Below are positions 1-64,000 of a stretch of DNA of 64,000 nucleotides, piece after piece. Made by a program: the position numbers and the translations under genes. Origin of the DNA: Tsuneonella deserti (GTDB lineage: Bacteria > Pseudomonadota > Alphaproteobacteria > Sphingomonadales > Sphingomonadaceae). Below the pieces are notes generated by a model. It had not been told where the DNA came from. It did no database searches and saw only the letters and a list, made by a program, of their open reading frames with translations. Every line of letters starts with the position of its first letter. Within the stretch, counting starts at the first letter, position 1. The stretch is taken from contig NZ_BMKL01000001.1 in NCBI RefSeq assembly GCF_014644315.1, forward strand, positions 124,001 through 188,000, in the 5' to 3' direction.

Positions 1-1
1 C

Positions 2-2077
2 GTGCTGCTGACCACGCCCGAATCGCTCTCGTTGCTGCTTAGCTACCCTGACAGTTTTGCGATGTTCGCCGGCTTGCAGCGAGTCGTGATCGACGAGGTC
101 CACGCTTTCGCGACCGGCAAGCGCGGAGATCTGCTGGCGCTTTGCCTGAGCCGCCTCCAATCGATCGCGCCTGGGCTGCAGCGCGCCGCCTTGTCCGCGA
201 CCGTTGCCGATCCGCAGGCTTTCCGTGAGTGGCTCGCGCCGTGGGGCGACATCGATTCGGTAGAGCTTGTCGAGGGCGAGCCGGGCGCCCCGCCGCATGT
301 CGAGGTGCTCCTGCCGATCGAAGAGCGCGTCCCCTGGGGCGGCCATGCCGGCCGCTGGGCGATTCCCCAGATCTACGAGGAGATTCGCCGCAACAAGACG
401 ACGCTGATCTTCACCAATACGCGCTTTCTTGCCGAATACACCTTCCAGCTCCTGTGGGATGTGAACGAGGATACCCTGCCGATCGGCATCCACCATGGCT
501 CCCTGAGCAAGGAAGCGCGCCGCAAGGTGGAGGGCGCGATGGCGCGCGGCGAACTGCGTGCACTGGTCGCGACCGCCAGCCTCGACCTCGGGGTCGACTG
601 GGGGGATATCGACTGCGTCGTGCAGATGGGCGCGCCCAAGGGTTCGAGCCGTCTGCTGCAGCGAGTCGGACGGGCCAATCACCGGCTCGACCAGCCGAGC
701 CGGGCTATTCTGGTGCCGGGCAACCGGTTCGAGTTTCTCGAGGCGACCGCTGCCAAGGAGGCAGTCGACCAAGGCCAGCGCGACGGAGAAGACTTTCGTC
801 CCGGCGGGCTCGACGTGCTTGCCCAGCACGTGATGTCCTGCGCATGCGCGGCGCCGTTCGACGAGGGGGGGCTGCTGGCCGAGGTGCGCTCATCGCTTGC
901 CTACTCCTGGCTCGATGAAGCCGTGTGGCAGCGCGTGCTGCACTTCGTCGCTACCGGCGGCTATTCGCTCGAAGCCTACGACCGGTTCAAGCGCATCGTG
1001 CGCGATGCCAACGGCACGTGGCGGCTTACCCATCCGGAACACGCCGCCCGCCACCGCCTGAACGCGGGCATCATCGTCGACAATGAGATGATCGAGATCC
1101 GCTTCCGCAACGGGCGTTCGCTCGGCAAGGTGGAGGAGCAGTTCGCGGCAAGCCTGCGCAGCGGCGACACCTTTCGCTTTGCGGGAATGGACCTCGAAGT
1201 CGAATCGCTGCGCGATCTCGAGCTGGTGGTCCGGGCTGCGAAGACGTCGGCCACCATCCCCAGCTACATGGGGCTGCGCCTGCCACTGACTACCCACTTG
1301 GCCGACCGGGTCCGCGAGATGCTGATAGACCGGGCGAGCTGGGCCCGCTTTCCGGACGACGTTCGCGAATGGCTCGAGGTGCAGGACTGGCGCAGCCGGA
1401 TGCCCGGGCCGGGCCAGCTGCTGGTCGAGACCTTCCCGCACGCGAAGAAGCACTACGCGGTCTATTATACCTTCGAAGGGTGGAATGCGAACCAGAGCCT
1501 CGGGATGCTGATCAACCGCCGGATGGAGGACCGCGGGCTTATGCCGGGCGGCTTCGTCGCCAACGATTACAGCCTAGCGGTTTGGGGGCTGAAGCCGGTG
1601 ATAGATCCCTTGCCGCTGTTGTCGCCCGACATCCTGACCGACGAGTTCGTAGAATGGGTGCAGGAGTCTCACCTGCTCCGCCGCGCTTTCCGGGAGGTCG
1701 CGGTAATCGCCGGACTTGTGGAGCGGCAGCACCCGGGCAAACGCAAGACCGGCAAGCAGGTCACTTTCTCGACCGACCTGATTTACGACGTGCTGCGCAA
1801 ATATGAGCCCGATCATGTCCTGCTTGAAGCCGCTTGGGCGGACGCGCGCACCCGGATGACCGACGTAGGCCGCTTGGGCAATGTGCTGGACCGCGCGGCC
1901 GAGCAGCTTGTGCATGTGGAACTTGACCGGGTCAGCCCGCTTGCGGTGCCCGTGATGACCATGATCGGACGCGAGGCGCTGCCGCAAGGGGCGATCGACG
2001 ATGAGCTCTTGCTGGAAGCGGAGAGCCTGGGAGCCGAGGCGATGCGGGTGGAAACCGCGCCCGCGGATCTCGAATAG
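2..2077 (+). CDS. Lhr-type ligase-associated DEXH-box helicase (5' partial)
   Basis: Superfamily 2 DNA helicase of the large helicase-related (Lhr) type, probably the form associated with bacterial ATP-dependent DNA ligase and DNA repair. The visible part starts just before the Walker B box DEVH (residues 31-34), followed by the motif III sequence LSAT, a helicase C-terminal domain with LVATASLDLGVDWG and the motif VI segment QRVGRANHR, then a long Lhr-type C-terminal region. The Walker A motif is missing because the gene begins upstream of the window. The 691 visible residues fit a protein of about 800. It ends in TAG and faces the convergent exbD operon across a shared hairpin. Confidence 0.88.
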   Translation: MLLTTPESLSLLLSYPDSFAMFAGLQRVVIDEVHAFATGKRGDLLALCLSRLQSIAPGLQRAALSATVADPQAFREWLAPWGDIDSVELVEGEPGAPPHVEVLLPIEERVPWGGHAGRWAIPQIYEEIRRNKTTLIFTNTRFLAEYTFQLLWDVNEDTLPIGIHHGSLSKEARRKVEGAMARGELRALVATASLDLGVDWGDIDCVVQMGAPKGSSRLLQRVGRANHRLDQPSRAILVPGNRFEFLEATAAKEAVDQGQRDGEDFRPGGLDVLAQHVMSCACAAPFDEGGLLAEVRSSLAYSWLDEAVWQRVLHFVATGGYSLEAYDRFKRIVRDANGTWRLTHPEHAARHRLNAGIIVDNEMIEIRFRNGRSLGKVEEQFAASLRSGDTFRFAGMDLEVESLRDLELVVRAAKTSATIPSYMGLRLPLTTHLADRVREMLIDRASWARFPDDVREWLEVQDWRSRMPGPGQLLVETFPHAKKHYAVYYTFEGWNANQSLGMLINRRMEDRGLMPGGFVANDYSLAVWGLKPVIDPLPLLSPDILTDEFVEWVQESHLLRRAFREVAVIAGLVERQHPGKRKTGKQVTFSTDLIYDVLRKYEPDHVLLEAAWADARTRMTDVGRLGNVLDRAAEQLVHVELDRVSPLAVPVMTMIGREALPQGAIDDELLLEAESLGAEAMRVETAPADLE

Positions 2078-2086
2078 ATACGAAAA

Positions 2087-2110
2087 AGGGGGCGGATCGC
2101 TCCACCCCCT
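2087..2110 (-). terminator. Terminator of the tonB-exbBDD operon
   Basis: Hairpin AGGGGG-c-GGA / TCC-a-CCCCCT with a four-base loop, followed on the minus strand by TTTTT. It lies between the convergent helicase and exbD genes and probably ends the leftward operon; it may also stop rightward transcription. Confidence 0.7.
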
Positions 2111-2138
2111 CAACGCTTTTGCGGTTGAAGAGCTGCCC

Positions 2139-2576
2139 TCAGGCAGCCTTGCCGAACTCGCGGTACTTTTCGTTGCCGACGAAACCGAACTTGGTCACGC
2201 CCGAAGCCTTGATGATGTTCAGTACGCGGATCGAGAGATCGTAGCTCGCCTGCTGGTCAGGTTCGAACTGCAGCTCGGGTTCAACTGCGAACGCCTTGGA
2301 CGCATTCAGGTTGGAAACGAGCTCACCCTCGTTGATCGCGGTCCCGTTCCACAGGATCTGGTTATCCGGCGTGAGAACGATCTTGTTCTTGATCGGGTCC
2401 ACCGGCGGCGGGGTGTCGTTCGGGTTGGGCACCGGCAGATCGATGTCGACCGAGTGGGTGGCCACGGGGATGGTGATGATGAACATGATGAGAAGCACGA
2501 GCATGACGTCGATCAGCGGCGTCGTGTTCATCTCCATCATCGGCGAGCCATCATCCTTGCCGCCTGACATTGCCAT
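2139..2576 (-). CDS. exbD: ExbD/TolR-family biopolymer transport protein
   Basis: Component of the proton-driven TonB-ExbB-ExbD complex of the inner membrane, which powers outer-membrane TonB-dependent receptors. The 145-residue protein has the typical short cytoplasmic start, the family signature MNTTPLIDVMLVLLIMFIIT containing the membrane helix with the proton-relaying Asp, and a periplasmic domain. It is the last gene of a four-gene leftward set (tonB, exbB, exbD, exbD), about 48 bp after the other exbD. Two exbD paralogues in tandem are common in proteobacteria with many TonB receptors; which one pairs with which receptor cannot be told from sequence. Confidence 0.93.
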   Translation of the reverse strand: MAMSGGKDDGSPMMEMNTTPLIDVMLVLLIMFIITIPVATHSVDIDLPVPNPNDTPPPVDPIKNKIVLTPDNQILWNGTAINEGELVSNLNASKAFAVEPELQFEPDQQASYDLSIRVLNIIKASGVTKFGFVGNEKYREFGKAA

Positions 2577-2624
2577 TGTGGGTTACTCCTGAATTCTTCG
2601 CCGGGCCTGGTCGTCGAATGCCGA

Positions 2625-3155
2625 TCAGGCGTTCGGATCGACCGGGTTGGAGATGAAGCCGACGGTCGGATAACCGGCCGCCTGGACGTTGTAGATGGTG
2701 CCGGCAACGCAGCGCCACGGGGCATTCACGTCACCCCGGATGTGAACCTGGGGGATATCCTCGGGGTTCTGCATCAGGGCTTCGGGTCCGCCGGCAGCCT
2801 TCACGATCGCATCGAGGCGCTCGAAGGCGCGGTCGTAGAGTTCCTGCGAGGTCACCGGGGTGAGGTTGTTGAAGTAGACCCGGCACTGGCCGTTGCGCGA
2901 AGCGCCGGCAAAGCCAGGCTCACCCGCACTGCGGCCGGCATCGTCGGTCGTGCTGACGGTAAGCAGCAGGTTCTCGACCTTGTCCTTCGATTCCTGCGAC
3001 ACCATGACCGGCAGCTTGAGCTTCTCGATCGTCTGGATGGCAACCGGGACCGCGATCAGGAAGATGATGAGGAGCACCAGCATCACGTCGACGAGCGGCG
3101 TGGTATTGATGTCCGACATAGGCGTTTCGGTTACTCCGCCTGCGGAAATGGCCAT
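2625..3155 (-). CDS. exbD: ExbD/TolR-family biopolymer transport protein, second paralogue
   Basis: Second ExbD paralogue, 176 residues, with the signature DINTTPLVDVMLVLLIIFLI (membrane helix carrying the conserved Asp) near the N-terminus and a longer periplasmic domain than its neighbour. The extra length includes a segment rich in Ser, Gly and Asp around residues 65-90. It lies about 70 bp downstream of exbB and immediately upstream of the second exbD, in one leftward operon. Role as for the family: a peptidoglycan/TonB-interacting partner of the ExbB proton channel. Confidence 0.93.
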   Translation of the reverse strand: MAISAGGVTETPMSDINTTPLVDVMLVLLIIFLIAVPVAIQTIEKLKLPVMVSQESKDKVENLLLTVSTTDDAGRSAGEPGFAGASRNGQCRVYFNNLTPVTSQELYDRAFERLDAIVKAAGGPEALMQNPEDIPQVHIRGDVNAPWRCVAGTIYNVQAAGYPTVGFISNPVDPNA

Positions 3156-3227
3156 GGGCTTCCTATCCTATCTCAATTCTCTTGAGGCTGAAGGGAGGGA
3201 CGCACTCGGCATCCCTCCCGGACAACC

Positions 3228-4025
3228 TCAGGGCCGGGGCGTCGTCGACGCGACCGGCTTGGCCGGGGCGGTCGTTGCCGCTTTGCCAGCCTGCTGGGTC
3301 GAGGTCTGCGTCATCACCGCAGGCTTCACGGCGCCGCGCGAGTTGATGTTCGCCAGCACGTCGGTCGAGAAACCGGAGAGAAGCTCGGCGATGCGCTTGT
3401 TGCGCGCCTGCAGCCAGTTGTAGGCAAGCACCGCGGGCACCGCGACGAGCAGGCCGATCGCGGTCATGATCAGAGCTTCACCAACGGGGCCGGCGACCTT
3501 GTCGATCGAAGCCGAACCGGCCAGGCCGATGTTGATCAGCGCGCGATAGATGCCGATCACGGTGCCGAGGAGGCCGACGAACGGAGCGGTCGCGCCCACG
3601 GTCGCCAGGAACGGCAGGCCGCCGGCAAGCTTCGCGTTGATCGAAGCTTCAGAGCGAGCGAGCGAGCCGTGGAGCCAATCGTGCGCATCGAGGGCATCGG
3701 TCATCTTCTCGTGCGATTCCTCAGCGCTCAGGCCGTCGTCGACAAGCTGGCGCCAAGCGCTGTTCTTGTCGAGCTTGTTGGCGCCTTCACGCAGGGTCGG
3801 AGCACGCCAGAAGGTGGTGCGAACACCCTTGTACTGGTTCATGATCTTCTGCTGCTCGAGCCACTTGGTGATCAGGATGTAGAACGAGCCGACCGACATG
3901 ATCACGAGCACGGTGAAGATCGAGTAGGCGATCACGCCGCCCTGGTTGAGCGCTTCCCAGAAGCCGAAGCGATTGGCGGGAGCGGCGCTGCCGCCAGCCG
4001 CCGCGGCAAGGAGTTCGATGTACAT
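3228..4025 (-). CDS. exbB: MotA/TolQ/ExbB proton channel family protein
   Basis: Inner-membrane proton channel subunit that couples proton motive force to TonB. The 265-residue protein has an N-terminal helix (about residues 30-53, VIAYSIFTVLVIMSVGSFYI), then the conserved channel core including GLPFLATVGATAPFVGLLGT and the C-terminal helix GEALIMTAIGLLVAVPAVLA, both hallmarks of ExbB. The C-terminus is Ala/Thr/Pro-rich and probably disordered. It sits between tonB (40 bp upstream) and two exbD genes, so operon membership is clear. Confidence 0.95.
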   Translation of the reverse strand: MYIELLAAAAGGSAAPANRFGFWEALNQGGVIAYSIFTVLVIMSVGSFYILITKWLEQQKIMNQYKGVRTTFWRAPTLREGANKLDKNSAWRQLVDDGLSAEESHEKMTDALDAHDWLHGSLARSEASINAKLAGGLPFLATVGATAPFVGLLGTVIGIYRALINIGLAGSASIDKVAGPVGEALIMTAIGLLVAVPAVLAYNWLQARNKRIAELLSGFSTDVLANINSRGAVKPAVMTQTSTQQAGKAATTAPAKPVASTTPRP

Positions 4026-4065
4026 TTGCGAGTATCCTCTCAGATAAAACGATTAAATTGAACGA

Positions 4066-4740
4066 CTATTGCGGGATCTGCCAGCGGACCGAGCTGGACC
4101 AGCTGCCGCTCGTCGGCTTGCCTTCGCCATCGGTCGCAGGATTGAACCGGGCGCGGCGCTGGATCAGCGAGCAGGTGGTACTGTCGAGTTCGGGCGTTCC
4201 GCTCGACCCCGTAACAGTGCAGTTCGTTACTCGTCCGTTGGCGTCGATCTGGACCGAAAAGCGCGTGACGCCTTCCTTTTCCTCACGCAGCGCGCGGCTC
4301 GGATAGTCGTTGGCATTCGCCCAGCTGCCAGGGTTGCCCTTGGGAGTCGCGCTTTTGGGCTGGACCCGGGGCGGCGGCGGCGGAGCCGGCGGCGGAGCCA
4401 CAACCGGCGCCGGCGGCGGAACGCGCACCGCTATCGGTGCCGGCGGCGGGATCGTCGGCTGCGTCTGGATCGGCGGCGGGGCCGGCGAAATGTTCATCGG
4501 CGGCGGCGGGGCTACCGGCGGCGGAGGCGCGGTGTCCGGCTGCGGCTCAGGCGGCGGCGGTTCCTCCTCGGGCGGCGGCGGCTCCTCGATGTCGACCGTG
4601 GTCACGCGCTCGATCGCCTTCTTGACTGCCGAGTAGGCAAGCCCGGTTACGAGAGCGTATCCGACGGCGACGTGGATCAGCGCAACGATGATGATCGCAA
4701 CAATGCGATTACCACTCATCTGTTGGTCAGCGTAGGCCAT
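4066..4740 (-). CDS. tonB: TonB energy transducer
   Basis: Periplasm-spanning TonB protein, first gene of the tonB-exbB-exbD-exbD operon. The 224 residues show a short cytoplasmic start, one membrane anchor (about residues 12-34), a very proline-rich spacer of PPPP and PPPPE runs (about residues 54-130), and a C-terminal TonB domain with FSVQIDANGRVTNCTVTGSS, the part that binds the receptor TonB box. The domain contains two Cys residues (NCTV and TTCSL) that could form a disulfide. Long glycine-rich frames on the other strand here only mirror the proline codons. Confidence 0.93.
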   Translation of the reverse strand: MAYADQQMSGNRIVAIIIVALIHVAVGYALVTGLAYSAVKKAIERVTTVDIEEPPPPEEEPPPPEPQPDTAPPPPVAPPPPMNISPAPPPIQTQPTIPPPAPIAVRVPPPAPVVAPPPAPPPPPRVQPKSATPKGNPGSWANANDYPSRALREEKEGVTRFSVQIDANGRVTNCTVTGSSGTPELDSTTCSLIQRRARFNPATDGEGKPTSGSWSSSVRWQIPQ

Positions 4741-5086
4741 TCAGTCGCATCACTCCATCGTCAGGCGCCGGAACGAATCCGGCATCCCTGCATCGGTCCA
4801 GCACAGCAACAACGCCAGGCCGACGCATCCATTCCATGTTTCCACCCAGTAGGCCCACCGGGACGCGGCAGCCTTGCGGCCCGCCGGATCCCCGATGACC
4901 CGGCACGGGTCTTCCGGGGGGTTGGCTTTTCTCTTTGCACCCCGGTTGACGGGGAGCCTTAACCGTGAAGCAAATAGCAGGCAAACCCTTTTCCGGTTCA
5001 CCCGAGATTCACTCGCTTGGGGCTGCAACGGCGCAAGTGCCTAACGGTTTCCAACGCGCATCCATGCGCCTAGCGAGCATGCTGTC
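4741..5086. other. Intergenic region between divergent tonB and a secreted-protein gene
   Basis: 346 bp without a convincing gene. It must hold the divergent promoters of the tonB operon and of the gene at 5087. I looked for a Fur-type palindrome and for a clear -35/-10 pair and saw none that I would defend. Confidence 0.6.
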
Positions 5087-5929
5087 ATGACTTCACGATT
5101 CTCTTTCCTGCACAGCACGATCCTCGGAGCGGTTGTCACTCTCGCCGTTGCTGCTGCGCCGGCGCCCAGCGGCGCACCGCAGCCGACTTACGCCGATCTG
5201 GCCGATTTCGCCGATGCGGCCGATCTGGTGGCCCATGTCCAGGTGACCAAGCAGATCGTCCTGCCGCCGGAGCGCGCGCAGAACGTGGCTCCCGGCTACA
5301 CGCGACTCTACATTGAGGCGCGGACCAAGGGCCTCCTCGCAGGGCGGGCGCCACTGGGATCCGCAGTCCGCTACCTGGTCGACGTCCCGGTCGATGAGCG
5401 GGGCAAGCCCGCCAAGCTTAAGAAGCGCGAGTTCCTGCTGTCCGCGAGGCCGGTTCCCGGCCGGCCCGGGGAACTCCAGTTGACCGGCCCGAGCGCCCAG
5501 CTGGCTTACGACGCGGACATTGCGGCGCGTCTGCGGCCGGTCCTCGTCGAGCTCGCAGCGGCCGACGCTGCTCCTCCCGTTACCGGAGTTCGCGATGCGC
5601 TGGCGGTGCCGGGAACGCTGGTCGGCGAATCGGAAACCCAGATCTTCCTTTCGACAGAGAGCGGCGATCCGGTTTCGCTCACCGTCGTCCGGCGTCCGGG
5701 CATGGAGCCCGTGTGGGGGGTCTCCTACTCGGAGATCGTCGACCAGGCGGCCCGCCCCCCCGAGCGCGATACGCTGGCATGGTACCGGCTCGCGTGCTTT
5801 CTCCCCGCACGCCTGCCCGCGGGTGCCAACCTGTCGCAGGACCCTGCTTCGCGGTCGCAGGCCGCGCAGGACTATTCGTTCGTCATGCAGCAGCTCGGGC
5901 CGTGCCCACGCGTTCTGGGCCCTCGATAG
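5087..5929 (+). CDS. Conserved exported protein of unknown function
   Basis: 280-residue protein with a clear N-terminal signal peptide (hydrophobic residues 10-24, then APAPSGA). The mature part has no motif I recognise. It looks like an alpha/beta soluble periplasmic or surface protein with two Cys near the end (ACFLP and GPCPR) that could pair. It lies 81 bp upstream of hom on the same strand. Composition and codon use match the core genome, so it is probably a lineage-specific core gene. Confidence 0.75.
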   Translation: MTSRFSFLHSTILGAVVTLAVAAAPAPSGAPQPTYADLADFADAADLVAHVQVTKQIVLPPERAQNVAPGYTRLYIEARTKGLLAGRAPLGSAVRYLVDVPVDERGKPAKLKKREFLLSARPVPGRPGELQLTGPSAQLAYDADIAARLRPVLVELAAADAAPPVTGVRDALAVPGTLVGESETQIFLSTESGDPVSLTVVRRPGMEPVWGVSYSEIVDQAARPPERDTLAWYRLACFLPARLPAGANLSQDPASRSQAAQDYSFVMQQLGPCPRVLGPR

Positions 5930-6010
5930 TATCTCTTTGTTGGCTCCCCCCCGCTGGCTTGCATAGGAGCGGGCGCGCCCGAAAGAAGGGCTGACAGGGA
6001 GGTAGCATCG

Positions 6011-7342
6011 ATGGCCGAACCGCTGCGGATCGCGCTCGCCGGGTTGGGCACGGTAGGGGCGGGCGTCATCCGTTTGCTGGCTGCCAACGCCGCTCTGGTA
6101 CGCTCGCGAGCAGGGCGGGAAATTCGCATTGTCGCGGTAAGCGCGCGCGATCGCGTCCGCGACCGCGGGGTCGACCTGTCCGCCTTCGACTGGTGCGACG
6201 ACATGGCGGCGATGGCATCGCGGGACGATGTGGATGCGGTGGTCGAGATGGTCGGGGGAGCCGATGGTCCCGCCCTGACGCTCGCCAAGACCGCAATCCG
6301 CCAGGGCAAGGCGTTGGTGACAGCGAACAAGGCCATGATAGCGCATCACGGGCTCGAGCTCGCGAGGGCCGCAGAGGAACGAGGGGTTCCGCTCAAGTTC
6401 GAAGCCGCGGTCGCCGGCGGCATTCCGGTCATCAAGGGGCTGCGCGAAGGCGCTGCCGCCAACGCGATCGCCCGGGTCCAGGGCATCCTCAACGGGACCT
6501 GCAATTTCATCCTTTCGACGATGGAGGATACCGGACGGGATTTCGCCGACGTGCTGGCCGAAGCGCAGGCCCTCGGCTTCGCGGAAGCCGACCCGAGTTT
6601 CGACATCGACGGGATCGACGCGGGTCACAAGCTGGCCATTCTCGCCGCGATCGCTTTCGGGGCCCGGCTCGATTTTGCGCATGTCTCGTGCGAAGGGATC
6701 GGCGCCGTGCGCGCGGCCGACATCGCCCGGGCACGCGACCTCGGCTTCGTGATCCGCCTGGTCGGCGAGGCGGATGTCGATGCCGGCCCGCCAGGCGCCG
6801 CCCCGGCGCGTCTCCTCCAGCGCGTCCGTCCGTGCCTGGTTCCGCAGGCCCATCCGCTTGCCCATGTCGATGGTCCGACGAACGCGGTCGTGGCCGAGGG
6901 CAACTTCTCCGGGAGGCTGCTGTTCCAGGGCGCCGGGGCAGGCGACGGCCCGACCGCCAGTGCCGTCGTTGCCGACCTGATCGACATCGCCCGCTCGACG
7001 ATGGACGGACGGGAGGCTGGGCCGGCATTCTCGGTGCCGGTTGGCGAACTGCTCGCCATGGAGCCTGCCGAGCCGGGTGACCGCACGGGCCGCAGCTATA
7101 TCCGGTTCACCGTTGCCGACCGTCCGGGCGTGCTGGCCGAGATAACCGCCGCGATGCGCGATGCGGAAGTGTCCATCGAAAGCCTCATCCAGCAAGGCGA
7201 GCCCGACGCCAAGGGAGACGTGCTCGTCGCCATGGTCACCCACGAAGGCCCCGAACGCTGCGTGGCCGAAGCGCTGCGGCTGCTCGACGGGTCTCCTAGC
7301 CTGACGGCTCCGCCGTTGGTGATGCCGATCCTGGAGGCGTGA
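6011..7342 (+). CDS. hom: Homoserine dehydrogenase
   Basis: NAD(P)-dependent reduction of aspartate semialdehyde to homoserine, the branch point to threonine, methionine and isoleucine. The 443 residues show the nucleotide-binding glycine motif LAGLGTVGAGVIRLL at the N-terminus, the TANKAMIA segment, the family motif EADPSFDIDGIDAGHKLAIL with the substrate Asp/Lys residues, and a C-terminal ACT domain (from about residue 364, RFTVADRPGVLAEI), the usual site of threonine feedback control. Length is normal. The 3' end overlaps a convergent small gene by 47 bp. Confidence 0.96.
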   Translation: MAEPLRIALAGLGTVGAGVIRLLAANAALVRSRAGREIRIVAVSARDRVRDRGVDLSAFDWCDDMAAMASRDDVDAVVEMVGGADGPALTLAKTAIRQGKALVTANKAMIAHHGLELARAAEERGVPLKFEAAVAGGIPVIKGLREGAAANAIARVQGILNGTCNFILSTMEDTGRDFADVLAEAQALGFAEADPSFDIDGIDAGHKLAILAAIAFGARLDFAHVSCEGIGAVRAADIARARDLGFVIRLVGEADVDAGPPGAAPARLLQRVRPCLVPQAHPLAHVDGPTNAVVAEGNFSGRLLFQGAGAGDGPTASAVVADLIDIARSTMDGREAGPAFSVPVGELLAMEPAEPGDRTGRSYIRFTVADRPGVLAEITAAMRDAEVSIESLIQQGEPDAKGDVLVAMVTHEGPERCVAEALRLLDGSPSLTAPPLVMPILEA

Positions 7343-7841
7343 GCGCGGGCTCGAGGGAACTGGCGGTGCCTTGGCCGGGTGGTGGTCCGCCTTCACCGGT
7401 TCCGCGCGGGGCGAGGCCCTGGCCAACCCGTTCGGCATCCGAGCCCGGGGGCGCTTCGGGAATCGCTTTCAGATCGATCAATACCGGCATCGGCGGCGGG
7501 CAGGGGCCGATGAAGCACCCCGAGGCAACCACGACGCCCGGATAGACCGTGCCGACATCCGGCGCGCGCGGCACGTTGTCCTTCGCTCCCTTGCCCGCCG
7601 GGTCCAGGTCGCCGCTCGACTTGACGCGAAACGCGCTGTTGTCCTGTTGCTGGGCGCAAACCACGATCTCGTCGCCTGGCTTGGGCGCCGGACATTCGGC
7701 CTTGGCGCGGGTATCGACCGGCCCATAGGCTTCCCTGGCGGCCGCCGAGGCTTCCTCGGCCGTCACCGGCCGCGTCTCCTGCGCGGCTGCCGGAGTCGCC
7801 AGGAACAGGGCCAACAAAACGGCCCCCGGTCTTCTCGACAA
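7296..7841 (-). CDS. Small exported protein of unknown function
   Basis: 181-residue protein read from a TTG start at 7841, chosen because GGAG lies seven bases upstream and the product then begins with a clean signal peptide (SRRPGAVLLALFLATPAAAQ). The mature part has four Cys residues in two groups (ECPAPKPGDEIVVCAQ and GCFIGPCPPP), suggesting disulfides, and a Pro/Gly/Ser-rich disordered tail. The C-terminal 47 bp overlap the end of hom on the opposite strand. It is divergent from glpX, with only 58 bp between starts. A protein of this kind with EIVVCAQ is common in sphingomonads as I recall; its function is unknown. Confidence 0.72.
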   Translation of the reverse strand: MSRRPGAVLLALFLATPAAAQETRPVTAEEASAAAREAYGPVDTRAKAECPAPKPGDEIVVCAQQQDNSAFRVKSSGDLDPAGKGAKDNVPRAPDVGTVYPGVVVASGCFIGPCPPPMPVLIDLKAIPEAPPGSDAERVGQGLAPRGTGEGGPPPGQGTASSLEPALTPPGSASPTAEPSG

Positions 7842-7899
7842 TCGCTTGCTCCGTGGTCTAAGCGCCGCGCCTGACTCCAGCCGGGGAATTGAATTTCCG

Positions 7900-8901
7900 A
7901 TGAACAAAGAAACCTCCGCCTCTTCGCCGACCGCCTCTCACGTGCTCGACCGCGTGCTGGTGCTCGAAATGGTCCGCGTGACCGAGGCGGCGGCGATCGC
8001 CGCGAGCAAGCTGATCGGCCGGGGCGACGAGAAGGCGGCCGATCACGCGGCGGTCGAGGCGATGCGCGCCGCTTTCGACGAACTGGCGATCGATGGCACC
8101 GTGGTGATCGGGGAGGGCGAGCGCGACGAAGCGCCGATGCTCTACATCGGCGAAAAGGTCGGCGGGGCGATCGGCACCGGGCCAAAGATCGACATCGCGC
8201 TCGATCCGCTGGAAGGCACGACCATTACCGCCAAGGCGGGCCCCAACGCGCTTGCCGTCCTCGCGGCGGCGGAGGCTGGATGCCTGCTCAACGCGCCCGA
8301 TACCTACATGGAAAAGCTGGCGGTGGGCCCCGGCTATCCCGAAGGCGTGATCGACCTCGCGAAGTCGCCCAGCGACAACGTCCGCGCGGTAGCGGCGGCC
8401 AAGGGCGTCGAACCCAGCGAGATCATCGTCTGCGTGCTCGACCGGCCGCGCCATGCCGAACTGATCGCCGAACTGCGCGGGCTGGGCTGCGGTGTCGTGC
8501 TGATCGGCGACGGAGACGTGGCCGGCGTAATCGCGACGACCGATCCCGACACCACGATCGACATGTACATGGGTTCGGGCGGCGCGCCCGAGGGCGTGCT
8601 GGCCGCGGCTGCGCTGCGCTGCGTCGGCGGGCAGTTCAACGGCCGGCTGATCTTCCGCAACGAGGACGAGAAAGCCCGCGCGCGCAAGTGGGGGATCGAG
8701 GACTTCGACCGCATCTACAAGCTGGAAGACCTCGCCAAGGGCGACTGCATCTTCGCCGCCACCGGGGTGACGTCCGGCTCTCTGCTGGATGGAGTGAAGC
8801 GCCTGCGCGGCGGCAGGATGACGACCGAGAGCGTCGTGATGCGCGCATCGAGCGGCACCGTGCGCTGGATCCGGGGCGAGCACCGGACGGGACAGTCTTA
8901 A
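7900..8901 (+). CDS. glpX: Class II fructose-1,6-bisphosphatase
   Basis: Gluconeogenic hydrolysis of fructose 1,6-bisphosphate (in autotrophs also the sedoheptulose form). The 333 residues include the GlpX motifs IGEGERDEAPMLYIGEKVG and DIALDPLEGTT (metal-binding acidic cluster), and GSGGAPEGVLAAAALRC. I chose the ATG at 7900 because an in-frame upstream start (7846) would add a non-conserved stretch and run into the divergent gene's promoter. A degenerate copy of its 3' end follows the stop codon in the same frame (see the repeat entry at 8862-8991). Confidence 0.96.
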   Translation: MNKETSASSPTASHVLDRVLVLEMVRVTEAAAIAASKLIGRGDEKAADHAAVEAMRAAFDELAIDGTVVIGEGERDEAPMLYIGEKVGGAIGTGPKIDIALDPLEGTTITAKAGPNALAVLAAAEAGCLLNAPDTYMEKLAVGPGYPEGVIDLAKSPSDNVRAVAAAKGVEPSEIIVCVLDRPRHAELIAELRGLGCGVVLIGDGDVAGVIATTDPDTTIDMYMGSGGAPEGVLAAAALRCVGGQFNGRLIFRNEDEKARARKWGIEDFDRIYKLEDLAKGDCIFAATGVTSGSLLDGVKRLRGGRMTTESVVMRASSGTVRWIRGEHRTGQS

Positions 8902-8991
8902 ACAGAACCAAAGGAAAAACCGGGCGAGACGGTCCTGCGCACCCGAAAAAAGGACTCGCGCTGGATCAAGTGCGAGCACCGGATCGGCTAG
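8862..8991 (+). repeat. Imperfect duplication of the glpX 3' end
   Basis: The end of glpX around 8862-8893 (coding RWIRGEHRTGQS) recurs at 8958-8989 with few changes. The second copy starts with the same ten bases and shares the twelve-base block GCGAGCACCGGA, and it would read SRWIKCEHRIG before a TAG at 8989-8991. The offset is 96 bp, exactly 32 codons, so the second copy is in the glpX frame beyond the real TAA. It looks like an old glpX end displaced by a new one. Confidence 0.6.
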
Positions 8992-9041
8992 ACGCGCAGC
9001 CGCATGGACCGCCGACCGGGGATGATTTAGAAACTTTCGCC

Positions 9042-9506
9042 TCACCGCTCATGGCCTTCCTGGCCGTTACCGACTTGTTCACCGTCGGAGCGGCGCAGAA
9101 GGCGAAAAAGCGTGGAATTATCGGGCTTTCGAGTGATCGCGGTCATCCGCCCGCGATAAATGACCGGCTTCACCAGGCCGATTTCGAGACGCGCCAACAG
9201 CGTCTCGGTTGTCACCTTCCGGAAATCCTCCCGCACCGGGTCTGCGCTCTCCCAGCCGGACAGCGACAGCACCCGGTCCCACGCGAAGGCGAAGCTTTTC
9301 GCGCCGACCCGCTCGCGCAGCCGGTAGGCGCTCGCCCGACTCATCCCCACGGCCTTCGCCGCGGCGGTCACCGATCCGGTCAGGTACAGGTGGGCGAGGA
9401 AGGCGCACTGGCGCCCGGCGCTCCATCCATCTCGCCGCGAGCGTAGGGGGACGGGGCAGAACCAGCCGGGGCGGCGGCGGAGGCGATGAGCAGCGGTCTT
9501 GGCCAT
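9042..9506 (-). CDS. Small HTH-containing protein of unknown function
   Basis: About 154 residues from an ATG at 9506 (another ATG at 9515 is possible). The N-terminus is Arg-rich, followed by a plausible helix-turn-helix, GSVTAAAKAVGMSRASAYRL, resembling the recognition unit of LysR/resolvase-type DNA-binding proteins. The rest (KSFAFAWDRVLSLSG and onward) has no motif I can name. Proteins with this start and the AKAVGMSRASAYRLRER pattern are, as I recall, scattered in sphingomonads with unknown roles. It lies between the glpX tail duplication and a broken HEPN-like gene. Confidence 0.65.
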   Translation of the reverse strand: MAKTAAHRLRRRPGWFCPVPLRSRRDGWSAGRQCAFLAHLYLTGSVTAAAKAVGMSRASAYRLRERVGAKSFAFAWDRVLSLSGWESADPVREDFRKVTTETLLARLEIGLVKPVIYRGRMTAITRKPDNSTLFRLLRRSDGEQVGNGQEGHER

Positions 9507-9596
9507 CCGCAGCATAGGCCACATACGGCAGGGTGTAGGAAAGGGTTTGCAGTGGCTTGCGAACGGCTGGTTCGCGGCGTTCTCGTTAAGCGCGGG

Positions 9597-9624
9597 AACG
9601 TCCGGTTTTGGGTGGAAAGCGGAC
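9597..9624. repeat. Short palindromic repeat, copy 1
   Basis: Intergenic element whose left arm (AACGTCCG) and right arm (CGGAC) are inverted around a T/G-rich centre, TTTTGGGTGG. Related copies occur elsewhere in the accessory parts of this window. From memory, similar elements are widespread in sphingomonad intergenic DNA. Confidence 0.5.
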
Positions 9625-9639
9625 CCGTGCCCCACTTAG

Positions 9640-10088
9640 TTAGCTCGCGCGGAAATCCTCGTCCGGTTCGACTGTCCAATCGATCTCGTGCAATCCCATA
9701 TCTCCGAGCTTGCCTGCCACAGTCTGGTCGAGCCTCCTGAGGATCGCGAACAGAACATCGTTCTTCGCCACCCCGAACGCCAATCCTTCGTGGAAATACC
9801 GAAACGAGTAGTCGCCGTGTTCCTTCTCGTAGTCTCGATGAGGTCGAGGAATCGATGTCCCGCGCGACCATCGGCCTCCACCATCCCCTGCCCCATTGCC
9901 TCGTTGTAGAGCTTACGCAGGTCGTGCCCGAAATCGAACTTCAGCACCCGCTCGGTGTAGCGAGCATCCGATCCTGCCAACCATGCCTTCAAATAAACCT
10001 CGATCGCATGGGCGACGAGCATTGCGGTTGGGAAAATCACGAGACTGTCTGTTCGATACTCGCGACGATGGTTGCTCTTCACGATCAT
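9640..10088 (-). pseudogene. Frameshifted HEPN-like protein gene
   Basis: Starting from the ATG at 10088 (AGGAG five to six bases upstream) the frame reads a start typical of HEPN-like proteins: LVIFPTAMLVAHAIEVYLKA, then KFDFGHDLRKLYNEA. Near 9832 the similarity jumps to another frame, DYEKEHGDYSFRYFHEGLAF, then FAILRRLDQTVAGKLGDMGL, ending at TAA 9640-9642. The original frame instead runs into low-complexity Arg/Ser/Thr sequence. One small indel explains this, so the gene is broken, or the sequence has an error. HEPN proteins are often RNases in toxin-antitoxin or defence systems; no catalytic motif can be assigned here. Confidence 0.6.
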
Positions 10089-10439
10089 GTGGGCTCCTGT
10101 CACGAATGACCGGCCAGAGACGAACAGGCGGCGAGCGAGGTCCAACAGCTAACCGAACAAAGCGACCGCGATGACGGTCATACCGAGTAAACCCAAGCCG
10201 ATCATCACTTGGCATCTGCGGAGGTCATGGTAACGAGTATGAAATCGAGGAACGCATCCACCGAGTTTAACCTTCAACAGCGCTATTAACGAATAGTAGC
10301 TTTGAAGCGAACGTCCGCAATGGGGTCGTGACCGGCTAGTCCGGTTTTAGGTGGGTTATCGCAAGAGCGGCCTGTCCGGTCGTAGGTTCGCCGGTCAATC
10401 TAGCCAATGTCCGATAATGGGTGGGAAGCGTCCAGTCCG
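10089..10439. other. Intergenic region with palindromic repeat copies
   Basis: 351 bp without a supported gene. It contains at least two further relatives of the repeat at 9597: 10309-10328 (AACGTCCGCAATGGGG core, plus a half-copy at 10338-10355) and 10405-10432 (AATGTCCGATAATGGGTGGG core). No promoter is evident. Confidence 0.5.
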
Positions 10440-10613
10440 TCAGTCCCGATCCTGGAGCCGGGCGGCTGCGTGAAATACTGTCGCGATGCCTGCCCCGAGG
10501 GCGACGCCGAGACCCATGCCGATCGCCAGGTTGTCGAAGACGAGTCCCAGTACGGGCCCCAGCGCCACACCCATCCCCATAAAGGCTACAGCCGTGTTCT
10601 TCGACTTGGTCAT
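10440..10613 (-). CDS. Small glycine-zipper membrane protein
   Basis: 57-residue protein from an ATG at 10613 (in-frame start further up at 10649 is less likely). It is nearly all hydrophobic with a GxxxG-like pattern, GMGVALGPVLGLVFDNLAIG then LGVALGAGIATVF, suggesting two packed membrane helices, and a short charged tail. It resembles small glycine-zipper proteins found near stress or mobile genes. The function is unknown; codon use is normal. Confidence 0.6.
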   Translation of the reverse strand: MTKSKNTAVAFMGMGVALGPVLGLVFDNLAIGMGLGVALGAGIATVFHAAARLQDRD

Positions 10614-10770
10614 CCCAAGCATGCGTATGAATGGATTCGCTGCCTGCAACAGGCGCTCACAGTCAGTGGGATGTGAGATCGGGTAGACGCAAGTCTTTTT
10701 GGATTGAGATTATTTCGTTTTCAGGAGGACGTAAGGGCTGGGCTAGTTTGCTGCCGGTTGGCTTATGGCG

Positions 10771-11016
10771 TCAGCTTTCCGGGGGTAGCTCCCCGGCGTA
10801 CCCGAGCCCGCGCAATTCCTCCTCCCGTCCCTGCGCGACGAGGTCTGCGACCGTCTCCGGCGTGCCGAGGCGGGCGAGTGCGTCGGCGGTCCACAGGTCC
10901 TCCTCTTGCGGCGGAGGAGACGGGGGATCGCGCTTCGCGGCCGGCTTGCGCGGCGCGGCGAGGCCCGCGAGCAGGGCCAGGGCGAAGATCGAACCGGCGA
11001 TGAGCCAGAAGTTCAT
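10771..11016 (-). CDS. Small membrane-anchored protein of unknown function
   Basis: 81 residues from an ATG at 11016. One N-terminal membrane helix (LIAGSIFALALLAGLAA) is followed by a basic/proline stretch and an acidic C-terminal part, WTADALARLGTPETVADLVA, predicted to be helical. No known motif. It is divergent from prs, about 100 bp away. Confidence 0.6.
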   Translation of the reverse strand: MNFWLIAGSIFALALLAGLAAPRKPAAKRDPPSPPPQEEDLWTADALARLGTPETVADLVAQGREEELRGLGYAGELPPES

Positions 11017-11119
11017 CGCTGGAGCCTAATCCTCCGTCCGGCCTCGGTGCAATGTTGCAATCGCATGACCCTCCGCTAAGCCGCGCGCACCGATTCCGCC
11101 GAGCGAGGATGAGCGCGCG

Positions 11120-12055
11120 ATGAAGATCATGTCCGGCAATGCCAACCTGCCGCTTGCGCGTGCGATCGCGGGATATCTCGAAGTGCCGCTGACTGACGCC
11201 AGCGTGCGCCGCTTCGCCGACGAGGAGATCTTCGTCGAGATCCACGAGAACGTGCGCGGGGAAGACGTGTTCATCGTCCAGTCGACCGGCTTTCCGGCCA
11301 ACGACAACCTGATGGAGTTGCTGATCTGCATCGACGCGCTGCGGCGCGCCTCGGCACGGCGGATCACCGCGGTCGTCCCTTATTTCGGCTACGCCCGGCA
11401 GGACCGCAAACCGGGTCCGCGCACGCCGATCTCGGCCAAGCTGGTCGCCAACCTCATCACCGAGGCGGGCGCGGACCGGGTGCTGTCGGTCGATCTCCAC
11501 GCGGGGCAGATCCAGGGCTTCTTCGATATCCCGACGGACAACCTCTACGCCGCCCCGGTGATGGCGGCGGACATCCAGGCGCGCTACGGCACGCAGGACC
11601 TGATGGTCGTTTCGCCCGACGTGGGCGGCGTCGTGCGCGCCCGCGCGCTCGCCAAGCGGCTCGACAACGCGCCGCTGGCGATCGTCGACAAGCGGCGCGA
11701 CCGGCCCGGCGAGAGCGAGGTGATGAACATCATTGGCGACGTGAGCGGTCGCCACTGCATCCTGATCGACGACATCGTCGATTCAGGCGGCACGCTGTGC
11801 AACGCGGCGCAGGCTCTGCTCGACAACGGCGCAAAAAGCGTTGCCGCCTACATCACCCACGGCGTGCTGTCGGGCGGGGCGGTGGCGCGGGTCAACGCAT
11901 CCGCGCTCAAGGAACTGGTGATCACCGATTCCATCCGCGCGACCGATGCGGCGAACGATTCCGAACGGATCCGCATCCTCACCATCGCCCCGCTGATCGG
12001 CGAGGCGGTGCGCCGCATCGCCGACGAGAGCAGCGTCAGCTCGCTGTTCGACTGA
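11120..12055 (+). CDS. prs: Ribose-phosphate pyrophosphokinase
   Basis: Makes PRPP from ribose 5-phosphate and ATP for nucleotide, histidine and tryptophan synthesis. The 311 residues have the family start [19 protein letters not shown], the ATP loop segment [20 protein letters not shown], and the PRPP-binding signature [20 protein letters not shown]. Length is typical of class I enzymes. The next gene starts two bases after the stop, so the two are probably cotranscribed. Confidence 0.97.
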
Positions 12056-12057
12056 CC

Positions 12058-12840
12058 GTGTCGCTCGATACCGACATCGCGCTGGCCAACCGGCTGGCCG
12101 AGGCGGCGGGGGCGGCGATCCGCCCCTACTGGCGCGGCGAGATCGGCCTCGAGGCCAAGGGCGACGCCTCACCCGTCACGTTCGCGGACCGCGCGGCCGA
12201 GGAGGCGATGCGCCGCATCCTCACCGCCGAAGTGTCGCGCGACGGCATTCAGGGCGAGGAGTTCGGCGTCGAACGCGAAAGCGCCAGCCGGCGCTGGGTG
12301 CTCGACCCGATCGACGGAACCACCAGCTTTGTCGCCGGGCGGCCGATCTTCGGCACGCTGATCGCGCTGCTGGAGGACGGCTTCCCGGTGCTTGGAGTCA
12401 TCGACCAGCCGATCCTCGGCGAACGCTGGGTCGGCGCCGCGGGGCGGGCAACCACGTTCAACGGCGCGGAAGTGCGCACTCGCCCGTGCCGCGAGCTGTC
12501 GGACGCGCTGCTGGCCACCACCAGCCCGGGCCTGTTCGACGATCACGCCGCCGAGCATTTCATGGCCCTGGCGCGGAAGACCGCGCACCGTAGGATGATC
12601 TGGGGCGGGGATTGCTACAACTACGGTCTCGTCGCGAGCGGCCAGATCGATCTCGTGTGCGAGGCGGGCCTCAAGCTGCACGATTTCGCCGCGCTGGTTC
12701 CGGTGATCGAGGGCGCGGGCGGAACGATGGCCGACTGGAACGGCGAGCCGCTGCATGCCGGGAGCGAAGGCCACGTGATCGCGCTGGGCGATCCGGCCCG
12801 GCTCGAGGACGTGGTCGAGGCGCTCGCCTGCGGGCACTGA
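12058..12840 (+). CDS. hisN: Inositol monophosphatase family protein, probable histidinol-phosphatase
   Basis: 260-residue Mg-dependent phosphatase from a GTG at 12058, two bases after the prs stop. It has the family metal sites: SPVTFADRAAEEAM, the EE pair in GEEFGVE, the signature WVLDPIDGTTSFVAGRP, and the second signature region WGGDCYNYGLVASGQIDLV. Sequence and the conserved link with prs favour the HisN type (histidinol-phosphate to histidinol) over plain inositol phosphatase, but substrate cannot be decided by eye. Confidence 0.88.
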   Translation: MSLDTDIALANRLAEAAGAAIRPYWRGEIGLEAKGDASPVTFADRAAEEAMRRILTAEVSRDGIQGEEFGVERESASRRWVLDPIDGTTSFVAGRPIFGTLIALLEDGFPVLGVIDQPILGERWVGAAGRATTFNGAEVRTRPCRELSDALLATTSPGLFDDHAAEHFMALARKTAHRRMIWGGDCYNYGLVASGQIDLVCEAGLKLHDFAALVPVIEGAGGTMADWNGEPLHAGSEGHVIALGDPARLEDVVEALACGH

Positions 12841-12882
12841 AGTTAGGCAAATCCTAAGCCGCGCACGCTAAATGCGCAGGTC

Positions 12883-14883
12883 ATGGCGACCAGCGCCCTG
12901 AACCTTCCGCGCTCGGCGGCAACCGCGCCTGTCTGGCGGGACCGGCTGCTCGCGCTGGTGCCTTTCGCCGTGGTGATCGCGGTCTCCGCGATCGAGCTGC
13001 TGCTGGCGGATCGCAAGTTCGGCCTGTTCAGCGGCGGGTTCGGCATGTCGCGTGCGGTCGATACACCGGCGGAGCTGGGGGTTTTCGCACTCGGCTATGC
13101 GGCGGCCCAGGCCCTCGCCGGCCTTGCCGGATGGGCCTTGGCGCGGCGGATGACCCGGGGGATGCCGGGCTGGACTCCGGCGTTCGTGTTCACGTCGCTC
13201 AACGGGGCACTGTTCCTCGCCGTGCTGGCCGCGCAATACCAGCTGGCATCCTATTTCAGCGACGCGGTGGGGTTCGCGCTGCTCAAGCAGCTTGGCGGGG
13301 GCAGCTTCGTCGACGCCCTGCTGTTCGGGCTGTCCGAGATCGGCGTCGCGGTGCTCGGCCTCGCCGGGCTCGGGGCCGCTGCCTGGATTGCGTGGCACGT
13401 GCTCGCGCGGTTGCTGCCGCCGGATCTTCCGCGGCCGCGCGGTGCGAGCCGGCGCCTCTGGCTGGCGGTCGCCGCTGCATTTTGCGCCCTTGCACTTGCC
13501 ATTCCCCGGGGCGGAAGCGACGCGGCTTACGGGCTCAATCGCACGCTCGCCTGGGGCGCGATAACCGGCTTCCTCGACCTTGCGACCGACATCGACCGCG
13601 ACGGCTATGGCCTGTTCGGCATCCAGCATGATGACGCTCCGCTCGATCCCGCGCGCCATCCGCTTGCGCTCGACGTGCCGGGGAACGGCGTGGACGAGGA
13701 CGGCTATGGGGGCGACCTCCGGCTCGTGCCGCTGACCGCTCCCCTGGGCGCGCAAGTGTTCACGGGTCGGCGCCCGAACGTGGTGGTCGTGGTCTTCGAA
13801 TCGACCCGCGGCGACGTGCTGGGAAGGCGGGTGAACGGCAAGCCCGTCGCCCCCAATCTCGAGGCGCTGGCCGCCGAAGGCAGCGTGGCGCGGCCGGCCT
13901 ATAGCCACGTCGGCTTCACCACCGAAAGCCTCAAGTCACTGTTCTCCGGCCAGCTCGCCCCGCGCAAGGGCGACCCCTCGCTGCTGCGCGATCTCAAGGC
14001 GAGCGGATACCGGATCGGCATCTTCTCGGGCCAGCCGGAGGACTTCGGCGGCATTTCCGAGACTGTCGGCGAGCGCGAGACGGCGGACGTCTACGTCGAT
14101 GCCGAGACCTTGCGGGAAAAGCGCGCCTTCGATTTCGCCGCCCAGGGATCCTTGCTGGTGGACGAGAGCCACCTGCTCGCCGCGTTCGACCGGACGCTGG
14201 GGCGCGAGGACTGGGGGGCGCGGTCGCACTTCGCCTACTTCAACTTCCAGTCGGCGCATTTTCCCTACAACCACCCGGGCATCGCCGCGCGGCTCACCGG
14301 CGACCCGCTGCCGCGCGGCGAGATCAGCGCTGCCAATGCGCGGCGCGTGCGCGAGACATACTGGAACGCGGTCGCCAACGCGGATCACTGGCTTGGAGAG
14401 CTCGTCGCAAGGCTCAAGGCTAAGGGCGTGTGGGGCGATACGATCCTGGTCGTCTCGGGCGATCACGGCGAGGAGCTGTTCGAAGGCGGCTTCCTGGGCC
14501 ACGGGCACGTGATCAATCCCGAGCAATTCCAGACCCTGCTGGTCGCAAGCAGACCCGGCGTCCTGCCCCCGGGTCCGATCGGCATGGCGGATTACCGCGC
14601 GATCATCTCGGGGGCGATCCGCGCGGCACGGCCGCCGCGCGTGGAGGCAGCCCCGTTCATGCATATCGGTCCGCTCGATACGCCGACCGCGATCGGTCTG
14701 GCCGGGCCGGGGGAGGAGCTCACCAGCCTCCGTCTGGACACCGGGGAAGCATGCTTCGTGGAGCGGAACCGATGTGTCCGGTACAGTGCCCTGGCCGGCG
14801 CGGATCGTGCGCGGGTCGACGCGCTCGTCTCGCGCTGGGGTTCCGAACGCTGGCGCGACAGGCAGCGAGCCTCCGGGCACTGA
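12883..14883 (+). CDS. Sulfatase/alkaline-phosphatase-fold membrane protein (LTA-synthase-like)
   Basis: 666 residues. The N-terminal third holds about four to five membrane helices (residues 20-215). The periplasmic part begins with acidic repeats DIDRDGYGLFG and NGVDEDGYGGDL that look like calcium-binding loops. Then comes an alkaline-phosphatase-superfamily domain: VVVVFESTRGD (first metal site), SHVGFTTESLKSLFSG (probable Thr nucleophile in place of the sulfatase Cys) and DHGEELFEGGFLGHGH (metal-binding Asp/His). This arrangement is that of phosphoglycerol or phosphoethanolamine transferases, so a role in modifying envelope glycans or lipids is likely; the substrate is unknown. Confidence 0.8.
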   Translation: MATSALNLPRSAATAPVWRDRLLALVPFAVVIAVSAIELLLADRKFGLFSGGFGMSRAVDTPAELGVFALGYAAAQALAGLAGWALARRMTRGMPGWTPAFVFTSLNGALFLAVLAAQYQLASYFSDAVGFALLKQLGGGSFVDALLFGLSEIGVAVLGLAGLGAAAWIAWHVLARLLPPDLPRPRGASRRLWLAVAAAFCALALAIPRGGSDAAYGLNRTLAWGAITGFLDLATDIDRDGYGLFGIQHDDAPLDPARHPLALDVPGNGVDEDGYGGDLRLVPLTAPLGAQVFTGRRPNVVVVVFESTRGDVLGRRVNGKPVAPNLEALAAEGSVARPAYSHVGFTTESLKSLFSGQLAPRKGDPSLLRDLKASGYRIGIFSGQPEDFGGISETVGERETADVYVDAETLREKRAFDFAAQGSLLVDESHLLAAFDRTLGREDWGARSHFAYFNFQSAHFPYNHPGIAARLTGDPLPRGEISAANARRVRETYWNAVANADHWLGELVARLKAKGVWGDTILVVSGDHGEELFEGGFLGHGHVINPEQFQTLLVASRPGVLPPGPIGMADYRAIISGAIRAARPPRVEAAPFMHIGPLDTPTAIGLAGPGEELTSLRLDTGEACFVERNRCVRYSALAGADRARVDALVSRWGSERWRDRQRASGH

Positions 14884-14910
14884 CCGGGCGCACCGGCGTT
14901 CAGCTGGGGC

Positions 14911-15669
14911 ATGGACAGGACTATCGTCATCACCGGGGGCGGAGCGGGCATCGGCCGCGCGACCGCGCTGCACTTTCACGGCCTGGGCTGGCGCGTCGCC
15001 GTGCTGGATGTCGACCGCGATGCCCTGGAAGAAATGTCGGATATATTGCCCGCCGAACGCTGTCTCACCGTGGCTTGCGATGTCGGGCGTGAAAGCCAGG
15101 TGAAGCGCGCCTTCGCCCGGATTTCCGGGTGGCTCGGGGATATGCCGCTCACCTGTCTCGTCAACAATGCCGGCATCGCCGATCCCTACTGCGGCCCACT
15201 CGAAAAACTCGAGCTAGACGACTGGCAGCGCTGGATCGACGCCAGCATGACCGCCGCCTTCCTGTGTACTCGCGAAGCTCTGCCTCTTCTTCGGCGGGCC
15301 GAAGGCGCTTGCGTGGTCAACATCTCCAGCACGCGCAGCCTGATGAGCGAGCCGGAGACATTCGCCTACGCCGCGGCCAAGGGCGGGCTCGACGCGTTGA
15401 CCCACGCACTGGCGGTTAGCCTTGGGCCCGCGGTGCGCGTGAATTCGATCCTGCCCGGCTGGATCGAGACCGGATCGTGGCAGAAGGCGGCGGAGCGCCG
15501 GGAGCCTCGTCAATCGGCCGCCGACCGCCAGCAGCATCCGGCCGGCCGGGTCGGGCGACCCGAGGATGTGGCGGGGGCGATCGAATGGCTCGTCGGAGCC
15601 GGGTTCGTGACCGGCCAGCGCATCGTGGTCGATGGGGGGATGACGGTGAGGATGATCTACGTCGAGTGA
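14911..15669 (+). CDS. SDR family oxidoreductase
   Basis: Classical short-chain dehydrogenase of 252 residues. The Rossmann motif TGGGAGIG is at residues 8-15, NNAG follows near 86, the catalytic Ser is in VNISSTRS, and Tyr-x3-Lys is FAYAAAKGG. The C-terminal half carries the usual PGWIETG and DGGM motifs. It starts 27 bp after the sulfatase-fold gene on the same strand. The substrate cannot be inferred. Confidence 0.9.
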   Translation: MDRTIVITGGGAGIGRATALHFHGLGWRVAVLDVDRDALEEMSDILPAERCLTVACDVGRESQVKRAFARISGWLGDMPLTCLVNNAGIADPYCGPLEKLELDDWQRWIDASMTAAFLCTREALPLLRRAEGACVVNISSTRSLMSEPETFAYAAAKGGLDALTHALAVSLGPAVRVNSILPGWIETGSWQKAAERREPRQSAADRQQHPAGRVGRPEDVAGAIEWLVGAGFVTGQRIVVDGGMTVRMIYVE

Positions 15670-15801
15670 CGGGCAGGCCCGCTTGCCTTTTGCGCCGGTC
15701 TCGCTTAGTGGCGCCGGCTTCACCGACACGTGATTCACAGCTGGCCTGGCTATCAAGGGCTGCCAGGGCTGGTTCGAGCGTGTCCCCGAAAGGAGACGAA
15801 A

Positions 15802-16005
15802 ATGCCCAAGCTGAAGACCAAGAGCGGCGTGAAGAAGCGCTTCAAGCTCACCGCTACCGGCAAGATCAAGCACGGCGTCGTTGGCAAGCGCCACCGCCTG
15901 ATCAGCCACAATGCGAAGTACATCCGCCAGAACCGGGGAACTTCCGTGATCGCCGACGCCGATGCGAAGACGATCAAGAAGTGGGCCCCCTACGGGCTCG
16001 GCTGA
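15802..16005 (+). CDS. rpmI: 50S ribosomal protein L35
   Basis: 67 residues beginning [20 protein letters not shown], the L35 signature, preceded by AAGGAG. Upstream in-frame starts give a non-conserved leader, so I use the ATG at 15802. It pairs with rplT 29 bp downstream, as in most bacteria; infC is not adjacent here. Confidence 0.97.
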
Positions 16006-16034
16006 GCACCGGCTGACGACAGGAGTATTTCGAC

Positions 16035-16391
16035 ATGGCACGTATCAAACGCGGCACCACCACCCGCGCCAAGCACAAGCGGATCCTCGATCAGGCCAAG
16101 GGCTATCGCGGTCGCCGCAAGAACACCATCCGCGTCGCCCGCCAGGCGGTCGAGAAGGCCGGCCAGTACGCCTATCGCGACCGCAAGGTTAAGAAGCGGT
16201 CCTTCCGCGCGCTGTGGATCCAGCGGATCAATGCCGCCGTTCGCGCCGAGGGTCTTACCTATTCGCAGTTCATGCACGGCGTAAAGCTTTCGGGCATCGA
16301 ACTTGACCGGAAGGTCATGGCCGACCTGGCGATGAACGAAGGCGCCGCCTTCACTGCAATCATCGCGCAGGCGAAAGCCGCCATCAACTAA
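16035..16391 (+). CDS. rplT: 50S ribosomal protein L20
   Basis: 118 residues of normal length starting [20 protein letters not shown] and ending with the L20 domain ([20 protein letters not shown]). ACAGGAG lies 12 bases upstream of the start. L20 is needed early in 50S assembly and in many bacteria represses its own operon through the mRNA leader. A strong terminator follows. Confidence 0.97.
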
Positions 16392-16426
16392 AGAGCTTGC
16401 GCCCTTTCGGGGACGGCTATTCAATG

Positions 16427-16459
16427 GGCGCCGCGGGTTTCGACCTGCGGCGCCTTTTT
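16427..16459 (+). terminator. Terminator of rpmI-rplT
   Basis: Twelve-base stem GGCGCCGCGGGT / ACCTGCGGCGCC (one G-T pair) with loop TTCG, followed by TTTTT: a classic intrinsic terminator 35 bp after rplT. Confidence 0.9.
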
Positions 16460-16658
16460 GTCGGCCCGGTTGTTCCGGGCACTTTCAGCCAACGCTATTG
16501 CCATGCCGCGCGGTGCCGGGTAGTGTCGCGTTCATACAAGTGCTGTTTGCACGAATAAGGCCAAGCGGGACGCTTCGACCCCTTCGCGTCGCACATGACC
16601 TGCAACAGCTTCCCCGGCCTTTGGGCGGCCGGACGAACAGGGGTGGCGGGGGCTTTCG

Positions 16659-17561
16659 ATGACGCAGGGTTGCCACATCGACGTGCGCTTCTTTGCGCCG
16701 CCTCCGGAATGCAGCGACTGCTTCACAAGCATCTACCGGCTCGAGTTGACGGTCGAGGACGGTGGCCGGGTGGTCGACTGGCTGCAGCCCGAATGGGGAA
16801 ACCTGCGGGTGTTTTCGGGCGATCTCCCGAAGGCGCAGGTCTCTGGCGGGAGCGAGGTAAAGGATGCCCGTTTCACCGTCACCGGGCCGAGCGCGCTGGC
16901 GACCCGCTTTGAGCTGGGCACAACGCGGATGTGGGGCATGGGGCTGCTGCCGCTCGGCTGGGCGCGCCTCGTCCAGCGGCCTGCGAGCCGTTACGCCAAC
17001 CTGCTGGCCGACGCCGAACGTCACCCCGAATTCTCGCGTTTCGCCGCGCTGACGGAGATCTTCGACGGCGAGCGCGACGACGAGGCCGAATACAACCGGA
17101 TCATGGAGGTCCTCCACCGTTTCGATGCGCCGATCGCGGATGCGGAGCGAATCCGCACCGTCCATGCGGCCATGGTCGAGCTCGATCTCGCCAGCGTGGG
17201 CGAATTCGCCGAACGGGCGGGGCTTTCGGTTCGTGCGCTCGAGCGGGTTTGCCGGCGGCACTTCGGTTTTCCGCCTAAGCTCCTGCTGCGCAGGCAGCGG
17301 TTCATGCGCAGCCTGGCCGCGTGGATGTTGGGAGGAATGGGGCGCTGGTCCGCCGCGATCGACGAGCTCTATACCGATCAGGCGCACTTCAACCGCGACT
17401 TTCACGCCTTCATGGGGATGGGGCCGCGCGACTACGCATCCCTGCCGCACCCGATTCTGTCGGCCTTCATGGAGCAGCGCGCGCGGACTTGGGGTTCGCC
17501 TGCCCAGACGCTCGACCGGCCCGGACACCACATGGGTAGCGTGCCGAAGGAGCCGGCCTAG
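16659..17561 (+). CDS. AraC-family transcriptional regulator
   Basis: 300 residues. The N-terminal 190 have no recognised ligand domain. The C-terminal part has the two-helix-turn-helix layout of AraC proteins: SVGEFAERAGLSVRALERVC (first HTH), then RWSAAIDELYTDQAHFNRDF and FMGMGPRDY (second HTH and the motif equivalent to GxSPxxYR). It lies between the rplT terminator and pheS, alone on its transcript as far as can be seen. Target genes are unknown. Confidence 0.85.
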   Translation: MTQGCHIDVRFFAPPPECSDCFTSIYRLELTVEDGGRVVDWLQPEWGNLRVFSGDLPKAQVSGGSEVKDARFTVTGPSALATRFELGTTRMWGMGLLPLGWARLVQRPASRYANLLADAERHPEFSRFAALTEIFDGERDDEAEYNRIMEVLHRFDAPIADAERIRTVHAAMVELDLASVGEFAERAGLSVRALERVCRRHFGFPPKLLLRRQRFMRSLAAWMLGGMGRWSAAIDELYTDQAHFNRDFHAFMGMGPRDYASLPHPILSAFMEQRARTWGSPAQTLDRPGHHMGSVPKEPA

Positions 17562-17622
17562 CGGCGCCGGGATGCAGCGGGGCATTGCGATGGGCAGCCT
17601 GCGCCCCTAGTGGCGGCACGCG

Positions 17623-18789
17623 ATGTATAGCACTCAACAGGACGAGCGGCTGGCGGCAGCGCTGGCTGCGATCGGCGAGGCGGGCGATGCGGATGCGCTG
17701 GAAGCGCAGCGGATCGCCGCGCTCGGCAAGCAGGGGTGGATCAGCGCCGCCCTCAAGACCCTTGGCGCGATGACGCCCGAGCAGCGCCAGGCCGAAGGAC
17801 CGCGCATCCAGGGCATGCGAGCGGCGGTCGGGGAGGCGATCGATAACCGCAAGGCTGCGCTCGAAAAAGCCGATCTGGAACAGCGGCTTGCCGCCGAGGT
17901 GATCGACCTCACGCTGCCGGCGCCGGAGATGCCGAAGGGTTCGGTCCACCCGGTCAGCCAGGTGATGGACGAACTGGCCGAGATTTTCGCGGACATGGGT
18001 TTCTCGGTCGCCACGGGCCCGGAAATCGAGGACGATTGGCACAACTTCACCGCGCTCAACATGCCCGAAAGCCACCCCGCGCGGGCGATGCACGACACTT
18101 TCTACTTCCCGCAGGATGCGAATGAAGCGCTCGATTCGGCGCCGAACGGCAGCGAAACGGCCCCAGGCAGCGCAGCGGCAGGTCGGCAGAAGCGCATGCT
18201 GCTGCGCACGCACACTTCGCCCGTCCAGATCCGCTCGATGGTCAAGCACGGCGCGCCGCTGCGGATCATCGCGCCGGGACGGGTCTATCGCTCGGACTCC
18301 GATGCCACTCACACGCCGATGTTCCACCAGGTCGAAGGGCTGGTGATCGACCGCGACATTCACCTCGGCCACCTCAAGTGGACCCTGGAGACCTTCCTCA
18401 AGGCGTTCTTCGAGCGCGACGACATCGTCCTGCGCCTGCGCCCGAGCTACTTCCCGTTCACCGAACCGAGCGTCGAGGTCGATGTCGGCTTTGCGCTGGA
18501 GAACGGCCGCCGCGTTCTCGGCGGGGACGGGGACGCGCCGGGACACGGCTGGATGGAGCTGCTCGGCTCGGGAATGGTCAACCGGCGGGTGATCGAATTC
18601 GCCGGGCTCGATCCCGATCAATGGCAGGGCTTCGCCTTCGGAGTCGGCGTCGACCGGTTGGCGATGCTCAAATACGGGATGGACGATCTGCGCGCCTTCT
18701 TCGACGGCGATGCGCGCTGGCTCGCCCACTACGGCTTCAACGCCTTTGATGTGCCGACCCTCTCGGGCGGCGTGGGAGCGCGGGCATGA
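17623..18789 (+). CDS. pheS: Phenylalanine-tRNA ligase alpha subunit
   Basis: Class II aminoacyl-tRNA synthetase subunit that carries the active site; works as an alpha2beta2 complex with PheT. The 388 residues include the coiled N-terminal arm, motif 1 region [20 protein letters not shown], motif 2 [13 protein letters not shown] with [20 protein letters not shown], and motif 3 [18 protein letters not shown]. It is about 30 residues longer than E. coli PheS; much of the excess is a low-complexity insert around residues 165-188 ([20 protein letters not shown]). It overlaps pheT by four bases (ATGA). Confidence 0.97.
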
Positions 18790-21188
18790 AGTTCTCGCTC
18801 GACTGGCTCAAGGCCTTCCTCGATACCGATGCCACCGCCGCCGAGCTCGCGGCGAAGATGAACGCCATCGGCCTCGAGGTCGAAGGGCTGGAGGATCCGG
18901 CTCAGCGCCTCGCGGGTTTCCGCGTCGCCGAAGTGCTCACCGCGGCGCGCCACCCGCAGGCAGACAAGCTGCAGGTGCTGACCGTCTCCACCGGCCCAGA
19001 CGTGAATGGCGGCGAGCCGCTGCAGGTCGTCTGCGGCGCGCCCAACGCGCGCGCCGGCATGAAGGGCGTGCTCGGCCTTCCCGGCGCGGTGGTGCCCGTC
19101 AACGGGATGGAGCTGAAGAAGAGCGCCATTCGCGGCGTCGAATCGAACGGCATGATGTGCTCGGTGCGCGAGCTGCAGCTGGGCGACGAGCACGAGGGCA
19201 TCATCGAATTGCCCGCCGATGCTCCGGTCGGCGCGGCGTTCTCCGACTATCGCGGCACCAGCCCGGTGTTCGACGTGGCGATCACTCCCAACCGGCCCGA
19301 CTGCATGGGCGTCGAAGGAATCGCCCGCGATCTCGCCGCGGCGGGAATGGGGCGGTTCAAGCCGTGGCGGGCGGATCCCGTCGAGGGCGCTTTCCCGTGT
19401 CCGGTCGAAATCCGCACCGACGATCCGGAAGGCTGCCCGGCATTCTATGGGCGCGTCATTCGCGGCGTGAAGAACGGCGCCTCGCCCGACTGGATGCAGG
19501 CGCGCCTGATTTCCGCCGGCCAGCGGCCGATCAGCGCGCTGGTGGACGTGACCAACTATCTCAGCCTCGCTTTCGGGCGGCCGGCCCACGTCTATGATTT
19601 GGCCAAGCTCAGCGGCGCGCTGGTCGCCCGGCGGGCGAAGGCCGGCGAGCAGATCCTCGCGCTCAACGAAAAGACCTACACGCTCGACGAGAGCATGACG
19701 GTGATCGCCGACGACCGCGAGGTCCATGACATCGGCGGCATCATGGGCGGTGAGCATTCGAGCGTTACTCCCGAAACGACCGACGTCCTGCTCGAGATCG
19801 CCTATTTCGATCCCGCGCTGATCGGCGAGACGGGGCGCAAGCTCGGCATCGCCAGCGACGCCCGCACGCGCTTCGAGCGCGGGGTCGATCCGGCGTTCCT
19901 CGATGCCGGGCTCGATATCTTGACCAACGTGGTGCTGCGCACCTGCGGCGGGGAGCCAAGCCAGGTGGTCCGCGCCGGCACTCCCCCGAGCGAGCCAAAG
20001 GTGATCGCCTTCGATCCTGGCCTGACCCGCCGGCTGGGCGGCGTCGAGGTGGCCGAGGCCGAGCAGCGCCGCATCCTCGAAAGCCTTGAGTTTTCCGCCA
20101 GCGACGACTGGCAGGTGACCGTGCCGCTGCGCCGGCACGACGTCGAAGGCCAGGCCGACCTGGTCGAGGAAGTCGTCCGCATCCACGGGCTCGACAAGGT
20201 CGCGAGCACCCCGCTGCCGCGCGCGGACGGTGTCGCCCGCCCGACCGCGACGCCGGAACAGGCGCGCGAGCGCAAGGTGCGCCGTGCGGCCGCCGCTCGC
20301 GGGCTGAGCGAGGCGATCACCTGGTCGTTCCTCCCGCCCGCCGATGCCGATCACTTCGCGGACGGGAACGGCGGGCTGTGGGTGCTGGAGAACCCGATCA
20401 GCGAAGACCTGAAGGCGATGCGCCCCTCGCTCATCCCCGGCCTGCTCGCCGCCGCGCGCCGGAATGCCGATCGTGGCTCCGCGTCGGCTCGGCTGTTCGA
20501 AATCGGCCGCCGCTACTTGCGCGGAGAATCCGGTGCGAGCGACGAGCGCGCGACGCTCGGCTTGCTGCTGGCCGGCGAGAAGATGCCGCGCGGGTGGGCG
20601 AACGGCAAGGCGGAGTCGTTCGATGCCTACGACGCCAAGGCCGAAGCGTTTGCCCTGCTCGAAGCCGCCGGGGCGCCGGTGCAAAACCTGCAGGTGATGG
20701 GAGAGGCGGGTCCGCAATTCCACCCAGGTCAGTCAGGCACCCTGCGGCTCGGCCCGAAGACCGTGCTCGCGCGCTTCGGGGCGCTGCATCCCACCACGCT
20801 CAAGGCGTTCGACATCGACGGACCGGTGATGGCCGCCGAGATCTATCTCGACGCGATCCCGCCGAAGAAGAACGCCGGATTCGCGCGGGCCGCGTACGCT
20901 CCCCCGGTGCTGCAGGCGGTGACGCGCGACTTCGCGTTCCTGGTCGATGCCGCGCTGCCGGCGAGCGACCTCGTGCGCGCGGTGCGCAGCGCCGACAAGA
21001 CGAGCATCGTCGCCGCGCGGGTGTTCGACGATTTCCGCGGGAGCGGCATTCCCGATGGCAGGAAGTCGCTTGCGGTCGAGGTGGTGCTGCAGCCGGGGGA
21101 AAAGACCTTCGCCGAAGCGGACCTCAAGGCGATCGCAGACCGGATCGTCGCCGCCGCGGGCAAGGTTGGAGCGGAGCTCAGAGGATGA
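18786..21188 (+). CDS. pheT: Phenylalanine-tRNA ligase beta subunit
   Basis: 800 residues of normal length: N-terminal start [16 protein letters not shown]-type tRNA-binding domain (about residues 40-150), B3/B4 editing domain, B5 domain and a C-terminal FDX-ACB domain ([17 protein letters not shown]) that binds the tRNA acceptor. Starts by a four-base overlap with pheS and ends in a four-base overlap with the following SDR gene, so the three genes form one transcript. Confidence 0.97.
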
Positions 21189-21931
21189 AGACTGCATTCG
21201 TCACCGGCGCGACCGCCGGGATCGGCGCGGCCACCGTGCGCGCGCTCGTCGCCAGCGGGTGGCGCTGCGTGGCTACCGGGCGGCGCGCCGAGCGGCTCGA
21301 CGCGCTGGTGAACGAGCTGGGCGCGGACAAGGTCCACCCCGCGGTGTTCGACGTGCGCGACACCGCAGCGCTCGAAGCAGCGCTCGCCGCGCTGCCGGAA
21401 GGTTTCCGCGATATCGACCTCCTGGTGAACAATGCCGGCCTGGCGCAGGGGCTGTCCAACGCGCAGGATGCAGACCTCAAGAACTGGCAGACGATGATCG
21501 ATACCAACGTGACCGCAATGGTCACGGTGACGCGGCTGCTGCTGCCCAGGCTGATCGAGCGCAAGGGCGCGATCATCGCCATCGGATCGGTCGCGGGGAG
21601 CTACATCTACCCCGGCGGCAACGTCTATGCCGGGTCCAAGGCGTTCGCCAATCACTTCACGCTCGCGCTGCGGGCGGACCTGCACGGCACCGGAGTGCGC
21701 GTGACGAGCATCGAGCCGGGCATGGTCGAAACCGAGTTCACCGTGGTCCGCACGGGCAGCCAGGAAGCGTCCGACAAGCTCTATGCAGGCGTGAACCCGA
21801 TGACGGCGGAGGACATCGCGATGACCATCCGCTGGATCGCGGAGCTGCCGCCGCACCTCAACATCAACCGGATCGAGCTGATGCCGGTCAACCAGGACTT
21901 CGCCGGCTTCCGCGTGGCGAGAGAAAATTAG
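21185..21931 (+). CDS. SDR family oxidoreductase (YdfG-like)
   Basis: 248-residue short-chain dehydrogenase overlapping pheT by ATGA. Motifs: TGATAGIG at residues 8-15, NNAG near 83, GSVAGSYIYPGGNVYAGSKA containing the Ser and Tyr-x3-Lys active site, and EPGMVETEF. The pattern YPGGNVYAGSKAFANHF matches the YdfG group (NADP-dependent serine/3-hydroxy acid dehydrogenases). Its coupling to pheST probably reflects cotranscription, not shared function. Confidence 0.9.
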   Translation: MKTAFVTGATAGIGAATVRALVASGWRCVATGRRAERLDALVNELGADKVHPAVFDVRDTAALEAALAALPEGFRDIDLLVNNAGLAQGLSNAQDADLKNWQTMIDTNVTAMVTVTRLLLPRLIERKGAIIAIGSVAGSYIYPGGNVYAGSKAFANHFTLALRADLHGTGVRVTSIEPGMVETEFTVVRTGSQEASDKLYAGVNPMTAEDIAMTIRWIAELPPHLNINRIELMPVNQDFAGFRVAREN

Positions 21932-21935
21932 CACA

Positions 21936-22016
21936 TTGTCATTCCCGCGCAGGCGGGAATCCAGGCGGCCTGACGCCTGCCTCGCTGGATCCCCGCCTTC
22001 GCGGGGATGACGACAA
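21936..22016. repeat. REP-like nested palindrome
   Basis: Two small hairpins (ATTCCCGC / GCGGGAAT and ATCCCCGC / GCGGGGAT) enclosed by matching ends TTGTC...GACAA, between an SDR gene and prfC. This ATTCCCGCGCAGGCGGGAAT type is a common dispersed extragenic palindrome of alphaproteobacteria; it may also work as a transcription attenuator. Confidence 0.8.
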
Positions 22017-22025
22017 GAGAGACCC

Positions 22026-23545
<1,520 letters not shown>

Positions 23546-23549
<4 letters not shown>

Positions 23550-24934
23550 GCCAGCGGCAGGCGCAGCTCGGCGCTGAGGCCGCCTTCGGGCCGGTTCGCC
23601 AGTACCAGGCTGCCCCCGTGCTGCTCGGCGATGGCGCGGGCAAGGGTGAGGCCGAGGCCCGCACCGCCGGTGCCGCGGTTGCGGCTCGCCTCGCCGCGGG
23701 TGAACGGTTCGGTCATCGCTGAAAGGCTGCCAGCGGGGATGCCCGGGCCGTTGTCGGTGACGCGCAGCACCGCTTCGTTCCCTTCCTGGAGAGCCGCGAC
23801 ACTCACCGCGCCGCCGCCATAGCGCACCGCATTGGCGATGAGGTTGCGCAAGGCCCGCTTGGCCCAGGTGACGTGAACCGGCGCGACCAGGCGAGGGCCA
23901 TCCTCCAGCGCTACGTCCTCGCCCATGTCCTCGAACTCCTCGACCACCGAGGCGGCGAGCGCGGAAAGATCGGTCCGCTCGGGCGGCGCACTGGCGCGGC
24001 CGATGCGGGCGAGGGTGAGGATATCGTCAAGCGTCGCCGTGATGTCCTCGATCCCGGCGGCCATCCGGCGGCGCTCGTCGTCGTCCTCGACCGATTCGAT
24101 GCGCACCCGAAGCGCGGCGAGCGGGGTCTTCAGGTCGTGCCCGATCGCGCCGAGCATGACGTCCTTCTCGTCGAGCATCGCGGCGATCCGCGCCTCCATC
24201 GCGTTGTGCGCGGCGATCAGGCGGCGGATGTCGTCGGGGCCCTGCGGCTCGAGCTGTCCGTCGGCGTTGTAGGTGCGGGCGAACTGCTCGACCCGCCGGG
24301 TCATCGCGGCCAGCGGACGGGTGATCCGCCGCAGCAGGAGCCAGATCGCCAGCAGCAGCACGCCGAACATGACCGCGGTCTGGATGACGAGGCCCTGGAA
24401 GGCGTGCGGATCGCGCGGTGGGGCGAGGGTGCGGGCGGTGAGCCAGGTTCCGTCCTGGCGCGGCACGCTTGCCAGCATCATCCGGGTGTCCGGTCCGGTG
24501 AAATCGTGGCTCATCGGCAAGCCGCGCGAGAGGCGCCGCTGCACATGCGGGTCGCGCAGGGCCGGGTGACTGACGACGCGGACCCGCCCGGCGCCCCAGA
24601 CGCCCTGCTCGGCAAGGACGGCGCCCAGCGCGGCGGCAACCCGCGGTTCGGCCCGGTCGGCTGGCGAGGAGGGCGGGGCATCGCCCGCTTCGACCCGGAA
24701 TCGCCGCATCGAGCGTGATGCGGGGGAGGGCGTGCCGCGCGCCCGCAGTTCGCTCCGGGCGAGGTTGGCGGCGGCGGTCACCTGCACGGCCAGCGTTCCG
24801 ACGAGGTGCTGCTCGCGGCGTTCCTCGCTGGCGCGGAAGAGGAGCGCGGCGGAGATCGCCTGCGCCACCAGGAGCGCGACCGCCACCGCGAGCATGACCT
24901 GGCCCAGCAGGCTGCGGGGCCACAGGCGGCTCAC
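23546..24934 (-). CDS. EnvZ-like two-component sensor histidine kinase
   Basis: 462-residue membrane kinase. One helix lies at about residues 10-30, a periplasmic sensor region of about 130 residues follows, and a second helix comes near 165-190 (VMFGVLLLAIWLLL). Then a HAMP domain, the H-box LGAIGHDLKTPLAALRVRIE with the phosphorylated His, and the ATP-binding domain with N-box LRNLIANAVRYGG, DNGPGIP and GTGGAGLGLTLARA. It overlaps the response-regulator gene upstream by four bases, so they act as a pair. The signal is unknown. Confidence 0.94.
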
Positions 24935-25668
24935 GGTTGCGCACTCCGCCGCACGTCGGCCGCGAAGCGGTAGCCGCCGCCGCGCACTGTCTGGATGAAA
25001 TGGGGGTTGCGGCTGTCTTCCTCGATCTTGCGGCGCAGGCGGCTGATCTGGTTGTCCACCGCGCGGTCGAACAGGTGCGCCTCGCGGCCTTGCACGAGGT
25101 CGAGCAGGCGGTCGCGGTCGATCACCTGGCGCGGGCGGTCGAGGAAGGCGGTCAGCAGGCGGTACTCGGCTGTCGAGATCGGCACGGTCGCGCCATCGGG
25201 CGCGGTCAGGCGGCGCTTGAGCGGATCGAGCGACCAGCCTTCGAACAGGTAGAGCGCGTCATCCTCGACCGGCGCGGGAGGCCGCTGCGAGCGGCGGAGG
25301 ACCGAGCGGATGCGGGCGACCAGTTCGCGCGGCTCGAAAGGCTTCACGACATAGTCGTCAGCGCCGATCTCCAACCCGACGATGCGGTCGGTCGGCTCCC
25401 CTTTCGCCGTGAGGAGGATGGTGGGGACGCTCTTGCTCTCGACGAGGTGACGGCACAGCGAAAGGCCGTCTTCGCCCGGCATCATCACGTCGAGCAGGAC
25501 GAGATCGGGCACCTGTTCCAGCATCGCACTACGCGCCGCGGCGGCGCTGGCGGCCTCGCGCACGACGAACCCCTGGCGCGTGAGATAGGCGGCCAGGGGT
25601 TCGCGCAAGGTCGCCTCGTCATCGACGACGAGCAGGTTGACCGGGGGAGTCTCGGAAGTGTCGGCCAT
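24931..25668 (-). CDS. OmpR-family response regulator
   Basis: 245 residues: receiver domain with the acidic pocket (VVDDEATLREP), phosphorylation site in VPDLVLLDVMMPGEDG, Thr switch in ILLTAKG and Lys in DDYVVKPFEPRELVAR; then a winged-helix output domain with STAEYRLLTAFLDRPRQVID and DRAVDNQISRLRRKIEED. It is the first gene of a pair with the EnvZ-like kinase. Layout matches OmpR of alphaproteobacteria; regulated genes are not identifiable from the window. Confidence 0.95.
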   Translation of the reverse strand: MADTSETPPVNLLVVDDEATLREPLAAYLTRQGFVVREAASAAAARSAMLEQVPDLVLLDVMMPGEDGLSLCRHLVESKSVPTILLTAKGEPTDRIVGLEIGADDYVVKPFEPRELVARIRSVLRRSQRPPAPVEDDALYLFEGWSLDPLKRRLTAPDGATVPISTAEYRLLTAFLDRPRQVIDRDRLLDLVQGREAHLFDRAVDNQISRLRRKIEEDSRNPHFIQTVRGGGYRFAADVRRSAQP

Positions 25669-25737
25669 GTCCGGTCAAGCGCGTGCCCGGTGCGAAGCGT
25701 GCCGGTCAAGCGCGCTCCGCCGGACAGTTTCGCAACC

Positions 25738-26328
25738 TCAGTTGGAGGTCGGCGCCGGGCGCTTGCTCTGCCACTGGGCCTTCATCGCCGCGTGGGCGGC
25801 CTGGCGCTCGGCAGCGGTGACGGTGCCGCTGTGGTCCGTGTCCACGCTGTCGAAATGCTTCAGCACCGCGGCGGTGAATTCGGCCTGGGTGATCGCCCCA
25901 TCGTTATTGGCGTCCGCCATCCTGGTCATCATGCCCATGTGGCCGCGCATGCCGCGCTTGCCGCCCATGCGATGCGCGCCATCGCCGGCGGGCTGGCCAT
26001 GGTTCATGCCTTCATGGTTCATGCCTTGATGGTTCATCCCGCCGCGCCGCCCGCGATGGGCTGCATTGAACTCGTCGCGGCTGAGGCTGCCGTTCTTGTC
26101 GGTATCGAGCCGGTCGAACATCTTTGCCCGGCGTGCCTCGCGGTCGCCGGCGTCGATCTTGCCGTCCGAGTTGAGGTCCATCTTGGCAAAATGCTCGGTC
26201 GCCATCGCCTGCGCCTGCGCGCGGGTCATGTCGCCCTGGGGCATGGCACCGGTCATGCCGGGCGCGGCGAGCGCCACCCCGGCGGTGGCCAGCGTGGCGG
26301 CAGCAATCGAAAGGGTCAGTTTACGCAT
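25738..26328 (-). CDS. Exported EF-hand protein
   Basis: 196 residues with a signal peptide (LTLSIAAATLATAGVALAAP). Four EF-hand-type loops are visible: DLNSDGKIDAGD, DTDKNGSLSRDE, DANNDGAITQAE and DTDHSGTVTAAE, in two pairs. The linker between the pairs is rich in Met, His and Gly, with three GMNH-type repeats (GMNHQGMNHEGMNHG). The loops should bind calcium; the Met/His linker could bind a soft metal such as copper, which is inference only. Confidence 0.88.
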   Translation of the reverse strand: MRKLTLSIAAATLATAGVALAAPGMTGAMPQGDMTRAQAQAMATEHFAKMDLNSDGKIDAGDREARRAKMFDRLDTDKNGSLSRDEFNAAHRGRRGGMNHQGMNHEGMNHGQPAGDGAHRMGGKRGMRGHMGMMTRMADANNDGAITQAEFTAAVLKHFDSVDTDHSGTVTAAERQAAHAAMKAQWQSKRPAPTSN

Positions 26329-26532
26329 GACTTGAAGATCCTCGGTCGGGAACAGGGTCGAGCCGCGGAGACGCCGGCAGGGAGAAGGGGGGGGACCAGC
26401 CGGGCTCCGCAGCTCATGTCATCCATATAGGCCTGCCATGTCGCAAGTTTATGCCCGATAAGCGGGAAAATGTCGCGGCTTGTATCGCTTGCGGCCGCGC
26501 ATTCACCCGGCCGCAAGCCTCATTGTCCGGCC

Positions 26533-26913
26533 CTATTGCCCGGGAAGATCGATGACGAAGGCGTTGAGCTTGTTGCCATCCGGATCGCGGAAGTATCCAG
26601 CGTAGAAACCGCCGCCGCGATCCCCCGGCGCGCCTTCGTCGGTCCCGCCGTTGGCCAGCGCGATGTCGTAGAGACGGCGGACCTGCGCCTGGTCTTTCGC
26701 CTCGAGCGCGACCATCACGCCGTTGCCGACCGTCGCCGGATTGCCATCGAACGGAGCGGTGAGGCCGATCCCCGCGCCGCCGCCGGGGATGCCCCAGGCG
26801 ATGAACTGCTCGTTCTCCATCATCCGGCCCGCGCCGAGCTCCCCGCAAATCGCATCGTAGAACTTCGCGCCCTTGTCGCGGTCGTTGGTGCCGAGGGTGA
26901 CGTATCCGATCAT
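26533..26913 (-). CDS. VOC (glyoxalase/bleomycin-resistance) family protein
   Basis: 126-residue single-domain VOC protein: start MIGYVTLGTNDRDKGAKFYD, a middle strand set (FIAWGIPGGGAGIGL), and end YFRDPDGNKLNAF, the standard VOC C-terminal signature with the Glu position replaced (DPDGNKLN). Such proteins dimerise and can be metal enzymes or binding proteins. The replaced metal ligand makes enzymatic glyoxalase activity doubtful. No operon partner is evident. Confidence 0.85.
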   Translation of the reverse strand: MIGYVTLGTNDRDKGAKFYDAICGELGAGRMMENEQFIAWGIPGGGAGIGLTAPFDGNPATVGNGVMVALEAKDQAQVRRLYDIALANGGTDEGAPGDRGGGFYAGYFRDPDGNKLNAFVIDLPGQ

Positions 26914-26975
26914 GGCGAAATGCTCCTGCTGCCGACTCGACGAACGCGCCGAGTGGCAAGAACATTACGCGAACA

Positions 26976-28781
26976 TCAGAGCGGCCGGCAAGCTTCCTCG
27001 AGCCACGCCAGCACCTCGCCCTCGAGCTGCGGGGCGAGAACTTCGCGCACCTTGGCGTGGTAGTCGTTCCACCACGCGCGCTCCTCCGGCGTCAGCAACG
27101 ATACCTCGACGAGCGCCTTGTCGAGCGGCGCGAAGGTCAGCGTCTCGAAGCCGAGATAGTCGCCCTCCGCCCCATCGATCTCGCGCTTTTCGACCAGCAC
27201 GAGGTTCTCGATGCGGATGCCGTAGGCACCTTCCTTGTAGTAGCCGGGCTCGTTCGACAGGATCATGCCGGGGAGCAGCTCCTGGTCGCTGCCGGCTTGG
27301 GCGCCGGTGATCTTGGCGATCCGCTGCGGCCCTTCGTGGACTGACAGGAAGCTGCCGACGCCGTGCCCGGTGCCGTGCGCGTAATCGACGCCCGCTTGCC
27401 ACAGGAACTGGCGGGCGAGGGCATCGAGCTGGCCGCCGACGGTGCCTTGTGGGAAGACCGCGCGCGCGAGCGCGATGTGCCCTTTGAGCACGCGGGTGTT
27501 GCGGTCCTTCTGCTCGGCTGAGGGCTCCCCGGGTCCGATCCAGACCGTGCGGGTGATATCGGTCGTGCCGTCGAGGTACTGGCCGCCCGAATCGCACAGG
27601 TAGATGCTCGAGGGCGCGATCGCGATGTTGGAATCCTCGTCCACCCGATAGTGCGGCAGCGCGGCATGCGGGCCGGCGGCGCTGATGGTGTCGAACGACA
27701 GGTCCTTGAGGATGTCGCTCGCGTCGCGGAATTCGCGCAGCTTGGCAGCGGCGCTGAGCTCGTCGAGTCCCCCCTTCGGCCCTTCGACGCTCAGCCAGTG
27801 GAGATAGCGCGCGATGGCCGCGCCGTCGCGCGCCTGGGCGTCGCGCTGGCCCTGCTGCTCGACCGGGTTCTTGACCGCACGCGGCAGTATGGTCGGGTCG
27901 CGCACCGCGACGGGCTTCGCGCCCGCGCCTTCGAGCGCGTGGAAGATCGCCGCCACGCCGTAATTGGGATCGACCGCGACCGCCTTGTCCTTCAGCTCGC
28001 CCAGTGCGGCTTCGAACGCGGCGCGCGGGCGGATGCGTACCGCGTTGCCGAGGTGCTGGGTCAGCTCGGGCGTGACCTTGTCCTCGCCGATGAAAAGCTC
28101 CGCCGTGCCGTCGGCGTGGGCAATGACATAGGACAGCGCGACCGGGGTGCGCTCCACATCCTGCCCGCGGATGTTGAGCAGCCAGGCGACCGAATCGAGC
28201 GCGCTGACCACCGCCGCGTCGTAGCCTTCGGCCTTGAGCCAGTCGGCCACTTCGGCGCGCTTGTCGGCGCTCGAGCGGCCCGAGCGGCTGTCGTCGTGCA
28301 CCAGCGCGGGCGCGTTGGAAGGCTCGGGCCGGTCGGCCCACACCGCGTCGATCGGGTTGCCCTCCACCGGCACGAGGGCGGCGTGCTTCTTCTCGAGCGC
28401 CTTGGCGACCTGTTCGGCCCAGCCCTTGGAGTGAAGCCACGCGTCGTAGCCGATCTTCGCGCCTTCGGGCGCGTTCTCGCCCAGCCACTTCGCGGGGCTG
28501 GTCGCGGGCACGCTCTGGTAATCGAACAGCTTGCCGTCGACCTGGTCGCGCACCTGCACGGTGTAGCGCCCGTCGGTAAAGATCGCCGCCTTGTCTGCGA
28601 GGACGACCGCCGTGCCCGCCGAGCCGCCAAAGCCGGTCAGCCACGCGAGCCGCTGCGCGTAGCCACCGATGTATTCGCTCATGTGCTCGTCCGAGATCGG
28701 CACGACGAACCCGTCGAGCCCGCGCTTCTTGAGCTCCTCGCGCAATGCGGAGAGTCGAGCTTCGTGAGTCTGCATGAGCAT
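26976..28781 (-). CDS. M24-family Xaa-Pro aminopeptidase
   Basis: 601-residue cytosolic metallopeptidase that removes N-terminal residues before proline. Two creatinase-like N-terminal domains precede the pita-bread catalytic domain, whose metal ligands are in CDSGGQYLDGTTDITRTVW, GTGHGVGSFLSVHEGPQRI, MILSNEPGYY and VEKREI. The ATG at 28781 is chosen because AAGGA lies eight bases upstream; longer in-frame starts overlap the divergent peptidase promoter. The neighbour at 28819 is another proline-related peptidase, suggesting joint peptide turnover. Confidence 0.93.
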   Translation of the reverse strand: MLMQTHEARLSALREELKKRGLDGFVVPISDEHMSEYIGGYAQRLAWLTGFGGSAGTAVVLADKAAIFTDGRYTVQVRDQVDGKLFDYQSVPATSPAKWLGENAPEGAKIGYDAWLHSKGWAEQVAKALEKKHAALVPVEGNPIDAVWADRPEPSNAPALVHDDSRSGRSSADKRAEVADWLKAEGYDAAVVSALDSVAWLLNIRGQDVERTPVALSYVIAHADGTAELFIGEDKVTPELTQHLGNAVRIRPRAAFEAALGELKDKAVAVDPNYGVAAIFHALEGAGAKPVAVRDPTILPRAVKNPVEQQGQRDAQARDGAAIARYLHWLSVEGPKGGLDELSAAAKLREFRDASDILKDLSFDTISAAGPHAALPHYRVDEDSNIAIAPSSIYLCDSGGQYLDGTTDITRTVWIGPGEPSAEQKDRNTRVLKGHIALARAVFPQGTVGGQLDALARQFLWQAGVDYAHGTGHGVGSFLSVHEGPQRIAKITGAQAGSDQELLPGMILSNEPGYYKEGAYGIRIENLVLVEKREIDGAEGDYLGFETLTFAPLDKALVEVSLLTPEERAWWNDYHAKVREVLAPQLEGEVLAWLEEACRPL

Positions 28782-28818
28782 TGTTGCGGTCCTTTCGCGT
28801 CCCACATAGGGCCGCACC

Positions 28819-30918
28819 ATGAACGATGCCACCGTCAAGCCGCCCCTGAACCCTCCAGTTGCCCTCAAGAAGCCGTCGAGCGCGACGCATCACGGAATCA
28901 CCGTCAGCGACGATTACGCGTGGCTGCGCGACCAGGGCTATCCCACCGTCGACGATCCGGAGATCATCGCCCACCTCGAAGCCGAAAACGCCTGGTTCGA
29001 AGCCGCCATGGCGGGGCAGAAGGACCGCATCGAAGCGCTGTTCAAGGAGATGCGCGCGCGGATCAAGGAAGCCGACAAGTCGGTCCCGCAGAAGGACGGC
29101 AACTGGCTCTACTGGATCGAGTACGAGGAAGGCGCCGAGTACAAGAAGTGGTGGCGCCGACCCGTCGCTGGCGGACCGGACGAGCTGATCCTCGACGAGG
29201 TCGCGCTGGCCGAGGGGCACGAGTACTTCCGGCTCGGCGCGATCTCGGTTTCCCAAGACGGGTCGAAGCTCGCCTACTCGGTGGACGACAACGGTTCGGA
29301 ACGCTTCACCGCCCGGATCAAGGACCTCGCCACCGGCGAGCTGCTTGGCGACGAAATCCCCGGCACGCTGTCGTCGCTGGTGTGGGTCGCGGGCGACAAG
29401 GGCCTCGTCTATTCTCTCGCGAACGAGCAGTGGCGGACCGACAACGCTCGGCTCCACTGGCTGGGCCGGCCGCTGTCCGAGGACGTCGAGCTTTACCATG
29501 AAGACGACGAGGGCTTCCGCGTCGGCGCGGGTCTGTCGGCGAACGACAACTGGCTGGTGATCTCCACAAGTGACCACGAAACGAGCGAAGTGCGGCTGGT
29601 GCCCGTTGCCGATCCGCTCGAGGAACCGGTGCTGGTCAAGGCGCGACAGAAGGGCATCGAGTACGAAGTCGACGTCTATGACGACGGTGCGCGGGAGCCG
29701 ACGCTCTTCGTACTCGCGAACGACACGCACGAGAACTTTCGCCTCGCCACCGCGCCGCTGGCCGCTCCCGGCGATTGGACGACGCTGATCGAAGGCTCGG
29801 ACGCGTTCTACCTCACGGGGTTCGACTTGTTTCGCGACTTCTACGTGGTCGAGGGGCGGCAGGCCGGGCTCGATACGATCGAGGTGCGGTATTACGACGA
29901 TCCGGCACGGGTCGAGCCGATCGCGTTCCCCGAGGCGAGCTACAGCGCAGGCCTCGGCGACAATCCCGAGTGGGCGATGGACAAGCTTCGGGTCGGCTAC
30001 GAATCGATGGTCAGCCCGGCCTCGACCTTCGACTATCACGTGGGCGAGCGGCGGCTCGAGCTGCTCAAGGTGCAGGAGATCCCCTCGGGCTACGACGCAT
30101 CGCTTTACGCGACCGAACGGCTGCACATCGCCGCGCGCGACGGGACCGACATCCCGGTTTCGATCATGTACCGCAAGGACCGTGCGAAAGCCGGCCCGCT
30201 GCACCTCTATGGCTACGGAGCCTACGGCATCGCGATCCCGCCGGGGTTCTCGACCACGCGGCTCAGCCTCGTCGATCGCGGCTTCGCCTACGCCATCGCG
30301 CATATTCGTGGCGGGGACGACCTGGGGCGCGCGTGGTACAAGGCGGGCAAGCTGGAGGCGCGGACCAACGCCTTCAACGATTTCGTGGACGTGGCACGGG
30401 GGCTCGTCGAGCGCGGTTATACCGAGGAAGGCCGCATCTCGATCTCGGGCGGCTCGGCGGGTGGCGAGCTCATGGGAGCGGTGGTGAACTCCGATCCCGA
30501 GCTGTGGGGCGCGGTGGTGGCGCACGTCCCGTTCGTCGATGTGCTGGCGACGATGCTCGATGCCTCGCTGCCGTTGACGCCCGGCGAGTGGCCCGAATGG
30601 GGCAACCCGATCGAGGACCGCGCCGCTTTCGAGCTGATCGCGAGCTATTCCCCCTACGACAACGTCAAGCGCCAGGCCTATCCGCCGATGCTGGTCACGG
30701 CGGGGCTAAACGATCCGCGCGTTACCTATTGGGAGCCCGCCAAGTGGGTCGCCCGCCTGCGCGAGATGAAGACCGACGACAACGTGCTGCTGCTCAAGAC
30801 CAACATGGGCGCGGGGCATGGCGGCAAGTCGGGCAGGTTCGAGAGCCTGCACGAGACAGCCGAGGAGTTCGCCTTCATCCTGTGGCAGATGGGAATCGCC
30901 GAAAGGCCGAAAGTGTGA
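28819..30918 (+). CDS. S9-family oligopeptidase (oligopeptidase B-like)
   Basis: 699-residue prolyl-oligopeptidase-fold serine peptidase: N-terminal beta-propeller (about residues 70-400) and C-terminal alpha/beta-hydrolase domain. The catalytic Ser is in SISGGSAGGELMG, Asp in LVTAGLNDPRVTYWEPAKW and His in GAGHGGKSGRFE. The FAYAIAHIRGGDDLGRAWY segment is typical of oligopeptidase B, which cleaves after Arg/Lys in short peptides. No signal peptide is seen, so it is cytoplasmic. It starts 38 bp from the divergent aminopeptidase and overlaps the next gene by four bases. Confidence 0.94.
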   Translation: MNDATVKPPLNPPVALKKPSSATHHGITVSDDYAWLRDQGYPTVDDPEIIAHLEAENAWFEAAMAGQKDRIEALFKEMRARIKEADKSVPQKDGNWLYWIEYEEGAEYKKWWRRPVAGGPDELILDEVALAEGHEYFRLGAISVSQDGSKLAYSVDDNGSERFTARIKDLATGELLGDEIPGTLSSLVWVAGDKGLVYSLANEQWRTDNARLHWLGRPLSEDVELYHEDDEGFRVGAGLSANDNWLVISTSDHETSEVRLVPVADPLEEPVLVKARQKGIEYEVDVYDDGAREPTLFVLANDTHENFRLATAPLAAPGDWTTLIEGSDAFYLTGFDLFRDFYVVEGRQAGLDTIEVRYYDDPARVEPIAFPEASYSAGLGDNPEWAMDKLRVGYESMVSPASTFDYHVGERRLELLKVQEIPSGYDASLYATERLHIAARDGTDIPVSIMYRKDRAKAGPLHLYGYGAYGIAIPPGFSTTRLSLVDRGFAYAIAHIRGGDDLGRAWYKAGKLEARTNAFNDFVDVARGLVERGYTEEGRISISGGSAGGELMGAVVNSDPELWGAVVAHVPFVDVLATMLDASLPLTPGEWPEWGNPIEDRAAFELIASYSPYDNVKRQAYPPMLVTAGLNDPRVTYWEPAKWVARLREMKTDDNVLLLKTNMGAGHGGKSGRFESLHETAEEFAFILWQMGIAERPKV

Positions 30919-31319
30919 ACCGCTACTCCAGGACTTTCACCGCGCTCCCCGAACACATCGACGAGCTCGGCCACGTCAACAACACGGTGTGGCTGCAATG
31001 GGTGCAGGACATCGCCACCGCGCACTGGTCGGCGGTCGCCGCGCCTGAGCATGTGACGCGCTATGTGTGGGTCGTGACCCGGCACGAGATCGACTATCGC
31101 GGCAACATCGGCCCGGGCGAAACCGTCACCGGCGAGACCTGGATCCCGAATCCGCCGCGCGGGGCGCAGTTCGATCGCTGCGTCGAATTCCGCAACGCCG
31201 CCGGCAAGCGGCTGGTCTCGGTCCGCAGCACCTGGGCGATGCTCGACCGGACAAGCGGGCGCCTTGTGCGGGTCGGTGCCGATGTGGCCGCTCCGTTCCT
31301 GCCGCAAACTGACGCCTGA
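30915..31319 (+). CDS. Acyl-CoA thioesterase (4HBT hot-dog fold)
   Basis: 134 residues from a GTG at 30915 that overlaps the oligopeptidase stop (GTGA). It contains the hot-dog signature HIDELGHVNNTVWLQWVQD with the catalytic Asp/Gly-His-Val-Asn-Asn pattern of 4-hydroxybenzoyl-CoA-type thioesterases. It probably hydrolyses a cytosolic acyl-CoA; substrate unknown. A terminator follows. Confidence 0.88.
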   Translation: MNRYSRTFTALPEHIDELGHVNNTVWLQWVQDIATAHWSAVAAPEHVTRYVWVVTRHEIDYRGNIGPGETVTGETWIPNPPRGAQFDRCVEFRNAAGKRLVSVRSTWAMLDRTSGRLVRVGADVAAPFLPQTDA

Positions 31320-31368
31320 ATCGCGCTTGCGGCGCGCCCAAGGCGTTGCTAGAGGCCGCCGCCTACCG

Positions 31369-31394
31369 GGGCCGCCTTTGGGCGGCCCGTTTTC
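31369..31394 (+). terminator. Terminator after the thioesterase gene
   Basis: Eight-base stem GGGCCGCC / GGCGGCCC with loop TTTG, then GTTTTC, 50 bp after the stop codon and just upstream of the tRNA gene. Confidence 0.8.
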
Positions 31395-31403
31395 ATCCGA
31401 TGT

Positions 31404-31490
31404 GCGGTCGTGGCGGAATTGGTAGACGCGCAACGTTGAGGTCGTTGTGGGCGAAAGCCCGTGGAAGTTCGAGTCTTCTCGACCGCACCA
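31404..31490 (+). tRNA. tRNA-Leu(GAG)
   Basis: 87-nt class II tRNA: acceptor stem GCGGTCG pairs with CGACCGC, anticodon stem CAACG/CGTTG with loop TTGAGGT giving anticodon GAG (reads CUC/CUU), a long variable arm (GGGCGAAAGCCC), T-loop TTCGAGT and an encoded CCA end. It marks the left edge of the accessory island. Confidence 0.97.
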
Positions 31491-31520
31491 AGCAGTCCTG
31501 AGTGATCCGCAAGGATTTGG

Positions 31521-31566
31521 AAGGCCGCGGTACTGTCGCCAGGAATGGCGCAGTTCCGCGGCCTTT
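31521..31566. terminator. Long hairpin downstream of tRNA-Leu
   Basis: Arms AAGGCCGCGGTACTG and CAGTTCCGCGGCCTTT pair with one mismatch and enclose a second stem, CGCCA/TGGCG, with a four-base loop. Together they give about twenty pairs ending in TTT. It could terminate the tRNA transcript or the leftward recombinase transcript that ends at 31679. Confidence 0.6.
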
Positions 31567-31678
31567 CTGCTCATCCGTCAGCGCAAGCGCAGTCAGAGAC
31601 TGAATCAAGAGCGGCAATGTCAGGCCGCATCTGGCCTGCCGTCTCAGGCCGGAAAATTCTGACTGCAGATGGAAAAGG

Positions 31679-33361
31679 TCAGGAGAACCCAAGCTCGTGG
31701 CGCTGATCAGCCCAAGCCAGCGGCAAAGGCGTGTTCATCAGTCGCGCGGAAGTAAGATGGCCGGGCTGACTACCCTCGACGATCGCGATGACGATTTCGG
31801 GTGCGAGGCAGGAGAGCGCGATCAGCTTGCCGAGCCGTGTCCGGCAGCGGCCCTGTTCGCGCGCTATCGCCGCGATCGGCTTCTCACTGTTGGCTAGCAC
31901 TAGTTCCCTTGCCTGATGCGCTTCGGCAATGAGCGCAACGAGCTTATCATCACGACGTCGCGGCTTCGTGGCTGTATCAGCGGGGCCGGGGACTATGAGG
32001 CGTAGCTGATGACCCCTGCGCACCCGGACAGCCTGTATTGTAATGAGAGCGGGCTGGGGATCGTTCGGTCTGGTCTGCAACCCAAGGCGCTCGCAGATCG
32101 TGTCCGAATTGAGCTCGATCTCGACCTTGTCCTCGCGCAGCCTAACCTCCCGGACGAGCACAGCCAGTAATTCGGCTTTCGCGTGACCGTGACCGCTCCG
32201 CAAGGTTGCTGCGAGGAGATCTGCTTCGTTGGATGCTGCCTGGAGCTGTTCGGCGACTGGACTGGACGCCCCGGCGAGTTCGATGATGAACTGGCCGTCG
32301 GTCAGCTTCGATGCGATGCCCGAGCCCACAAGCTGCTCGAGGTCATGGGCCGACACACGCCAAGCGCGAGTGCCGTCGAGCTGGTCGGGGCGGGTAACGT
32401 AGTATCGGTAACGCCGTCGGGATTTAGTGGCATGGCTGGGTGTCATGGCCCGCCCCTCGCCATCGATCAGCTTACCAGCGAGAAGGCTGGGATGCCGGTG
32501 CCGCAGCCGGCGCGCGGAGCCGGACGCATTGACAGCGAGCAGTGCCTGGACCTCATCCCAGAGCTGCTCGTCGACGATCTGCTCGTGTTCGCCGGGATGG
32601 GCTGTGCCCTTATGCACGATGAACCCGCGGTAGATACGGTTCGTGAGCAGGTGATAAAGCGTCCCTCGGCGATAGATGCAGTCCCCGCGGTGCGGCCCGC
32701 TGCTCCGGTGCTGGACCTTGGTCCGATAGCCCTCGCGGTTCAGCTCCTCGGCCAAGGCTGGGACCGAGTTCAACGCGAGGTACCGGCGCATGATATGCCG
32801 GACCTGCCCGGCCTCAACTTCCTTCACGACCAGCTTGCGATCCCTGACCTCGTATCCGAGCGGGACCGGTCCACCCATCCACAGGCCCTTCTTCTTCGAG
32901 GCCGCGATCTTGTCGCGGATGCGCTCGCCGGTGACCTCGCGCTCGAACTGGGCGAACGAGAGCAGCATGTTGAGCGTGAGGCGTCCCATGCTGGTCGTGG
33001 TGTTGAAGCTCTGGGTGATGCTGACGAAGCTCGCTTCAGCCCGGTCGAGCACCTCGACGATCTTCGAGAAGTCGGTGAGGCTGCGGGTCAGCCGGTCGAT
33101 CTTGTAGAGAAGAATGATATCGACCTTTCCCGCATCGATGTCTGCAAGCAAGCGCTTGAGGCCAGGCCGCTCCATGTGGCCGCCCGAAAACCCGCCGTCG
33201 TCGTAGCGATCGTCCACCAGCACCCAGCCCTCGTGGCGCTGACTCAGAGCGTAGGCAGCGCACGCCTCGTACTGCGCATCAAGGCTGTTGAATTCCTGCT
33301 CGAGTCCGTCCTCGGTCGATTTGCGGGTGTAGACCGCGCAGCGCAGGACCTTCTCAGCCAT
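31679..33361 (-). CDS. Large serine recombinase
   Basis: 560-residue site-specific recombinase. The N-terminal resolvase domain has the nucleophile in AVYTRKSTEDGLEQ and the conserved YDDGGFSGGHMERPGL and DIILLYKIDRLTRSL motifs. A recombinase domain follows (residues about 160-270) and then a zinc-ribbon-like stretch in which some Cys ligands appear replaced (MTPSHATKSRRRYRYYVTR). It is the last gene of a three-gene leftward operon with DUF2924 and DUF3489 genes (eight-base overlap). This trio recurs in alphaproteobacterial mobile elements as I recall. It is probably the mover of at least part of this island. Confidence 0.93.
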   Translation of the reverse strand: MAEKVLRCAVYTRKSTEDGLEQEFNSLDAQYEACAAYALSQRHEGWVLVDDRYDDGGFSGGHMERPGLKRLLADIDAGKVDIILLYKIDRLTRSLTDFSKIVEVLDRAEASFVSITQSFNTTTSMGRLTLNMLLSFAQFEREVTGERIRDKIAASKKKGLWMGGPVPLGYEVRDRKLVVKEVEAGQVRHIMRRYLALNSVPALAEELNREGYRTKVQHRSSGPHRGDCIYRRGTLYHLLTNRIYRGFIVHKGTAHPGEHEQIVDEQLWDEVQALLAVNASGSARRLRHRHPSLLAGKLIDGEGRAMTPSHATKSRRRYRYYVTRPDQLDGTRAWRVSAHDLEQLVGSGIASKLTDGQFIIELAGASSPVAEQLQAASNEADLLAATLRSGHGHAKAELLAVLVREVRLREDKVEIELNSDTICERLGLQTRPNDPQPALITIQAVRVRRGHQLRLIVPGPADTATKPRRRDDKLVALIAEAHQARELVLANSEKPIAAIAREQGRCRTRLGKLIALSCLAPEIVIAIVEGSQPGHLTSARLMNTPLPLAWADQRHELGFS

Positions 33362-33776
33362 TGCCGGTCAGTCCGAAGAAGCGCGGGCCCGACCAGTGGG
33401 CACCGGTGACGTGGCGAGCGATCTCGCTCAAGGAGCGCCACGTGCGGTCGGCGAAGGCAAAGCCCTGCTCCAGCACTTCTACAGTTACGGTCTGCCCGTT
33501 CCACTCGCGCACGAGCCGGGTGCCCGGTGTGAGCTGGACCTTCGGGGGAGGAGGCGGGGCTGCTCCGCCTTGCGAGGTAACCCGCACAAGCTCGCGCGCG
33601 ACAAGCGCTGGCAGCGCAGCGTGGCGGCGCTCCTGCAGGCGCTGTGCGAGCAGGCGGCGCAACAGGGCCGTGGGAACCGAGGGAGGGGATGCCCCCTCCA
33701 TACCGATCCACTTCTCTTTTAGCTGCGCTGGCGAGAGGTCCGCCAGAGCCGCGAGTTCGGCTTCGAGTCGGCTCAC
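33354..33776 (-). CDS. DUF2924 domain protein
   Basis: 140 residues from a GTG at 33776, which overlaps the DUF3489 stop by four bases. The sequence LEAELAALADLSPAQLKEKW at the start and the C-terminal block GTRLVREWNGQTVTVEVLEQ, then GFAFADRTWRSLSEIAR, are characteristic of DUF2924. The C-terminal half resembles the small beta-fold often found beside recombinases. It overlaps the recombinase start by eight bases. Molecular role unknown; probably assists recombination or DNA binding. Confidence 0.88.
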   Translation of the reverse strand: MSRLEAELAALADLSPAQLKEKWIGMEGASPPSVPTALLRRLLAQRLQERRHAALPALVARELVRVTSQGGAAPPPPPKVQLTPGTRLVREWNGQTVTVEVLEQGFAFADRTWRSLSEIARHVTGAHWSGPRFFGLTGNG

Positions 33777-34108
33777 TGCGACACCGATCCGACTATCGCG
33801 TAGCGGCTGAGGCCGTCGAGCTTTGTCCGCTCTATCGCGTGGCCTTTCTTCCTGAGGGCCGTCAGTGCCGCGCGGGCGGAGTGGGGCAGCCACCCGGTTG
33901 CCTCGACCAGTTCGTCGAGTGTCGCGCCTCCCTCGCGCTTCAGTAGCGCGAGGGCGAAGTCAGTCTTGTTGGGCTTCTTCGTTTCCGAGGGCTCTCGAAT
34001 GGCGGGCGAAGCGCTATCCGAGCCTCCCGCGTCAAGCGTTCCATTGGCATTGCTGCTCGGTTGTCGCGCCATGCGGCGCTGGCGCTTCGTGGTGGCTGTG
34101 CTCTTCAC
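33773..34108 (-). CDS. DUF3489 domain protein
   Basis: 111 residues from a GTG at 34108 with TAGGAG eight bases upstream. The basic, disordered N-terminus (KSTATTKRQRRMARQ) is followed by a winged-helix-like domain: KTDFALALLKREGGATLDEL, then VEATGWLPHSARAALTALRK. This is the DUF3489 pattern, probably DNA-binding. It is the first gene of the DUF3489-DUF2924-recombinase operon and may be its regulator. Confidence 0.85.
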   Translation of the reverse strand: MKSTATTKRQRRMARQPSSNANGTLDAGGSDSASPAIREPSETKKPNKTDFALALLKREGGATLDELVEATGWLPHSARAALTALRKKGHAIERTKLDGLSRYAIVGSVSQ

Positions 34109-34490
34109 GGGTGGTTCTCCTAGTCGGAGCAGCACCATCGCCGCCCCACCACCCAAGGCCCTGCCGGTCGCGCCGGTCAGGGCAGCGGCCGGTCCCGTCG
34201 GCCACAATTCGTCGGAGCAGCAATGCTCGGTTATCGGACGAAGTCGAGTTCATTCTCGATGTCCGCAATGCGCCCCATTGCGGCCGCTCAGAACTGCCTG
34301 AGGAGATCTTCTAAGCCGCCGATCGTTCAGGCTGTCGCTCGACCGATGTGCCCTGGCCCAGCGCGGCAACTTTAGATGGAAATCGGAAGCAAAGACGCCC
34401 TCTCATCATCTACGCGGCGAGGTGCTGTTCAGCGAACACGATCGCACCCTCGCGAAGTGACCGTAGTGACGATATGCTTTGACGCTCGCT
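34109..34490. other. Intergenic region in the island
   Basis: 382 bp between the recombinase operon and the broken nuclease gene. I see the ribosome-binding site of the DUF3489 gene near 34119 and no supported gene or repeat otherwise. Confidence 0.5.
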
Positions 34491-35300
34491 CTAGGACTGC
34501 CGCTTCGACAGCTCTTGCTGCAGAAATCCCGCCCCCCGCACAGCGTTGTCGACGAGCACGTCGGCAATAAACATGATGGCTGAGCCGTGCGACCGAGCGA
34601 GGCTCGGGTCATTCGAGATGGCCGCGCGCAATATCTCGACCATTCCGTCGCCGTTCGAACCCCAGAAAGCTTGATCGGAGCGACGCGTCAGCGCGATCGT
34701 TCGGAGCCAGCCGAGCGCCGGTTCGGGGAAGAAGGCGATCCCGCCTGCTTGAAGTAGCTTCACCACCCCGAGGAACAACGTTTCATGCGTGCCGAAGCGC
34801 GCAATGGCGGTCGCGATGATGTCTTCGAATTGCGTGATGTTCGCCCATCCGCGTTCTGCGCCGCACAGGACCCCCCTGAATTCGATCGCGGCGCAAAACA
34901 TCGTTGTAAAGGCACAAGCCTGAAATTCACGGTCAATGTGATTGTTGACCGCAGCCCGTTCTGCTTGAGGGTTCTCGAAAACCCATGAGGTCATCCGTCC
35001 CCAGATTGCGCGATGGTGCGGCTCGACAGTTGCTGGCTTCAACAGCGCATCTAGCATGAAGGTACGCATGGCATGCTGAAGCACATGGGATGGCGCTTCC
35101 TCTGGCAACGCCACAATCTGATCCAGAAGCGCGACCGCGCTTGCTTCGTCGTCGAGCGTTGCCATCAGTCGCCCGCACCACGCCGAGAAAGTGTATATCC
35201 ACTCGAAGGGCTTGTTGTTGCGATGGTCGCGTGTCGACTTCGCAAAGGGCGGTAGGATCTGCTGCCCTGTGTAGGCAATCAAATCGCGTGCGAGACCCAT
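34491..35300 (-). CDS. C-terminal half of a frameshifted DUF4297-like protein
   Basis: 269 residues from an ATG at 35300, mostly alpha-helical, with no motif I can name (for example KPFEWIYTFSAWCGRLMATL). The same frame stays open upstream of that ATG and reads LPLRPLLTDPAFKVEC, which looks like coding sequence joined to the nuclease gene before it. So this is most likely the second half of one protein of about 486 residues, interrupted by a one-base insertion in a run of five C on the coding strand at about 35342-35347. Whether it is made alone is doubtful. Confidence 0.6.
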   Translation of the reverse strand: MGLARDLIAYTGQQILPPFAKSTRDHRNNKPFEWIYTFSAWCGRLMATLDDEASAVALLDQIVALPEEAPSHVLQHAMRTFMLDALLKPATVEPHHRAIWGRMTSWVFENPQAERAAVNNHIDREFQACAFTTMFCAAIEFRGVLCGAERGWANITQFEDIIATAIARFGTHETLFLGVVKLLQAGGIAFFPEPALGWLRTIALTRRSDQAFWGSNGDGMVEILRAAISNDPSLARSHGSAIMFIADVLVDNAVRGAGFLQQELSKRQS

Positions 35301-35310
35301 GCATTCGACC

Positions 35311-35952
35311 TTAAATGCCGGATCGGTAAGAAGCGGGCGAAGGGGGAGATTCGTCGCCCGAACTCGAGTCTGCGTTGAAGTCGAAGTGCAAAATCACCAA
35401 GCTTCGAAGGAGCGACCAGATTTGATGTTCGCTCGGTTCCTGGCCCAGATGTTCTGAGAGTATCGCCTTAACATCTTCCACAAACGCGGTTCGGATCGCA
35501 TGAGAGAAATCAGGCAGGCTGATACGGCGTATAAAGTCCGTGCCGGAATCACTGTCCCGAGCCCAATTAAGCACCGTTCGGTAATGGGCATCGGCCTTCG
35601 CGTTGAAGGTTGCAATCGCGATCCCGACGCGATGCAGCCCCGCATCGAACCCCTCGCCAGACACCGTATCCCATGCACGACGCACAGTCTCAGCCCATTC
35701 GGCACTTAGGCGTGTAAAGGTGACTTGTGATTTTAACTGCAAGCTGAGGCGGCTTTCACTCGAGCCTTGGCGTCCATCTATTATGAGATCATCCAGCGGC
35801 TCGCCGAGAGCGGCACGTTGTGTCCGAACTGTAACGGCGAACTGCCCCGCCAAGCCCCTCGCGGCAGTCTCAGTCAGTATGGAGGCAAGATAATAGGCGG
35901 CGACACGGTCTTCGAACCGGAATCCACCCCCACCCGTTCCATATGGTCCCAC
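35311..35952 (-). CDS. N-terminal nuclease half of a frameshifted DUF4297-like protein
   Basis: 213 residues from a GTG at 35952 with AGGAG nine bases upstream. The start GTGGGGFRFEDRVAAYYLAS, the strand LGEPLDDLIIDG and the following LSLQLKSQVTF match the PD-(D/E)xK-type nuclease domain (DUF4297/Cap4-like, Asp then Gln-x-Lys) that opens many anti-phage STAND and CBASS effector proteins. Downstream, WSLLRSLVILHFDFNADSSS also fits such proteins. The last residues (after GDESPP) look out of frame: removing one C restores an open frame into the following gene. Likely a DNA-degrading defence effector, now broken unless the shift is an error or programmed. Confidence 0.65.
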   Translation of the reverse strand: MGPYGTGGGGFRFEDRVAAYYLASILTETAARGLAGQFAVTVRTQRAALGEPLDDLIIDGRQGSSESRLSLQLKSQVTFTRLSAEWAETVRRAWDTVSGEGFDAGLHRVGIAIATFNAKADAHYRTVLNWARDSDSGTDFIRRISLPDFSHAIRTAFVEDVKAILSEHLGQEPSEHQIWSLLRSLVILHFDFNADSSSGDESPPSPASYRSGI

Positions 35953-36218
35953 TACGCAGCTCTCCTATTCGTAGGAAGATAGGGCGGGCCCGGCCGCATT
36001 TCAGCGCCTTTTGTTCTCAGAGTGCGCATTCGGTCAGCGCATTCTATATGGAACTGCGCGCCCGAAAAGGTCGGGAATTCGACGGTCAGGTTGCAAAACA
36101 GACCGTCGGTTTACGGCCCACTTGCTCCCGGTCGCGGTCTCGCGGATCAAGGGGCAGGTCTTAGGGCCGATGTGACGAAGGGGGAACGACCGATCTGGGG
36201 TGGTAAGCAGACATTGCT

Positions 36219-36650
36219 TTAGTCCGCGAGCATCATCTGATCGGCGACCCAGCGGTCCGGGTCTGGAAGGAAGGTGTAAGATTGTCCGTCCCGACCTGAG
36301 ATGGTAAAGGAACTTACCGAAAGGCTTTGCAGTCGCTCCCCTCGGAACCCGTCAAAAGAAGCGATAAGCGATATAGGCGACGAAACCTCCAGCTTGGTCG
36401 CGGCTTCACCAAACGAAGCGATAATCTGTCCCTGAAGGGTAGGGTCGTGGCGCTGGGTAGTGAGGACGAAAAAGTCGATCCCCCCCACGCAATCCAGCTC
36501 TGTATGCATCTGGATGACTGCCGCGTTCGTGATGAACAAGACTGCCGAGCAGTAGTGCTTGCCCTGCGCTTCCGTCAGAATGACAACCGCGCGGCTGATC
36601 GCGGATAACTCAATGCTGTTATATATGTCGTGGCTGGCTTCATGGGGCAT
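36219..36650 (-). CDS. Hypothetical protein
   Basis: 143 residues from an ATG at 36650 with GGAG six bases upstream (a TTG at 36656 is also in frame). Predicted alpha/beta soluble protein; segments such as RAVVILTEAQGKHYCSAVLF and GGIDFFVLTTQRHDPTLQGQ look like real beta strands. I recognise no family. It is followed downstream by the repeat-containing spacer and stands alone on the minus strand of the island. Confidence 0.55.
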   Translation of the reverse strand: MPHEASHDIYNSIELSAISRAVVILTEAQGKHYCSAVLFITNAAVIQMHTELDCVGGIDFFVLTTQRHDPTLQGQIIASFGEAATKLEVSSPISLIASFDGFRGERLQSLSVSSFTISGRDGQSYTFLPDPDRWVADQMMLAD

Positions 36651-36708
36651 CGGCAACTCCGTGGCGAGGCAATGCGATCAACCAAGTCTATCGCTATCTA
36701 TACGACGC

Positions 36709-36799
36709 AATGTCCGCAATGGGGTCGGTTGTTGCCAGTCCGCTTAGGGGCCGGAAATTCTGAAAGCCGCCGGTCCGCAACCGACGCCTTAGCGGACAT
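36709..36799. repeat. Palindromic repeat copies in the island
   Basis: Left arm ATGTCCGC (36710-36717) is the exact reverse complement of GCGGACAT (36792-36799), about 75 bp apart, with the CAATGGGGTCGG core seen at 10309. Same family as the copies at 9597-10432. Confidence 0.5.
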
Positions 36800-37250
36800 C
36801 GGCGGGATCAGATGGCCAACTGCCCGCTTGAACGATCTCCGCAAGTCCCGCGACGGTTAGAGGCTGTAGTTCTCGACCAAACCACCGCGAGAACAACCAC
36901 CCGCCGCACACCAACAACGCTATCGCCAATGCCCACGCTGCAACCGTAGGCCAATCCAGCGCGGCAGCGAGCATGCCCGCCGCGCCACCGCACACGAGCA
37001 CGGCGAAAATACCGATCAAAATTGCTCGTGGGCTTGCCCCCTCGGTGTTGAAGAACATGGGCCACTGGCGGTTCAGTTCGGAAAAATCCGTGCCGAACCG
37101 CTCGTGCAACGCTTCGAACATCTCGCTGGCGTCGTCGCCATCGACGCCCAAGTCGTGGAGTATCCGAGCATCGGGTGTCACCTTTCGCTCCGGCACTCCC
37201 TGACCCTCGATCAGCAGCTTGCGCACCATCTCTGATGGATCGACACTCAC
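36789..37250 (-). CDS. Membrane-anchored DUF1493 (acyl-carrier-like) protein
   Basis: 153 residues from a GTG at 37250. The first 65 residues match DUF1493, a family related to acyl carrier proteins: DARILHDLGVDGDDASEMFE, then ALHERFGTDFSEL. The position of the usual phosphopantetheine Ser (DSL) is replaced by GDDA, so it probably carries no prosthetic group. Two membrane helices follow (about residues 76-97, ILIGIFAVLVCGGAAGMLAA, and 105-123). A short cytoplasmic tail ends the protein. Role unknown. Confidence 0.75.
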   Translation of the reverse strand: MSVDPSEMVRKLLIEGQGVPERKVTPDARILHDLGVDGDDASEMFEALHERFGTDFSELNRQWPMFFNTEGASPRAILIGIFAVLVCGGAAGMLAAALDWPTVAAWALAIALLVCGGWLFSRWFGRELQPLTVAGLAEIVQAGSWPSDPADVR

Positions 37251-37270
37251 AGCAACATCTTACCTTGGCG

Positions 37271-37306
37271 GCGAATGTCTGCAATCCACCCCGATGTCAG
37301 ACATTC
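37271..37306. repeat. Short palindromic repeat, perfect-arm copy
   Basis: Arms AATGTCTG (37274-37281) and CAGACATT (37298-37305) are exact inverted repeats around a 16-base centre. It is the cleanest member of the family also seen at 9597 and 36710. Confidence 0.55.
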
Positions 37307-37447
37307 GAGCCTATGGAGCAGCACGCCGATAGCGGTCGATCCCCGAGTCCCGACTGAGCGACCGGAATTGGGCCGCTAGGACTGGCAGCTTTCAGGTAGC
37401 ATTCGCGAAAAGCTGTCATTTCAAAAGGCTGCTCACTGCGCTTAATT

Positions 37448-37743
37448 TTACTGCGGTCTCGCTACAGTCGAACCTGGTTCCAACCCGCCGCCTAGTGCCT
37501 GGTAGAGCGCAACCATCGCGTTCAGCTTGTCAGATTGCGCCTGTGTCAGCGCAAGTTCAGCACTTATCAAAGCGCGTTGGTCGTCGAGCTGCGCGAGATA
37601 TGACGTTTAACCGTCTTCATAGCGGTTACGCGCGTGATTGAAAGCGCTGGCAAGTGCATCGCGTTGCCGCTGAATAGCACTTTCCTGCTCGTTTCGCCTT
37701 GGAACGGCCGCGAGGTTAACCTCCGAGATTCGCAAGATTCATT
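37448..37743 (-). pseudogene. Remnant of an RND-efflux outer-membrane factor (NodT/OprM type)
   Basis: Minus-strand reading gives the C-terminal end of an outer-membrane efflux protein: LRISEVNLAAVPRRNEQES, then AIQRQRDALASAFNHARNRY, a stop codon TAA at 37607-37609, then TSYLAQLDDQRALISAELAL and LNAMVALYQALGGGLEP up to TAA at about 37448. Intact family members read Tyr or similar at the stop position (GYxSYLxxLDxQR). Only about 100 codons remain, so this is a decayed 3' fragment, not a gene. Confidence 0.75.
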
Positions 37744-37815
37744 AGGAAGCCTGACTTGCGCCTCTGCCACGATGCATTATTGGCTGGCTCTTAGTTCGAT
37801 CGCAAGGACAACAGA

Positions 37816-38259
37816 ATGAACGACAACCGGAACGACACGAACGAGATGCTCATCACGCTGACCGCAGACATAGTTTCGGCACATGTTAGTAATAATGACG
37901 TTCGGGTGACCGATGTCCCCGGTCTCATCGCGACCGTACACCAGGCGCTCAGCAATCTTGGCACCCCCGTAGAGACCGCGGAAGTCTTGCCGGAGCCAGC
38001 TGTCTCGTTACGGGCCTCGGTGAAACGGGATCATTTGGTTTGCCTTGAAGACGGCAAGAAGATGAAAATGCTCAAGCGTCACCTGATGACCGAACACGGT
38101 ATGACCCCGGCAGAATACCGCGCGCGGTGGGGACTGTCCGCTGACTACCCGATGGTTGCACCGGAATACGCTGAAACGCGCCGTGATCTGGCCGTGAAGA
38201 TTGGCTTGGGCCGTAAGCCTGGTCAAAAGCGCGGTCGTCGTCCGAAGGCGGCGGGCTAA
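37816..38259 (+). CDS. MucR/Ros-family transcriptional regulator
   Basis: 147 residues: acidic N-terminal region (about 1-75) and a single zinc-finger-like DNA-binding domain with CLEDGKKMKMLKRHLMTEHG (one Cys plus His ligands; the first position differs from classic C2H2), then TPAEYRARWGLSADYPMVAP, the Ros/MucR signature, and a basic tail. AAGGA precedes the ATG by seven bases. MucR proteins are H-NS-like silencers that often control horizontally acquired or envelope genes; here it lies inside an island and may silence its neighbours. Confidence 0.93.
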   Translation: MNDNRNDTNEMLITLTADIVSAHVSNNDVRVTDVPGLIATVHQALSNLGTPVETAEVLPEPAVSLRASVKRDHLVCLEDGKKMKMLKRHLMTEHGMTPAEYRARWGLSADYPMVAPEYAETRRDLAVKIGLGRKPGQKRGRRPKAAG

Positions 38260-38297
38260 TTAACCGAATATCGCGGCTGGTAGGAAGGGTAGACTTT

Positions 38298-38455
38298 CGA
38301 CGCCTCCATGTAGCCCCGTTGGGACCTGGAGGCGTCGAGGTGCCTGTGTTTGACTGGGCACCTAGAAAATCAAGTCGACCGAAATAGGGCGTCGGCGACA
38401 GTCCGCCGCTAGTCGGCGGAAAAACAGGAGGGACCACTAGCGGCAGCGGACTGTC
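38298..38455. repeat. Cluster of three inverted repeats downstream of mucR
   Basis: Three consecutive palindromes: CGACGCCTCCA (38298-38308) with TGGAGGCGTCG (38327-38337); AGGTGCC (38338-38344) with GGCACCT (38357-38363); and a long one, GACAGTCCGC-CGCTAGT (38397-38413) with ACTAGCG-gca-GCGGACTGTC (38436-38455), whose loop contains AGGAGGG. They may form a structured RNA or a mucR terminator/attenuator set; read on the minus strand the loop shows CCCTCCTG. Confidence 0.6.
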
Positions 38456-38556
38456 ACGTTGTCTTGGCCTCGCCCTTGACAGCGCAAACCCTCGCGCTGC
38501 CTCCTTATGCTAACATTCTCTGGCGGCGTCGCCGTCCGCGCCGACTTACGCCGCTA

Positions 38557-39660
38557 TCAACTCTGTGTATCGGCCGGTTGCGGGAGGGTGAAGGATACCG
38601 ACGCGCCCCGACCCGGCACGTTCTCGGCCCTAATGCGGCCGCCATGCGCCTCGATAATCGTGCGAGAGATCGAGAGGCCCACGCCAAGGCCGTCTGATTT
38701 CCCCGAGGCAAATCCCTCGAAAGCGTCGGCTATTATGTCGATCGGTAAGCCGGGCCCATTATCAGACACGCAGACTTCGATAAATGTGTGCTTGGGCCAA
38801 GCCTTTATATCAATTTGGCAGGGACCCGACTGGACTGCTTCGCTTGCGTTGCGGATCAGATTGATCAGGACTTGCTGAATTTGAATGCTATCTGCGTAGA
38901 CGGCGAGGCCTGGAGGAACATCCCAGGAGATCAAGACATTTTCGCTGCCGGCGAGGGCAAGATCCGCAGCTTGCCTTAACACTTCCTCCAGGTCAGCCTC
39001 CCGCTTTTTGCTGCCGCTTTTGCCGAGCACCGCCCGGACGGAACGAATAATTTGCGCAGCGCGTAGCGTAGCGTTTAAGGCACCATCAAAGCATTCACTG
39101 AGATCCGGTGTCAGATGCTCGTTTGGAATTCGGCGCCGCGCTCCGGTGAGATAACTGGAGATCGTAGCGAGTGGCTGATTTAATTCATGCGCGATCGTAG
39201 AGGCCATGGCTCCCATCGCACTGCCGCGAGACAGGTGGATCATCTCCGTCTGAATAGATTGCAGTTTGTCGCTTGCAGCCTTCTCGTTCGTAATATCCTG
39301 CTTGGTTCCGAAAATCCGGACGGGCTTCCCCTCTTCTAGTTCCACTTCTGCTGTCAGCCGGACCCAACGGACTTCGCTCGCATGGGGGCGTATTCTGACG
39401 TCTAGTGTGAAGCCTGTGCCGCGCTCGATCGCTTCGCTACGCAAGCGTTCCAACTCCTGCCGGGAGTTCGGTTCGTAAAGTCGCAGGGTATCTTCTCGGT
39501 TGATCGGGTTTCCACGAGGAATCCCGAAAATGTCGTAGACCATGTCCGTCCAGATCAGCTCCTCCGTCGTCAGATCGCACTCCCAAACGCCAATCTTTGC
39601 GAGCGTGGAGACCCTATCGTACATTTTTTTGAAGTGTGCGGACTCACCTGAATCGCCCAA
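38557..39660 (-). CDS. FixL-like PAS histidine kinase (soluble)
   Basis: 367 residues from a TTG at 39660 (GGAG eight bases upstream). An N-terminal PAS domain (about residues 15-125, KIGVWECDLTTEELIWTDMV and RIFGTKQDIT) is followed by a HisKA domain with AMGAMASTIAHELNQPLATI (phosphorylated His) and an ATP-binding domain (INLIRNASEAVQSG, VSDNGPGLP, GLGVGLSISRTIIEAHGG). AHELNQPL plus GLGxGLSISRTI is the FixL/DctB subgroup. No membrane helix, so a cytosolic sensor. It is the downstream neighbour of the FixJ-like regulator. Confidence 0.92.
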   Translation of the reverse strand: MGDSGESAHFKKMYDRVSTLAKIGVWECDLTTEELIWTDMVYDIFGIPRGNPINREDTLRLYEPNSRQELERLRSEAIERGTGFTLDVRIRPHASEVRWVRLTAEVELEEGKPVRIFGTKQDITNEKAASDKLQSIQTEMIHLSRGSAMGAMASTIAHELNQPLATISSYLTGARRRIPNEHLTPDLSECFDGALNATLRAAQIIRSVRAVLGKSGSKKREADLEEVLRQAADLALAGSENVLISWDVPPGLAVYADSIQIQQVLINLIRNASEAVQSGPCQIDIKAWPKHTFIEVCVSDNGPGLPIDIIADAFEGFASGKSDGLGVGLSISRTIIEAHGGRIRAENVPGRGASVSFTLPQPADTQS

Positions 39661-39926
39661 TGCACCTCTCCTGCATAGTCTTCGGCTGGCCGGTGTCCGC
39701 CTCCCATAGATCCCATAGATGGTATCGGACGAAAAGTTGCGGGTCTCTCTAATTTGTCGTGCCGATAACTCGGTGAACCGTCCGCAGCCGATACGTTACA
39801 CAATACTTCAGTCAACAGCCCAGGATCGGACGAGCCCCAAGAAAACTAAGCGGGAGATGCGGCAATCCATGCTGCGGCCCAATAGTAATCCCAAAATCTG
39901 TATTGGCAGCGTAGAGCAGGAGTGGG

Positions 39927-40583
39927 TTACGCTGCGCCAGCGGCGATCAGAAGCCGCACTGCATCGGCTGTGCTCTTTACACCTAGTTTTCTTAACGCAG
40001 AGGCACGATGGATTTCTACCGTTCGTACGCTGATATCGAGATTCTTGGAGATATCCTTGTTGGTTTTTCCGGAAGCTAAGCCAAGCGCAACCTGCTTCTC
40101 CCGGCCGCTCAGAGCCGCAAAAGTCGTCATCGCCCTGCTTCGCTGGTCCGTTGTCACTACCACTTCTGCGACCTTGGCGTAGGCCGCATCGAGCATTTCC
40201 TCCAAGCGCTCGATAGCGAAGGGCTTCTCTAGAAAATCGAGCGCTCCGAGCTTCATTGATGCCACTGCTATGGGAATATCACCGTGGGCCGTCATCATGA
40301 TGACTGGCCACTCGATCAAGCGGCTCCGGACGATTTGGAGCAGTTGGACGCCGTCTATCTCGGGCATCCGAACATCTAGAAGAATTGGCGCGGGAGTTAG
40401 GTCCGCGAGCGAATCCAGAAAGTCTGCGGGCGTGGCAAACGGCCAGACCATGACCCCTGAAGAATCCAAGGCGAAATGCAGCGACTTACGCACCTCTGCG
40501 TTGTCGTCCACAACGTAGAGGATTCGCTTCCCCGTCGATCGCTCAGGATCGTCAACGGCTTCAGCAACATGGGTGGCGTTCAT
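39927..40583 (-). CDS. FixJ-like two-component response regulator
   Basis: 218 residues with AGGAG before an ATG at 40583. Receiver domain: YVVDDNAEVRKSL, phosphorylation Asp in PAPILLDVRMPEIDG, TAHGDIPIAVASMKLGALDF and KPFAIERL. C-terminal LuxR/FixJ helix-turn-helix: FAALSGREKQVALGLASGKT, then NKDISKNLDISVRTVEIHRA. It lies between two FixL-like kinases, divergent from the one at 40796. Probably the common partner of both. Confidence 0.94.
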   Translation of the reverse strand: MNATHVAEAVDDPERSTGKRILYVVDDNAEVRKSLHFALDSSGVMVWPFATPADFLDSLADLTPAPILLDVRMPEIDGVQLLQIVRSRLIEWPVIMMTAHGDIPIAVASMKLGALDFLEKPFAIERLEEMLDAAYAKVAEVVVTTDQRSRAMTTFAALSGREKQVALGLASGKTNKDISKNLDISVRTVEIHRASALRKLGVKSTADAVRLLIAAGAA

Positions 40584-40795
40584 TCGATAGCTCCTGCGAC
40601 CGGTCTTCTATCATTAACGGCGCTAGTCGCCGCACACGCGACCTTATCCTTCAACGAGGTGAGGTCAACGTAGGAGGTCGAAGAGCTGCAATCGATCTTT
40701 GACCTACCTAGAGCGACATCGGTATTGGGGCTACGCGCGTTGTAGTCCTGTCCCAAGGTCATGTTGCGTCATGGAGTGATCATCTGCTCAAGGAC

Positions 40796-42841
40796 ATGCA
40801 GCTAACGCGCTCGGTGCAGCAGCCGGTCAGGCACTTAGTCTGGCTGTTTGTAATTATCGCGCTGCTTATTGGCTGGGGGGCCGTGCTCGCAGAAGTCGCT
40901 GCGGAGCGTCGGGACGCTGAAGATGCGGCCATTATCAGGTCCCAGAACAGGGCTACCCTACTGCACGAACACGTCGTCAAGACCCTTCAGGTCGCTGCGC
41001 TCGCCAGCCTTCACCTAGGCCAGTCTTATCTTTTGTCCGATCCTGGCCGCGGGCCTTCACGGGATACGATCGCAGACGTAGAAGATCCTGCCATTCGCAT
41101 TGCGGGGGTGGCCGGGGTGGCCATCGTCGACCACCGGGGTGAGCTGATTGCCCGCGCAGGGCCCGTGGCGCTGCCAGAGGATCCCCCCCAGCTTTCGACC
41201 ACTAACATTCAGGGACGGATGTATGAGGGTCTCGCGATCAGCGATCCAGTGGCAATTGGGCCATCAGGTGAGAAGTACATCCTTATTACCTCGAGGATCC
41301 TAAAGGAGGGTGATCTTGCCGGTTTCGTCATCCTCATTTTTAGGCCGGAACAATTTCTCAATTTCCCGCTCCCTACAAAATTTGACAAGACGGACCTTGT
41401 CTCGGTGATCAATCTGAACGGTATCACGTTAGCGCGTCGTGAGGGTGACCTCTTCACCAGCGGAGAGAATGTGCGTGCGCGGCTAGTCATGCGCAAACAG
41501 CAAGAGAACCCTAATGGTACGTACCTTGGACCGAGTTCTCTCGATGGCCTCGTACGGTATTTCAGTCATCGTCGTCTGAGCGGGTTCCCCCTGTTTGTCA
41601 CTGCGGGCGTCTCTCACTCTGCTGCTATCTCTGCCGCTCACCGCCGTACACTCGGCTACTTCGGCGTGATGGGAGCAATGAGTGTTTTCGGACTTTTCAT
41701 GGCTTGGGCAGTCCAGCGGGAGGCGGTCAATCGGAAGCGAAAGTCTGTCGAGCTCGCAGAATCGATGCGCAGGCTGCGGGAGGCGCAGCGAATCGGAAAG
41801 ATTGGAGATTGGGAGTACGATTTGGAGACTGGCGTCGTCCTATGGTCGGACCAGCTTTGCGAGATGTATGAACGGTCTCCGCAGGATGACGTGCTCACAC
41901 TCGACCAGTTTTCTTGCTATCTGGCACCAGAGAGCCGCGAGAAGTTTCAACAGGACGTCAATACACTCCTCAACGAGAGCGGAATTCACTCTTACGAGTT
42001 TAAGGTCATCCTACCCAGTGGTGCTGTCTCCTACAGGCGCTCCAATGCCGTGTCATCATTGGGCGCGGACGGCAAAATCAACCGGCTTTATGGGACCGAC
42101 CAGGACATTACGGCTTCCCATCAGATCTGGGAACTTGAAAAACAGGTGGCCCATTTGGACCGTCAGGGTGCGATGAGCATGATGGCTGGCACGCTCGCTC
42201 ACGAGCTAAATCAGCCACTCACCGCGGCATCGAACTATGTGACAGGGGCGCTGCGATCTGTCCGAAATACAAGGGAAGCGGTGCGCTCTAACCTCGTCTT
42301 GGGGTTGGAAGAGGCTCTGCATCAGATTCACGACGCCGGAGAGATAATTCGTCGTGTTAGGAAAATGGTGCAAACCGAGCCTGATACTTCGAAGACCGCA
42401 TCGGTCAGGGCGGTCGTCACCGACACTGTAGCGTTACTTTTGGCGTCGGGCTTTCACGCTGCGCACTCCATATGTGTGGAAGTCGCCGACGACCTTCCAG
42501 ATGCCGTAATTGCTCCGATACAGCTTCAACAAGTCTTGGTGAACTTGCTCAAGAATGCCTTGGAGGCAGCACCGGCCAAGGGAGGACTTGTTTCGTTAAC
42601 AGCGAGCCGATCCTCCGAGGATTTGCTGCACATCGAGGTCCGCGACAATGGGCCCGGGTTTCAGCTACAGGACGTTGATACGTTCACCGGCTTCCAGAGC
42701 GCGAAGGCGTCGGGGTTAGGGCTGGGGCTCTCGATCAGCCGCACAATCACCGAATATCACGGCGGCAAGCTGCTCATCGAAGCGTCGCGGCCCGGTGACA
42801 CCGTCGTGGTCATTCTACTCCCCGCCACCGATAGCAATTAG
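40796..42841 (+). CDS. Membrane-bound FixL-like sensor histidine kinase
   Basis: 681 residues. A first membrane helix at about 13-33, a periplasmic sensor of about 240 residues that fits the Cache/CHASE-type pattern (GVAIVDHRGELIARAGPV), a second helix near 283-302 (YFGVMGAMSVFGLFMAWAVQ), a PAS domain (about 315-430), HisKA with MSMMAGTLAHELNQPLTAAS, and the ATP-binding domain (VNLLKNALEAAP, VRDNGPGF, GLGLGLSISRTITEYHGGK). Its kinase core closely resembles the cytosolic kinase at 38557, and both flank one FixJ-like regulator. Confidence 0.92.
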   Translation: MQLTRSVQQPVRHLVWLFVIIALLIGWGAVLAEVAAERRDAEDAAIIRSQNRATLLHEHVVKTLQVAALASLHLGQSYLLSDPGRGPSRDTIADVEDPAIRIAGVAGVAIVDHRGELIARAGPVALPEDPPQLSTTNIQGRMYEGLAISDPVAIGPSGEKYILITSRILKEGDLAGFVILIFRPEQFLNFPLPTKFDKTDLVSVINLNGITLARREGDLFTSGENVRARLVMRKQQENPNGTYLGPSSLDGLVRYFSHRRLSGFPLFVTAGVSHSAAISAAHRRTLGYFGVMGAMSVFGLFMAWAVQREAVNRKRKSVELAESMRRLREAQRIGKIGDWEYDLETGVVLWSDQLCEMYERSPQDDVLTLDQFSCYLAPESREKFQQDVNTLLNESGIHSYEFKVILPSGAVSYRRSNAVSSLGADGKINRLYGTDQDITASHQIWELEKQVAHLDRQGAMSMMAGTLAHELNQPLTAASNYVTGALRSVRNTREAVRSNLVLGLEEALHQIHDAGEIIRRVRKMVQTEPDTSKTASVRAVVTDTVALLLASGFHAAHSICVEVADDLPDAVIAPIQLQQVLVNLLKNALEAAPAKGGLVSLTASRSSEDLLHIEVRDNGPGFQLQDVDTFTGFQSAKASGLGLGLSISRTITEYHGGKLLIEASRPGDTVVVILLPATDSN

Positions 42842-43175
42842 GCATTGCCTACCTTCGCGGCGACCGTACTCGTTGCGCAAGTGGTACGGTTTTGAGTGTC
42901 ATGGGGTCAAAAGCCATATGTCCGTAGATGGGCGCGTAGCGGAACGGCGGCATCTGGGCCGCTTGCAGACTGGCCGCTCTTGGGAGCAGCCTGCAGCAAA
43001 ACGGCCATTGGCGCCGGCTTTCCTGACTGATGCATTGCGCAGTTTAGGCTCGTCCGGCTGACAGCCCTATCGGCATTCCAATCCTCGCCGATGTAGGCCC
43101 CCCAAAGCTGGAGCGGGCGCCGCACTATGCGGGAGCGCGGTACGTATACGTCCGCGGTGACAGTGCCGCTCGTTG
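42842..43175. other. Intergenic region between the FixL-like kinase and the PLD gene
   Basis: 334 bp. It contains a further weak copy of the palindromic repeat near 42917 (ATGTCCGTAGATGGGCGCG). It also carries a minus-strand open frame (TTG at 43188) that runs on from the end of the phospholipase-D gene and starts DVVTTSGTVTADVYVPRSRI before losing coding character; it may be a truncated third gene of that operon. No other gene is supported. Confidence 0.45.
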
Positions 43176-45542
43176 TCACGACGTCCAAGTCGGCAACCCC
43201 GGCACCCTGGAGATGCCCAGCGCTTTGGAGAAGCGATCCTCGAGCTTCTCCAGCGCGAGGCCGAGGTATTCCCGGTCATGTTCATGTCCGCCTACGACGA
43301 GCGCGACCTGCTGGCCGATACCGGCTGCTAACCTCGCTATGGGCTTACCGAGTACGTCCGCCCGGGGGTGGATCTCCACGGCCTGCAAGGCGGCTTGGGA
43401 TGCGAAGTAAGCCGTGGCCAAGTACTCCAGCACGCGAAGTTGCTCGTTCTCCGTCTCCTCGATCCTGAGGTCCTTGAGAGCGAGGAAAGTCCCGAAGTGC
43501 TGCATGAGCAGGCGCCCCAGGAGGCGCGGCCAATCGTGGCCGGACTTGTCTGCAACAGGGAGGATCCCGTGCTCTTCCTCGCTTTCGACGAGGGGTTCAG
43601 TGTAGGCGAGTATGATCTGCAAGAGCGACCTTAGCCGAACGAGCTCGGTCGTGGTGATCGGCTTGCCGCGTAGGGCCTTTGCCCGCGCTTCGAACGCGGC
43701 AACTGCCTCGACGATCTTAGCGATGTAATCCCTCGTCCGCGTTCTTGCCGGCCTCTCGTCCCTAGGCGGCAATTCCACGGCACGGTTAGCGCCGGGCCCC
43801 TGGCCCGTTAGCGAAGTTGGTTCCTTGTTGGTGGGGTCTTGCGAGGCAATCCTCTGGAACTCCGCGTCCTCTTCCTCGGACAGGTCTCGTGACACGAGGC
43901 CAATCAGCCTGTTCAGGCATGAACTGACGAGATCGGCGGCCCGGTTGCCGCGGCCTCGCGGGAGGAAGGTGCTCTTATGCCGAGCCGCCTCGGCTCGCTC
44001 TCTTGCCTTCACGAAATCATCGTAGGTCAAGGTGGGGTGAGGGCGCGCTACCCCGTCCCCGTCGTCCTTTGCCCCCCCCTTGTTGAACTTGGTTTTCGAC
44101 GTGCCGATCTCTTCGAGGTCGATCGTCTCCAGTTCGACGAGGATTCCGACGAGTTCCAGGTCCTCGTGGGTCGCGCTCGACAGCTGGTCGGCGAGCTTCG
44201 CCTTTCTTCCAGAGCGCGGCGGAAGCGTGGAGGAAAATAGGACGTCGATATCTATGACCATGGCCACCGCCGAGAAGCTGCCGTCAGCTAATTGCAGGCG
44301 GGCGGACCTCGGGCGTCCCAGCGCGAGATCAAGGTGCCAGCTGGTCTCTTGGACACCACCGATGGCAAGGTCATTCCAAGGGCTTGCCCCGGTGCTATCG
44401 CAAGCGACGGCGCACCTTGGCCGTTCGAGCATGCCCAACGGCGGGGCCCAAGACATCCTGCTCCCGCGCAGCTGGAAGACGCCGGGCTCGGCAGGCGCTC
44501 GCCCATCGGCCACTACCGCGGATTTCGTCGGTTCGGCCAGGGAGCTTGGGTCCAGCGTTGATTCGAAATGGCCTTCCAGTCCGAGCAGGTGGAGCGCCGT
44601 TCCAGGTCTTACTCTCTTGTAAATCGCCGCCTCGGCGTTGCCCTTGGAAATCCTGCTCCCGAGAAGCGCCGGGACGGTGCAGTTCACGCTTCCCGAGACC
44701 ACGTGGTCCCAGTCTCGGCCAAGGGCGACAAGGAGCTTCGCGTGGTTGAAACGGCCACGCCCCTCCTCCTCGACGTCGTAGAGCTCGATGCCAACTCCGC
44801 TCTCGAAGCTGTGAGCCGGGAACTCTCCCCTGCTTTTCTCAATCAGGACGTCGGTAGCAGGCATGCCCAGCACCTCGCGAAGACGCTTGAGGCCCTCGAG
44901 CTTCTGGTCCCAGTAAGGAGACATGACGACCAGGCGCTCGATCTCGTCGTCACCGATCGCGGTGACTACTTGGTCCAGGATCGAGCCCCCTGGACGATCG
45001 AGGAGGAGAGACAAGTCCTCGCGCGAGGGGGCACCTGTCTCGGTGCCGTTACTCTCCAGCCAAGGTGTAAGCTGCAGCGCCCGTTCTCGCGCAACGGGAA
45101 ACCAAGGGTCTCCCGGCGGTGCATAGGACGCGATATAGTTGAATGCTTGCCGGAAGAGGGGCGCGAACGAGGGTTCTTCGGACGTGTAAACCAGGTCCGC
45201 TACGAGTTCCCGGTTGCCAGCAAGCCCCAGCGCCGTGAGATTCGCCGAGCCCACCAGGAGCCGGCCTGTTCTTTCCCCGATCAACAAGGCAATCTTGGGG
45301 TGAAAGGCACCGGGAACTTCGACCTTGGCCAAGTGATAAAGGGAGCCAGCGAAGCGCGGCGTTCCGAACTCCTCAAGGCTCAAGTTCAACATGCGCTGGT
45401 CGGCGAGTACCGTCACGTTGCGGCAACCTGCTCCCCTAAGTTTCGAAAACGGGATGTCTTCGAACGCCTGCGCGGAGAAGGCGAAGGTGGTCAGGAAGGC
45501 CGAGTGGTAACCGGGCTCCCCGAAGGCGTCGTAGTACTTCAC
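43176..45542 (-). CDS. Phospholipase-D-fold protein, probable defence component
   Basis: 788 residues from a GTG at 45542 that overlaps the upstream gene's stop (GTGA), so the two are translationally coupled. Two HKD half-sites are visible: FHPKIALL with GSANLTALG (His81, Lys83, Asn101) and FNHAKLLVAL with SGSVNCT (His268, Lys270, Asn287). That gives one complete PLD-type active site, as in nucleases and phospholipases of this fold. The C-terminal 480 residues have no known domain; a helical, charged segment (about 500-560) and a helical end domain follow. No signal peptide, so it acts in the cytoplasm, most plausibly as a nuclease effector. Confidence 0.78.
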   Translation of the reverse strand: MKYYDAFGEPGYHSAFLTTFAFSAQAFEDIPFSKLRGAGCRNVTVLADQRMLNLSLEEFGTPRFAGSLYHLAKVEVPGAFHPKIALLIGERTGRLLVGSANLTALGLAGNRELVADLVYTSEEPSFAPLFRQAFNYIASYAPPGDPWFPVARERALQLTPWLESNGTETGAPSREDLSLLLDRPGGSILDQVVTAIGDDEIERLVVMSPYWDQKLEGLKRLREVLGMPATDVLIEKSRGEFPAHSFESGVGIELYDVEEEGRGRFNHAKLLVALGRDWDHVVSGSVNCTVPALLGSRISKGNAEAAIYKRVRPGTALHLLGLEGHFESTLDPSSLAEPTKSAVVADGRAPAEPGVFQLRGSRMSWAPPLGMLERPRCAVACDSTGASPWNDLAIGGVQETSWHLDLALGRPRSARLQLADGSFSAVAMVIDIDVLFSSTLPPRSGRKAKLADQLSSATHEDLELVGILVELETIDLEEIGTSKTKFNKGGAKDDGDGVARPHPTLTYDDFVKARERAEAARHKSTFLPRGRGNRAADLVSSCLNRLIGLVSRDLSEEEDAEFQRIASQDPTNKEPTSLTGQGPGANRAVELPPRDERPARTRTRDYIAKIVEAVAAFEARAKALRGKPITTTELVRLRSLLQIILAYTEPLVESEEEHGILPVADKSGHDWPRLLGRLLMQHFGTFLALKDLRIEETENEQLRVLEYLATAYFASQAALQAVEIHPRADVLGKPIARLAAGIGQQVALVVGGHEHDREYLGLALEKLEDRFSKALGISRVPGLPTWTS

Positions 45543-47170
45543 GGCCGGGCGAGCTCCTCTGTCCCGAGGAGCGTGATCCCGCCGTCGTCTAGCAGCCGGC
45601 AATCGGCCAGGAACTGGAGGGCCTGGTCTATGCGCGGGCTGCTGGGCGATACGCGGAAGCCCTCGCGGTATCGCAATACGCCTTCGTCCGGCTCGAGCAG
45701 GAAGGTGTACGCCTTGTTGCGGAGCTTGCGGGAAGCAACCCAGAGGTGCCTCTTGATGACACGCTCCCTTGCGATTTGACCGATAGCCTCGCTTGCCGGG
45801 CGGTCTAGTAGCGCGTCGTAGTACCGGGCTTCTGAAACAAGGGACTGGAAGTAGTCGTCCACGTCCAACCATTCGAGGACCTCCGGGCTAAACTCCTTCG
45901 AGCGCCGGTAGAGCAGCGCCGTGAGCAGCACGGAGGACTTCACCATTTCATCGATCTCGCCCCGTTTCTCGGCAGCGAGCATCGCTTCGGCGAGCTCTCT
46001 CGGGGCCCGGTCAACGCCGGCGTCGGCGAGAAAGTCCCTGAAACTCTCGTTGCCCCGCATGCCTGCCTGATCTTGCAGGCTTGCGACGGCTTCCTGCACC
46101 GATAGCCGGGCGCCCGGTCCGCCGCGGACAGCGACGAGCGACGCGGTGAGCAAGCACTCGTATGCGAGCCTCCACAGGTCACATGCCTGGTAAAGTGCCC
46201 AGGCCTCGCAGACCTCGCTCGACAGGCCCTCTCCAGGCTGGGCCGCGAGCTCGAAGAACTCCCACTTGAGATCGGCGGTCCGCGGCCTTTTCCCTGCCGC
46301 GCCGGCCCGCGAAAGGAGTAGCCTTAGAGTTTCCCGTCGAGCCGCGTTGCCGCTCGACTGCGGGCCAAGGCGGCCAAGGAGTGCACCAGCCAAGCCGGCC
46401 TGCTCTGTGCTCCCTGCCTCGATCTTCGAGGGCAGGAACACCGAGAGGTCGTCGAGCTCGGCGATCGATGCCTTCCCGGAATCCAGCACCCTGAGAAACT
46501 CGCTCGCCCGGTCTCCTATTGCCTCTTCGAACCCCTGCGCGAGGGGAAGGGCCGCGCTAGTACAAAACGGGAGGCCAATCTCCTCGTCGGCGAGCTCGAC
46601 GAGGCCCATCTCCGCCATTTGCGTCGAGTAGATAGCGCCGAACGCGCCGCCCTTGTTTCGCAGGTATCGCCCTTCTGGGGCGGTGTCCGGGTCGGCCGCC
46701 TCCTCGAAGTCGATGACTTGGTTTGAGCCGGGACCTCCCTCGATTTGCGCGAGTTGGCGATTAGCCCAGTCTATGCCGGTGACCCCGAGCTCGCTTCCGC
46801 TACGGGCACATACCAGGGCCAGTAATGTCTCGGCTCGCCTATGGAACACGTTGAACGCGCGCGGGTCCGCCTGGCCGTTGGTCTTGGCGTACGCTTCGAG
46901 TGCCCACGTGAAGAAGGAGTAATAACGAAGGCGCAAGGTGATCGTGCTGATGCCTGGAAGAAGCGACTGGAAGAGCACCTCGATCGGGCGCTGCATCCCC
47001 AGCGGGTCCAGGCCGCTGTCTTGCCCGATTTCCGTCCACTGCGGGAAGCCGGGCCCTGCGTCGATCGCTTGACTTGCCAACAAAAGCCCCCTCGCGCGTT
47101 GCCGCTGCCGGGGCTGTGGTGTCGGCACGTCCCCGGCAAAGGCTTCTAAGTGCGGTGCCTGCTTGGTCAA
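45539..47170 (-). CDS. Unknown protein paired with the PLD-fold gene
   Basis: 543 residues; the first in-frame start is a TTG at 47170 without a clear ribosome-binding site, and a GTG at 47128 is an alternative. Near the N-terminus (about residues 66-92) LFQSLLPGISTITLRLRYYS is a distinctive block that, from memory, resembles the start of DUF6361-type proteins seen in defence islands. The rest is helical with no catalytic motif I can name. It is the first gene of a two-gene operon with the PLD-fold protein (four-base overlap), divergent from the truncated gene at 47315. Function unknown; probable sensor or regulator of the PLD effector. Confidence 0.68.
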   Translation of the reverse strand: MTKQAPHLEAFAGDVPTPQPRQRQRARGLLLASQAIDAGPGFPQWTEIGQDSGLDPLGMQRPIEVLFQSLLPGISTITLRLRYYSFFTWALEAYAKTNGQADPRAFNVFHRRAETLLALVCARSGSELGVTGIDWANRQLAQIEGGPGSNQVIDFEEAADPDTAPEGRYLRNKGGAFGAIYSTQMAEMGLVELADEEIGLPFCTSAALPLAQGFEEAIGDRASEFLRVLDSGKASIAELDDLSVFLPSKIEAGSTEQAGLAGALLGRLGPQSSGNAARRETLRLLLSRAGAAGKRPRTADLKWEFFELAAQPGEGLSSEVCEAWALYQACDLWRLAYECLLTASLVAVRGGPGARLSVQEAVASLQDQAGMRGNESFRDFLADAGVDRAPRELAEAMLAAEKRGEIDEMVKSSVLLTALLYRRSKEFSPEVLEWLDVDDYFQSLVSEARYYDALLDRPASEAIGQIARERVIKRHLWVASRKLRNKAYTFLLEPDEGVLRYREGFRVSPSSPRIDQALQFLADCRLLDDGGITLLGTEELARP

Positions 47171-47314
47171 GCGCGCCGGCCCCGTGGTACCAAGAAGTAA
47201 CGCCGCGGGGTGGCGGGCACGCGTCGCCCTCGCCAGCAGGGTCCATGGACCCGCAGATTCGAACCCCGCTTAACATAACACCACTCGGCACTGGCGCCCG
47301 CCGTCGCTCGGCTT

Positions 47315-47930
47315 ATGGGCGTCCCCATGTGGAGACCCGATACCTTCCTCGCCCTTCACGAAGACGTGATCACGTTCGCCTGGTCGGCGCCGATGCGCGA
47401 GCTCGCCGCGACGATCGGGATCAGCGACGTCGGTCTGAAGAAGCTTCTCAAGGCGCACGGCATCGCGACCCCGCCGCAGGGCCACTGGAACCGGGTGCAC
47501 GCGGGCCGCCCTGTCACCGCACCACCGAAGCCGCCCGCGCGCGGGCCGGGGGAGAGCGGTCGGGTGCGTCTCGACCCGCGGTTTCGCGGCCACGTATCCG
47601 AGGCCGCACCGATGCCCGAGGAGGGTCCGTTCGCCTCGCGGCTCGTGCCCGAGGATCTCGGCGAGCTTCGCGCGAACGAGCTGAAAGCGATCGGCAAGGC
47701 TGTAGCCCCGCGCGATCTCTCGCGGCCGCCGATCGGAATGGCCAGACTGCTGCGCAAGGAAAGGGAGCGCAGCGAGAAGGCGGCGGCCTCGCGCTGGTCG
47801 TCCGACGAGGCGCACTTCGACGGCGCGCTCGCGCAGCGCCAGCTACGCCTTCTCGCAGGGCTGCTCCTGGCGCTGGCCAAGCGCGGGCACGGTGGCGAGG
47901 TCTGGGAGGACACCTACGCGCTGCGGGGGT
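47315..47930 (+). pseudogene. 3'-truncated gene of unknown function at the island edge
   Basis: Begins with a natural-looking protein (LHEDVITFAWSAPMRELAAT, then ISDVGLKKLLKAHGIATPPQ with GHWNRVHAGRPV), a pattern I recall from proteins near mobile elements that carry a degenerate helix-turn-helix. Around 47920-47935 the sequence switches to autotransporter DNA. Past that point the frame continues to a stop at 48199 only as Arg-rich nonsense. So the gene has lost its 3' end. A start at 47327 is also possible. Confidence 0.6.
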
Positions 47931-50117
47931 TACGCGGTCGAGCAAAACGGCCTGCTCGGCGGCACGGTCTACGTTGGCGGAGCCTTCGGCTACGTCGACC
48001 CCACCGTGATGACGAGCGACATTACCGCGGTCATCGACCTCAACTCGGGATCGGTCACCGGCGGCGGCGTGGTGGCGGAATACGACGAGGAAACCGGCGA
48101 GCGCTTCACCTCGACGACGGTGAACCTCAACGGTTCGGGCTACCTGGGCCTGGGCGATACCGCTCTTGCCCAGCTCGAGGACGCGTTCGGCGACGTTGAT
48201 CCGCAGATCGCCATCGAAGGCGACCTGTCGGCCTATGCCGGCGGTGCGCGCGTCCTGGGCGTCGACGTGTTGAACAAGACGGGTTCGGGCGTGTTCCTGA
48301 TCACCGGCGCGGACTACATGCCGGTGACCAACACCAACCGGGTCGCCGACTACACGCTGGATCTCGGAGTCTTCACTATCAACGGCGGAGAAATCCAGCT
48401 GGCGACGGCGAGCGACGACGGTGTGTTCGGCATCCGCGGCGATATCCTGAACAACGCTGGCCTGGTGCTGGGCAGCCGGGTCGCCATCCCGGCTCCGCTG
48501 TTCGGCATCAACGCGACGGTCCAGGCGATCGACGGGGTCGAGGTCTACCAGAACGGCGACTTCACCCAGTCGGGCACGGGTACTCTCACCGTCGGTGTGA
48601 CGCCCACCCTGGTTCGCGTGTTCGATCCTGCCTACTCGAGCGTGAGTTTCTCGACCAACCCGCTGGCAGTGCAGCAGATCGGGCTCGCTTCCGGCCTCTT
48701 CACCACCCCGGAGAATGCCTACGGTCAGGCCTTCACGGATCTGGGCACCGGCTTCCTGACGGTCGACGGCGATCTGAACCTGGCGGGCAAGGTGCAGCTG
48801 GTCTCCCCGACCGGCGGCCTGTTCACCGACGGCCAGACCGTGGATATCGCGAGCGTATCGGGAGCGGTTTCCGCCACGGCAGACGTGGTGGTGAACAACG
48901 GATCGAACTTCGTGACCTTCGACCTGGGCACCCGCACTGCCGGCGGCCGGACCATCGTGTTCGCCAGCGCCGACCGCGCGGGTTACGAGACGGTTGGCAA
49001 CAACGACAACGCGATCGCGGCAGGCTCGGCGCTCAGCGCGGCGCTGCCTGACGTGGTGGCCCGCATCCGCGCCGGCTCTGTCGGAGGGATCGGCCTGGCC
49101 GGAGACCAGTTCGTCCTCGCCCAGGATCTGGCCAACATCTTCGTGGCCTTCGACACTCTGCTGACGAAGGACGAAGTCACGCTGGCCCTCAACGATCTGG
49201 CCTCGGGCGAGTTCTACGGCTCGCTGACGACCCTCTCGACCACCGCACCGTTCGTCGACGCCATCAGCACCTCGCGTGTTCCGCAGGGCGCCAGCGGGTT
49301 CAACCTGTGGCTCGCTCCATCGGGTGACTTCGTGAAGTACGACGGCAATGACGAAGTCGGCTCGAACAAGCTGCATGCCGATAACTACGGCATGTCGGGC
49401 GGGTTCGGAGTTGCCACCGGCAACGGCGAGCTCGGCATGGGCTTCGGCTACGGCCGGATCAGCGCCGATGCCCGCGACAACCTGCTGCAGGCGACTGCGG
49501 ACACCTGGATGATCGGGGCTTACGCCCGCCAGGCGTTCGGTCCCCTCGCGGTCGGTGCCGACGTGGTATACGGCTGGAGCGACTGGTCGGCTTCGCGGGT
49601 CATGCCCACGATGTCCCGCACCGCGCTGGCCGAATTCGACAGCACCGAACTGCGGGGTAACCTGCGGGCCGAGTACATGCTCGACCTCGGGGGCGGCTGG
49701 GTTGCTCCGTTCGCCCAGGTTGAACTGCGCAAGTACGACTTCGACGGCTTCACCGAAGAAGGCGCCGGAGCGGTCAACCTGATCGTCGATGAAGCCGATG
49801 ACACGGTCATCACCCCGTCGCTGGGTCTGCGTGCCGGAACCAGCTTCGAAACCGGAATGGCCACACTGCGGCCGGAACTGACGCTCGCCTACAGCTTCCA
49901 GGGCGACAACAACTCGTTCCGCGACGTGGCCTACACCGGGGCGCCGACCACTCCGTTCCGCCTCCAGGGCGTCGATCCCGACGGTTTCTTCACCATCGGT
50001 GCCGGCCTGTTCGCGGATATCGGCAAGAACTCGGGAGCGTTCCTGCGCGGCAGCTTCGCAACCGGCAGCGACGTCAACGTGGCCAGCCTCAATGCAGGTG
50101 TGACCATCGGGTTCTGA
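47892..50117 (+). CDS. Autotransporter barrel protein lacking its N-terminus
   Basis: The open frame codes 741 residues. The first 12-15 come from the truncated neighbour; real autotransporter sequence starts near GGYAVEQNGLLGGTVYVGG. A beta-helix-type passenger rich in Gly, Thr, Val and Asn follows to about residue 460. The C-terminal barrel (about 470-741) begins NLWLAPSGDFVKYDGND and ends in Phe, as type V barrels do. No signal peptide is present and the upstream passenger is missing, so the protein cannot be exported as it stands. A functional gene was cut by the island boundary or a deletion. Confidence 0.82.
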   Translation: MARSGRTPTRCGGYAVEQNGLLGGTVYVGGAFGYVDPTVMTSDITAVIDLNSGSVTGGGVVAEYDEETGERFTSTTVNLNGSGYLGLGDTALAQLEDAFGDVDPQIAIEGDLSAYAGGARVLGVDVLNKTGSGVFLITGADYMPVTNTNRVADYTLDLGVFTINGGEIQLATASDDGVFGIRGDILNNAGLVLGSRVAIPAPLFGINATVQAIDGVEVYQNGDFTQSGTGTLTVGVTPTLVRVFDPAYSSVSFSTNPLAVQQIGLASGLFTTPENAYGQAFTDLGTGFLTVDGDLNLAGKVQLVSPTGGLFTDGQTVDIASVSGAVSATADVVVNNGSNFVTFDLGTRTAGGRTIVFASADRAGYETVGNNDNAIAAGSALSAALPDVVARIRAGSVGGIGLAGDQFVLAQDLANIFVAFDTLLTKDEVTLALNDLASGEFYGSLTTLSTTAPFVDAISTSRVPQGASGFNLWLAPSGDFVKYDGNDEVGSNKLHADNYGMSGGFGVATGNGELGMGFGYGRISADARDNLLQATADTWMIGAYARQAFGPLAVGADVVYGWSDWSASRVMPTMSRTALAEFDSTELRGNLRAEYMLDLGGGWVAPFAQVELRKYDFDGFTEEGAGAVNLIVDEADDTVITPSLGLRAGTSFETGMATLRPELTLAYSFQGDNNSFRDVAYTGAPTTPFRLQGVDPDGFFTIGAGLFADIGKNSGAFLRGSFATGSDVNVASLNAGVTIGF

Positions 50118-50137
50118 CCTGATCGCTGATGCAGCTG

Positions 50138-50174
50138 GAAGGGCGGGGGTCGTGCGCGAACTCCGCCCTTCTTT
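50138..50174 (+). terminator. Terminator after the autotransporter gene
   Basis: Nine-base stem GAAGGGCGG / CCGCCCTTC with a 16-base loop, followed by TTTG. Confidence 0.7.
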
Positions 50175-50201
50175 GCATCTGTGAACCAAAGGGGGGAAAC
50201 C

Positions 50202-50744
50202 GTGACCGAGAGCGAACGACTCTTTACTGCCCTGGGGACCATCTTTCCCAACCGCATCAGGGCAATCCTGTCCAACGGCCACCTGATCGGGATGACCGGG
50301 CCCTATCCGTTCGCGCTGCTGGAGGGCGTCGGCGCAATGATAGAACAGAACTGCCCGACACACGGGTGCTTTGCCGGGGCCGAAGCTGCCTCCATCAGTG
50401 CACGGCAACTTTCAGTGCAGATGCCCGAGCAGTCCAACATCGTTGTGCGGTTCGTGCATTTCGATCACCCACCCGCCAAGGCGTGTGAAGTGCTCGCAGT
50501 GACTGTGGGTCCACCGCATTTCATCGGCTACCTGTCGAGCGATACGTGGGCGCAGTCTCCCCTGTCGCAGCGGGAGGTCCAGCTCGCCTTGGGCCTGGCT
50601 GCCGGACGGAGCCTGCACGAACTTGCCAAGGAGCACCGGGTCTCGATCAATACGGTGCGCAACCAGATCAAGAACGCGATGCGCGCCACCGGCACACACT
50701 CCCAGACACACCTGACCTCCCTGATACGCGACTGGCTCGTCTGA
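50202..50744 (+). CDS. LuxR-type transcriptional regulator
   Basis: 180 residues from a GTG at 50202, chosen because AAAGGGGGG lies just upstream; an in-frame GTG at 50181 adds seven residues. The N-terminal 120 residues have no recognised ligand domain. The C-terminal 60 have the LuxR/NarL helix-turn-helix, SPLSQREVQLALGLAAGRSL and KEHRVSINTVRNQIKNAM. It lies 85 bp downstream of the autotransporter gene, as such regulators often do, and may have controlled it. Confidence 0.85.
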   Translation: MTESERLFTALGTIFPNRIRAILSNGHLIGMTGPYPFALLEGVGAMIEQNCPTHGCFAGAEAASISARQLSVQMPEQSNIVVRFVHFDHPPAKACEVLAVTVGPPHFIGYLSSDTWAQSPLSQREVQLALGLAAGRSLHELAKEHRVSINTVRNQIKNAMRATGTHSQTHLTSLIRDWLV

Positions 50745-50913
50745 CGCAGACGCGGGCGACGGTCGATGATTGCATCAAGGAGGATGTCCCGCGGCAGCCC
50801 GGCGCCCTGAATGCGGATGCAGCCCCCCGAATGCCCGCGGAGAGTGAGCGTGAACGGCGCGAAGGCTGATTCTCGCGCCCGGTTCGGCTGCGGGAACTAC
50901 GCCAGGCTTCGTG

Positions 50914-51468
50914 TCACAGCCGGGGGAGCGTGACCCCTCGCTGGCCCATGTATTTGCCCGAGCGGTCCCGGTAGCTCGTCTCGCACCGCTCGTTACCCTG
51001 CAGGAACAGGAACTGGCATGCTCCCTCGTTGGCGTAGATTTTCGCCGGCAGCGGGGTGGTGTTGGAGAATTCCAGCGTCACGTGGCCTTCCCAGCCCGGT
51101 TCGAGCGGGGTGACGTTCACGATGATCCCGCAGCGGGCATAGGTGCTCTTGCCCAGGCAGATGACCAGCACGTCCTCAGGTACGCGAAAGTATTCGACCG
51201 TGCGGGCAAGCGCGAAGCTGTTGGGCGGGATCACGCAGACATCGGTCTTCCGGTCCACGAACGAGTTGGCCGCGAAGTCCTTGGGATCGACCACCGCCGA
51301 ATCGACGTTGGTGAAGATCTTGAACTCGTCGGCTACCCGCGCGTCGTAGCCGTACGAGGACAGGCCGTAGGAGATGCACCCTTCGCGGCGCTGAGCCTCG
51401 ACGAATGGTTCGATCATGCCGCGGGTGGTGGCCGCTTCGCGAATCCAGCGGTCGGAAAGAATCGACAT
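50914..51468 (-). CDS. dcd: dCTP deaminase
   Basis: Converts dCTP to dUTP for thymidylate synthesis. The 184-residue protein starts [13 protein letters not shown] (ATG at 51468; an in-frame upstream start adds only MNTRV). It contains the active-site region [20 protein letters not shown] and [20 protein letters not shown], then [14 protein letters not shown], as in bacterial Dcd. Length is normal. Confidence 0.96.
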
Positions 51469-51503
51469 GACGCGGGTGTTCACCAGTCGCCTTAAACGAG
51501 CAA

Positions 51504-51537
51504 GCGCGCGTCCGGGGTTATCCCCCCGGACGCGCGC
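51504..51537 (-). terminator. Terminator of the TonB-dependent receptor gene
   Basis: Perfect 14-base stem GCGCGCGTCCGGGG / CCCCGGACGCGCGC with a six-base loop, between the receptor stop codon and dcd. The tract after it on the minus strand is only moderately T-rich. Confidence 0.75.
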
Positions 51538-51563
51538 CCGCCCTCATGGCTCGAAAGCCTGGA

Positions 51564-53945
51564 TCAGAAGTGGACGGTGCCGGTCACGAACACCTGGCGC
51601 GGATTGCCGTAGTACGCGGTCAGCGTGCCTTCCTTGCCCAATGCCGGCAGCGGGTAGCCGTTGGTGCCCAGCGGGATGGCGCCGGTCGTGGGATCGGCGA
51701 AGGCGAACGGATACCCCGAAGTGATGTAGTGCTTGTCGGTCAGGTTGCGGCCGTGGATGCCGATGCTCCAGCGCTTTTCAGGCGCGGTGTACACCAGGTT
51801 GGCGTCCAGCAGCGCGAAGCCAGGCTGGTCGAGATAGATATTGGGAATCTCGGCTTGATAGACCTTGGAGCGATACGAAAGCGTGGTGCTGAAATCGACG
51901 TCGCCTGCCCCCACCGGGGCCGAGTAGGCGAGCGTGCCGCTAGCAGTCCACTTGGGCGTGTTCTGCACATGGCGGTAGGCCGCCACATCGGTCGGCTTGC
52001 CACCAATGTTCGAGATGAACTGCTTGTACTGCGCGTCGATGTACCCGAGCGAGCCGGCGAAGCTCAGGCGGTCGCCCGCGGCCATCAGATCCCGGCCGAG
52101 GCGCGCAGTGGTCTCGAACTCCATGCCCTTGAAAGTGGCCTTGCCCGCGTTTGAGACGATGCCGCAGAAAGTCTGCACCCCGCCCGCGTTGCAGGCCACC
52201 GAGCCGGGGATCTGCACGTCGGTATAGTCGGCGTAGAAGCCGGCAAGCGCCACGTACAGCGCGCCGTCCATCAGGTTGCCCTTGTATCCGGCTTCGTAGC
52301 TGTCGACCTGTTCGGGCGCGAAGCTGAGGAACTTCGCCACTTCGTCATCCGAGCGGACGCCATTGTTGTCGAGATCGGGCGCGTTGATGCCGACCCCGCG
52401 CGGGTCGAAGCCGCCTCCCTTGAAGCCCTGGCTGAAGCTTGCGTAGAGGTTGTGATCCGGCGTCGGCTTGAAGCTGAGTGAGGCGCGCGGGGTGAATTTC
52501 CTGAATTCGCGGCTGCCCGAGAAATTGGTTGCCGGAGCGCCGAACGGCACGCCCGCGCCGCCGAATACCGGCGAACCTCCGCCGAGATAGTTCTGCCGCA
52601 GGATGTCCGCGTGACGGGTATCCCAGGTATAGCGGCCGCCGAGCGACAGGCTGAGCTGGTCGGTGAAATCGAAGGTCGCGTCACCGAACACAGCGTAGGT
52701 CTCGGTGTCCACGTCGGCTTCCGTGAACGCGGTGAAGCCCGCCGCCGTGGTGAAGATGCGCACGTCGAACAACGTGTCGGCCTTTGCATCAAGGTAGTAG
52801 AAGCCGAGCAGGCCCGACAGCGGACCCTTGTCGTAAAGCAGTTGAAGTTCCTGGCTGATCTGCTCGTTGGCGTAAATGCCGGGTACGTCCACATCGACCG
52901 CCGGCAGTGCATCGAAGTCGATCGGAGTGGCCGTGTAATCCTTGCGCCAGGCGCTGATGGAGCGGAACGTCAGCGCATCGGACATGTCGATGCTGATGTT
53001 CATCGCCAGGCCGTAAGCTTCAATGTCCTGCTTGGGATCGTTGAGACCGCCGCGGCTGTCGTAGACGTTATCCAGCACCGGCAGATGGGACACCAGCGAC
53101 GGAAACAGGCGATGTCCGCCACGCGGGTTGCTCTTGTCCCTGGTGTAGTCGCCGGAAATGCGGATCAGCACGGGCTCGCCATAGCCGCCCATCTCGAAGG
53201 TCCCGCGCGCGCCGAACAGGTCCTTGTCATAGTTCTCGAGGCCGGTGGTCAGGTTCTTGCCGAACCCGTCGCGGGTGAGATTGGCCACTGCGGCGCCCAC
53301 GCGCACCAGGTCGTTGACCGGGACAGAGCCGCTGACCACGCCGTCAAGCTGGTTGTAGGTGCCGTACGTCGCGCGGATATCGAGCGAGGGATCCTGCGGC
53401 AGCATCCGGGTCACGTACTTGACCGCGCCGCCGACCGTGTTGCGGCCGTAGAGCGTGCCCTGCGGGCCGCGCAGCACTTCGATGCGTTCGACATCGTAGA
53501 TATCGAGCACAGCCGCCTGCGGGCGATTGAGGTAGACATCATCGAGGTAGATGCCGACGCCCTGCTCGAAACCGGAGACTGGATCCTGCTGGCCGACGCC
53601 GCGGATGAAGGCCGTAAGCGTCGAATTGGTGCCGCGGCTCGCCTCGAGGGTGGTGTTGGGGGTGGTCTGGCCGATATCGGTAATGTCGATCGCGCCTGCC
53701 TGGGCAAGCGACTCGCCGCTGTAGGCAGTCACCGCGATCGGCACGTCGACGAGGTTTTCCTCGCGCCGGCGGGCGGTGACGATGATCGCGCCTTCGTCGC
53801 TGTCGGTCACGCCGGTCGTGTCGGTCTCGGTGGTGGCCGACGGATCGTTGGGCAGGTCCTGCGCGGCGGCCGGCACGGCGAGGCCGGCCAGGGCCAGCGA
53901 ACCGGCAAGGGCAATGTGGCTGGCGCGAATGGGCATGCAGATCAT
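51564..53945 (-). CDS. TonB-dependent outer-membrane receptor
   Basis: 793 residues from an ATG at 53945 with GGAGGAG just upstream. Signal peptide (ASHIALAGSLALAGLAVPAA), a TonB-box-like segment EGAIIVTARRREENL, plug domain with TLTAFIRGVGQQDPVSG and VEVLRGPQGTLYGRNTVGGA (PQGTLYGRNT is typical of the sphingomonad group), and a 22-strand barrel ending NPRQVFVTGTVHF. It is a high-affinity importer of an unknown ligand (siderophore, carbohydrate or aromatic). It is divergent from a TetR gene 121 bp away, which probably regulates it. Confidence 0.95.
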   Translation of the reverse strand: MICMPIRASHIALAGSLALAGLAVPAAAQDLPNDPSATTETDTTGVTDSDEGAIIVTARRREENLVDVPIAVTAYSGESLAQAGAIDITDIGQTTPNTTLEASRGTNSTLTAFIRGVGQQDPVSGFEQGVGIYLDDVYLNRPQAAVLDIYDVERIEVLRGPQGTLYGRNTVGGAVKYVTRMLPQDPSLDIRATYGTYNQLDGVVSGSVPVNDLVRVGAAVANLTRDGFGKNLTTGLENYDKDLFGARGTFEMGGYGEPVLIRISGDYTRDKSNPRGGHRLFPSLVSHLPVLDNVYDSRGGLNDPKQDIEAYGLAMNISIDMSDALTFRSISAWRKDYTATPIDFDALPAVDVDVPGIYANEQISQELQLLYDKGPLSGLLGFYYLDAKADTLFDVRIFTTAAGFTAFTEADVDTETYAVFGDATFDFTDQLSLSLGGRYTWDTRHADILRQNYLGGGSPVFGGAGVPFGAPATNFSGSREFRKFTPRASLSFKPTPDHNLYASFSQGFKGGGFDPRGVGINAPDLDNNGVRSDDEVAKFLSFAPEQVDSYEAGYKGNLMDGALYVALAGFYADYTDVQIPGSVACNAGGVQTFCGIVSNAGKATFKGMEFETTARLGRDLMAAGDRLSFAGSLGYIDAQYKQFISNIGGKPTDVAAYRHVQNTPKWTASGTLAYSAPVGAGDVDFSTTLSYRSKVYQAEIPNIYLDQPGFALLDANLVYTAPEKRWSIGIHGRNLTDKHYITSGYPFAFADPTTGAIPLGTNGYPLPALGKEGTLTAYYGNPRQVFVTGTVHF

Positions 53946-53998
53946 GGTCTCTCCTCCGAAGGACCGTCGGCATGCGGTCCTGTTCGGCGGAGCTGGTA

Positions 53999-54021
53999 TT
54001 GAAACCTGAACCACCTTTCAA
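53999..54021. promoter_or_regulatory. Candidate TetR operator between receptor and regulator
   Basis: Inverted repeat TTGAAA-(11 bases)-TTTCAA in the space between the divergent receptor and TetR genes. Position and symmetry suit autoregulation; binding is inference. Confidence 0.45.
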
Positions 54022-54066
54022 CTTTATTCATTGCGCTCGGGCCGGCTGCGTCATAATCGTTGCGCG

Positions 54067-54690
54067 ATGGCAACAGACCCGCAGCCGGCCTTGGCCGCCA
54101 GTCCCGGCAAGGAGCCGCGCACCGCGCGTGGGCGGGCGACGTTGCGCAAGCTGCTGGACGCGGCAGCCAAGGAGTTCGGCGAACTCGGCTTTCACGCCGC
54201 GTCGATAAGCGGGATCACCCGCCGCGCGGGCACTGCGCTGGGCAGCTTCTACACTTACTTCGACAGCAAGGAGGCGATCTTCTCTGCGCTCGTGAGGGAC
54301 ATGAGCCAGTCGGTCGCGGAGGCGGCGGTAGAGGCGATGCCTTCTGGCGTATGGGGCGTGGCGCGCGAGCGCGAAATCCTGGCTGCATTCCTGGTGTTCG
54401 CCCGGCAGAACAAGGAAATCTACCGCATCATCGACGAGGCGGAGTTCGCCGATCCGGCAAGCTACCGCGCGCACTACCAGGATGCCGCCGCGCGCATCGC
54501 GGCGCGGCTCGACGAATCGGTGCAGCAAGGACAAGTCACCCCCGGCGACAACGAGGTGCGCGCCTGGGCCCTGATGGGGATGAACGTCTTCCTCGGCCTG
54601 CGCTACGGCGTGTGGGACGAAAGCCGCCCGACCGGCGAAGTGGCTGCCGCGATCGAAGCGCTCCTGCGCGACGGGCTGGCGGTCCGCTAG
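54067..54690 (+). CDS. TetR-family transcriptional regulator
   Basis: 207 residues from the ATG at 54067 (an in-frame start at 54031 is less likely). The N-terminal TetR helix-turn-helix is KLLDAAAKEFGELGFHAASI, then SGITRRAGTALGSFYTYFDS with KEAIF; the C-terminal domain binds an unknown ligand. Divergent from the TonB-dependent receptor. Its end overlaps the convergent putA end by four bases. Confidence 0.92.
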   Translation: MATDPQPALAASPGKEPRTARGRATLRKLLDAAAKEFGELGFHAASISGITRRAGTALGSFYTYFDSKEAIFSALVRDMSQSVAEAAVEAMPSGVWGVAREREILAAFLVFARQNKEIYRIIDEAEFADPASYRAHYQDAAARIAARLDESVQQGQVTPGDNEVRAWALMGMNVFLGLRYGVWDESRPTGEVAAAIEALLRDGLAVR

Positions 54691-57600
54691 CTCGCCAGCA
54701 GGCTGGCGTTGCCGCCGGCCGCGGTGGTGTCGATGCACACCACCCGCTCGGTCGCGAACCGCAGGACATAGTGCGGCCCGCCGGCCTTCGGACCCGTCCC
54801 TGACAGACCTTCGCCGCCGAACGGCTGGCTCTCCACCACCGCGCCGATCTGGTTGCGGTTGACGTAGAGATTGCCGACCCGGGCCAGCCGCTCCACCGTG
54901 CGCCGCGTTTCGGCGATCCGGCTGTGCAGGCCCAGCGTGAGCCCGTAGCCGACCGAGTTGATGTCCTCGATCACCCGCTCGAGGTCCTGTCCACGGAAGC
55001 GCGCGACGTGAAGCACCGGGCCGAAATTCTCCCGCCGCAGGTCCTTGATCGAGGAAATCTCGATGATGGTCGGCGCGACGAAGCAGCCGTTTGCGGTAAC
55101 GTCAGGGAGGTCGCGCCGCCACACCGGGAGCCCTTCGGTCTTGCGCCGGGCAATGTGACGTTCGAGCGCGGCCTTGGCATCCTCGTCAATAACCGGGCCA
55201 ACATCTGTTGACAGCTTCGCCGGGTCGCCGATCTCTAGTGCTTCGAAGCCGCCCTTGATCATCCGCAGCATTTCGTCGGCCACTTCGTCCTGCAGGTAGA
55301 GCACTCGCAGCGCGCTGCAGCGCTGCCCGGCGCTCTGGAAGGCGCTGTTGACGACGTCGCGGGTCACCTGCTCGGGCAGGGCGGAACTGTCGACGATCAT
55401 GGCGTTCTGGCCGCCGGTCTCGGCGACGAGCGTGGCGATCGGACCCTCGCGCGCGGCGAGACTGCGGTTGATCGCCTGCGCGGTCTGGGTGGAGCCGGTG
55501 AACGCGACCCCCGCGATGCGCGGATCGGAAGTGATGAGCTGCCCCACCTCGCCCGCACCGGTCAGCAGTTGCAACGCCTCTGGCGGGATGCCCGCCTCGT
55601 GACACAGGCGGATCGCCAGGGCAGCGATCAGCGGCGTCTGCTCGGCCGGCTTGGCGACGACCGCGTTGCCCGCCGCAAGCGCCGCCGCGGCAGGCCCGAT
55701 GAAGATCGCCAGCGGGAAATTCCACGGGCTGATGGTGGCGAACACCCCGCGTCCTGCGAGCGTCAGCCGGTTTTCCTCGCCGGTCGGTCCCGGCAGCGGG
55801 ATCGGGCGGGAGAACAGCCGCCGCGCCTCGCCGGCGTAGAAGCGCAGGAAGTCGACCGCCTCGCGCAGTTCGAGCACACTGTCGACCAGCGTCTTGCCTG
55901 CCTCCCGCTGGCACAGCGAGATGAATTCTGCGGTATGCGCCTCGAACGCGTCGGCCGCGGCTTCGAGCAGGAGCGCGCGGCGTTCGCCGCCAAGCGCATT
56001 CCAGCCCGGCTGGATCGCCTCCGCCCGCGTGATGGCCTCGGCCACCTCGGAGGCAGTCGCATCGCGCCGCGTGCCGACCTTGCGGGTGGTGTCGTGCGGG
56101 GAGGTGATTGGCGCGATCTCGCCGGCGGCCTGGCCGCGGACGGTTGGCGCGGCTTCCCACTGGCGGCTTTCGAGCTCCGCGAGTTTCGTCATGAGCGGTT
56201 CGCGCACCAGCGGATCGGCCAGGTCCACGCCCGCGCTGTTGGCACGTCCGGGGAAGATCTGCGCTGGAAGGGGGATGGCGGGGTTACGCTTCGGCTCGAG
56301 GGCGGCAAGCTCGGCGACCGGATCGGTCGTCAGCTCGGTCACCGGCACGTCGGCATCGGCCATGCGATTGACGAAGCTGGAGTTCGCGCCGTTCTCGAGC
56401 AGCCGGCGCACGAGATAGGCGAGCAGGTCCTTGTGCCCGCCGACCGGTGCATAGATGCGCACGGGCGTCGGGTCATTGCCCTCCTCCTTCGCCAGTTCCT
56501 CGTAGACGTCCTCGCCCATGCCATGGAGGCGCTGGAACTCGAACTGGCGGCCCTGCGACAGCGCCTTGATCGCACCGATCGTGTAGGCGTTGTGCGTGGC
56601 GAAAGCGGGATAGATCGCGTCGGCCGCCTCGAACATCTTGGCGGCGCAGGCGAGGTAGGACACGTCGGTCGCGACCTTGCGCGTAAAGACCGGGTAGTCC
56701 GCGTAACCGCCGACCTGGCTCAGCTTGATCTCGCTGTCCCAGTAGGCGCCCTTGACCAGGCGGACGAACAGCCGCCGGCCATGGCGCCGGCCGAGGCGTG
56801 CGACCCAGTCGCACATGTGCACGGCGCGCTTCTGGTAGGCCTGCACCGCCAATCCGAAGCCGGCCCATCCTCCTTCGAAAAGCGTGTCGTCCGCGACCAG
56901 CGCCTCAATGATGTCCATCGACAGTTCCAGCCGCTCGGCTTCCTCGGCGTCGATGGTGAAGTGCATCCCTCCATCGCGCGCCTTTCCGGCCAGCTCGCGG
57001 AGCATGGGGACCAGCGCGGCCTTGGCAGCCTCGGCGTGGAGGAAATCGTAGCGCGGGTAGAGCGCCGATAGCTTGACCGAGATGCCGGGTGATCGCTCCC
57101 ATCCGTGCGCGGTCTCGCGCGAAAGCCTGGCGATGGCGGCCTCGTAGCTGCGGAGATAACGTTCGGCATCGGCGAAGGTCATGGCTGCTTCGCCGAGCAT
57201 GTCGAAGCTGTGCGTCAGACCCCTGGCGCGCTCGGGCGCGGCGCGCTTGAGCGCCTCGTCGATGGTGCGGCCGAACACGAACTGGCCGCCGAGGATCTTC
57301 ATCGCCTGCAGGGTGGCGGTGCGGATCACCGGCTCGCCCAGGCGGCCCATGGCCCGGCGCAGGGTCGCTCCCATGCCGCGCTGGTGAGCTTCGGGCGGAT
57401 CGAGCACTTCGCCGGTCAGCATCAGCGAAAAAGTCGCCGCGTTGACGAAGGTCGAGCTCGATTCGCCTAGATGCTCGCCCCAGTCGATGTCACCGATCTT
57501 GTCCTTGATCAATGCGTCGGCAGTGCGGGTGTCAGGGACGCGGAGAAGCGCCTCGGCAAGGCACATCAGCGCGATGCCTTCCTCCGTCGCGAGGCCATAA

Positions 57601-57797
57601 GTCTGCAGGAATGCGTCGAGCCCGCTCGCCTTGCGCGCCCGCGCGCCCTGGATCAGCCGCCCTGCGATCGCCGCCGCCTCGCCGTGAACGGCTTGAGCAG
57701 GGGCAGCCTGGCGAATGCGTTCGGCAACGCAGCCCGCCTCCTCCTGACGATAGGCGAGGCGGAGGGGCTTGCGATCGATCGGCGAAGGGGCGGACAT
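54687..57797 (-). CDS. putA: Bifunctional proline dehydrogenase / P5C dehydrogenase
   Basis: Oxidises proline to glutamate in two steps. 1036 residues from an ATG at 57797; a TTG 11 codons upstream has no ribosome-binding site. The proline dehydrogenase half (about residues 50-460) has FVRLVKGAYWDSEIK and YAPVGGHKDLLAYLVRRLLE; the aldehyde dehydrogenase half has LVAETGGQNAMIVDSSALPE (catalytic Glu) and SAGQRCSALRVLYLQDEVAD (catalytic Cys). There is no N-terminal ribbon-helix-helix domain, so this is the shorter enzyme that cannot repress its own operon. Confidence 0.95.
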   Translation of the reverse strand: MSAPSPIDRKPLRLAYRQEEAGCVAERIRQAAPAQAVHGEAAAIAGRLIQGARARKASGLDAFLQTYGLATEEGIALMCLAEALLRVPDTRTADALIKDKIGDIDWGEHLGESSSTFVNAATFSLMLTGEVLDPPEAHQRGMGATLRRAMGRLGEPVIRTATLQAMKILGGQFVFGRTIDEALKRAAPERARGLTHSFDMLGEAAMTFADAERYLRSYEAAIARLSRETAHGWERSPGISVKLSALYPRYDFLHAEAAKAALVPMLRELAGKARDGGMHFTIDAEEAERLELSMDIIEALVADDTLFEGGWAGFGLAVQAYQKRAVHMCDWVARLGRRHGRRLFVRLVKGAYWDSEIKLSQVGGYADYPVFTRKVATDVSYLACAAKMFEAADAIYPAFATHNAYTIGAIKALSQGRQFEFQRLHGMGEDVYEELAKEEGNDPTPVRIYAPVGGHKDLLAYLVRRLLENGANSSFVNRMADADVPVTELTTDPVAELAALEPKRNPAIPLPAQIFPGRANSAGVDLADPLVREPLMTKLAELESRQWEAAPTVRGQAAGEIAPITSPHDTTRKVGTRRDATASEVAEAITRAEAIQPGWNALGGERRALLLEAAADAFEAHTAEFISLCQREAGKTLVDSVLELREAVDFLRFYAGEARRLFSRPIPLPGPTGEENRLTLAGRGVFATISPWNFPLAIFIGPAAAALAAGNAVVAKPAEQTPLIAALAIRLCHEAGIPPEALQLLTGAGEVGQLITSDPRIAGVAFTGSTQTAQAINRSLAAREGPIATLVAETGGQNAMIVDSSALPEQVTRDVVNSAFQSAGQRCSALRVLYLQDEVADEMLRMIKGGFEALEIGDPAKLSTDVGPVIDEDAKAALERHIARRKTEGLPVWRRDLPDVTANGCFVAPTIIEISSIKDLRRENFGPVLHVARFRGQDLERVIEDINSVGYGLTLGLHSRIAETRRTVERLARVGNLYVNRNQIGAVVESQPFGGEGLSGTGPKAGGPHYVLRFATERVVCIDTTAAGGNASLLAS

Positions 57798-57858
57798 GGC
57801 CCGCGCCCCTGCACCCGGTTTCACCTGCAATCAAGCGTGAGCGAACACGCCCCCGCCC

Positions 57859-58542
57859 TTAGCTGCCGATGCGCGAAGACCGCAGGATCTTGCCGGCGGT
57901 GTCGGTCACCACTTCGTAAAGGATGCCATCCTTGGCACGGACCCGCCGCACGGTCTCTCCTGCGGCGTTGACGGTGGACGAAACCACCGAGAGCCCGCTC
58001 CGGGCAAGATCCAGCACGGCGCCCGAACGCAGCACGGACTGGGTCAGGTTGCCGACCGTCGACACGGTGTTGTTGGCGACGGAACCGACCACGCCGACCG
58101 CATTGTCGACCGTGCCGGTGAGCTGGGTGATGATCTGCGGGTTGTTATCGAGCGTTTGCAGGGTGCGCTCGATAATCGCGCGCACGTTGTCGAGCCGGAT
58201 GATAAGCGCCGCCTGCGCTTTCACCCCCTTGATGGAAAGATCGACCTGGTCGATCGATGCGTCGGCACCGGCGGTCAGCTTGAGCAGGCTGGCGAGTTGC
58301 GCATCCAGCGCGACGTGGACCTGAAGGTTGTCCACCTTCAGCGTGATCTCGTCCACCGACAGGTTCGGCACGTCGAGCACCACGTCGGGCTGCTGGTCGG
58401 CGGGCACCGAAGCGAGATAGGCGACCGCAGGACTCTGCGCCGAACCTTGAGCCGGTTGGCTGCGGCCCTGCGCGTGTGCAGGCACCGAAACGACGGCGGC
58501 GGCAGCAACGGCGGCTCCGGCGAGAAGTAGGCGGTTCATCAT
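57859..58542 (-). CDS. Exported protein of unknown function
   Basis: 227 residues with a signal peptide (RLLLAGAAVAAAAVVSVPAH, then AQ). The mature part has no motif I know; repeated short hydrophobic-polar patterns such as DITLKVDNLQVHVALDAQLA and GNLTQSVLRSGAVLDLARSG suggest an elongated helical/beta fold. The upstream gene's stop overlaps its start (ATGA). Probably envelope-associated; function unknown. Confidence 0.7.
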   Translation of the reverse strand: MMNRLLLAGAAVAAAAVVSVPAHAQGRSQPAQGSAQSPAVAYLASVPADQQPDVVLDVPNLSVDEITLKVDNLQVHVALDAQLASLLKLTAGADASIDQVDLSIKGVKAQAALIIRLDNVRAIIERTLQTLDNNPQIITQLTGTVDNAVGVVGSVANNTVSTVGNLTQSVLRSGAVLDLARSGLSVVSSTVNAAGETVRRVRAKDGILYEVVTDTAGKILRSSRIGS

Positions 58543-58886
58543 GGATCCCCTGTATCGTTCTTGATAGCGATGATCGGTTCGGGCGCCGTCAGGCGCGCAA
58601 TGCCGCGCAGGTCGATGCGCAGGTTGCGATAGGTCTTGCGTCCGGTCGGAAGCGAGCGGGTGATCTCGACCGGCGGCGCTTCACCCGGATGGGCATGCAG
58701 GGCCAGCTCGGCTTTGCCTCCGGAGTGGATTTCGAGCGACTTGATGTCTGCGCGGGCGCGGATTTCGATATCGGGGGGACTGGTCGCAGCGCCTGGCGCG
58801 GCCGCCTGCGCGAAGAGTATCAGCCCCAGAATGCTCATCGAAAGCGCTAACGAGCTGAATCTCTGCCGGTTCCGGAGAAACGGCAA
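58539..58886 (-). CDS. Small exported protein of unknown function
   Basis: About 115 residues if read from a TTG at 58886, which gives a proper signal peptide with a basic start (RNRQR) before the hydrophobic stretch ALSMSILGLILFAQAAA; an ATG at 58838 would give 99 residues with a weaker signal. The mature part (IEIRARADIKSLEIHSGGKA) has no known domain. Ends in a four-base overlap with the following exported protein, so the two are coupled. Confidence 0.65.
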   Translation of the reverse strand: MPFLRNRQRFSSLALSMSILGLILFAQAAAPGAATSPPDIEIRARADIKSLEIHSGGKAELALHAHPGEAPPVEITRSLPTGRKTYRNLRIDLRGIARLTAPEPIIAIKNDTGDP

Positions 58887-58925
58887 GCCCGGGCACCTAG
58901 TCTGCCGGTGCCGGTTGTTCCGGCG

Positions 58926-59513
58926 ATGACTTCTCATTCTCCGCCTCTCGAAACCGCTGCCTTCTCCTTCGACAGGAAGGCGCGTAAGGCGCTTATGCCT
59001 TATCGCTGCAGCGCCCCGGTAAGGGCGATCGACTGGTTCAGCCAGCTGGGAGACCAGGCGCAGATGCGGCTCATTGCCGGGGGAGTGGTCGCTGCCGGGC
59101 TGGTGCGCCGGGATGTGCGGATGATTGGTGCGGGGGTCAGGATGCTGGCTGCCCACGAAGTGGCGACCACGATCAAGCGCGCGGTAAAGGAGCGGGTCAT
59201 CCGCTCGCGGCCGCGAAGCGCGGGAGGCGGGGACAAGCGGCCTCACAAGGGCAAGGACATGCGCAAGGAGAAGTCTAGCTTCCCGTCGGGCCATGCTGCC
59301 GGAGCAACCGCCGGTGCGCGCGCTTTCGCCGCAGTCTACCCAGACCATTCGATGACGGCACATGCACTCGCGGGGGCGGTTTCGCTGGGCCGGATCCCGG
59401 GCTGCGCACATTACCCGAGCGACGTAGCCGCCGGCGTCGCAATCGGCGCCTCTGCTTCGGCCACGGTCACGGTTGCCTGGCGCCTCGTGCGGCTGGCCAT
59501 CCTCAGGCGCTGA
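58926..59513 (+). CDS. PAP2-family phosphatase
   Basis: 195 residues from the ATG at 58926 (an in-frame GTG at 58908 exists). Catalytic motifs of the PAP2/lipid phosphatase superfamily are present in order: KRAVKERVIRSRPR, SSFPSGHAAGATAG, and GRIPGCAHYPSDVAAG, with the His and Asp of the third motif. Hydrophobic segments are short, so it may be a small membrane-associated form. Probable substrate is a lipid or undecaprenyl phosphate; not provable here. Confidence 0.88.
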   Translation: MTSHSPPLETAAFSFDRKARKALMPYRCSAPVRAIDWFSQLGDQAQMRLIAGGVVAAGLVRRDVRMIGAGVRMLAAHEVATTIKRAVKERVIRSRPRSAGGGDKRPHKGKDMRKEKSSFPSGHAAGATAGARAFAAVYPDHSMTAHALAGAVSLGRIPGCAHYPSDVAAGVAIGASASATVTVAWRLVRLAILRR

Positions 59514-59517
59514 GGCA

Positions 59518-59549
59518 AAAGAAAAGGGCGGCCCCTCGCGGAGCCGCCC
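59518..59549 (-). terminator. Terminator of rplJ-rplL
   Basis: Stem GGGCGGC / GCCGCCC with a ten-base loop, followed on the minus strand by TTTTC. It sits between the convergent PAP2 and rplL genes. Confidence 0.8.
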
Positions 59550-59578
59550 TCGATCTTGTCTGTCAAGCAGCGCGAGGC

Positions 59579-59956
59579 TTACTTGAGTTCGACGGTGCCG
59601 CCAGCGGCTTCGATCTTCGACTTGATGTCGTCGGCCTCGGCCTTGTTGACGCCTTCCTTGATCGCCTTCGGGGCGCTCTCGACGAGGGTCTTGGCTTCGG
59701 TCAGGCCCAGGCCGGTGATGGCACGGACTTCCTTGATGACCTGGATCTTCTTGCCGCCGTCGCCCGTGAGGATAACGTCGAACTCGGTCTGCTCTTCGGC
59801 AGCCGGCCCGGCGTCGCCGCCACCGGCGGGCGCAGCAACCGCGACGGCGGCGGCAGCGGACACGCCCCACGCTTCTTCAAGCGCCTTGGCAAGATCGGCC
59901 GCCTCGAGGACGGTCAGCTTCGAAAGGTCTTCAACCAGCTTGGCAATATCGGCCAT
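59579..59956 (-). CDS. rplL: 50S ribosomal protein L7/L12
   Basis: 125-residue stalk protein: N-terminal dimerisation part [20 protein letters not shown], an Ala/Gly/Pro hinge ([15 protein letters not shown]) and the C-terminal domain [20 protein letters not shown] with [12 protein letters not shown]. It recruits translation factors. It lies 66 bp after rplJ on the minus strand. Confidence 0.97.
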
Positions 59957-60022
59957 GGTGTTTCACTCCAGATTTGATGTGGGGCGAGACTGCCCCGAAT
60001 TGTTTGCGTTGGGAAAAACCGC

Positions 60023-60538
60023 TTACGCCGCGTCCTTGGCCGCATAGGCCCCGAAGACACGGGCGAGCTTGCTCGCGGGGGCGTTGACCAGCTGCACCAC
60101 CTTGGTGGCAGGTGCGTTGACCAGGCCCACGAGCTTGGCCCGCAGCTCGTCGAGGCTGGGGAGGGCGGCGAGCGCCTTGATCCCGGCTTCGTCGAGCAAC
60201 TGCCCGCCCATCGATCCACCGACGATTTCGAGTTTGTCGTTGGTCTTGGCGAAGTCCACCACGGCCTTGGCCGCCGCCACCGGGTCGGACGACCAGGCGA
60301 GGCCCGTCGGACCTTCGAGGAGATCCTCGAGGCCCTTGTAGGGGGTGTCGTTCAGGGCGATGCTGGCCAGACTGTTCTTCGCCACCTTGTAGGTCGCGTT
60401 CGCGTCCCGCATCTTCGTGCGCAGGGCGGTGGACTGTCCCACCGTCATGCCGAGGTTGCGGGTGACGACCACCACGCCAACTTCGTTGAAGACCGCGTTG
60501 AGCGATGCGACCGATTCGGCTTTCTGCGAACGATCCAT
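60023..60538 (-). CDS. rplJ: 50S ribosomal protein L10
   Basis: 171 residues from the ATG at 60538 (MDRSQKAESVASLNAVFNEV), the usual L10 start; longer in-frame starts are not conserved. It anchors L7/L12 dimers to the 50S subunit. In most bacteria it is followed by rpoBC; here rplJ-rplL run left and rpoB runs right. Confidence 0.97.
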   Translation of the reverse strand: MDRSQKAESVASLNAVFNEVGVVVVTRNLGMTVGQSTALRTKMRDANATYKVAKNSLASIALNDTPYKGLEDLLEGPTGLAWSSDPVAAAKAVVDFAKTNDKLEIVGGSMGGQLLDEAGIKALAALPSLDELRAKLVGLVNAPATKVVQLVNAPASKLARVFGAYAAKDAA

Positions 60539-60862
60539 GCTTGCTCCTTCACTCATGACCGCGCGGGGCAAGAACCCCGTGCGATCGGCTCACGTCGCCA
60601 CGGACGCGGATGCGCCGTAGCCGGTCCATTCGAAGGGGAAGGAGTGCGCTGCGAGGCGCGAAGCGGGCGTGCCCGGAGGGGCGGCCCGCGTGAAATCTCG
60701 TTTCCCCGCCTAGGCTGGAGATTAAGCTCCCGAAGGAACGCCAGCTGTCTCGGACGGACGCCCGGAAAGACTCGGTGCATATGCAAAGAGGCCCGCCGGA
60801 CGGGGCGGGCCTCTAGAGGAAAGCGCCGGCGAGTCAAGTCGCCGGCCTGATTGGCGGGACGG
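60539..60862 (-). other. rplJ leader and spacer
   Basis: 324 bp with no gene. The part nearest rplJ should contain the L10 autoregulatory leader, and small hairpins are visible (for example around 60560-60580), but I could not match the known L10-binding consensus by eye. The upper part holds the terminator at 60788-60813. Confidence 0.5.
60788..60813 (-). terminator. Terminator of the lipoprotein gene
   Basis: Perfect ten-base stem GAGGCCCGCC / GGCGGGCCTC with a six-base loop; on the minus strand it is followed by TTTGCAT. It lies 50 bp downstream of the lipoprotein stop. Confidence 0.75.
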
Positions 60863-61198
60863 TCAGTCCTGCGCGTCGCGCTTTTCCTGAAGGTTCTTTG
60901 CCTGCGCTTCCAGGCGATCAGCCTCTGCCTCGTTGGTGGATTCGACCTTGTCGGCCTGTTCCTCGAGGTTCTCGGCGGTGGTGTCGAGCGCCTTTGCGCC
61001 CATCGTGTCGGTGGCTGCAGCGCCAGGCGTGGTGTCGGTCGGGCCGACCGCGCTGGTGTCGGTCGCCATGGCATCGTCGGTCGTCGTCGCTGCCGCGGCA
61101 TCGGTCTCGGTGCCTTCCGCGGCATCGGGAGTGCTGTCGCCGCAGGCGGAAAGACCGAGGGCGAGGGGAAGGGCGACGATCAGGGCAAGCTTCTTCAT
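60863..61198 (-). CDS. Small lipoprotein
   Basis: 111 residues from the ATG at 61198. The signal peptide KKLALIVALPLALGLSACGDS contains a lipobox (LSAC), so the mature protein should be lipid-anchored at Cys. The rest is low complexity, rich in Ala, Asp, Thr and Glu, with a helical end (ENLEEQADKVESTNEAEADR) that could form a coiled coil. Function unknown. Confidence 0.75.
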   Translation of the reverse strand: MKKLALIVALPLALGLSACGDSTPDAAEGTETDAAAATTTDDAMATDTSAVGPTDTTPGAAATDTMGAKALDTTAENLEEQADKVESTNEAEADRLEAQAKNLQEKRDAQD

Positions 61199-61263
61199 CG
61201 ATATCATCCTATATTGGTCGCCACTAAATCGCCATAATTGCGCGAGGTTCCCGAAGGGGGGCA

Positions 61264-61491
61264 TCAGCTTTCCGGCCGGTAGGCGAGGAGATCCCCTGGC
61301 TGGCAGCCCAGTTCGCGGCAGATGGCCTCGAGCGTGGAGAAGCGGATTGCCCGCGCCTTGCCGGTCTTGAGGATGGAGAGGTTCGCGAGCGTGAGCCCGA
61401 CCCGTTCCGCCAGTTCGGTCAGCGTCATGCGGCGCGCGTGGAGAAGGTCGTCGAGCGTGACCGCTATGCTGGTTCCTTCCTCGGCAGGCAT
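61264..61491 (-). CDS. XRE-type transcriptional regulator
   Basis: 75 residues with a compact helix-turn-helix: VTLDDLLHARRMTLTELAER, then VGLTLANLSILKTGKARAIR and FSTLEAICRELGCQPGDLL. This is the YozG type. I use the ATG at 61491, which overlaps the DUF2975 gene's stop; a GTG at 61494 is equally possible. It is the last gene of a three-gene operon and may act on the repeat at 62208-62265. Confidence 0.85.
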   Translation of the reverse strand: MPAEEGTSIAVTLDDLLHARRMTLTELAERVGLTLANLSILKTGKARAIRFSTLEAICRELGCQPGDLLAYRPES

Positions 61492-62027
61492 CACACGGTC
61501 CCTTCCAGGTCGTTACGCATCGCCGCGCCCTGCTGGAATACCCGGGCCAGGATAAAGAGAGTGAGTGCCAGCAGCAGTCCGCCGAGGGAAATCCCGAAGT
61601 CGAAATCCACGTTCTTGACGGTGAAGGCGATCCACCCGCCGATAATTGCCGCCGGCACCCCGATCAATTGCCCGGCGATGGCGAGCCATCCCATCGCGCG
61701 CAGCCGCTCGGCATTTTCCGGCACAAACGGATCCCCCTCCGCCACGCTATCGACGATCCGGCGGAGGAGCAGGAACATCCGGTACCCGCAGAACAGGATC
61801 GCCAGTCCGAGCGCGAGGATGGCGACGAACGACAGGATCAGCGCGCCCGGATGCGCTACGGCCCCGTTCTGCTCGACCAATGTGGCGATGATCGCGCCGC
61901 GCCAGATGACCACCGCCGGGATTGCCAGGGCAACACCGGCCATCGCGATGATGACGAGCGTGATGATGAACGAAAGAAACGTGCGCGCAGTGGCGAGCAA
62001 CGGATCGGTGCGGAATGAAGAGGCCAT
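61491..62027 (-). CDS. DUF2975 membrane protein
   Basis: 178 residues with four membrane helices (about 15-45, 62-85, 112-133 and 145-163). The last helices and the spacing FCGYRMFLLLRRIVDSVAEG, then DPFVPENAERLRAMGW, are DUF2975 features. Its gene overlaps the downstream XRE regulator, a pairing found throughout bacteria; the membrane protein may sense a signal and control the regulator. Mechanism unknown. Confidence 0.85.
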   Translation of the reverse strand: MASSFRTDPLLATARTFLSFIITLVIIAMAGVALAIPAVVIWRGAIIATLVEQNGAVAHPGALILSFVAILALGLAILFCGYRMFLLLRRIVDSVAEGDPFVPENAERLRAMGWLAIAGQLIGVPAAIIGGWIAFTVKNVDFDFGISLGGLLLALTLFILARVFQQGAAMRNDLEGTV

Positions 62028-62051
62028 CGGTCGTACTCCCTGACGGTCCGG

Positions 62052-62177
62052 TCAGGCGATGACCGCGGTGCCCGGGTAGGGCGGGGCAACCGGGACGGTG
62101 AGCGCCTGCTGGAACGCGACCGAGGTGAGAAAAACTGCAGCGAGCGCAGCAACGAGCGAGGTTCGGGTACGGGGCAT
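62052..62177 (-). CDS. Very short exported peptide
   Basis: 41 residues from an ATG at 62177 with CGGAG eight bases upstream. The sequence is a signal-peptide-like start (RTRTSLVAALAAVFLTSVAF) plus a short tail ending in TAVIA. It ends 24 bp before the DUF2975 gene. Similar tiny peptides are, as I recall, common in sphingomonads and usually missed by gene finders. Confidence 0.6.
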   Translation of the reverse strand: MPRTRTSLVAALAAVFLTSVAFQQALTVPVAPPYPGTAVIA

Positions 62178-62207
62178 TTGTCGATCTCCGATATGAATGA
62201 TGCCGAT

Positions 62208-62265
62208 AATCGATAAGGCATTGTTCGCATATCGTCAATCAATAATATTGAAAATCGATAAGGCA
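62208..62265. promoter_or_regulatory. Direct-repeat operator candidate of the DUF2975-XRE operon
   Basis: AATCGATAAGGCA occurs twice (62208-62220 and 62253-62265), 45 bp apart, with the near-palindrome CAATAATATTG between them at about 62237-62250. The repeats flank the likely promoter of the leftward operon. Probable binding site of the operon's own XRE regulator. Confidence 0.55.
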
Positions 62266-62329
62266 CTGGAAGCCGGAGAGATTGCCGCCGCCCGCCTGCC
62301 GCCCGAAGACGCGGGCGGCTGCGAGAGGT

Positions 62330-62358
62330 TTGACTTGCGGGTAGCGTCTCCCTATATG
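62330..62358 (+). promoter_or_regulatory. Probable housekeeping promoter of rpoB
   Basis: TTGACT (62330-62335), 17-base spacer, TATATG (62353-62358): a good sigma-70-type match, leaving a leader of about 207 bases before rpoB. Confidence 0.55.
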
Positions 62359-62571
62359 GCCGTCCGACCGTTCGCTTCGAGCACGGTCCGGTTCATGCGC
62401 GGGAATCGGGCCCAGGATGGAAGCGGCGTTTCCATAATCGCGACGCACCTGCAGCTGCCACCGGGATCGGTGTGCCTGAAGCTGCGGGTTTTTCGCGTCC
62501 CGATTTCCCGCCCGCGCGGGATTTGAAACAGCCGCCCACCGGCGGCGCTAGACTAGGGCGAACTCTCCTCC

Positions 62572-64000
62572 ATGGCGACCAAGGCGAAAGCTCCGGCTCC
62601 GACTCGCAATTCACAGACTGGCACCGCGAAGAAGCGCATCCGTCGTATCTTCGGGGACATCCACGAAGTCGTGAAAATGCCGAACCTGATCGAGGTTCAG
62701 CGCGAATCGTACGAGCAGTTCCTGCGCTCGGACAAGAGCACCGGCTATGTCTCCGGCCTGGAAAAGACCCTGCGTTCGGTATTCCCGATCCGCGACTTCG
62801 CCGGCACCGCCGAGCTCGATTTCGTCCATTACGAGCTTGAGGATCCCAAGTACGACATCACCGAGTGCCGTCAGCGGGGCATTACGTATGCAGCGCCGAT
62901 GAAGGTGACGCTGCGCCTGATAGTGTTCGAGGTCGACACCGAGACCGAGACCCGCTCGGTTTTGGATATCAAGGAACAGGACGTCTACATGGGCGACATG
63001 CCCCTGATGACGCACAACGGCACGTTCGTCATCAATGGCACCGAGCGCGTGATCGTCTCGCAGATGCACCGTTCGCCGGGTGTGCTGTTCGACCATGACC
63101 GCGGCAAGACCCATTCCTCGGGCAAGCTGCTGTTTGCCGCCCGCGTGATCCCTTACCGCGGCTCGTGGCTCGATTTCGAATTCGATGCCAAGGACATCGT
63201 CAACGTCCGTATCGACCGCAAGCGCAAGCTGCCGGTCACCTCGCTGCTTTACGCGCTCGGCCTCGACGACGAGGCGATCCTCGATCACTTCTACGAGACC
63301 GTCACCTGGCAGCGCGTGTCCGGCAAGCAGGGCGATGGCTGGAAGATCCCCTTCGTCGCCGACGCCTGGCGCGGCGCAAAGCCCGCTTTCGCGCTGGTCG
63401 ACGCCAGCACCGGTGAGGAAGTATTCCCCGCCGGCCAGAAGATCAGCCCCCGCGCGGCGAACAAGGCGGCCAAGGACGGCCTGGCCGAGCTGCTGATTCC
63501 GACCGAGGAAATCTTCGGTCACTTCGCCGCCAAGGACATGATCGACGAATCCACCGGTCGCATCTGGATCGAGGCGGGCGACGAAGTCGGCCCCGAGAAT
63601 CTCGAGGCGCTCGACAAGGCCGGTGTGTCGCAGCTCGAGCTGCTCGACATCGACGACATCAACACCGGCCCGTGGATCCGCAACACGATGAAGGTCGACA
63701 AGGCCGAGAACCGTGACGAGGGCCTGGAGGCGATCTACAAGGTCATGCGTCCCGGCGAGCCGCCGACCAAGGAAACCGCCGAGGCGCTGTTCGAAGGCCT
63801 GTTCTTCGATTCCGAGCGTTATGACCTGTCGGCCGTCGGCCGCGTAAAGCTCAACATGCGTCTCGGCCTCGATGCCGAGGACACCGTCACCACGCTGCGC
63901 AAGGAAGACATCCTCGCGGTGGTCAAGGAGCTGGTCGGCCTCAAGGACGGCAAGGGCGAGGTCGACGATATCGACAACCTCGGCAATCGCCGTGTCCGCT
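62572..64000 (+). CDS. rpoB: RNA polymerase beta subunit (3' partial)
   Basis: Starts at the ATG at 62572 (CTCTCCTCC precedes it; no strong ribosome-binding site) and runs off the window after about 476 residues. The visible part is unmistakable: [40 protein letters not shown], and [20 protein letters not shown]. These are the N-terminal protrusion and lobe; the rifampicin-binding and active-site regions lie beyond the window. Confidence 0.97.

Follow-up and report, generated by a model that had tools for sequence, protein, structure and literature searches.

The window analyzed here, i.e., the whole 64,000-nucleotide stretch of Tsuneonella deserti DNA, carries on its minus strand (43176-47170) a pair of genes, A followed by B, which are accompanied in Table 1 by the other features of the locus. 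The coding-strand A/B junction reads CCGTGAAG, so that the TGA stop of A and the GTG start of B share 4 nt, in agreement with the GTGA overlap reported in a first-pass annotation made from the sequence alone. A longer open reading frame listed for B (898 aa) results from extending B upstream into A. The true start of A may be internal, as suggested by its relatives (e.g., in loci L003 and L006), which start ~30-36 codons further in, and by the very low predicted confidence of residues 1-54 in the AlphaFold model.

Table 1. Coordinates of the A-B pair, its protein features and the surrounding island in the window
Feature	Position	Strand	Details
tRNA-Leu (GAG), left island end	31404..31490	+	
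Serine recombinase (Resolvase + Recombinase domains)	31679..33361	-	Pfam, 127.9 and 60.5 bits
DUF2924 gene of recombinase module	33354..33893	-	Pfam, 130.9 bits
Gene B (ZacB-like PLD protein)	43176..45542	-	788 aa, GTG start (ORF list)
C-terminal helical domain of B, residues 597-775	43218..43754	-	model; beyond ZacB-aligned part
PLD half-site 2 of B: H267, K269, S285, N287, N302, E304	44631..44744	-	identical in 33/33 pair proteins and 15/15 Azaca ZacB
PLD half-site 1 of B: H81, K83, S99, N101, T103, E112	45207..45302	-	identical in 33/33 pair proteins
Gene A (ZacA-like)	45539..47170	-	543 aa, TTG start at 47170 as listed (ORF list)
C-terminal strand pair and two helices of A, residues 492-541	45548..45697	-	model secondary structure
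Conserved core of A, residues 53-142, with GLDPLGMQ...LLPGISTITLRLRYYSFF	46745..47014	-	within ZacA-aligned part; strongly conserved in A3
Truncated island gene beside A, divergent	47315..47928 (end approximate)	+	50.5% match to residues 9-192 in one plasmid record
Host autotransporter C-terminal remnant, 741-aa ORF	47892..50117	+	relative in genome G1133

The host island

The accessory location proposed earlier for the pair was borne out, as it resides on a recombinase island at a tRNA-Leu gene and is absent from this site in the ten same-genus stretches compared. In seven of these ten genomes, similarity ends within 13 nt of the tRNA-Leu 3' end, while in the remaining three it continues into the recombinase module, which likewise comes after this tRNA in L056 and L062; its serine recombinase is the probable mover of the island. 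At the right junction (~47928), the only autotransporter relative compared, an open frame of 2004 aa in G1133, aligns solely with residues 13-741 of the 741-aa ORF, i.e., from 47928 onward, pointing to an autotransporter gene that was probably cut by the island. The truncated gene adjoining the pair is real. A broken nuclease gene described as lying 8 kb away is probably a 213-aa fragment (35311-35952) at a distance of 7.2 kb; it has a weak match at the N-terminal end of a candidate defence protein of 1657 aa; among its six plasmid relatives listed, one carries a NACHT protein annotation. No intact known defence protein was found among the ten island proteins scanned.

Remote homology of both proteins to Azaca

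Protein B has the H-x-K...N motif twice within a single PLD fold, as in the two-half-site type of the PLD superfamily, and its active site is of the H-x-K...N...E type with both halves intact. The two HKD half-sites noted in the first-pass annotation are thus real (H81/K83/N101 and N287), except that His268/Lys270 were numbered one too high and correspond to H267/K269. B scores above the cut-off for PLDc_2 (29.2 vs. 27 bits) and matches the PADLOC ZacB profile with E 3.1e-10 (37.6 bits, vs. 570 for a true ZacB); its PLD region is aligned with ZacB by hhalign at 99.3, the profile alignment stopping at residue 317. In the B model (mean pLDDT 70.7), the linker ahead of the C-terminal helical domain has very low predicted confidence.

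The "unusual block" of A singled out earlier, LLPGISTITLRLRYYS, is genuine; it is the ZacA signature motif and sits where A matches the family. The match of A to the PADLOC ZacA profile (E 1.7e-6, 25.9 bits) is limited to residues 55-137 and is not full-length (a true ZacA, that of L074, scores 439.6 bits over 2-391), and hhalign supports the A-ZacA relationship with a probability of 94.7 over 88 columns. The DUF6361 match is under the Pfam cut-off (22.8 vs. 25 bits). A, described earlier as having no known domain, does have relatives, being a remote ZacA homologue. The AlphaFold model of A (mean pLDDT 80.3) is mostly helical; its C-terminal end, with a conserved block around P512/R513/D523, looks winged-helix-like by eye. 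Neither a convincing relative in the PDB nor a convincing fold match was found for A, so its role is a guess.

Azaca is a known three-gene anti-phage system comprising ZacA (DUF6361), ZacB (PLD) and ZacC (helicase). A listing in one review places it among the systems of unknown mechanism (PMC12926258). Profile comparisons identify A and B as distant homologues of ZacA and ZacB, so the earlier suggestion to compare A with DUF6361 pointed in the right direction, DISARM DrmC being the weaker lead. The pair group shares with Azaca the A-then-B order with mostly overlapping genes, the ZacA signature motif, the H-x-K...N set in both halves of B and an occurrence on plasmids and islands. Nevertheless, the two groups differ in the size of A (mostly 504-561 aa vs. 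about 395-430 aa in ZacA) and of B (mostly 776-886 aa, with the C-terminal helical domain, vs. about 570-690 aa in ZacB), as well as in the residue at the position of E112, which is D in 15/15 Azaca ZacB proteins; mean identity between the groups is 15-16%. Gene trees of both A and B place them on two separate, well-supported sides (split at 100/100 in the A tree and at SH-aLRT 100 in the quick B tree, long branches being flagged in both), the pair falling outside the ZacA and ZacB clades.

The groups also differ in the helicase gene. ZacC follows ZacAB in 15/15 Azaca loci (ten of which built the profile) and B in none of the 30 pairs with at least 3.3 kb of downstream sequence, a count that excludes L003, L005 and L020 (<1 kb after B); nor was ZacC found in the T. 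deserti genome (G000) or elsewhere in the genomes searched (a set of 19, with L005 and L007 outside it). On these grounds, the pair group appears in the trees and profile searches as a helicase-less, largely unannotated sister branch of Azaca and not as Azaca itself. The pair, which the first-pass annotation did not recognise as a named system, falls outside Azaca given that no ZacC was found, the separate clades and the partial ZacA match, with the reservation that both genes match Azaca remotely. A decaying Azaca that has lost zacC could account for the missing helicase, for the visibly broken pair L046 and for the shortened B of L003, the window's nearest relative (a stop after 614 codons, 120 bases before the contig end); this reading is scarcely credible and already disfavoured, since in each of the two trees the 33 pairs make up one highly supported side, and their active site and selection are intact.

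DISARM membership, which calls for DrmC together with DrmA, DrmB and a methylase, was rejected: DrmC shares a PLD half-site motif and an occurrence in defence loci, but its match to B amounts to 15-20 bits over ~30 residues, NF038319 scores 14.8 vs. the NCBI cut-off of 133, and no Drm match was found in the ten island proteins scanned. Likewise, PDC-M27B, a PADLOC candidate PLD protein, shares the PLD motif (18.9 bits to B), but the match spans 37 residues and M27 has no match among the ten window island proteins.

Conservation and genomic neighbourhood of the pair

B adjoins A in 34/35 A-like loci of the pair group (one being a broken pair), so the census of gene pairing proposed in the first-pass annotation revealed conserved neighbours. 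A and B co-diverge (r=0.97), and dN/dS values of 0.09-0.21 indicate purifying selection on the pair; the adjacency together with these values argues against chance. Pair counts exclude L067, which has no B, and the trees and distances leave out L046, while the 33 pairs include L003, L007 (A runs off the contig) and L020 (B runs off the contig). Mean identity among them is 29% for A and 25% for B.

Strict pairing, A-before-B order and gene overlap would also be expected of an abortive-infection or toxin-antitoxin-like pair, in which B would be a toxic nuclease (perhaps an RNase, as PLD folds include RNases) harming the host once phage is sensed, and A would neutralise it. We regard this as improbable, as A (about 500-560 aa) is far larger than usual antitoxins and at least as conserved as B, and the Azaca relatives act with a helicase gene.

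The pair is rare (11/396 genomes of the order match, 5 of those being Azaca) and, across at least two phyla, is carried by plasmids and islands. One copy, on a 5-kb contig of a Verrucomicrobia MAG (L005), is almost the same as copies from Paracoccaceae, and its binning may be wrong. Plasmid matches left out were H7 (same match as H6), H11/H12 (as H10) and H13-H15 (11% coverage, unannotated), and the Azaca plasmid sample represents ten of 45 Azaca-type plasmid records. In nine plasmid regions, A is annotated as a hypothetical protein in 9/9 and B in 8/9. Because of this annotation, the below-cut-off DUF6361 match and the weak PADLOC ZacA/ZacB matches, current tallies of defence systems probably overlook the clade. 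In the open-licence papers searched, we found no mention of DUF6361 and no description of a two-gene PLD nuclease defence system against phage.

The frequent plasmid location, along with the superposition of the PLD domain of B on the repair enzyme Tdp1, might instead speak for a non-defence role, e.g., DNA-end repair or processing on mobile elements. PLD3, PLD4 and Tdp1 are eukaryotic DNA-end phosphodiesterases with, to our knowledge, no A-like partner; their matches to B show 8-14% identity, and in the same list equal or higher scores are reached by phospholipase D and phosphatidylserine synthase, so that the PLD fold of B does not fix its substrate. The rare and patchy distribution, island location and defence neighbours are unlike those expected for a repair gene, making such a role very doubtful.

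Proximity to known defence genes, another suggested check, proved to be above chance for the one gene family tested. R-M, Zorya, Dnd, Abi or DrmD-like genes were seen in the vicinity of 16/33 pairs; these neighbours may reflect shared islands alone. Their arrangement invites the idea of a plug-in nuclease, A-B being an accessory cassette that would use its neighbours' motors (HsdR of type I R-M, ZorD, DrmD-like SNF2) as Azaca would use ZacC, instead of acting by itself. The pair lies between hsdS and hsdR in L017 and just downstream of Zorya in L013; in L003 and L014, which are distant lineages, A is immediately preceded, at 67-72 nt, by a DrmD-like SNF2 gene plus a 568-588 aa gene; type I R-M genes occur near L010, L016, L022, L046, L048, L049 and L050 (a methylase match only in L048 and L049); and Azaca of L080 resides inside a type I R-M operon. 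We nevertheless deem this idea unlikely: no helicase or R-M match was detected around the window pair, L002, L004, L009 and L047 (using a limited representative set and the available flanking sequence), and within each of the close pairs WIN/L003 and L014/L048 the SNF2 genes occur in one member only, meaning that the partner varies.

A putative two-component nuclease module

Overall, we favour, as rather likely, the interpretation of A and B as a nuclease-based defence module of two components that forms a helicase-less sister clade to the Azaca ZacA-ZacB core and probably protects the cell from invading DNA. This interpretation is based on the combination of ZacA/ZacB homology, catalytic residues, pairing, co-divergence, selection, mobility, defence neighbours and no ZacC found. 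It partly upholds the defence module proposed in the first-pass annotation, with conserved neighbours, mobility, nearby defence genes and an intact PLD site, and amends it in that the pair has Azaca relatives. From this combination we infer that the module serves in defence, that B is active as a nuclease under the control of A, and that no dedicated motor takes part. In the proposed mechanism, B would act as a phosphodiesterase of the PLD fold that carries both half-sites on a single chain, presumably needs no metal and most likely cuts the DNA, or less likely the RNA, of invading elements. A would be a helical partner with a winged-helix-like end, co-translated with B, that most likely binds nucleic acid or an infection signal and holds B inactive until then. 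Such a module would work without a dedicated motor.

More tentatively, the pair could be a new autonomous two-gene system apart from Azaca, a possibility to which we lend some weight without favouring it, where a winged-helix-like-ended partner and a PLD nuclease would detect and cut invading nucleic acid, either motor-free or by borrowing an island motor (HsdR, ZorD or a DrmD-like SNF2). If so, ZacA-ZacB would represent a nuclease core that is both ancient and swappable. With a helicase-less version available in nature, the Azaca question can be divided, as A-B alone would define the task of the nuclease core, and the contribution of ZacC may be tested by comparing helicase-less pairs with Azaca.

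Gene pair, relatives and relation to Azaca

The minus-strand genes A (ZacA-like) and B (ZacB-like, PLD) overlap by GTGA in the ORF reading of the window and encode 543 aa (counted from the listed TTG start) and 788 aa, respectively. Relatives of A have a start codon 30–36 codons further in than this TTG, and residues 1–54 have very low confidence in the predicted structure. B matched PLDc_2 above the cut-off, as well as ZacB, with a sub-threshold NCBIfam match to DrmC; weak matches of A to ZacA (PADLOC) and DUF6361 (Pfam) were confined to residues 54–141, and an NCBIfam search of A gave none.

Positions of the described features
Feature	Sequence	Positions
tRNA-Leu(GAG)	window	31404-31490
Hotspot-like region	window	31490-~47928
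213-aa fragment	window	35311-35952
A and B (minus strand)	window	43176-47170
B	window	43176-45542
A	window	45539-47170
dcd to PutA	window	50911 on
SNF2 helicase and 568-588 aa gene	L003	5109-9937
SNF2 helicase and 568-588 aa gene	L014	4985-9858
Shortened B	L003	11548-13392
Broken pair	L046	9057-12655
Third gene	L012	13869-14444
Third gene	L018	13875-14450

Scanning GTDB species genomes with A yielded eight loci, all with B directly after A; tblastn matched 15 of 72,556 plasmid records, with the pair present in all nine opened, and four IMG/VR contigs carry it. The A-family profile matched 11/396 genomes of the order at E 1e-3 (four strong matches including our genome, two of a divergent type and five Azaca loci) and, at E 1e-8, 6/398 in a phylum sample and 4/385 in a class sample, these two samples sharing our genome and G471. 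The resulting 33 pairs (window, L002–L022, L047–L050, L066, L068–L073) include near-copies (L004/L005/L008; L012/L018) and two loci running off contig ends (L007, L020); not counted among them are a broken pair (L046) and an A-like gene (L067) that lacks B.

In L046 (genome G219), A lies in two pieces and B in three, directly 3' of whole-looking type I R-M genes hsdM, hsdS and hsdR. In L003, the nearest relative of the window, B runs for 614 codons and its stop lies 120 bases from the contig edge; similarity to other B proteins ends at the same point, and an insertion or an assembly edge may be the cause. Two Sphingopyxis plasmids (L012, L018) carry a third gene of 191 aa overlapping the end of B. 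L049 and L050, which have type I R-M genes close by, form a divergent branch (A 521–589 aa, B 711–734 aa) that splits off first among the pairs in the A tree.

Azaca is a known anti-phage system of ZacA (DUF6361), ZacB (PLD) and ZacC. A PLD-like domain is listed for it in PMC10952713, and PMC12278908 places ZacC among the SF1/SF2 helicases. Profiles built from ten plasmid Azaca loci and searched against all loci separated two groups. ZacA, ZacB and ZacC are contiguous in 15/15 Azaca loci, of which only five are independent of the profiles, with frames of 365–453, 570–692 and 1026–1261 codons. ZacC follows B in none of the 30 pairs with at least 3.3 kb of downstream sequence (L003, L005 and L020, with <1 kb, fall outside this count). 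A whole-genome search found ZacC in 3/3 Azaca controls and 1/19 pair-bearing genomes, the match in the latter being 46 positions (47.8 bits) of the DrmD-like helicase of L003. In both L003 and L014 the ZacC profile gives a weak hit to the SNF2 gene lying before A.

Both trees place the two groups on opposite sides of one branch (support 100/100 for A, SH-aLRT 100 for B), the root and deep order being unsure because long branches and uneven composition were flagged. On average, members of the pair group share 29% (A) and 25% (B) identity with one another, and 15% and 16% with the Azaca group. Homology to ZacA and ZacB is nevertheless clear by profile-profile comparison (A, 94.7% probability over 88 columns; B, 99.3% over 280). 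True ZacA, ZacB and ZacC of L074 score 440, 570 and 1136 bits in PADLOC, which returned no match for A of L013 or for A of L050. Assignment of the pair to Azaca itself fails, given no ZacC, a different clade and a partial ZacA match.

Among the Azaca loci, a UvrD-type helicase precedes or adjoins zacABC in 7/15 (L052, L054, L074, L076, L081; less clearly L053 and L055), mostly with an AddB-like PD-(D/E)XK gene, possibly a five-gene form of the system. In L080, a Bacteroidota plasmid, zacABC sits in a type I R-M operon, flanked by hsdS and hsdR as the pair is in L017.

A mobile island at tRNA-Leu

Same-genus similarity stops within 13 nt of the tRNA-Leu(GAG) 3' end in 7/10 genomes; the exceptions are L056 and L062, where it covers the same recombinase/DUF2924 module and reaches about 34270, and L060, where it stops inside the recombinase gene at 31967. 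No blastn match to the pair was found in ten same-genus stretches (19.9 kb each, except for 4.7 kb in L062), nor any match to A in eight same-genus genomes of the order census. G+C is 0.56–0.63 at 34–46 kb vs. 0.63–0.71 over most of the window. An autotransporter aligns with a 2004-aa open frame of G1133 only in its last 729 residues, from 47928 on, and this one relative suggests that the island ends on the right at about 47928; the dcd to PutA segment recurs, inverted, in L057. Taken together, the tRNA similarity ends, the pair-free stretches, the lower G+C and the suggested junction mark the pair as cargo of an island at a tRNA hotspot.

In this genus (window, L056, L060 and L062), tRNA-Leu(GAG) has the look of an integration hotspot for a serine-recombinase/DUF2924 module whose cargo varies, and related recombinases lie shortly before the pair in L004 and L019. 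Besides MucR, the island encodes what look by eye, in the ORF list, like a response regulator and two histidine kinases. It also carries a 213-aa fragment resembling the N-terminal part of a large candidate defence protein (PDC-M54A, E 2e-5); among the fragment's listed plasmid relatives, one has a NACHT annotation.

Neighbouring genes, coupling and proposed mechanism

Defence-type genes occur around 16/33 pairs; because flank lengths and scan depth are unequal, this count gives neither an upper limit nor a frequency. These comprise type I R-M genes (L010, L016, L017, L022, L050), methylase matches only (L048, L049), MmeI-like IIG enzymes (L006; L072, there with a type IV enzyme), a C5 methylase (L008), Zorya (L013), DndC (L068), AbiEii-type genes by annotation (L012, L018), and a DrmD-like SNF2 helicase with a 568–588 aa gene (L003, L014). 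The 19 pair-bearing genomes (78 Mb) hold 17 N6_Mtase genes, absent from seven of them; as a control, genomes in which such a gene lies no more than 10 kb from the pair number four vs. 0.10 expected (Poisson P 4.6e-6, optimistic because the family was chosen after R-M genes had been seen beside pairs).

In L003 and L014, of two distant lineages, the SNF2 gene (PADLOC DrmD, 729 bits in L003) overlaps the 568–588 aa gene, and the two end 67–72 nt before A. The 568–588 aa gene has an actin/Hsp70-like ATPase look by eye, with no Pfam match (L003) and no PADLOC match (both loci). These genes may form a four-gene operon with A and B, or the first two may be a separate system. Such neighbours bear on the main rival reading, a plug-in nuclease in which the pair uses the motors of neighbouring systems; close relatives differ in the presence of SNF2 genes, which argues against a fixed partner.

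A and B distances correlate across the 33 pairs (r 0.974; 0/5000 permutations as high), raised in part by shared descent of the loci. Both genes show dN/dS of 0.09–0.21 in five locus pairs, comparisons including the window being near saturation (dS 1.1–1.5). A possible B start overlaps A in 32/33 pairs, by 4 nt in 23 of these, a count biased upward by choosing the in-frame start nearest the A stop; L049 has a 259-nt gap.

A and B are homologues of a known pair, with an active site and consistent pairing, and the best-supported reading is a two-component nuclease module in which, we infer, A would recognise or gate and B would cut, in a defence role. The pair plausibly works like the ZacA–ZacB part of Azaca.
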